Made by a program: the position numbers and the translations under genes. From the IMG/VR virus record IMGVR_UViG_3300047476_000239, positions 1-24,364 of that record: DNA of 24,364 bases. One strand, written 5' to 3'. Source of the DNA: a virus. The notes beneath the pieces were generated by a model. It worked only from the letters and a program-made list of their open reading frames with translations, did no database searches and had not been told where the DNA came from. Shown one piece after another: positions 1-24,364 of the stretch (its first letter is position 1; the number at the start of each line of letters is the position of its first letter).

Positions 1-357
1 GTTACAGCTTTTGGCAAAACCATGACAGCTCAAATGCCTGTCATTAACAATCAAAACAAAGCTATTCAAAACCCTGATGCAATGGCTGTAAATACCGCTA
101 TGCAACGCTGCCTGGTCAAGGCCATAGCACTTCATGGCTTGGCGCTCTACATATATAGCGGAGAGGATCTGCCTGATGAAGATCCAGTTGATTTAACTGA
201 AGAATCTGCAAAATGGGAGTTGGCTATTAGCGGATGCAAAAATATTGATGAATTAAAAGAAATATATGGCGCAGCATACAAAGCCTTATCTAAAGACAAA
301 TCAGCAGTTGCTAAGATTTCGGCAGCTAAAGATACCAAAAAAGCGGAATTGGCATGA
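1..357 (+). CDS. Single-strand annealing protein, DUF1071/Sak3-type (C-terminal part; 5' end outside window)
   Basis: The reading frame is open from base 1, so the gene starts upstream of the window. The visible part begins VTAFGKTMTAQMPVIN and contains NPDAMAVNTAMQRCLVKAIA followed by LHGLALYIYSGEDLP. I recognise this as the signature of the DUF1071 family of phage recombination annealases (Sak3/DSRM-SSAP type). These proteins bind single-stranded DNA and anneal complementary strands for recombination or replication restart. The tail after about residue 75 of the visible part is a Lys/Ala-rich helix. A lambda-type exonuclease gene and a protein with an SSB-like tip follow in the same operon, which supports the recombination role. 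The stop overlaps the next ATG as ATGA. The internal ATG at 22 is unlikely to be the start because the family motif continues upstream of it. Confidence 0.82.
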   Translation, partial: VTAFGKTMTAQMPVINNQNKAIQNPDAMAVNTAMQRCLVKAIALHGLALYIYSGEDLPDEDPVDLTEESAKWELAISGCKNIDELKEIYGAAYKALSKDKSAVAKISAAKDTKKAELA

Positions 358-452
358 GTTGGGCTGACAAAGTAGCGATTACAACAGTTGTTATAACTGC
401 TGTAATTTTAATGGCAGCAATTCGATTGGCAATTAGATTAGGCGGAATATGA
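354..452 (+). CDS. 32-residue single-span membrane microprotein
   Basis: This is a short reading frame with ATGA overlaps at both ends, with the annealase stop (355-357) and the exonuclease start (449). It encodes MSWADKVAITTVVITAVILM followed by AAIRLAIRLGGI. Residues 8-23 form one hydrophobic span, followed by an amphipathic Arg-containing tail (R24, R28). No family is recognised. The tight translational coupling on both sides argues that it is translated. A small inner-membrane protein is the likely product, with unknown function. It might alternatively be a leader whose translation merely couples annealase and exonuclease synthesis. Confidence 0.6.
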   Translation: MSWADKVAITTVVITAVILMAAIRLAIRLGGI

Positions 453-1096
453 CTACATTTACAACAGAAGATAGGGTTGCTGTTCAACAAGGAACTCCTG
501 AATGGCATCAGCTTAGACTTGGCAAAGTTACAGCAAGCAGAGTTGCTGACATATTGGCAAAGACAAAGACAGGGCCTTCAGCGAGTCGCAATAACTATCT
601 GATTGAGCTTGCCTTGCAACGAGTTACAAAGACCATAGAGGAATCTTATACCAACTCAGCAATGGAATGGGGAACTCAAACTGAGCCACAAGCTAGGGTT
701 GCTTATGAAGTTAAAACTGGCAATTTTGTGGATCAAGTGCCATTTGTGAATCATCCTACTATTGCTGGTTTTGGCTGTAGCCCTGATGGATTGGTTGGAA
801 GCGATGGTTTGATTGAAATTAAATGTCCGAACTCTGCTACGCATTGGTCTTACATAAAAGCTAACGAACCGCCAAACAAATATTTTATTCAAATGCAAGC
901 GCAAATGTCTGTTACAGGGGCTAAATGGTGCGATTTCGTATCATTTGACCCAAGGATGCCTGATAGAAGCCAGTTGTTGATTGTTCATGTTCCTAGAGAT
1001 CCTGAGTTCATTCTATACATGGAAGCTGAAATTAAGCAGTTTTTAGATGAAGTTAAACGAGAGGTAGAACTTATGGAGAAAAGGAATGAATCTTAA
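449..1096 (+). CDS. YqaJ/lambda-exonuclease-like recombination nuclease
   Basis: This 215-residue protein belongs to the YqaJ viral recombinase family (PD-(D/E)XK fold, like lambda Exo), which degrades one strand of a duplex end to give substrate for an annealase. The N-terminal TPEWHQLRLGKVTASR (residues 16-31) is the classic family start. Candidate active-site residues are E79 (GTQTEPQAR), D113 in SPDGL, E123 and K125 in LIEIKCP, and Q149 in YFIQMQAQM. All core motifs are intact and the length is normal for the family. The ATG at 449 overlaps the preceding stop (ATGA). The C-terminus is a charged helix that overlaps the next gene by 11 bases. The pairing with the upstream annealase is the usual two-component phage recombination system. 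Confidence 0.92.
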   Translation: MTTFTTEDRVAVQQGTPEWHQLRLGKVTASRVADILAKTKTGPSASRNNYLIELALQRVTKTIEESYTNSAMEWGTQTEPQARVAYEVKTGNFVDQVPFVNHPTIAGFGCSPDGLVGSDGLIEIKCPNSATHWSYIKANEPPNKYFIQMQAQMSVTGAKWCDFVSFDPRMPDRSQLLIVHVPRDPEFILYMEAEIKQFLDEVKREVELMEKRNES

Positions 1097-1271
1097 AGAA
1101 GTTGTATTGAAATTTGATTGCCTAATCGCTGGATATAAGGCAGATCAAATTGATAAACAGGATCTATTTAGGTTTTTAGAGCAACAAGTTAAATCCTATG
1201 TAGGTGCTAAAGATATTGGAATTATGGGCAATGCAAGACTAACTATTGAAGGTAAAGAAAATGGGAATTAA
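1086..1271 (+). CDS. Hypothetical 61-residue protein in the recombination operon
   Basis: A small protein with no family recognised. It begins MNLKEVVLKFDCLIAGYKAD, with a predicted mixed helical fold, an acidic/basic middle (QIDKQDLFRFLEQQVKSYVG) and a short polar tail. There is no signal peptide and no membrane span. The start is preceded by GGAG at a 7-base distance, inside the end of the exonuclease gene (overlap 1086-1096). Its own end overlaps the SSB-tip gene. The nested overlaps suggest co-translation with the exonuclease. It might be an accessory to the recombination module, but only its position supports that. Confidence 0.65.
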   Translation: MNLKEVVLKFDCLIAGYKADQIDKQDLFRFLEQQVKSYVGAKDIGIMGNARLTIEGKENGN

Positions 1272-1524
1272 ATATTTTGTAAAAGCAGCAGTATCCGAAT
1301 ATGAAGATAAAGCTGAAGGAAAAATAAAAAAGCGCTATCAATCGATTGGAGTTGTGATGGAAACCAAGCATGGATTAATGCTTTCATTGGAATCCTTACC
1401 GCTTTTAGCTATGAAAGAAGGAAAAATTTTGGCTTACTTAAATGAGCCTGAAGAAAAGAAGTCTGAAGCACCAGCAGCACCAGCAGTATCTGTAGAAAAC
1501 ATTGATGAAGATATTCCATTTTAA
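1261..1524 (+). CDS. Small protein with SSB-like acidic C-terminal tip (DEDIPF); candidate ssDNA-binding protein
   Basis: An 87-residue protein. Residues 1-60 (MGIKYFVKAAVSEYEDKAEG onward) look like a compact beta-rich domain. Residues 61-80 are a Pro/Ala/Glu-rich linker (EEKKSEAPAAPAV). The last residues are IDEDIPF, which closely matches the DDDIPF tip by which bacterial SSB recruits RecQ, PriA, RecO and other partners. The ATG at 1261 is chosen because AAGG lies 8 bases upstream. A TTG at 1246 would add five residues without a ribosome site. The domain is shorter than a normal SSB OB-fold (about 110 residues) and I do not recognise its family. The ssDNA-binding role is inferred from the tip, the linker and the location next to the annealase and exonuclease. 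Confidence 0.72.
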   Translation: MGIKYFVKAAVSEYEDKAEGKIKKRYQSIGVVMETKHGLMLSLESLPLLAMKEGKILAYLNEPEEKKSEAPAAPAVSVENIDEDIPF

Positions 1525-1535
1525 GGAGAAATACC

Positions 1536-1667
1536 ATGATTAAAAAAGCAATCGTAGCTGTAGCAGCATTCTTTGTAGTGGGTTTTGTAATGGCCCAACA
1601 TGCTAACTGCTGGCAACAGTATGTTTGCGGTGGCGGTGGCTGCCAATGGGTAACTGTTTGCCGATAA
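1536..1667 (+). CDS. 43-residue secreted four-cysteine peptide
   Basis: A short gene behind a strong ribosome site (AAGGAGAA, 5 bases before the ATG). It encodes MIKKAIVAVAAFFVVGFVMA, a textbook signal peptide (KK, hydrophobic core, cleavage after VMA). The predicted mature peptide is 23 residues (QHANCWQQYVCGGGGCQWVT plus VCR). Cysteines are C25, C31, C36 and C42, in the pattern C-x5-C-x4-C-x5-C. This is symmetric about a Gly4 turn, as expected for a two-disulfide beta hairpin. Export to the periplasm, where disulfides form, is likely. No family is recognised. Possible roles include host-envelope modulation, superinfection exclusion or antagonism of a host periplasmic protein, but none is shown by the sequence. 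Confidence 0.75.
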   Translation: MIKKAIVAVAAFFVVGFVMAQHANCWQQYVCGGGGCQWVTVCR

Positions 1668-1670
1668 ATT

Positions 1671-1853
1671 ATGCTTACTAATGAAGATGTTTTAAAAGAC
1701 ACAATCAAAACTTTAGAAGGGCAACTTAAATATTCTGTTGATGGATGGGAAAAAGTTAAATCTTTAACAGAAGAAAATAAGACCCTTCAAGCAAAAATTG
1801 TTCGCCTTGAAAAACAAATTAAACACTTAATGAGTGAATTGGAAGAATTATGA
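1671..1853 (+). CDS. Short coiled-coil protein (60 residues)
   Basis: Nearly the whole protein is predicted helix with heptad-like spacing. LKDTIKTLEGQLKYS is followed by a break at SVDGWEKVK, then SLTEENKTLQAKIVRLEKQI and KHLMSELEEL. It resembles a leucine-zipper-type dimerisation segment, but no DNA-binding basic region precedes it. The ATG lies 3 bases after the previous stop, with no clear ribosome site. The end overlaps the next start as ATGA. No family is recognised. It could be an adaptor or oligomerisation partner, with function unknown. Confidence 0.6.
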   Translation: MLTNEDVLKDTIKTLEGQLKYSVDGWEKVKSLTEENKTLQAKIVRLEKQIKHLMSELEEL

Positions 1854-2053
1854 GCGACTATATTTGGACTGCACCTGGAACTGATATTACCATTCGATGG
1901 AGGCTTAATGGCTGGACTCCTCCATCAGAACTTCAAGAATACAAAGACAAATGGAGATATTTTCAAAATCTGCCTTTGCGAAACCTTGATGATCGAGCTA
2001 AAGAGGCTTATGAAGCTGTATTGCGAAAAGCTAAAGTAGCGAGGATTAAATGA
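1850..2053 (+). CDS. Hypothetical 67-residue protein, Trp/Arg-rich
   Basis: The protein has a short beta-like N-terminus (DYIWTAPGTDITIRWRLNGW) and a helical, positively charged C-terminal half (KDKWRYFQNLPLRNLDDRAK onward, ending in KAKVARIK). No signal peptide or membrane span is present. It is coupled to both neighbours by ATGA overlaps. GGAAG about 6 bases upstream can serve as ribosome site. I recognise no domain. The basic C-terminus would be compatible with nucleic-acid binding, but that is weak inference. Confidence 0.62.
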   Translation: MSDYIWTAPGTDITIRWRLNGWTPPSELQEYKDKWRYFQNLPLRNLDDRAKEAYEAVLRKAKVARIK

Positions 2054-2238
2054 AATCAGAACCAGTACCTTTTGCTGGAGAATTAAAGGTTCCCTCCGAT
2101 GATTGCGAGGAAGCCTTTTTTGCAGCTTATCCTGATTTTTTCTATGAAGGATCTACAGCATTAAACCTTTGGACTCAAGCCTGGTTTAATGCCTTAGATT
2201 GGGCTCAAGAAAACAAAACTTGGATTAAACAGCTTTAA
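2050..2238 (+). CDS. Hypothetical 62-residue protein, last gene of the plus-strand operon
   Basis: An acidic small protein with many aromatics (DDCEEAFFAAYPDFFYEGST and NLWTQAWFNALDWAQENKTW). It is preceded by GAGG 5 bases before the ATG and overlaps the upstream stop. It has no membrane span and no recognised family. Its stop codon overlaps the stop of the convergent minus-strand gene, so the two operons meet here without a spacer. Confidence 0.6.
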   Translation: MKSEPVPFAGELKVPSDDCEEAFFAAYPDFFYEGSTALNLWTQAWFNALDWAQENKTWIKQL

Positions 2239-2432
2239 TACTTTCGCATATTAGGCAAGGGCGCATCTTTTTGACTAGAGTTTTTCTTTTCAGGGTGCGC
2301 CTTACTCATTGGCTCTTTTTCATGCTTTTTGAGTTCTTTGCCAAACTCATAAACTGCATTCCGCAATTTAATCATTTGCGCTTCTTCTCGCTTTTCATGC
2401 GCTTTTGTTTCTTTAAAAAATTTATCAGCCAT
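2235..2432 (-). CDS. Hypothetical Lys-rich 65-residue protein, last gene of the late operon
   Basis: A hydrophilic, strongly charged helical protein starting MADKFFKETKAHEKREEAQM and ending in a Pro/Lys-rich tail. AGGAG lies 7 bases before the ATG, inside the end of the endolysin gene, and the ATG follows the endolysin stop by 2 bases. This makes translation with the endolysin credible. The competing plus-strand frame at 2271-2627 has no ribosome site and is Phe/Leu-rich in the manner of an antisense shadow. No function is recognised. Confidence 0.62.
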   Translation of the reverse strand: MADKFFKETKAHEKREEAQMIKLRNAVYEFGKELKKHEKEPMSKAHPEKKNSSQKDAPLPNMRKY

Positions 2433-2434
2433 TT

Positions 2435-3031
2435 TTATGCTCCTAATGTGTCCATAGCTTTATGGGTTCTATCAATTCTATCCTGTAAACCATTCAAACC
2501 GCCATTTATTCTTTTGCATAGCAATTCCCAATTTTGGTCATCGGCTACGGCATTTAAGCCTCTCTTATTCCAAAACCAGCCAGCAGACATACAGGCATTC
2601 TCAGGATCTAAAACAAGCTCAGGATGATCTGCAAATGGCTTTCCTAGCGCTAGTCCACATACTGTGTAATTTGTGCGCCCTGTGAGCTGAATTAAGCCTC
2701 TACCATGAAAGCGCCAGCCATCTCCTTCTTCTGTATTACCAAGGTCTGCTCTACCACCATAAACCTTGTTTGCAATCATTTCAGGATTGCGCTCATACTT
2801 TTCAGCAACATCAATTTCATGGAATCGGCTAGGCCATGTTGCCATCAAACCTTTGGCGCTGTAATTTAGGTTTTCTTCTAGGACTTTAAATGATGCACTC
2901 TCATGCCCTGTTTGACCAATAAATGCAGCTTGGCGCAATGGAGTATTGATTTCATACTTTTCAAAGGTTTTGTTTAATGGTTCTAACCATTTGGCATCAA
3001 TTCCTAATGCCTGTAATTGTTCATTCGTCAT
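2435..3031 (-). CDS. Endolysin, glycoside hydrolase family 19 (chitinase-like muramidase)
   Basis: A 198-residue single-domain GH19 enzyme that degrades peptidoglycan at lysis. Diagnostic segments are GQTGHESASF (residues 39-48, with likely catalytic E44), LEENLNYSAKGL (second-acid region, E52/E53), VYGGRADLGNTEEGDGWRF and HGRGLIQLTGRTNY (residues 109-122), and the late FWNKRGLNAVADD. No signal peptide or SAR segment is present, so it should need a holin to cross the inner membrane. It overlaps the upstream two-span membrane gene by 11 bases, and holin-like and spanin genes lie directly upstream. Length and motifs are normal for phage GH19 endolysins. Confidence 0.93.
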   Translation of the reverse strand: MTNEQLQALGIDAKWLEPLNKTFEKYEINTPLRQAAFIGQTGHESASFKVLEENLNYSAKGLMATWPSRFHEIDVAEKYERNPEMIANKVYGGRADLGNTEEGDGWRFHGRGLIQLTGRTNYTVCGLALGKPFADHPELVLDPENACMSAGWFWNKRGLNAVADDQNWELLCKRINGGLNGLQDRIDRTHKAMDTLGA

Positions 3032-3233
3032 CTGATTGACCTATTTTAATGCCTGTAATTAATCCTATAAACCCACCAACAATGGTCTGGAATGCAGGAG
3101 ATAGCATTTCAAATACCTTGTCATTGTTTACTTTGTCATGGAATAAGCCAATAAGCATAACTGCTACCATAGCCATTAAAATTGCAGCCAAAGATACTGT
3201 GGCTACCATTGTCATTTTTTCAGAATGCTTCAT
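3021..3233 (-). CDS. Two-span small membrane protein, holin candidate
   Basis: A 70-residue protein with a charged start (MKHSEK), a hydrophobic span at about residues 9-31 (VATVSLAAILMAMVAVMLIG), a polar loop (FHDKVNNDKVFE), a second Gly-rich span at about 46-66 (TIVGGFIGLITGIKIG) and an acidic tail SDDE. Two spans with both termini charged fit a class II holin, and the gene lies immediately before the endolysin with an overlapping stop. No family is recognised by name. The 62- and 77-residue membrane proteins upstream are rival holin or antiholin candidates. Confidence 0.68.
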   Translation of the reverse strand: MKHSEKMTMVATVSLAAILMAMVAVMLIGLFHDKVNNDKVFEMLSPAFQTIVGGFIGLITGIKIGQSDDE

Positions 3234-3613
3234 TTGATTGATTCATATTGTTTGTAACAGGCTTCTAAACCTATTCTTATTTCGTCTGCTCTGGCAGCTT
3301 CCCTGATAAGAAACTCTGCATCCTCGGCATAAAGGCTGGTTCCGTTGCAATTTTTTCCATTGCTGGTTTCTGAGGTACGACTGGTGCGCTTACGCAACTC
3401 ACCAACAGCATCGACAAGCTGACTATTAATAACTTTAATTTGAGCATCTTTTTCTGTCCTTATTTTGTCGGCATCAGCCTGATATTGATGTTCTTTATCT
3501 CTAATTACTTTTTCTTGTGCTGATTGCTGATGTTGGCAACCACTAACAAAACCAGAGCAAAATAGAACAATGGCGGTGATAGCATAAATAGCATAGGTAT
3601 TTAATCCAAACAT
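3230..3613 (-). CDS. Rz: Rz-like inner-membrane spanin
   Basis: A 127-residue protein. A TM-type segment (residues 7-24) is followed by a long charged coiled coil (QQSAQEKVIRDKEHQYQADA onward) and a C-terminal LYAEDAEFLIREAARADEIR. That last block is characteristic of Rz/i-spanin proteins of many proteobacterial phages. It should join the Rz1 lipoprotein across the periplasm to fuse the two membranes at the final lysis step. The ATG at 3613 follows the upstream stop by 1 base. A TTG 12 bases earlier is possible but less likely. Oddly, the end of the TM segment reads FVSGC (C26), which matches a lipobox. The gene wholly contains an out-of-frame Rz1 (3277-3447). Confidence 0.85.
   Translation of the reverse strand: MFGLNTYAIYAITAIVLFCSGFVSGCQHQQSAQEKVIRDKEHQYQADADKIRTEKDAQIKVINSQLVDAVGELRKRTSRTSETSNGKNCNGTSLYAEDAEFLIREAARADEIRIGLEACYKQYESIK
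3277..3447 (-). CDS. Rz1: Rz1-like outer-membrane spanin lipoprotein, embedded in Rz in the +1 frame
   Basis: A 56-residue frame lies entirely inside Rz. It reads MLKLKLLIVSLSMLLVSCVS, then APVVPQKPAMEKIATEPAFM and PRMQSFLSGKQPEQTK. The N-terminus is a lipoprotein signal peptide with lipobox LVSC (C18), followed by a Pro-rich, otherwise polar mature part, the standard Rz1 design. AAGGA lies 9 bases before the ATG. Full embedding of Rz1 in Rz in the +1 frame is the known lambda arrangement. Two reading frames therefore share this DNA, and the Rz coiled coil and C-terminus are encoded by the same bases. The call rests on lipobox, context and frame, and I consider it strong. Confidence 0.87.
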   Translation of the reverse strand: MLKLKLLIVSLSMLLVSCVSAPVVPQKPAMEKIATEPAFMPRMQSFLSGKLPEQTK

Positions 3614-3614
3614 C

Positions 3615-3803
3615 TTATCGCTCAATAGGCTGAGTAGTTAAAAAGCGCAGAATAGCAACAAGCAGTCCAATAACAACAAATCCAATTGAATAGTATTTAG
3701 GATCAAGAATGGATTGTAGATTTGGAAATAAATCAAACAATGCACCTAAAACCACCAAAGCTAGTGAAAACCACATAGTTTTAGATTGGCGCATTTTTTT
3801 CAT
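3615..3803 (-). CDS. Small two-span membrane protein in the lysis cassette
   Basis: A 62-residue protein with a basic start (MKKMRQSKTMW), a first span at about residues 11-27 (WFSLALVVLGALFDLFP), a short polar loop (NLQSILDPKYYS), a second span at about 40-55 (IGFVVIGLLVAILRF) and the tail LTTQPIER. Proteins of this shape, with TMW near the start and a TTxP end, are common in phage lysis regions and are often called putative holins. The ATG overlaps the upstream stop (ATGA). It may be the holin, an antiholin or an unrelated membrane protein. Confidence 0.65.
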   Translation of the reverse strand: MKKMRQSKTMWFSLALVVLGALFDLFPNLQSILDPKYYSIGFVVIGLLVAILRFLTTQPIER

Positions 3804-4033
3804 TTTTTTACAAAGAAAATATCAGTCAAAAAACTAATGACTCCACCAACAACTGAGGCAACACCCATTAGCGCCCAAAGACTTCCTTTAGAGCGCTCTG
3901 CCATAGAAACCAACTGTTCTAGTTGGCCTTCCATTTTGTCCATTTTCTTTTCCATAGAATCAAACTTTTTTTCGTAATCTTCTACTTTTTGCCAAAGGAC
4001 ACCATATTTAACTGGGTCTATCTCAAATGCCAT
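3800..4033 (-). CDS. Coiled coil plus C-terminal membrane anchor, lysis-region protein
   Basis: A 77-residue protein. Residues 1-47 form a charged helix with heptads (KVEDYEKKFDSMEKKMDKME, GQLEQLVSMAER). Residues 52-69 form one membrane span (LWALMGVASVVGGVISFL), and the tail is basic (DIFFVKK). The architecture is that of XhlA/hemolysin-like phage lysis proteins and other small tail-anchored phage proteins, although no exact family is claimed. The ATG at 4033 is chosen because AAGGTGG sits 5 bases upstream. A GTG at 4042 falls inside that site. It could be the partner of a neighbouring two-span holin candidate. Confidence 0.65.
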   Translation of the reverse strand: MAFEIDPVKYGVLWQKVEDYEKKFDSMEKKMDKMEGQLEQLVSMAERSKGSLWALMGVASVVGGVISFLTDIFFVKK

Positions 4034-4043
4034 AACTTCCACC

Positions 4044-4772
4044 TTATGATTTCATAATATATGCAAGAGCATAATATGGAGGAAGGTTAGCATTTGTACC
4101 ACTTACACCAGAAGAAGCAATAGTTACAGAAACTCCAGTTGTTGCACTATTAGTATTTCCGCTTGCTGAAGTTCCAGCCGAGCTACCAGCACCAACAGCG
4201 CTGGCATCAACTGTATATGTATATCCAGTTACTGAATGTATATGTCCTGGATCAGTTACGCTTGCTGTATGAGCATGAGAAACAACTACGGCATCTGCTG
4301 TACCACCAGTTGCATTAACGGCATAAGTATCGCCAGCGCCAACAATAAAACTATTTCTAAGATCAGGAGTTCCGTTTGTACCATCGCATAAATACCAACC
4401 GCTAGGAACAGATCCTGTAGATCCTGACCATAAAATAATGCCTCCGCTTGGAACAGCAGGGGCTGATGTTGGAGCATTTTGTAGAATTGGATAAATATTG
4501 TCTAAAGTCTGAATCAATACATCATCAGCATTTTTTAAAACAAATTTATATGAATATCCTGTAAATAACCAAATTTCTTGAGGAACTCTACCTGAAGCAT
4601 CTAAAACAATAGGATTAGAGTTGGCAATAGTACCGCCATTAGTTGTGTATGTAGCCAATGGTGTAGATGAGCCAGCTTGATAAGTATAAATCAAGCCTCC
4701 TGCAAGAGGCACTCCATTGTCATCAAAGAATTGCTGACCAATGCCGTATGGGGATAAAAGAACTGATGCCAT
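4044..4772 (-). CDS. Tail protein with C-terminal phage collar domain
   Basis: A 242-residue protein. Residues 1-97 (SPYGIGQQFFDDNGVPLAGG, LIYTYQAGSSTPLATYTTNG) form the beta-rich attachment domain found at the start of many podophage fibre and tail proteins. Residues 109-150 (GGIILWSGSTGSVPSGWYLC, DGTNGTPDLRNSFIVGAGDT) are the phage tail collar domain. Next comes a Gly/Ser/Thr-rich segment with paired histidines (SHAHTASVTDPGHIH) and the end NLPPYYALAYIMKS, typical of collar proteins. AAGGA lies 7 bases before the ATG. It most likely forms part of the tail tip or host contact. Being last after the ejection genes, it sits where P22 carries its tailspike gene. Confidence 0.82.
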   Translation of the reverse strand: MASVLLSPYGIGQQFFDDNGVPLAGGLIYTYQAGSSTPLATYTTNGGTIANSNPIVLDASGRVPQEIWLFTGYSYKFVLKNADDVLIQTLDNIYPILQNAPTSAPAVPSGGIILWSGSTGSVPSGWYLCDGTNGTPDLRNSFIVGAGDTYAVNATGGTADAVVVSHAHTASVTDPGHIHSVTGYTYTVDASAVGAGSSAGTSASGNTNSATTGVSVTIASSGVSGTNANLPPYYALAYIMKS

Positions 4773-4774
4773 GT

Positions 4775-7321
4775 TTATTCCTTGCCTATATCTTTAAGAT
4801 TTGTTTTGCCTTTTTGAGCATTCTTCATCATTTCTTCTTGAAGTTTAGTCGCTCTTTTGCGTTCTGCTTTATTGATTGTAAATTGTGCAGCTTTTTCACC
4901 AATTTTTTCGCCAATTGTTGCGCCCAAAGGAATGCCAGTAAATGATCCAGCTTCTCTGCCAAGCAAAGGCAATCTTTCTGCAAATTTACCAACTCTTTGA
5001 GCTTGTAAGGCTGCGCCTTCATAAGCATGAACACCTGGCATGATGTAACCACCATAGTTCAATGTATGGAAAGCTCTTTGTTCTTCAGGAGAAAAAGCAT
5101 GTTCAATCTTTTTGGCTCTTGCATTAAGAATGTTATTTACTGAGTTTTGATTCCATGTTCCAGCTTTACCAGCGCCAGCCATGTAAATTTCCCTAGCTAA
5201 TGCGCCTTTCATTTCAGCTTTAGCAGCATTGGCATATTGAACCAATTCAGGGGTAATTTCCAAATCAAAATCAGCTCCACGAACTCTGCCTTTTGAAATT
5301 TCATCAAAAGTATCGTAAATATGTTTCCATTGGTCAGGAGGCATTGAATTGAGTTTTTTAGGTATTGCATCATAGCTAGTGCCAGTTTGCACACCATTTG
5401 GATCAACTTCGCCAAATAAGGTTTTAATTCCTTTTGATTCAAATATTTTCTTTTCTGCTTTGTGCAAATTATCGGCTTTTTTGTATAAATCTTGACCACC
5501 AGCCAAAGCAATATCTTTATCAATAGCAGCATTGATCTTTTTTATTGTTGAGGCATTGTCTTTTGTCCATTCGCCATTTAAAGCCTCTCTTACAGCTTTC
5601 CATGCAGCAATACTGTTTGGAGGTAAAACTTTACCTGCTCTATCTTCAAAACCAACTGTTTTAGCCAACTCAATAAGCTGTTCAGCGCTTTTGGCAACAC
5701 CTTCATTTCCTTTTAATCCAAGGCTTGCTCTAAATTGCTTGTTTTCTAACAAATTGGCAACTGATTCAGATTTAATGGGGTTATCGCCTACTTTAGCTCT
5801 TGCATCGTCATAAAGGGCTTGTTTTTGAGCTTTAAGGTATCCAGTAAATCCTTCATCGCTTGCAATAGCATCATTTAAAAGCTGACCACGCTCATAGTCT
5901 GTAGGCAAGTTTTTGCTTGCTCCAGTATTTTCAATGCGCTGTTCTGCATAACGAGATAAAGCGTTTTGCTCCTCTGCAATTTGCCGTTTTAGCAATTCAC
6001 TTGTAGCAGTAGGATTTGCTGATCTTGCTTCTGTATATTCATTTCTAAGAGTATTTTCATTGCCAGTAATTACACCGCTACGAACTTGAGCGCCCTCGCC
6101 AAGAATTTCATTGGCAATTTGTGAGCGAGTTGCTTGTTCAGCAGGAGCAGCATCTTCTTTAACCTTAGACAATTTAACAGCAGGGTATTGTCCTCGAATT
6201 GTTTCCTCTCCTGAAATCTTTCCTGTGTAAGGGTTAATTTCAGTTTTAGCAGCGCCAACTCCAGCCATTGAAGGTTGTGCGCCAGCAGGAGCAACTGGAG
6301 TAGGTTCTTCAAACTTAGGAAAGCTCTTTTCAAACTGCTCTTTAAGTTTTGCTCCAGCACTTTTAATGCTTGGCAATTTAGCTCCAACAGCAGTAGTAAT
6401 ACTGTTAAGCATACTTTCCACATCTTCTTTAGGAATGCCTGTTTTTTGAGCAATAGCATCAGCACTTTCGCCAACATATTGAGCAATAGTTTCCATTGCT
6501 TGACGGCTAAACTCTTTTTTATAAGCTGGTTCTTGAGTAACCCCTAAAGCCTTGCCAAATGGCTGAGATAAAGGTTCTGCAAGTCCTTGAGCAATTTCAG
6601 TAGCTTTTTCAGGAGTTTGACCAACTGCTCTAGCAATAGGATAAGCAACAGTAGCAACTGTTCCTGGAACAACTCCAGTAGCTGTATCAGCCAAAGAAGC
6701 AACACCAGCAACCAAAGGTCTTGCAGTTTCAGAAGCCTTTTTAGAGCGCTCTGCAAACTTATCCATAAAACTTTGATTATCAGAAGGTGCGCCTTCAGCT
6801 TGACCAAATAATTTAGGTTTTAGAGCTTGTTTAGGTTTTTCTCCTGCTTCTTTTGGAGCTTCTGCTTTTCCGCCCATTAAAAAGCTAGAAAAAGGATCAG
6901 AAGATTCTTGAGTTGATTGTGCTTGTTTGGCGCCACCAATAACTTTGCTTACATAAGGCTCAGGATTAACTGTAATATGTCCACCATAAGCAGCCAAAGC
7001 CTTTTCAAGGCTTCCTGTTTTATTAACTAAAGTAGTTAAATAATGGCGAGCTGCTTCTCTAGATTCTTTTGGATTAAAAGGATTAAACTCATAACCCTGT
7101 TCATGCAACATTTTTACAGTAGAAGGAATAAATTGATAATCCCCCATAGCGCCTGATTGCTTATTTAAAGCAAATTTTTCTTTACCGCTTTCTGTGCGCT
7201 TTAGACTATCAAGAATGGCATCAGTAATAACTGGAGATGCGCCTTGATTAGATGCAGGGTTAGCTTGAGGAATAGGGGCTTTAGACTGTCCTCCCATTAA
7301 GAATTGGCTAAAGTCATCCAT
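4775..7321 (-). CDS. Internal virion/ejection protein with N-terminal lytic transglycosylase domain (P22 gp16 position)
   Basis: An 848-residue protein. Residues 30-130 are an SLT-type lytic transglycosylase domain, with ILDSLKRTESGKEKF (catalytic E44 likely), GAMGDYQFIPSTVKML and ALAAYGGH as the family motifs. It would cut peptidoglycan so that DNA can pass during infection. The segment at about 195-260 is Gly/Ala/Val-rich and amphipathic. The rest is long and helical, with a basic C-terminus (from about 805). A short motif, FSQFLMGGQSKAP (residues 4-16), recurs as FSSFLMGGKAEAP (144-156), bracketing the enzymatic domain. AGGA lies 8 bases upstream, and the ATG overlaps the preceding stop (TAATG). 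The position matches P22 gene 16, though P22 gp16 is shorter. Confidence 0.85.
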   Translation of the reverse strand: MDDFSQFLMGGQSKAPIPQANPASNQGASPVITDAILDSLKRTESGKEKFALNKQSGAMGDYQFIPSTVKMLHEQGYEFNPFNPKESREAARHYLTTLVNKTGSLEKALAAYGGHITVNPEPYVSKVIGGAKQAQSTQESSDPFSSFLMGGKAEAPKEAGEKPKQALKPKLFGQAEGAPSDNQSFMDKFAERSKKASETARPLVAGVASLADTATGVVPGTVATVAYPIARAVGQTPEKATEIAQGLAEPLSQPFGKALGVTQEPAYKKEFSRQAMETIAQYVGESADAIAQKTGIPKEDVESMLNSITTAVGAKLPSIKSAGAKLKEQFEKSFPKFEEPTPVAPAGAQPSMAGVGAAKTEINPYTGKISGEETIRGQYPAVKLSKVKEDAAPAEQATRSQIANEILGEGAQVRSGVITGNENTLRNEYTEARSANPTATSELLKRQIAEEQNALSRYAEQRIENTGASKNLPTDYERGQLLNDAIASDEGFTGYLKAQKQALYDDARAKVGDNPIKSESVANLLENKQFRASLGLKGNEGVAKSAEQLIELAKTVGFEDRAGKVLPPNSIAAWKAVREALNGEWTKDNASTIKKINAAIDKDIALAGGQDLYKKADNLHKAEKKIFESKGIKTLFGEVDPNGVQTGTSYDAIPKKLNSMPPDQWKHIYDTFDEISKGRVRGADFDLEITPELVQYANAAKAEMKGALAREIYMAGAGKAGTWNQNSVNNILNARAKKIEHAFSPEEQRAFHTLNYGGYIMPGVHAYEGAALQAQRVGKFAERLPLLGREAGSFTGIPLGATIGEKIGEKAAQFTINKAERKRATKLQEEMMKNAQKGKTNLKDIGKE

Positions 7322-8637
7322 TACAAAGATCCTGTTTGCTCTAATTTCTTAATGTTATTCCATTTCTCATTAAAAATCTTCATTTCTGCTGGATCTGATC
7401 CAATCAAAGCATCTCTAGCTTTTGCTTTTTGATCAGCAGTCATGTTCTTGTCATCAAAAATGTTTTTTAGTTGGAAAATTTTAGGATCAGCATTGTTTTT
7501 CCACATTTGATTAAATGCGCTAATGTTTTGATCGCCATATTTATCGGCAAATTTCTTAACTGCTGTTGCTTTTAAATCAAGCCCTGTCATATCGGCTTGT
7601 GTTCTGCGAGCAATTTCAATCAATACTTTTGGAGGATAAGTTTCATCGCCATTTGCCATGCGAACTAATTGCTTTCCAGCATCCGTAGCCAAAGATCCGC
7701 CTGATGCTTGAATATTTGCAATTTGAGCATTAGCCAAATCTTTAGAAAGTTCTTTATAGCGAATGCCTTGTTCAGTCCCAAGAAATGTAGAAATATTTCT
7801 TTCAGCAGAGCCTAGAACACCTGAAGTGGGCAAAGTTGCTGATTTTTCAAGCTCTTGAGCTTTTTTAATAACTTCATCAATACTTCTACGAGAAGCAGGA
7901 ATATCTGCTTGACGAGCAATTAAAGCTGATTTTGTTTCAGTTCCAATTTTTCGTTCAGCTTCTTCTTGTGGAAGCGCTGTATATGCTTGACCAGCTTGTC
8001 TTACTGGATAAGACAATGCAACTGGCTTACTAAACTCTGGTTTAGGGCCTTGACTCATTTGTTCGGCAGTAACCCCTTTTGGAGCCGTTCCTTGCGTTCC
8101 AGTTGGCGCATAACCGCCTTCAGTAGTAGCAGGAGAAGATTGATAACCGCCAGCAGGAAGCTGAGAAGGCAATATACCGCCTGGATACATTTTCTCTAGT
8201 TGAGATTGAGTATTTAATGTTTTTGCCATATTAGTAGCAAGCCAAGCTCTTAATTGAGTTGCGCTTCCATCTTTAGGCAATCCAGCCAATGCTTGCTCCA
8301 TATTTTCAGGGGCAATTCCAAGCCTCTTTGCTTGTTCATTTGCTGTTTTTACAATGTCATCCGCAGTTAAATCAGGTTTAGTCAATAAACCTTGTTGTCC
8401 TTGAACTAAAGATGTAACTTGTTTTAAAGCATTTTCTAATTTAGCTGTATCTGCTCTAGAAACAGCTTCTTGTGCTTGAGCCTGTCCTTGCTGAATTGCT
8501 GCTGGCAACAAAGCCTTTTCTTTTTGCAATGCAGTAGTTGTTCTGCCAAGATTTACTAAATCCTGCAATGGCATAGCTTGTGGAGGCTGAATATTTCCAT
8601 AAATTCTTGGATCAGCGATTTGTGTAATTTCAGGCAT
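7321..8637 (-). CDS. Probable ejection/internal virion protein (P22 gp20 position)
   Basis: A 438-residue, mostly helical, Gln/Ala-rich protein without a signal peptide or membrane span. The N-terminal 130 residues are helical (LPAAIQQGQAQAQEAVSRAD). A low-complexity Gly/Pro/Thr linker occupies about 150-200. The C-terminal half is helical with a Lys-rich end. I recognise no enzymatic motif. Length, composition and location between a DNA-transfer-like protein and the transglycosylase ejection protein match P22 gp20. AAGGA lies 6 bases before the ATG. The ejection role is inferred from order and composition. Confidence 0.68.
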   Translation of the reverse strand: MPEITQIADPRIYGNIQPPQAMPLQDLVNLGRTTTALQKEKALLPAAIQQGQAQAQEAVSRADTAKLENALKQVTSLVQGQQGLLTKPDLTADDIVKTANEQAKRLGIAPENMEQALAGLPKDGSATQLRAWLATNMAKTLNTQSQLEKMYPGGILPSQLPAGGYQSSPATTEGGYAPTGTQGTAPKGVTAEQMSQGPKPEFSKPVALSYPVRQAGQAYTALPQEEAERKIGTETKSALIARQADIPASRRSIDEVIKKAQELEKSATLPTSGVLGSAERNISTFLGTEQGIRYKELSKDLANAQIANIQASGGSLATDAGKQLVRMANGDETYPPKVLIEIARRTQADMTGLDLKATAVKKFADKYGDQNISAFNQMWKNNADPKIFQLKNIFDDKNMTADQKAKARDALIGSDPAEMKIFNEKWNNIKKLEQTGSL

Positions 8638-8646
8638 AATTATTCC

Positions 8647-9504
8647 TTAAGCTGGTCGAACAGTAAATCCTGCGCCACCAGTAAGATCGGCTCCAGCTCC
8701 GCTAGTGGTGTATCCAGTTGAGCTTAAAGCATTTTCATAGCTTTGTGGCTGATTCATTTGATTCATAGCATAGTAGCCACCAATATTTCCAAGGCTTTGA
8801 AGGGCATTACCCATAATGTTTCCTTGAGCAATTTGAGAAGCTGCTTGAGCATTTCCAAGTCCGCTTGTAAGGCTTGCCACATTTGTGCCTGTTCCAATAA
8901 GAGCATTTGCCTGACCAGTAGCGCCTGTAAGTCCCATTTTGGCAATATCGCTTAATTGGTTATAAATGTTTGTTCTTTGGGCTTGAAACTGATTAAAAGC
9001 ATTGGCATATTCGCCTGATGCAAAATTTTGAGTGTAATCTTGTAGGCTTCGCAAAGCATTGCCACTTACAGCGCCACCAGTAAGGTTTGATGCAGCTAAA
9101 TTAGCCCCTTGACCTTGTTTTAGCCTAAAAGCATAACCAGGAGCCATAGCTGCATTAAGATCAGCAGCGCCAAATTGCTGTTGGAAATAAGGTCTATTTA
9201 CAGACATATCAGATAGCGCAGTTTTTCCTGCTTCTACATAAGGCTGATATTTTTCAGCGCCTTGTCTGCCAGCTTCTAAAACTTGACCTTGAGCCCTAGC
9301 TGCTGCATCCGCTTGAGTTTGAGCGGCGCTTTTTGCTCCTGAACTTGAAATAAGCGCTCCGCCAATAGTAGCTGCACCCATAATTCCAGCAGAAACAGGA
9401 TCATTGTATTCGCCATAAGCAGGACCACCAAAAGGATCTCCAATTGGGTATTCGGCTGACATAGCCTTAGTTGTGGCACGACTTAAATAGTATTTATTAA
9501 ACAT
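8647..9504 (-). CDS. DNA-transfer/ejection protein, P22 gp7-like
   Basis: A 285-residue Ala/Gly/Gln-rich protein. Residues 38-58 (AGIMGAATIGGALISSSGAK) form a hydrophobic, glycine-zipper-like segment. A helical region follows (TQADAAARAQGQVLEAGRQG, AEKYQPYVEAGKTALSDM) and then FRLKQGQGANLAASNLTGGA with RSLQDYTQNFASGEYANAFN. These are features of the widely distributed phage DNA-transfer/minor structural family that includes P22 gp7-position proteins. It probably enters the host envelope with the DNA. AGGTG lies 5 bases before the ATG at 9504. A second ATG at residue 15 is possible. The start overlaps the upstream gene by 8 bases. Confidence 0.75.
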   Translation of the reverse strand: MFNKYYLSRATTKAMSAEYPIGDPFGGPAYGEYNDPVSAGIMGAATIGGALISSSGAKSAAQTQADAAARAQGQVLEAGRQGAEKYQPYVEAGKTALSDMSVNRPYFQQQFGAADLNAAMAPGYAFRLKQGQGANLAASNLTGGAVSGNALRSLQDYTQNFASGEYANAFNQFQAQRTNIYNQLSDIAKMGLTGATGQANALIGTGTNVASLTSGLGNAQAASQIAQGNIMGNALQSLGNIGGYYAMNQMNQPQSYENALSSTGYTTSGAGADLTGGAGFTVRPA

Positions 9505-9874
9505 AGCTGCACCTATCGCATTTTAAGTAGATTTTACCTTGCTCCTGTTTTATTTCAATAAAACCAAGCCTTTTACAAAAATTAATTCCTTTTTGGTTTT
9601 CTTGCATAACAGAAGTTACTGCATAACCATACTTATCAATTACCTTTTTTAAGGTTTCCCTTAAATGACCTCTTATTGAAAATGTTGGTTTTATTCCATA
9701 GCCTATATGAACTTCATTTTCTTTTGCCAAAACACCGCCAATAATGACATCTTTTTGCTTCAATGGAGTTATATCCCAATCGCTCATAATTTGATAAAAA
9801 TCTTCGAAAGGCATATTTAGCCTATCTTTTACAGACTCATAGATCATTTTGATCGCTGTTTTTCTATCAGACAT
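9497..9874 (-). CDS. GNAT-fold acetyltransferase-like virion-region protein
   Basis: A 125-residue protein. Residues 39-62 (LKQKDVIIGGVLAKENEVHI, GYGI) and 91-110 (QENQKGINFCKRLGFIEIKQ) match the beta4 and the terminal Asn...GF motif of GNAT acetyltransferases. The P-loop-like acetyl-CoA motif is only weakly visible (IRGHLRETL, residues 68-76). The position just before the gp7-like gene corresponds to P22 gene 14 and to the T7 gp13-type GNAT-like internal virion proteins. A structural or assembly role with degraded catalysis is therefore as likely as real acetyl transfer. No good ribosome site is seen, and it overlaps the preceding gene by 8 bases, which suggests coupling. Confidence 0.7.
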   Translation of the reverse strand: MSDRKTAIKMIYESVKDRLNMPFEDFYQIMSDWDITPLKQKDVIIGGVLAKENEVHIGYGIKPTFSIRGHLRETLKKVIDKYGYAVTSVMQENQKGINFCKRLGFIEIKQEQGKIYLKCDRCSYV

Positions 9875-10106
9875 TGTAGTAAGGAACTTTGTAAACTTTT
9901 CCGTTTACTGTAACTTCAATAAATCCAACAGGATTTGATGGTAAAACAGCGCCTCCAGCCGTTGCGGAAGGGGCTATTTTAGTAAAATTTAATAGATTCA
10001 ATAGCCAAACTTGCCAAGCTCTAGTTGGTCTTTTTGTCATCTCATCAATAAATTCAGTTTGTGGATAAGGGTTATCTTGGCTTGGACCCCATATTTGGTT
10101 AGACAT
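9867..10106 (-). CDS. Hypothetical 79-residue virion-region protein
   Basis: The protein begins SNQIWGPSQDNPYPQTEFID, has an amphipathic helix (RAWQVWLLNLLNFTKI, about residues 28-43), an Ala/Gly linker and a terminal beta hairpin (VGFIEVTVNGKVYKVPYYNV). The TAATG overlap with the gp10-like gene and AGGGG 8 bases upstream support translation. It occupies the slot of the P22 tail-needle gene 26 but is far too short and lacks the long trimeric coiled coil. The name is therefore left open. It may be a small neck or virion component. Confidence 0.62.
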   Translation of the reverse strand: MSNQIWGPSQDNPYPQTEFIDEMTKRPTRAWQVWLLNLLNFTKIAPSATAGGAVLPSNPVGFIEVTVNGKVYKVPYYNV

Positions 10107-12235
10107 TAGTTTTCCCCTACAGAGGCTTTAAGGTTGGCAGATACGATAACAGCCTTAACTGGATCTGTAACCACAACTTCATAAATTCGATCTCTAGCCC
10201 AACCTAATCTTCGCCAAATAATACGATTTTGGTATTTTCCAACCTTGCCAATTCCTGACCAATGTTCATTTGACCATGTAGAACCGCCATCATTTGACCA
10301 TCGGAGCATAGCTTGAGGATTTGCTCCCTCTGTTTCAAGATTTATTGGGGGGGTTGTAATACCCTGCAAACCAACACCAGGTTGAAATTGAATTTGCAAT
10401 TCTTCAAAATATTGGCGCTGAAAATCAGTAACCAAATGAGGGCATCTACGAACTCTGCGAATATTATTGCCATTATCTGTGTAATTGTCAGGATCTAGCT
10501 TATAAATTTGCCCATTTTCCCAATCTCCAACCAATACTAATCCTTGGAAAAAAGCAGAGCAATTTGATCTATGGCGCTTAAAATTATTTTGGCTATCGCA
10601 CCATAACCATTTATGCCACATTTGAGTTGCGCCATCATAAACCCAAGTTAATTCAAGGCTTGGAAAGCTAACAACATAGCATTCATGTCCTTCTAATTGA
10701 TATGTATAGGCAACTGCATCGCTAATGTTTTGATTTACAAGTGTATTTTCTACCGCATGAGTAGAAATGCGCTCAGGGAAATAGCCATTCATTTTTACAA
10801 TAACAGCTTGACCACGATCATTTCTTGAAACATAAGCAAAAGAGTTGCCAAATCGAGCCATGCTAAATTTAGCAGCAATGCCATGCTGACTTGATGCGCC
10901 AGGAATGCGCTGAAAAGGAAATGGGAATGTACCAGTATCAGCCCAAACCTCAGAAGTCTTTTCGCCTAATAAATAAATTTGACCATGATCTACAATTAAA
11001 GAAACAAGATCATCAGGCCCTGTAAATTTAGATGCAAAAGACAATCCATAAGTAATTGGCGATAAAACATCAGAAGAAGCCCATTGCTGAGTATTTGGTT
11101 TGTTATAAACAAAATAGTTATCAACAATATCTACTGTAGAACCACCTGTAAATGCTCCATCAGTTGTTGGCAACCTACTGAAATTTAAGGCATACATAGT
11201 TCTAGAGGTAACTGTTTGGCTGTTGTTAATTACATAATTACCAGTTGATCCAGTTCCTGTTCCAAATGTAAGGGTAAGAGTTAATCCTGTTCCAGCTCCA
11301 TCGGAAGATGTAGAAACATTGTTTGTGGGTGTAGATGTATATTGACCTGAAAAAGTTCTAGTAAGACCTGTAACAGCTCCTGAGCCACCAATTGAAGTAA
11401 CTGTATAAGTAGCTGGACTTGATCCATAAACACCACCTAAAACAGTAATATTTTCATTGACTGCATATCCTGTTCCACCAGCAGCAATAACTTCACTAAG
11501 AACAGTACCGCTACCTAAAGCAGTAATAATTGTATTAACTGCTACTGTAGAACCTTGAATGGTTTGTCCAAGGTATAAAGTTCCGCTAGTTACGGCAGTA
11601 ACAGTAAGAGTAGTTCCTGACATTTCACCAGTAAAAACTGAAGCTACGGCAGCCGAGTTCATACGAATTGGTGATGCAATAGTATTGCCCTGATTTAAAG
11701 TCCAAGTAGATCCTGAACCACTAACAATTACAGTATCTGGTGTAATGCCAACACCAAATAAAGCCTGATTTGCAGAAATTGATCCTGAAATCAATCTAGT
11801 TACAGTTAATGTTGTTCCACTAATTGTGCCTTCAAATACAGCAGAGTTAGGATTAGAAATTCGCCATGTATAACGATTAATTCCATCCACAATATAAACA
11901 TTTATACCATTATCAGTAATTCCTACTTGACCGCTATTAGACTCTAATTGACCAACAATAGTAGGAGTAAAGTCTGATCCCATTACATAAACATAAGGAC
12001 CACAAACAGCAACAAGGTAATCTTGCCCTGAAACTGCTCTCATTCCTCTGACTTCTTGAGCAGTTTGTAGTGTTACCACATTGGTTAAACCTGGAGTTGG
12101 ATATAAAGCTACAACACCCCTAGACCCTGGTTGTTTAGTAGGATCAATTTCAGGTCTAAAGTTTATGCACTCCTGAGCATCTTGATAGATGGAAGGAGCT
12201 TCGTAAGCTGAACCAACAAAGCCAAAATCTGCCAT
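10106..12235 (-). CDS. Packaged-DNA stabilisation protein, P22 gp10-like, with inserted repeat region
   Basis: A 709-residue tail-hub/head-completion protein. The start MADFGFVGSAYEAPSIYQDA and QECINFRPEIDPTKQPGSRG, with ALYPTPGLTNV following, match the P22 gp10 family (Phage_stabilise). The C-terminal part (about residues 355-709) is a propeller-like region with YFVYNKPNTQQWASSDV, DHGQIYLLGEKTSEVWAD and RWSNDGGSTWSNEHW. P22 gp10 is about 470 residues. The excess is explained by a Gly/Ser/Thr-rich beta-repeat insertion at residues 133-347. Gp10 normally joins gp4 below the portal and retains packaged DNA. AAGG lies 7 bases before the ATG. The gp4-like gene lies directly upstream, as in P22. 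Confidence 0.88.
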   Translation of the reverse strand: MADFGFVGSAYEAPSIYQDAQECINFRPEIDPTKQPGSRGVVALYPTPGLTNVVTLQTAQEVRGMRAVSGQDYLVAVCGPYVYVMGSDFTPTIVGQLESNSGQVGITDNGINVYIVDGINRYTWRISNPNSAVFEGTISGTTLTVTRLISGSISANQALFGVGITPDTVIVSGSGSTWTLNQGNTIASPIRMNSAAVASVFTGEMSGTTLTVTAVTSGTLYLGQTIQGSTVAVNTIITALGSGTVLSEVIAAGGTGYAVNENITVLGGVYGSSPATYTVTSIGGSGAVTGLTRTFSGQYTSTPTNNVSTSSDGAGTGLTLTLTFGTGTGSTGNYVINNSQTVTSRTMYALNFSRLPTTDGAFTGGSTVDIVDNYFVYNKPNTQQWASSDVLSPITYGLSFASKFTGPDDLVSLIVDHGQIYLLGEKTSEVWADTGTFPFPFQRIPGASSQHGIAAKFSMARFGNSFAYVSRNDRGQAVIVKMNGYFPERISTHAVENTLVNQNISDAVAYTYQLEGHECYVVSFPSLELTWVYDGATQMWHKWLWCDSQNNFKRHRSNCSAFFQGLVLVGDWENGQIYKLDPDNYTDNGNNIRRVRRCPHLVTDFQRQYFEELQIQFQPGVGLQGITTPPINLETEGANPQAMLRWSNDGGSTWSNEHWSGIGKVGKYQNRIIWRRLGWARDRIYEVVVTDPVKAVIVSANLKASVGEN
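11195..11839 (-). repeat. Beta-repeat insertion inside the gp10-like gene (two units, second interrupted)
   Basis: Residues 133-347 of the gp10-like protein. Unit 1 (133-192) reads [20 protein letters not shown] with ALFGVGITPDTVI. Unit 2 (200-347) begins [20 protein letters not shown] and ends in NYVINNSQTVTSRTM. Unit 2 is split by about 83 residues (245-327, 11255-11503) of a different Gly-rich domain (AAGGTGYAVNENITVLGG, with TPTNNVS and TLTLTFG). The same unit type occurs in the gp4-like gene. Boundaries are approximate. Confidence 0.75.
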
Positions 12236-12244
12236 TTTTTAGCC

Positions 12245-13441
12245 TTATCTAAAGAATCCACCATTGAGAATCCAGCCAGCATCTTTTTGACGGCTAGAAA
12301 GCATTGCATCAGCAAATTGAGCTGTCTGCATCGGTTTCATGTTAGTTCGTTTAAGAGTTGCCTTAGCTTGTGCAGCATAGGCATTAATCATAGCTATTTG
12401 AGTTGGCGATGCTTTGCCATACATAGGCATCATTCGCTCTGCCAAACACCATCTGAGAGCCATAGAATAGCCTTGTGGAAGCACTATATCGTCATACATG
12501 GTTCCATAATTGCTAAACAGCGTTTGAGCAAATAAATGAACTTCGCCTTGGGATGGGTTAGGCCATAAGAAAACATTGCCTGACTGCTCATTTGGGTTGA
12601 AATACACAGCCTTAGGCCAAGGGCCATTTAATGTTTTAAGACCAATAGAGTTATAGTTATCTAATGCTAAAACAGCCATTTGATAATCTAAACCACCATT
12701 GGCAATAGGCTGACCATTTGAGCTAGTGTTTACCCTTACATAGGCACTATCAATGCCAAGTGGCTTTTGATAGTAAGCAGTAATAGTTGAATCTACGATT
12801 GTTCCAGTAATGGTTGTAGAAGCTACAGTTTGAGAAGCGCTTACTGTATAAGTTCCAGTTCCGCCAGATCCGCTTATCAAAGCTGTAATGGTTGTTCCAG
12901 CAGTAATGCCAGTTCCACTAATAACAGAACCAATATTGACTGCTCCTGATGCTACAGCAGTAACAGTTAAAGTTGTGCCTGAAATAGAGCCTGTAAATAC
13001 TGGAGTTTGAGTGCCTTGAACAATGTTAAGCAAGTAAGTGCCTTGCTCATTTACATTACCGCCAGCTCCAGTTAAATTGCGAACAATTCGAGTTCCTGGT
13101 GTAATGCCTTGACCGCTTAAATATTGTCCTTGAGCAACAGCTCCTGAGTTAATACCAGTAACTGTTAATACATTTCCTGAAAAAGTTCCTGTAAATGAAG
13201 CGCCAATAAAGTTAGCTGTAGATGGATCAGGACCAATAGTGTATTGAACTTGCCCTGCAATTACTGGAAAAATGATTTCAGTAATATTAAATACCATCAT
13301 GTCCTCATTTGACCATTGGTCTATGAGGTCATTCATTAACTCAAAAGCATCTTTAGCAGCATCGGCTGTAGGCTGTTCGCCAGCCTCAAGAGCGCCAATA
13401 TCTTTTAAGGCTCTGCTAATAATGTCAATCGGCTTGGTCAT
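12245..13441 (-). CDS. Head-completion/tail accessory protein, P22 gp4-like, with inserted repeat region
   Basis: A 398-residue protein. The helical N-terminus ([60 protein letters not shown]; to residue 70) and the C-terminal part from about 216 ([56 protein letters not shown]) are characteristic of the P22 gp4 tail accessory family, which docks under the portal. P22 gp4 is only 166 residues and related proteins are a little over 200. Residues about 82-215 here are an insertion of two beta-repeat units. GGA lies 6 bases upstream of the ATG. The gp4-gp10 neighbour order is conserved. Any peptidoglycan-cutting activity reported for P22 gp4 cannot be judged from this sequence. Confidence 0.87.
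12797..13198 (-). repeat. Tandem beta-repeat insertion inside the gp4-like gene (two units)
   Basis: Unit 1 (residues 82-147) reads [20 protein letters not shown], with [14 protein letters not shown] and [14 protein letters not shown]. Unit 2 (148-215) reads [20 protein letters not shown], with [33 protein letters not shown]. The consensus is FTGxxSGxxLTVTxxxSGxxxxGxxxxGxGIxxGTxI. Similarity is clear at protein level and diverged at DNA level. The units interrupt an otherwise continuous gp4-like fold. Confidence 0.78.
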
Positions 13442-13449
13442 AACAATTC

Positions 13450-13764
13450 CTATCCAATAGTAAAAGTATCAGCTTCCCAAGGGAAAGCGACTTTTTTGCT
13501 TGTTTTTAATGCTTTTAGTTGTTTTTCTAAGTTTAATTTTATGATGTTTACATCATCTTTGGTAGTATCTTGATCCAGCCAAATAATTAAATTTTCTTCT
13601 TTAATTTCTGAAAATTGCTTGTAAACAACCCCATCAGAAAATTGATGATAACCTTCTGTTTCTACTATATTTTCGCCATCATCAGCTTTAAGTAAAAATC
13701 GAACTTTATTAAGGCTTTCGCCTTCAGCAAACAATTCTAAGATTGACCATTCGTAATTAATCAT
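13450..13764 (-). CDS. Hypothetical beta-rich 104-residue virion-region protein
   Basis: It begins [20 protein letters not shown] with alternating beta strands ([18 protein letters not shown]), then a helical Lys-rich segment ([20 protein letters not shown]) and an end WEADTF. This layout resembles small beta-sandwich proteins encoded beside fibre genes in aquatic phages, such as the DUF7936-like group, but the family assignment is tentative. The ATG follows the upstream stop by 1 base. Its place among fibre and chaperone genes suggests a tail or decoration role. Confidence 0.62.
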
Positions 13765-13765
13765 T

Positions 13766-14233
13766 TTAAGACCAAATTGCCTTTGGTTTAGTTGGCCAAG
13801 TAATATACCCTTCTGTTGGGTTTATTGCTATTGCTCTTAAAGAATTTCTATATGCAATAAATTCATCAGGATTTATTAAATATGGATTAGTTTTTTGTGG
13901 ATCTGCTACATCAGGAATAGTAGTCCAATCGGTTTGATATAACAAATTTGATGCAGTTTGTTTATTTTGTTCTGCTGTTGGTGGCAATGGATCAGGTGCT
14001 GGCTTATGAGAATTATCATAAGCAACTTGCCAAGCAGCTAAAGCGTTATCTGCCCAATCAGGCAAAACAGTTATATTTTCATTTGGAGTGCCATCGTTAA
14101 ACTCAATCCACCCACTTGTATCAAGCCATTGCAAAGCATGAACATTTGATGGAGTGCCTTCCCAAATTAATCCTGAATAACATAACGCATCTTTATAAAC
14201 TGCACCATCTACAGGAATAATAGTTAATTTCAT
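13766..14233 (-). CDS. Tail-assembly-chaperone-like protein (fibre accessory)
   Basis: A 155-residue protein. The N-terminal half (TIIPVDGAVYKDALCYSG, WLDTSGWIEFNDGTPNENIT) is a small beta domain. The middle is Pro-rich (HKPAPDPLPPTAEQNK). The C-terminal part (LLYQTDWTTIPDVADPQKTN, DEFIAYRNSLRAIAINPTEG, then WPTKPKAIW) matches the phage tail assembly chaperone/tail-fibre assembly C-terminal motif (xTDWTxxPDV...YRxxLRxI...WPxxP). It probably helps fold or attach the large fibre encoded just upstream. The start abuts the previous stop, with GGAGAG in the upstream coding end. Confidence 0.75.
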   Translation of the reverse strand: MKLTIIPVDGAVYKDALCYSGLIWEGTPSNVHALQWLDTSGWIEFNDGTPNENITVLPDWADNALAAWQVAYDNSHKPAPDPLPPTAEQNKQTASNLLYQTDWTTIPDVADPQKTNPYLINPDEFIAYRNSLRAIAINPTEGYITWPTKPKAIWS

Positions 14234-14545
14234 TTATTTGCTCTCCAAAATCATGTTCTGCGCCACTTGTGGCACTCCAGCAGCAGCCATTAAGACACGA
14301 TTTCCAACTTCATTTGCCTTAACCATTTCATTGCGAAAGCTCTCAACTGCTGCGCTTGTGCTTCTTTGTTGCTGACTATTTTCAATCATTAAAACTGGCA
14401 ACCAAGCCATTGAACAACCCCATTCTTCAATTTCTTTATCAGATTGAGGGTCTTTTCCTTTGATTTTCATAAACCATGCACAATCTAATTGTCTGCATGG
14501 ATTAAATCCATCTAAAGGGCAGTTTGTTTTTGATTCAATCTTCAT
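14234..14545 (-). CDS. Conserved phage hypothetical with four-cysteine N-terminus
   Basis: A 103-residue protein. Residues 1-50 contain C9, C17, C22 and C44 (NCPLDGFNPCRQLDCAWF, EEWGCSMAWLPVLM), spaced in a way that could hold a metal or an Fe-S centre. Residues 53-75 (MIENSQQQRSTSAAVESFRN, EM) form a helix that I recognise from small conserved proteins next to phage fibre genes. The Ala-rich end is helical. No function is established to my knowledge. The ATG overlaps the fibre stop (TAATG). Confidence 0.68.
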   Translation of the reverse strand: MKIESKTNCPLDGFNPCRQLDCAWFMKIKGKDPQSDKEIEEWGCSMAWLPVLMIENSQQQRSTSAAVESFRNEMVKANEVGNRVLMAAAGVPQVAQNMILESK

Positions 14546-17106
14546 TAATCTTTGCTCGCAATAATTAAATCAACATAAGCAACATTTAATGTAATAGCTG
14601 AAGATGTAGCAGATCCTGAAATTGTATGGGTATGAGATCCGCCACCACCAGTTGCGCCTGTATTTGCTCCAACATAAGTTGGACCATCAGAAGCATAAAG
14701 GTTGAATGGTCCTGTTGCACCAAGAGTTGTATAGCTATGGGTATGGCTAGGTATTTGAGTTGTGGTAAGAGTTGTAGCTCCAGCACTTAAACCGCTAGTA
14801 GTAATAGTTGGAGTTTGGTTTGTAAATACTGTTGTAAATGCAGTAGTTCCGCCTGAACTTGCAGTTCCACTAACTACTCTCAATGCTTTGTCATTATGAG
14901 TTGTTTGCTTTGTCCATCCAGTAGGAGCAGTTGTTTGCTGGAAAAGCATTAAAGTTCCTGATGGGAATCCACCAACACCAGTTAATGCAGATCCATCGCC
15001 AGCAAATGATGTTGCTGTTAATCTTCCTGTAGATGGATTGTATTGAAGTTTTGTAGAGCTAACATTTTCACCAGTAATTGAACCGCTTGTAGCACTTGTA
15101 AAGGTTAAATAACGAGTAGCATTTGTGGTTGTATCGTCTGTAATTGTGATACCGCCTGTTACTGTGCTTGCAATACTTACAGCTCCTGCTGTATTTGTAA
15201 TTGAAATTCCAGTTCCAGCAGTTAAAGGAGCATTTACCCATTTACCGCTAGTTTGATTGCGAATCAGCAAATCGCCATTGGCAGGAGTTGTTACCTGAAC
15301 ATCGCCTTCATATTGACCCAAAGCCCCACCAAAAGATGGGCGAATAAACAAAGATCCATTTGCATCAGCATGAACTACAGCACAAACTTGAACTTTAGCA
15401 TTTGGAGCTGATGGCAAAGTCTTTGTTAATCCACCAGCAACAGCAGGATTGTAATAAAGAATCTGACCATCTACCCATGATTCAGCGCCACCAGTAGTAT
15501 TGATTCCACGAACCAAACCAAAAGCAGTTACATAAATCCAATCGTTTGTAGCTCCGCTTTCAGTAGCAACACCCATTACATAAGATGCAGTATCAGCAGT
15601 TAATCCTGTAGCAGGAGCGCCAATTAAACCGCCACTAGCCCCAACTGTGCCAGCAAACATAACAACTTGGCCTTCAGTAATGGCTGATTGACATTTAATA
15701 CGGAAATAGGTTTCCTGGCCAATTTGCATGGTTGCATTAGATCCAGCCATTCCCAAATTAAGGGTTTGAATGCTATCTGTGCTATCCCACCATAAGCGAC
15801 CAGTTGCCCTAGTTACAGTAGCGCCAGTATCAAACTGAATGTAATCAGGAGAAGAAATGCCTCCTGTAATTCCTGTCATAGAGGTTATATCGCTATTAGC
15901 CCCTGAGTTTGCTTTGCCGTTGAATGTATTCCAATCAGTTGAGCTTAAATACCCATTTGAAGCTGATCCAGCTTGAGTAATAGTAATATTTGGAGTTGCT
16001 CCACCACTAGATGCAAGAGGAGCTGATGCAGTTACGGCTGTTACAGTTCCAACGGCATTAGGAATCCATGCTGGAACACCTGAAACCAAAGACAAGATAT
16101 ATCCATCGGTTGATGCAGCTAATAATCCAGTTGTATTTGTAGCAGTTTGATATGGCAAAGAACCAGCAGCTCCACCCAATAAATTGGTTGTGCTTGCTGA
16201 ACTTCCTGTAACAGATCCACTAATAGGATTGGTTACAGTTAAATTTCCAAGGGTTCCAAGACCAGTAATACCGCTATAAGAACCGCTTAAACGAGCAGAA
16301 TCAATTGTTCCGCTAGTAATTTGAGTTCCTGCAATAGCAATATCTTGTTGGCTTGCTGAAGTTGCTTGACCTTGAGCGTTAATAGCTAAAGTTACAGTCT
16401 TGCTTGCAGAACCATAAGTGCCATTTGTAACACCAGTATTAGTAATGCTAAATACACCAGCAAGAAGGCTTAAGCCTGTTCCTGCACTATATGTAGATGA
16501 AACACTAAAGTTAGCCCAATCAAGAGCTGTAACTCCAAGAGTTCCACCTTCTTGAGCCAAGCTATACCATGCGGAATAGGCTTGCGAGCCTTCCTCTACA
16601 AATACAATAGCGCCTACATACTCTTGCCAATCATCAGCTCCAATAGCATATTCCCATGCTCCTGAGCGCACTACATAAATGCCATTGTTTTTTGAAAGGC
16701 TTTGATCTTTTACAAGAACCCTATCTCCATCAGTTAATGGAACTGTATCAACAGTCTGAAAACCTGAAAGAGATGCAATATTGGCTAAAGAAGCAGCTTT
16801 TACTGGCTGCTTCCAACTAAGACCAGCAGCAAAATAATCTACATATTGTTTATTGGCAATTCCAGTAGCAGTTGTAGGAGCTACTGAAACATAACCTGAT
16901 GTAAAGTAACCAACAGCAGGAGTTATTCCGCCAATTACAGAGCTGTCAATGGTGCTGTTTGTAATATGAAGCCCTGATTGATCAGGATCAGGAACTGCAT
17001 AAAATGGCTTATTCTGACCAATAAAAGTCTGAAAATTACCATTTACATCAAAATAAGCCTGAACAGGCAATAGATTCTGAACTTCAGATTCTGCTGGATT
17101 AGCCAT
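14545..17106 (-). CDS. Large tail fibre protein with C-terminal collar domain
   Basis: An 853-residue Thr/Ser/Gly/Ala-rich fibre. The N-terminal 50 residues (QAYFDVNGNFQTFIGQNK) may be the attachment region. Residues about 87-205 carry the widespread fibre module IANKQYVDYFAAGLSWKQPV, GDRVLVKDQSLSKNNGIYVV. A beta-repeat shaft follows (SGSVTGSSASTTNLLGGAA, SSKLQYNPSTGRLT-type phrases near 680-705). The last 142 residues (from about 712: GGFPSGTLMLFQQTTAPTGW, with IPSHTHSY and GGGSHTHTISG) are a phage collar/fibre-tip domain with His pairs. It likely binds the host surface. AAGGA lies 6 bases before the ATG. The following genes encode a candidate fibre chaperone and other accessories. Confidence 0.87.
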   Translation of the reverse strand: MANPAESEVQNLLPVQAYFDVNGNFQTFIGQNKPFYAVPDPDQSGLHITNSTIDSSVIGGITPAVGYFTSGYVSVAPTTATGIANKQYVDYFAAGLSWKQPVKAASLANIASLSGFQTVDTVPLTDGDRVLVKDQSLSKNNGIYVVRSGAWEYAIGADDWQEYVGAIVFVEEGSQAYSAWYSLAQEGGTLGVTALDWANFSVSSTYSAGTGLSLLAGVFSITNTGVTNGTYGSASKTVTLAINAQGQATSASQQDIAIAGTQITSGTIDSARLSGSYSGITGLGTLGNLTVTNPISGSVTGSSASTTNLLGGAAGSLPYQTATNTTGLLAASTDGYILSLVSGVPAWIPNAVGTVTAVTASAPLASSGGATPNITITQAGSASNGYLSSTDWNTFNGKANSGANSDITSMTGITGGISSPDYIQFDTGATVTRATGRLWWDSTDSIQTLNLGMAGSNATMQIGQETYFRIKCQSAITEGQVVMFAGTVGASGGLIGAPATGLTADTASYVMGVATESGATNDWIYVTAFGLVRGINTTGGAESWVDGQILYYNPAVAGGLTKTLPSAPNAKVQVCAVVHADANGSLFIRPSFGGALGQYEGDVQVTTPANGDLLIRNQTSGKWVNAPLTAGTGISITNTAGAVSIASTVTGGITITDDTTTNATRYLTFTSATSGSITGENVSSTKLQYNPSTGRLTATSFAGDGSALTGVGGFPSGTLMLFQQTTAPTGWTKQTTHNDKALRVVSGTASSGGTTAFTTVFTNQTPTITTSGLSAGATTLTTTQIPSHTHSYTTLGATGPFNLYASDGPTYVGANTGATGGGGSHTHTISGSATSSAITLNVAYVDLIIASKD

Positions 17107-17130
17107 AAAGCATCCTTTTAAAACGATTTA

Positions 17131-17484
17131 TTAAGATTGATCGCTTAATGGGGTTACATAAACAAGAGAAGGGCCTGAAGCTGAACCAATTGCAGAAACC
17201 TGAAAGGTATTTGCTGGAACCGCTAAAACAATAGGCTGAACCATCGCTGCTGGCAATACAAATGAGCCTGTTGCTCCATCAGCACCAATAGTGGCTGCTG
17301 TTGCAGTTACACCAACTGGAGAGATTTCAACGGCTACTGTATTAGCGCCAGTATTTAAAAATGCAGCATAGTTGCTTAGAACACTTCCACCAACTGCCGA
17401 AACAGTAACGGCTGCATGAGCTGTTGCTGCTACTGACAAGGTAGTTGTTCTGCCAGCTAACCGCAAAACAGTTGTATTAGACAT
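17131..17484 (-). CDS. Small Ala/Val/Thr-rich virion-type protein
   Basis: A 117-residue protein composed almost entirely of beta-prone Ala, Val, Thr, Ser and Gly (LRLAGRTTTLSVAATAHAAV, AVGGSVLSNYAAFLNTGANT, ending VYVTPLSDQS). No signal peptide is present. Charge is very low. This composition is typical of phage decoration or fibre-base proteins. AAGGA precedes the ATG by 6 bases. It sits between the fibre gene and another small protein of the same type, so a surface role is inferred. No family is recognised. Confidence 0.65.
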   Translation of the reverse strand: MSNTTVLRLAGRTTTLSVAATAHAAVTVSAVGGSVLSNYAAFLNTGANTVAVEISPVGVTATAATIGADGATGSFVLPAAMVQPIVLAVPANTFQVSAIGSASGPSLVYVTPLSDQS

Positions 17485-17493
17485 AATTTATCC

Positions 17494-17724
17494 TTAGATA
17501 GCTGCGATTTGCTGCCATTTAGTACCATCAGACATAAAAAGTTTGCCTGTTCCTGTAGCATTAGAAGTAACAGCTAGGCTATTTGCAGGGGCTGTAGTTG
17601 TAGTTACATTGTCTGTAATAGCTGTATCAAGAGATAGGATCTGAACTGAACCAGTTGAAAGGGTAATGCTGTCTAAGAGTGGATCTGCATATGCTACACC
17701 AGTAGCTTTAGTATTTGAAGTCAT
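17494..17724 (-). CDS. Small virion-type protein ending in a GKLFMSDGTKWQ motif
   Basis: A 76-residue Thr/Ala-rich protein (SITLSTGSVQILSLDTAITD, NVTTTTAPANSLAVTS). The end TGTGKLFMSDGTKWQQIA is a phrase often seen in phage fibre and virion surface proteins, where it forms a terminal beta hairpin. A strong AAGGAG lies 5 bases before the ATG. It is the first gene after the glycosyltransferase and leads into the fibre. A decoration or fibre-associated role is inferred. Confidence 0.65.
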   Translation of the reverse strand: MTSNTKATGVAYADPLLDSITLSTGSVQILSLDTAITDNVTTTTAPANSLAVTSNATGTGKLFMSDGTKWQQIAAI

Positions 17725-17772
17725 GTTTGCTCCTTAAGAGGGGGTTTGAGGCTAGTTAAGTTTAATCTTATA

Positions 17773-18441
17773 TTATCGGTTTCGCAAATAGTTTCCGAGG
17801 TGTCCTTGAAAACATTTTAAGCCAATATGTCCCATTTCAATTTCAGGATCAACCCATACTTGACCGCCTATATTTCTCCATCGAATACAGAAGGAATAAT
17901 CCTCTCCCCATTTGTATTTCAATTCCTCATCATAGATATTGTCAAATAATGGGTAAAACTGCTCTGTTTTACATTCATGGTGAAAACCTGTCTTTGGATA
18001 AGCCTCAATCATTTTGGAAATGCAATTACGGCTAATCTTCATAAAGCCTGTAGGAACGCATTTCACTTCTAAAAGACCAGTTTTAGGATCAGCCCAAAGC
18101 TCAGGTTTATCAAGGTATCTTAGGTTATATCGAATAGGCTCTGCTCTTGTAGGATAGATTCCAGCTACCAAATCTACAGGATGATCTATCAGTTTAAGCA
18201 AAGCTCCTGCTTGCCAAGCAACATCCGAATCAATAAATATCAGCTCATCACAATCTGAATGATAAAAATTTGTGGCAATTACCCCTCGGCAGTCGGCAAT
18301 AAGGGCATTTCCAATGTCATCAACAAAGGTAAATTTATCGCCTCTTTTGATTAAAGCAATTAAATCAGTAAAAAGGGATCGCATTGTTCCCATATGAACC
18401 ACTCCAGTATAGGCTGGCATGGCAATCATAATATGTTTCAT
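17773..18441 (-). CDS. GT-A fold glycosyltransferase
   Basis: A 222-residue enzyme of the GT-A type. It has a nucleotide-sugar-binding start (MKHIMIAMPAYTG), the DxD metal motif in LIFIDSDVAW (D71, D73), LVAGIYPTR (92-99), VPTGFMKISR (129-138), a likely catalytic GEDYSFC (179-185) and a late metal-ligand candidate in GHIG (H205). All key positions look intact. There is no membrane span. It should move a sugar from an NDP-sugar to a phage or host acceptor. AAGGAA lies 6 bases before the ATG. The gene follows an intrinsic terminator and precedes small virion proteins and the fibre, so a virion protein or host surface glycan is the likely acceptor. Confidence 0.82.
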   Translation of the reverse strand: MKHIMIAMPAYTGVVHMGTMRSLFTDLIALIKRGDKFTFVDDIGNALIADCRGVIATNFYHSDCDELIFIDSDVAWQAGALLKLIDHPVDLVAGIYPTRAEPIRYNLRYLDKPELWADPKTGLLEVKCVPTGFMKISRNCISKMIEAYPKTGFHHECKTEQFYPLFDNIYDEELKYKWGEDYSFCIRWRNIGGQVWVDPEIEMGHIGLKCFQGHLGNYLRNR

Positions 18442-18455
18442 TTTCTTTCCTTCAC

Positions 18456-18490
18456 AAAGAAAAAGCCCTCCCTTTTTTAAGGGGAGAGCT
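18456..18490 (-). terminator. Intrinsic terminator after the 77-residue gene
   Basis: Read on the minus strand, AGCTCTCCCCTT pairs with AAGGGAGGGCT (11 pairs including one G-T wobble and one bulged C), followed by TTTTTCTTT. It lies 20 bases after the stop of the 77-residue gene and just before the glycosyltransferase ribosome site. Confidence 0.8.
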
Positions 18491-18510
18491 AGTTTTACTA
18501 CATTTAGCTA

Positions 18511-18744
18511 TTAAGCAGTAATACCGATGCCAGCAAGAGCAGCGATGATTGCATTAACAGCAGCTACTGTTTCAGCAGTAGTTGGAGTTGCAGCCAAAGT
18601 TGTAATTGCAGAAGCCTGAACTACTGGAGTTTCGCCATAAAAGCCGACTTTACCGCCAGCGATGCCTAGAGCTACACCATCAGCAGCATTGCCGTTGAAT
18701 AGATAGACTGGGGTTACTGTTGAAGCTGGTCCTGGATTAGACAT
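18511..18744 (-). CDS. Small protein between coat and glycosyltransferase, possible head decoration/fibre
   Basis: A 77-residue protein. A beta-rich Gly/Ala N-terminal half (VYLFNGNAADGVALGIAGGK, VGFYGETPVVQ) is followed by a helix (TAETVAAVNAIIAALAGIGI). The phrase VGFYGETPVxQ followed by a C-terminal helix is recurrent in small phage head-fibre and decoration proteins. AAGGAAA lies 6 bases before the ATG. It is the next gene after the coat protein and is bracketed by two intrinsic terminators, which suggests a dedicated expression level. A head-surface role is inferred from position and motif. Confidence 0.7.
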   Translation of the reverse strand: MSNPGPASTVTPVYLFNGNAADGVALGIAGGKVGFYGETPVVQASAITTLAATPTTAETVAAVNAIIAALAGIGITA

Positions 18745-18765
18745 AATGATTTCCTTTTAAATGGT

Positions 18766-18789
18766 TAAAAAGCAGGGGTTTCCCCCTGC
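18766..18789 (-). terminator. Intrinsic terminator just after the coat gene
   Basis: On the minus strand GCAGGGG pairs with CCCCTGC around a GAAA loop, directly followed by TTTTT. This is a perfect 7-base-pair GC-rich stem, beginning 9 bases after the coat stop codon. Confidence 0.85.
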
Positions 18790-18798
18790 GATTAGTGC

Positions 18799-20028
18799 TT
18801 AAGATGCGATACGGCAAGCCAACTCTGGGTAGAGTGGAGCCCAACCATACAGAACATCCAAACGAGTAGGAATAGAGTCATTGTTAATTGTGTATTGACG
18901 AACTACACGCATAGACAGACCGATTTCCTTGTCGCTTGCACGACCAGCAAAATGAACACCTTCAGGCAACTCAAGATCGGCTACTGCGAGAGTAAACGCA
19001 TTCTTGTGCATGAGGATGTTTTGTGGGCTGGTTACACCAGTTTTGTTGAAGAAAGCTACAGCTTGTGCGCCTGAGCTAGTTACGCTGATGTTTTGGAACT
19101 GACCAGCAGAAATAGGAGCAGGAGATACATTAACTGTAATTGTTGTGTCAGTACCGCTAACAGCAGAATTAACAACAAAGTTACGCAACTTGCCATAAGA
19201 CTGACGATTTTGTGGGTTTACAGCATAAACACCAGCGATAGTAAATGTATCGCCTTGGTTCAAGCTAACAGCGCCAGTTGCAACCAAAGAAATATTGGCA
19301 GAAGAAGCCCAACCTGAAGTCAAGAAACCAGTAGCTGTGGTTACATTGACTGTAGCTGTGCCAGCAAAAGAGCCGTAAGTTTGGTTTACGATGTTCTGAT
19401 CCATCTTCCAGTTCATACCAGCAGAATCACGACCCATCAAGCCTTTGCGATATTGTTGTCCAATTGCTTCTTGTGGAACAAACAAACCTTTTAGGCTATC
19501 AACGATAGTAGCGCTTGAGAATGGGTCGATGATTACAGAACGACGGCCATCACGAGGAGCGCCTTCAGAGTCAAGATATGCACCAGCGTTTAAGAAGGTG
19601 ATCAAGCCTGTTGGAGGAGTGCCTGCTGTGCCTACAGTATTGTAAGTAGCGTTTTTAGCCATTGTTAAGCCATCAAGGTCAATCTTGTTGGCGATAGCTG
19701 CAACTGCTGGCTTCAATACACGATCAGAGAACATATCCAAGCTCAAAGCCAAGTCCTGAGTTGTGAATTGTGTATCCACATGGAACTGGGTTGAGAGGGT
19801 TACAGGAACTGAAGTTTCGTTGAAATCTTCAACATTCAATGCAGGGCCTGTTGTTCCGATAAAACGACCTGGTCTGCGGACATTGACTGTATTACCAATC
19901 TTTGCGCCAACTACTGCGAACTGGTCATCATAGTTACGATCTACTTCTGAAGTGAATGTTAATTCGTTTTCCAAGACCATTAACGCTTCGTTAGTGATCT
20001 TGCTAATGGTTAATAAAGTATTACTCAT
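18799..20028 (-). CDS. Major capsid protein, P22 coat-like
   Basis: A 409-residue coat protein of the P22 gp5 family. The start SNTLLTISKITNEALMVLEN, ELTFTSEVDRNYDDQFAVVG, then KIGNTVNVRRPGRF, and later LDMFSDRVLKPAVAAIANKI are typical. The middle (about residues 215-300) is a Thr/Val/Ser-rich beta region, probably the inserted domain of this family. P22 coat is 430 residues, so the length is normal. AAGGAA precedes the ATG. Scaffold and portal genes upstream, and a terminator immediately downstream, complete the head module. Confidence 0.93.
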   Translation of the reverse strand: MSNTLLTISKITNEALMVLENELTFTSEVDRNYDDQFAVVGAKIGNTVNVRRPGRFIGTTGPALNVEDFNETSVPVTLSTQFHVDTQFTTQDLALSLDMFSDRVLKPAVAAIANKIDLDGLTMAKNATYNTVGTAGTPPTGLITFLNAGAYLDSEGAPRDGRRSVIIDPFSSATIVDSLKGLFVPQEAIGQQYRKGLMGRDSAGMNWKMDQNIVNQTYGSFAGTATVNVTTATGFLTSGWASSANISLVATGAVSLNQGDTFTIAGVYAVNPQNRQSYGKLRNFVVNSAVSGTDTTITVNVSPAPISAGQFQNISVTSSGAQAVAFFNKTGVTSPQNILMHKNAFTLAVADLELPEGVHFAGRASDKEIGLSMRVVRQYTINNDSIPTRLDVLYGWAPLYPELACRIAS

Positions 20029-20057
20029 TTTCTCTTTTCCTTAAAAGAAATTAGGGT

Positions 20058-21014
20058 TTACCTGATCTTCCCTGCTTTTCGAGCAGCTTTCCACGCTTGA
20101 AAAGACCCATGAAACTCGCCATCCGAGCCAATAGGTGTTTCCATTGCGCTTCCAGTAGCCTTAATAGGGCTGAGAGGAGCAGGAGCTTTAGACTTCTGAA
20201 CAACAGGCTTACTTCTTACGGCTTCTTCTTGAGCAGCTTCCTGCTTTTCAAATCTAGCCTCCAATTTCCCAATCTCTCTAAGCGCTTTGTGAACAGGCAA
20301 TGCTTGGAATTTCTCAGCTTCTTCGCCATCTAGACTAGCTAGGTGATAAAGAATCTCAGGGCCAACATCCGATTCAATGATTGCATCTCTCACTTCATTG
20401 CTAACAACGACTTGAGTTGATTCAAGCACTTCATCAAAATCAGCTAGATTTGGCTTCGCTTTTTCGAGCTTTTCAGACCAAGTCTTTAGGACTTTTTGTC
20501 TTTCTTCCTCAATCTTGCGATTGGCTTCTTGCTGATCCCTTTCATACAACGCTTTTTCTGCTGACCATTCCGCTAATGCCTTTGCATATTCAAAAGCATC
20601 ATCAAATTGATCTGCCCTAGGTTCTGCTCCGATTGGATCTTCCGCTTTTTGTTGTTGCGGAGAAATCCTTTCTTCATATTCCCTAAGTCTAGCTTCCAGC
20701 GCTTCTTTTTCAGCTTGTGCCTTGGCAGCGTTTTCTTCCGCCAATTTACGAGCCTTAGTTAGCTCTGAAAACCGCTTTTCGAGTTTAGGATTTTGCTTCC
20801 GTTCCTCTGTTGCTTTACCTTCAGGCTCTTGATCGTGTTCACTCTCACCTTCTTCTGCTACTGGCTCTGATTCAGGAGTTTCCTCAACTGTTTCAGCCTC
20901 AGTAGGAGCTTCTTCGGTAGCTAAACCCATCCGATTTAAAGTCCATTCGGTTAAATTCTCGCTAGTTACTACATTACCAGCTTGTTTTGCCTCTACTGCT
21001 TGTGCTTCTGCCAT
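20058..21014 (-). CDS. Scaffolding protein, P22 gp8-like
   Basis: A 318-residue, highly charged helical protein that should guide procapsid assembly. It has an acidic N-terminal region (about 30-75, Glu-rich), a coiled coil (about 78-125, LEKRFSELTKARKLAEENAA), further helices, and a basic C-terminal element SFQAWKAARKAGKIR that resembles the coat-binding helix-turn-helix of P22-type scaffolds. P22 gp8 is 303 residues. It lies between portal and coat as expected. GAGG is 8 bases before the ATG. Confidence 0.88.
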   Translation of the reverse strand: MAEAQAVEAKQAGNVVTSENLTEWTLNRMGLATEEAPTEAETVEETPESEPVAEEGESEHDQEPEGKATEERKQNPKLEKRFSELTKARKLAEENAAKAQAEKEALEARLREYEERISPQQQKAEDPIGAEPRADQFDDAFEYAKALAEWSAEKALYERDQQEANRKIEEERQKVLKTWSEKLEKAKPNLADFDEVLESTQVVVSNEVRDAIIESDVGPEILYHLASLDGEEAEKFQALPVHKALREIGKLEARFEKQEAAQEEAVRSKPVVQKSKAPAPLSPIKATGSAMETPIGSDGEFHGSFQAWKAARKAGKIR

Positions 21015-21100
21015 GAGTTTTCCTCAAGATTTAACCCAATGATCCCATTGGTAGGTTTACGACAATTCTTTTTTACCACTAAATCTTATTTAAAACAATA
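21015..21100 (-). promoter_or_regulatory. Intergenic region upstream of scaffold: hairpin and weak promoter-like sequence
   Basis: This is the longest gap in the window. On the minus strand TTGTTT (21098-21093) is followed after 17 bases by TAAAAA (21075-21070), a weak sigma70-like pair. Further on, CCAATG pairs with CATTGG around GGAT (21051-21036), extended on both sides by ACC/GGT, with no T-tract. It may start a head-gene transcript or hold an RNA element. The evidence is weak. Confidence 0.3.
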
Positions 21101-21514
21101 TTACTTAAAGTTTGTATCATCAGCAACTTGCTCACGATGAACGCTTTCAAAATGATGAGCAGCTTCTCTGCGATGCTCAGGGGTAAACATTTTGTGCCAA
21201 GGCAAATCTTTTGAACCATGCTCTTTATGATATGACTGAGCAGCACGATCAGCATGATAGCCCCATAACTTACGAGCTTTAGCTTGATCATATTCTCCTT
21301 TTTTCATCTTCTTTTGAAGATTTTTAACAATGGGAATATGGCTAGATTTATATAAATGCTCAGTATTATCAGCATGGAGAGCAAGCTCTTTAGCTTCTGC
21401 GCTCATTTTGTCATAATCAGGCTCATCATAAGCTGCTTTTTTGCCAGCTTTTTCAGCCATTTTCTTTTCATTGTATTCCTCACGATTTTCTGAGGTTACG
21501 ATCTCTCTTGGCAT
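21101..21514 (-). CDS. Conserved basic helical protein between portal and scaffold
   Basis: A 137-residue protein with very high charge. It reads KKMAEKAGKKAAYDEPDYDK at the start, HIPIVKNLQKKMKKGEYDQA with KARKLWGYHADRAAQSYHKE in the middle, and a His/Arg-rich end (FTPEHRREAAHHFESVHREQ). It is predicted to be entirely helical, with no membrane span. Proteins with KNLxKKMxKGxYDxxKAxKLWxYxxD phrases occur next to portal genes in many phages, but I know of no established function. AAGGA lies 7 bases before the ATG, 1 base after the portal stop. A head-assembly role is possible. Confidence 0.7.
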   Translation of the reverse strand: MPREIVTSENREEYNEKKMAEKAGKKAAYDEPDYDKMSAEAKELALHADNTEHLYKSSHIPIVKNLQKKMKKGEYDQAKARKLWGYHADRAAQSYHKEHGSKDLPWHKMFTPEHRREAAHHFESVHREQVADDTNFK

Positions 21515-21515
21515 A

Positions 21516-23741
21516 TTACATTCCTTGTGTTGGAGGTTGTTGTTCCATAGGAGCTTGCTCCATTGGTTGTTGTGGTTGCTGAACTGGCATTGGTTGAGGA
21601 GCTGCTTGAGCTTCCATCAATGGATTTTGTCCCTGATCTATATCTGCCTGAGCTTGCATAGCAAAGGCATACTGCTCCTCATTTCTACGATCCAGCTCTG
21701 CTTTAATTGCTGAAGTATCCAAATTGGCAATAAGCAAGCGAACAATCGCATCAATTTCAGTCTTATTCTGGCTAGTGATTGAGCGAGTATTTTGGTCATT
21801 AACCTTAACTTCAGCCATTGTTTCAGTATTGTGCGCTCTAGCAGTAACATCCATGAGCTTGCGAGCTGTAGCTGCATTTTCTTTGGTTTCAGCAACAGAT
21901 TTCCCATATTGCAGATCCATAGTAAGGGCAGCAATTTTTTCTTGAGAGTCTGCAACCATCTTTTTAGCTTGAGCCAACTGCATTTGAACTTGTGGCGGAA
22001 TGTCTGATTTTTCATCAATTTGAGCCAATGGGTTAGCAGCAGCCAAGCGATCAGCAATAATTTCAGCACCTGGAAAGTCCATGTTACGGAAGATCAAATC
22101 GCCAGCAGTTTGCATGAGGTTTGGATCGGCAGCTAACAAAGCCATCATTGACTCAACCGCTTCACTACGCTTAGAAGCAAAGCCAGGACCTGTATCCATT
22201 ACAACATCATAACGACCAACTGAAACATCATTCAAAATGCGCTCAACACCTTCTTCATCAGTAACTCGCTGATTTAAGGTAATAATTTCAGGCTTTTCAT
22301 CAGCGCCAATAATTCGCATTACACGCTCTGTGTCATAAATCTTAGGGATCAAATCAAGGATGATGCGACCACAATAAGCAATAGAGCGAGTCAAATTGTC
22401 GTAATAGTGGAAGTTCACCATGTCCACTTGTTGCTGCTGACCAGCAATCGCTTTACCTGACATATTGCCTTGTGGCAATTGGCTAGGATCGTAAATGCCA
22501 ACAACTGTCATCAAGTCATTGCTCATGCCCTGAGTTGCTGTAACGATTCCTGCTGGAGGTGGCTCAGGTTGCAAGCGAGTAGGAACAGGAGCTTGTCTGC
22601 CCTCTGTGTCTGTTTGCTTGTAACGCAAAACAGGCATGGCTTTAATGTTAGCCATTGCCCATTCATTTTCATGCCCTTCATCTTGCCCTTCGGCCATTAA
22701 CCACTTGGCTTTAGGGGCAAGCGCTACTGACTCAGTTAATGCTGTAGTCCAGTAGTTATACATACGCTGCGGATCTTTAGCCATGCGAACCAAGCCAAAT
22801 TTCTTATGCTTGGCATCAATAACGGCTGTTTGACCATAAACAGGAATAACTGGGATGTATTTACCAGCCCAATCTCCTTCTTCAAGAATTTCCATTGCAG
22901 TTAGCTTGCACCATTTGATCTGCTTCTTGTAGGTATCTCTGCGCTCTAAGATTTTAATGCCAGCTTCTTCCAATACTTCTTTAGATGGCAACTCATCTTC
23001 AAATACGCTTGTGCCATCAGACAAAAGAGCTAATTTGGCAGGAGTTCTAACTGTGTAGAAATACTCAGCAATACGAACATCTTCCTTAGTAACCCACTCA
23101 GAATCTGAATCGCCTGTGCCACGACTTGTAAATCCTTGACCATCATCTTTGCCAGGATACATAGCCCTGAAAGTTTTTTTGCTTACAACTGTAGTAATCA
23201 GGCAGCGCTCTGCATCAGAGCCATCAGGAAGCTGTGAATTAGGGTCAAAATAGACTGTAAATGGGTTATCAATCGGTCTGATGTAGATTTCTTGTTCAAA
23301 AGAATCATCAGAAATATAGTCTGTAATTACTCGGAAATAACCCCAACCCATCTTAACTGCATATTCAACGGCTGTGTCATAAGCCACATCAGCAGAAGAT
23401 TGATATTCAATATGACGGCAAACACCGCTTAGGATCTCAGCTAATTTGGCATCAGCTTCATTGTTCATGCCTTGAACTTTAATTCTTGGGCGCTGTTGGC
23501 GAATTTGATTGCAGATTTGACGAACATAGGCATCAACTTTGTTGATCGTCAAACATGGTCTAGATTCAAGAACTCGGCTATTTTGAACATCTACAGGCCA
23601 TTGATCGCCAGCACAAAAGCGCACATCATCAAGCGCTTCGGCTCTATTGTTTGAATCAACATCATTACAAAGGTTTAAGAACTTCTTTGCATCATTAATT
23701 CTGCTATCTTCGCTTGAATCCTGATCTTGATAATCTGCCAT
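21516..23741 (-). CDS. Portal protein, P22-like
   Basis: A 741-residue portal of the P22 gp1 family. It starts MADYQDQDSSEDSRINDAKK, followed by RAEALDDVRFCAGDQWP, RPCLTINKVDAYVRQICNQI, RQQRPRIKVQG, DTAVEYAVKMGWGYFRV and NPFTVYFDPNSQLPDGSDAE, all characteristic of the family. It forms the dodecameric DNA entry ring. The C-terminal part is a long helix and a Gln/Pro-rich tail (QPQQPMEQAPMEQQPPTQGM), consistent with the barrel region. P22 portal is 725 residues. The ATG at 23741 is preferred, 2 bases after the terminase stop. A TTG at 23756 would add five residues inside the terminase end. Confidence 0.93.
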   Translation of the reverse strand: MADYQDQDSSEDSRINDAKKFLNLCNDVDSNNRAEALDDVRFCAGDQWPVDVQNSRVLESRPCLTINKVDAYVRQICNQIRQQRPRIKVQGMNNEADAKLAEILSGVCRHIEYQSSADVAYDTAVEYAVKMGWGYFRVITDYISDDSFEQEIYIRPIDNPFTVYFDPNSQLPDGSDAERCLITTVVSKKTFRAMYPGKDDGQGFTSRGTGDSDSEWVTKEDVRIAEYFYTVRTPAKLALLSDGTSVFEDELPSKEVLEEAGIKILERRDTYKKQIKWCKLTAMEILEEGDWAGKYIPVIPVYGQTAVIDAKHKKFGLVRMAKDPQRMYNYWTTALTESVALAPKAKWLMAEGQDEGHENEWAMANIKAMPVLRYKQTDTEGRQAPVPTRLQPEPPPAGIVTATQGMSNDLMTVVGIYDPSQLPQGNMSGKAIAGQQQQVDMVNFHYYDNLTRSIAYCGRIILDLIPKIYDTERVMRIIGADEKPEIITLNQRVTDEEGVERILNDVSVGRYDVVMDTGPGFASKRSEAVESMMALLAADPNLMQTAGDLIFRNMDFPGAEIIADRLAAANPLAQIDEKSDIPPQVQMQLAQAKKMVADSQEKIAALTMDLQYGKSVAETKENAATARKLMDVTARAHNTETMAEVKVNDQNTRSITSQNKTEIDAIVRLLIANLDTSAIKAELDRRNEEQYAFAMQAQADIDQGQNPLMEAQAAPQPMPVQQPQQPMEQAPMEQQPPTQGM

Positions 23742-23743
23742 AT

Positions 23744-24364
23744 TTAGCCCATCCAACTGCCCCCAAGGGCATAAGTTTGTTTAACTGGTTGCCGTTTCTT
23801 AGGTTCATTTACCATCAAACCTATATATCGCCAAGCATCAGCGCCATGCGAATATATGTCATGGAGTGGCTTTTGACTAAAAGCTCCATGCTCATCAACA
23901 TCATAGCGATAATGTCTTAGGCAGTTTAAACCTTCTTCGGTATTTTTTCTATCAAAATAACATCTTGGGAAGATTGTTCTTGCAGCATTAATTGAATCGG
24001 TTACAGGAACTCGATCAAGGATCTGCACTTTCATTCCTGTTGCCCTAACAATTTCTTCAATGGATTTGCCAGTTCCCAATGACTTAGCAGCAGCATCATG
24101 CGGAAGCCAAATAGTGTCATAGATATATCCAAAGGTTTGCATCAAAGCCAAATAATGCTGGATAGTCTTTTGGTTATCCTCAAAATAACGCAATACTCGA
24201 ATCTCAAAGCCTACAAATTGGATGATCCAGCAAGCTGTATTGTCTGCCCAACCAAGGTCAAATACTGCATGGCATGGCTTGGAAGGATCATAAGGAACAT
24301 TAGTAATTCTGCCATCCATTTCAGCTTGATCCATTTCTTTAGCAAAAATAGCGCCATCAATGGT
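23744..24364 (-). CDS. terL: Terminase large subunit, C-terminal nuclease part (5' end outside window)
   Basis: The frame is open to the window edge, so the ATPase half lies beyond it. The visible part begins TIDGAIFAKEMDQAEMDGRI, then KPCHAVFDLGWADNTACW (first RuvC-type Asp), TIWLPHDAAAKSLGTGKSIE (second acidic region) and IYSHGADAWRYIGL (last Asp, in HGADAxRY). These are the terminase nuclease motifs that cut concatemers during packaging. The last residues are a basic linker (NEPKKRQPVKQ), perhaps contacting portal. The ATG at 24334 is internal, because the family phrase GAIFAKE lies upstream of it. The portal gene follows directly. Confidence 0.92.
   Translation of the reverse strand, partial: TIDGAIFAKEMDQAEMDGRITNVPYDPSKPCHAVFDLGWADNTACWIIQFVGFEIRVLRYFEDNQKTIQHYLALMQTFGYIYDTIWLPHDAAAKSLGTGKSIEEIVRATGMKVQILDRVPVTDSINAARTIFPRCYFDRKNTEEGLNCLRHYRYDVDEHGAFSQKPLHDIYSHGADAWRYIGLMVNEPKKRQPVKQTYALGGSWMG

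Follow-up and report, generated by a model that had tools for sequence, protein, structure and literature searches.

A predicted small β-barrel unit inserted and nested in the adaptor and nozzle proteins of a P22-like phage neck

The window, which is the whole stretch of DNA that was analysed, comprises 24,364 nucleotides (positions 1 to 24,364 of the IMG/VR virus record IMGVR_UViG_3300047476_000239) and comes from a freshwater phage. Its minus strand carries a P22-like morphogenesis block (Table 1), in which the gene of the gp4-like protein follows the coat gene and precedes the gp10-like gene, the order typical of an adaptor. The adaptor contains two units of about 65 amino acids each and the nozzle protein two more. 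Two further open reading frames of the minus strand were noted. One (4775-7321) encodes a protein of 848 amino acids with a transglycosylase SLT domain at its N-terminus (E 4.1e-9), likely an ejected cell-wall-cutting protein. The other (9497-9874, 125 amino acids) weakly matches acetyltransferases; in Xanthomonas phage PBR31 a gene annotated as acetyltransferase and comparable in size lies a short way downstream of the gp10-like gene.

Table 1. Positions of the neck genes, their neighbours and the inserted units in the window
Feature	Position	Strand	Supporting data
Scaffold-like protein	20058-21014	minus	
Coat protein	18799-20028	minus	Pfam P22_CoatProtein, E 1.2e-41
Tail-fibre-like protein, 853 aa, upstream of gp4	14545-17106	minus	PHROGs tail fibre / head decoration matches
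gp4-like head-to-tail adaptor, 398 aa	12245-13441	minus	Pfam SU10_adaptor 28.2 bits, cut-off 27
gp4 unit 1, residues 82-143	13013-13198	minus	58.6-61.5 bits, outside-only unit profile; absent in 232-268 aa relatives
gp4 unit 2, residues 148-213	12803-13000	minus	117-120 bits; absent in 324-331 aa relatives
gp10-like nozzle / head closure protein, 709 aa	10106-12235	minus	phrog_578 head closure Hc3, E 3.2e-101
gp10 unit 1, residues 133-194	11654-11839	minus	49-51 bits; absent in 489-aa relatives; pLDDT about 90-95
gp10 unit 2, N-terminal part, residues 200-242, strands 1-3	11510-11638	minus	60-63 bits; model strands 199-218, 225-227, 235-239
Gly-rich domain, residues 243-326, 84 aa, between strands 3 and 4 of gp10 unit 2	11258-11509	minus	pLDDT about 76-89
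gp10 unit 2, C-terminal part, residues 327-349, last strand	11189-11257	minus	31-34 bits; model strand 332-349
DNA-ejection-type protein, downstream of gp10	8647-9504	minus	

The units were scored with a profile which had been built from proteins other than gp4 and gp10 only, and 2000 composition-preserving shuffles of each insert were scored with the same profile. The gp4 insert yielded 61.5 and 119.8 bits against 29.0 for the best shuffle, the gp10 insert 51.4, 63.0, and 33.7 bits against 24.2, which rules out chance low complexity as the source of the scores. All four units claimed in the original prediction, two in each protein, were thereby recovered. The third gp10 match (residues 319-347, 33.7 bits) aligns to profile positions 34-62 only, and as this is precisely the missing C-terminal half, unit 2 of gp10 is truly split by the Gly-rich domain, as had been read from the letters. 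The 18-residue motif by which the repeat had been described occurs exactly in gp4 unit 2 and gp10 unit 2, with NV for TT in gp4 unit 1 and FEG for FTG in gp10 unit 1. A search of the open frames of the window found no units beyond gp4 and gp10. The Gly-rich domain matches phrog_9703 (head decoration) and phrog_32129; searches of Pfam and PHROGs matched no carbohydrate-binding module family to gp4 or gp10 of the window.

AlphaFold2 models of the two proteins had a mean pLDDT of 73 each and pTM values of 0.62 and 0.68, so that the orientation of the domains in the models is uncertain. Every unit shows an identical four-strand pattern with a block pLDDT mostly of 80-97, and the units are modelled as separate small β-barrels. 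In unit 2 of gp10 the Gly-rich domain (strands 244-325) precedes the last strand at 332-349. The cores around the inserts match P22 gp4 (Z 15.1 over 110 residues, 2.0 Å) and P22 gp10 (Z 34.2 over 328 residues, 2.6 Å), which lack the inserts, and the units thus interrupt P22 folds as originally proposed. The gp10-like core has the propeller fold and also matches the propeller of the crAss001 muzzle gp44 (Z 23.7). Judged from the strand count its insert would sit after eight propeller strands, or about two blades. From the order of the helices, the gp4 insert presumably lies between those which flank the long-tail-fibre dock domain in the adaptors of SU10 and T7.

The fold predicted for the unit is EF-Tu domain-II-like. 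For gp4 unit 2 the best match was chain 1 of PDB entry 8eci from Arthrobacter phage Bridgette (Z 7.4 over 64 residues, 1.9 Å, 38% identity), followed by domain II barrels of translation factors at Z 6.5-6.8. As these lie within 1 of the best match, the fold has to be regarded as common, and fold alone is not specific to cement proteins. A comparison of the gp4 model with the BFVD placed a collagen-repeat protein of Indivirus ILV1 first and also found A0A6J5SIT1, a major capsid protein of the HK97 type (38% over 118 columns), which suggests that folds like that of the unit occur in a giant virus and in a capsid protein, too.

Relatives were collected from IMG/VR and GenBank, unit-bearing ones being present among the GenBank phages. 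By open-frame length, gp4 proteins mostly have 232-268 amino acids without a unit, about 324-331 with one, about 398 with two, and 476-492 with three. The gp10 proteins have about 489 amino acids without insert, about 662 with two intact units, about 709 with a split unit, and 797 where the splitting domain is itself opened. In two relatives with a gp10 of 662 amino acids (L061, L064) unit 2 is intact and the site of the Gly-rich domain empty, and in two with 489 amino acids (L047, L086) the site of the whole insert is empty. The domain within a domain within a domain of the original prediction is confirmed by these comparisons, and in L013 (6207-8594) 88 further residues open the Gly-rich domain nested in unit 2, which brings the nesting to four levels. 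In two gp4 proteins with three units (L205, 2775-4250, and L237, 2823-4250) a unit lies inside unit 1, as read from the sequence. Another domain occupies the first loop of gp10 unit 2 in L189 and L239, and the gp10 site of L205 contains different Gly-rich repeats with a weak match to CBM_5_12 (E 0.0024, below the curated cut-off). With empty sites found in both genes the segments are not integral to the two families, and as relatives lack them, the architecture as such can do without the units. Both genes were complete in 324 loci, a similarity-ranked and redundant set, of which 64 had no units in either gene, 91 had units in gp4 only, and 169 in both; gp10 units without gp4 units were found in none of the 324 loci of this ranked, redundant set.

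A tree of 132 rows was calculated from the concatenated gp4 and gp10 cores with the insert columns left out. On this tree the presence of gp4 units changes once, the presence of gp10 units three times, and the number of gp4 units 13 times. Read in this way, a single gain accounts for the first gp4 unit, one or two gains for the pair in gp10, and about 12 for the further units of gp4. All 90 rows of its clade have kept the first gp4 unit. Within the unit-bearing gp10 rows the Gly-rich domain changes three times. The gp4 of phage PBR31 (L087), which was taken as unit-free in the unit counts, shows by eye a diverged unit at the same site (ISGAGIPAGATVTAIG...) with weak profile support, so that the single gain may predate this clade.

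The presence of gp10 units requires two changes on a tree of the gp10 core compared to 14 on a tree of the gp4 core, which indicates that the two genes reassort. L205 and L237 have gp4 cores which are 93% identical and carry three units each, beside gp10 cores which are only 62% identical and of which one has no units. Since near-identical three-unit adaptors thus occur with unit-bearing as well as unit-free nozzles, the gp4 units are independent of the gp10 units. An obligate pairing of units in the two proteins was therefore rejected, and with it a required contact between gp4 units and gp10 units. The spread between the neighbouring genes which the original prediction had drawn from the shared unit fared no better as a recent event. 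The mean identity of gp4 and gp10 units within one genome was 0.46-0.52 compared to 0.46-0.51 in shuffled pairings, an excess of at most 0.01. In balanced samples the nearest units to gp4 unit 2 and to both gp10 units came most often, in about half of the cases, from outside proteins, a result which for gp4 unit 2 is favoured by the query used to fetch the outside set, as this resembled that unit. No long DNA identity was found between unit copies, the best repeat being 60 nucleotides at 67-72% identity. Ancient copying between gp4 and gp10 may still have taken place. Selection was examined in 22 close genomes, where dN/dS was 0.06-0.23 for the inserts and 0.05-0.13 for the cores, indicating purifying selection, with values above those of the cores in three of the six insert segments.

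The profile search across phage proteins, which had been proposed together with the original prediction, revealed further carriers. In prophage-like records of Herbaspirillum, Rhodospirillaceae, and Rhodovarius the unit is located C-terminally on minor head or cement proteins (phrog_2122; Pfam Phage_cement, XM1_gp53). It was also found on a baseplate wedge protein (L209), and near the middle of a neck terminator protein (PF23961) in a Paraburkholderia record (L252, 3791-4507), where it was apparently captured independently, this neck protein belonging to a different type of phage. Long bacterial proteins contain the unit, too. Exterior virion proteins make up most of the identified viral carriers outside the gp4/gp10 family. 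In Bridgette, gene 7 (126 amino acids) lies directly after the major capsid gene, and its product scored 24.8 bits with the outside unit profile, which none of 2000 shuffles reached; with two other versions of the profile one and seven of 2000 shuffles did so. By its length and the position of the gene this product, gp7, is probably chain 1 of 8eci and a cement protein. Sequence searches of the PDB with unit queries gave nothing convincing and did not list 8eci.

As an explanation for these findings we suggest, with a probability of about one half, that the units are accessory β-barrel display modules, which project outward from the neck and provide weak multivalent adhesion to the host surface or to particles. 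The modules would have been drawn from a pool common to many virion proteins and inserted into tolerant loops, which in the adaptor belong to the presumed fibre-dock region and in the nozzle to the propeller. An ancestor would have captured the first gp4 unit once and kept it; the gp10 pair would have followed later, further gp4 units would have been gained repeatedly, and the Gly-rich domain would have entered unit 2 of gp10 a few times. P22 has 12 copies of gp4 and six of gp10, and with this stoichiometry the neck would carry about 36 units. Display is preferred mainly because most of the identified viral carriers are exterior virion proteins, and the occupation of the gp10 site by other modules in L205 and the purifying selection on the inserts also count for it. 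A precedent exists in lactococcal phages of the 936 group, whose neck protein contains a carbohydrate-binding module for which binding to host cells was demonstrated (PMC6669499). The projecting collar decoration of the original prediction is in accordance with the insert positions, the Bridgette match, and the virion-protein carriers; the outward projection as such is deduced from homologous positions and may be assumed with caution. Against display counts that dN/dS gave no sign of diversifying selection, although this would be expected in a direct arms race, and that the Bridgette match, good by structure, is weak by sequence. Typical sugar-binding sites present an aromatic face. The intact units contain 3-6% aromatic residues and are low in charge as well, which makes sugar binding only a guess and appears to speak against it.

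Capsid cement proteins stabilise the particle against internal pressure. The units might likewise act in the manner of cement and brace the head-tail joint mechanically by pairing among themselves or with capsid proteins around the neck, a doubtful reading which nevertheless has several observations on its side: a capsid chain of Bridgette matches the fold of the unit, the cement proteins of Bridgette are dimers which bridge capsomers around the penton (PMC13033339), the cement proteins of the prophage-like records carry C-terminal units, and the inserts are under purifying selection. The reading is difficult to reconcile with unit-bearing adaptors beside nozzles with or without units and with about 12 changes of unit number, which would be odd for a symmetric joint; in the cement fusions, moreover, the units come on top of a cement domain which itself binds the capsid.

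That the gp4 units extend a dock domain and hold the long tail fibre encoded just upstream seems unlikely. The adaptor dock domain holds the fibres in SU10 and T7 and is absent in P22 and Sf6 (PMC9509320), and the gp4 insert is located between helices corresponding to those around this domain. The tail-fibre-like gene of the window is part of an upstream fibre region characteristic of relatives with units. Upstream sequence of at least 4.5 kb was available for 44 unit-bearing loci, of which 37 have a homologue of the fibre N-terminus there, compared to none of 33 unit-free loci with 2.5 kb or more, a comparison of flanks of unequal length, and a capsid gene lies within 2.5 kb of gp4 in 26 of 33 unit-free but only one of 142 unit-bearing loci. 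Fibre region and units may, however, share a single branch, in which case the association may reflect one event. The upstream regions were homologous in two of 17 pairs with a changed unit number compared to 15 of 76 pairs in the control, so that a tie between gp4 unit number and fibre region gave no signal above control, and the gp10 units are left unexplained. Least probable is that easily folding barrels rich in Gly, Thr, and Ser spread between genes as passengers which have no defined function and persist because they do little harm, for although the units are promiscuous, occurring in many unrelated proteins, exceed the cores in dN/dS in half of the insert segments, and even nest within each other in the gp4 of L205 and L237, their dN/dS is well under 1, the first gp4 unit has been kept throughout its clade, and compact phage genomes usually shed useless sequence.

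Together with display by the units a more general picture may be considered, which we regard as tentative and would not yet rely on: the neck might be a general socket, in which fixed loops of adaptor and nozzle take up modules from a virion-wide pool, the modules are re-opened to at least four levels, and the variants reassort, so that the surface evolves combinatorially while the sealing core remains undisturbed.

Most descriptions of domain shuffling in phages concern receptor-binding proteins and lysins. Proteins of the head-tail joint are reported to be genetically diverse but disproportionately low in structural diversity (PMC10684548). In the present family it is the joint which carries a graded natural series, with zero to three units in gp4 and an intact, split, or re-split unit in gp10, together with the empty sites in relatives. 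This series shows how nested multidomain proteins are built stepwise, and it identifies loops in two conserved neck proteins which tolerate inserted domains; among the relatives, modules have been added, stacked, and exchanged over evolution.

Nested insertion at about the same propeller position is already known from the crAss001 muzzle gp44 (PDB 7qok/7qol), which has the propeller fold of the gp10 core; Ig-like domain 1 separates blade 2 from blade 3 there, and Ig-like domain 2 harbours a nested domain of its own (PMC10172136). The modules there are Ig-like and crass folds, whereas here they are EF-Tu-II-like barrels of 65 amino acids and a Gly-rich domain, and unlike in crAss001 the adaptor carries modules, too, and their copy number differs among close relatives. 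In SU10 the nozzle gp17 is a propeller with extra Ig-like domains and the adaptor gp11 a helix bundle with a fibre-dock domain, and the account of this phage contains neither a unit common to both proteins nor a unit nested in a unit (PMC9509320). P22 gp4 and gp10 (PDB 9pgg, 8eap) share the core folds and have no inserts in the compared chains (148-152 and 471 residues). In the open-access literature no description of the gp4 and gp10 inserts was found, and as far as our tools show, it is new that adaptor and nozzle share one small barrel, that the relatives form a graded series with empty sites, that a unit is nested in another copy of itself, and that the nesting reaches four levels. Bridgette 8eci chain 1 has a fold like that of the unit, as a separate capsid protein there and as an insert in neck proteins here. 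The neck passage structure of the 936 phages (PMC6669499) likewise displays binding modules of several exchangeable types, one of which was shown to bind the host; in these siphophages the modules are C-terminal carbohydrate-binding modules of other folds on a separate collar protein, whereas in the present phage the units are inserted into the adaptor and the nozzle themselves.
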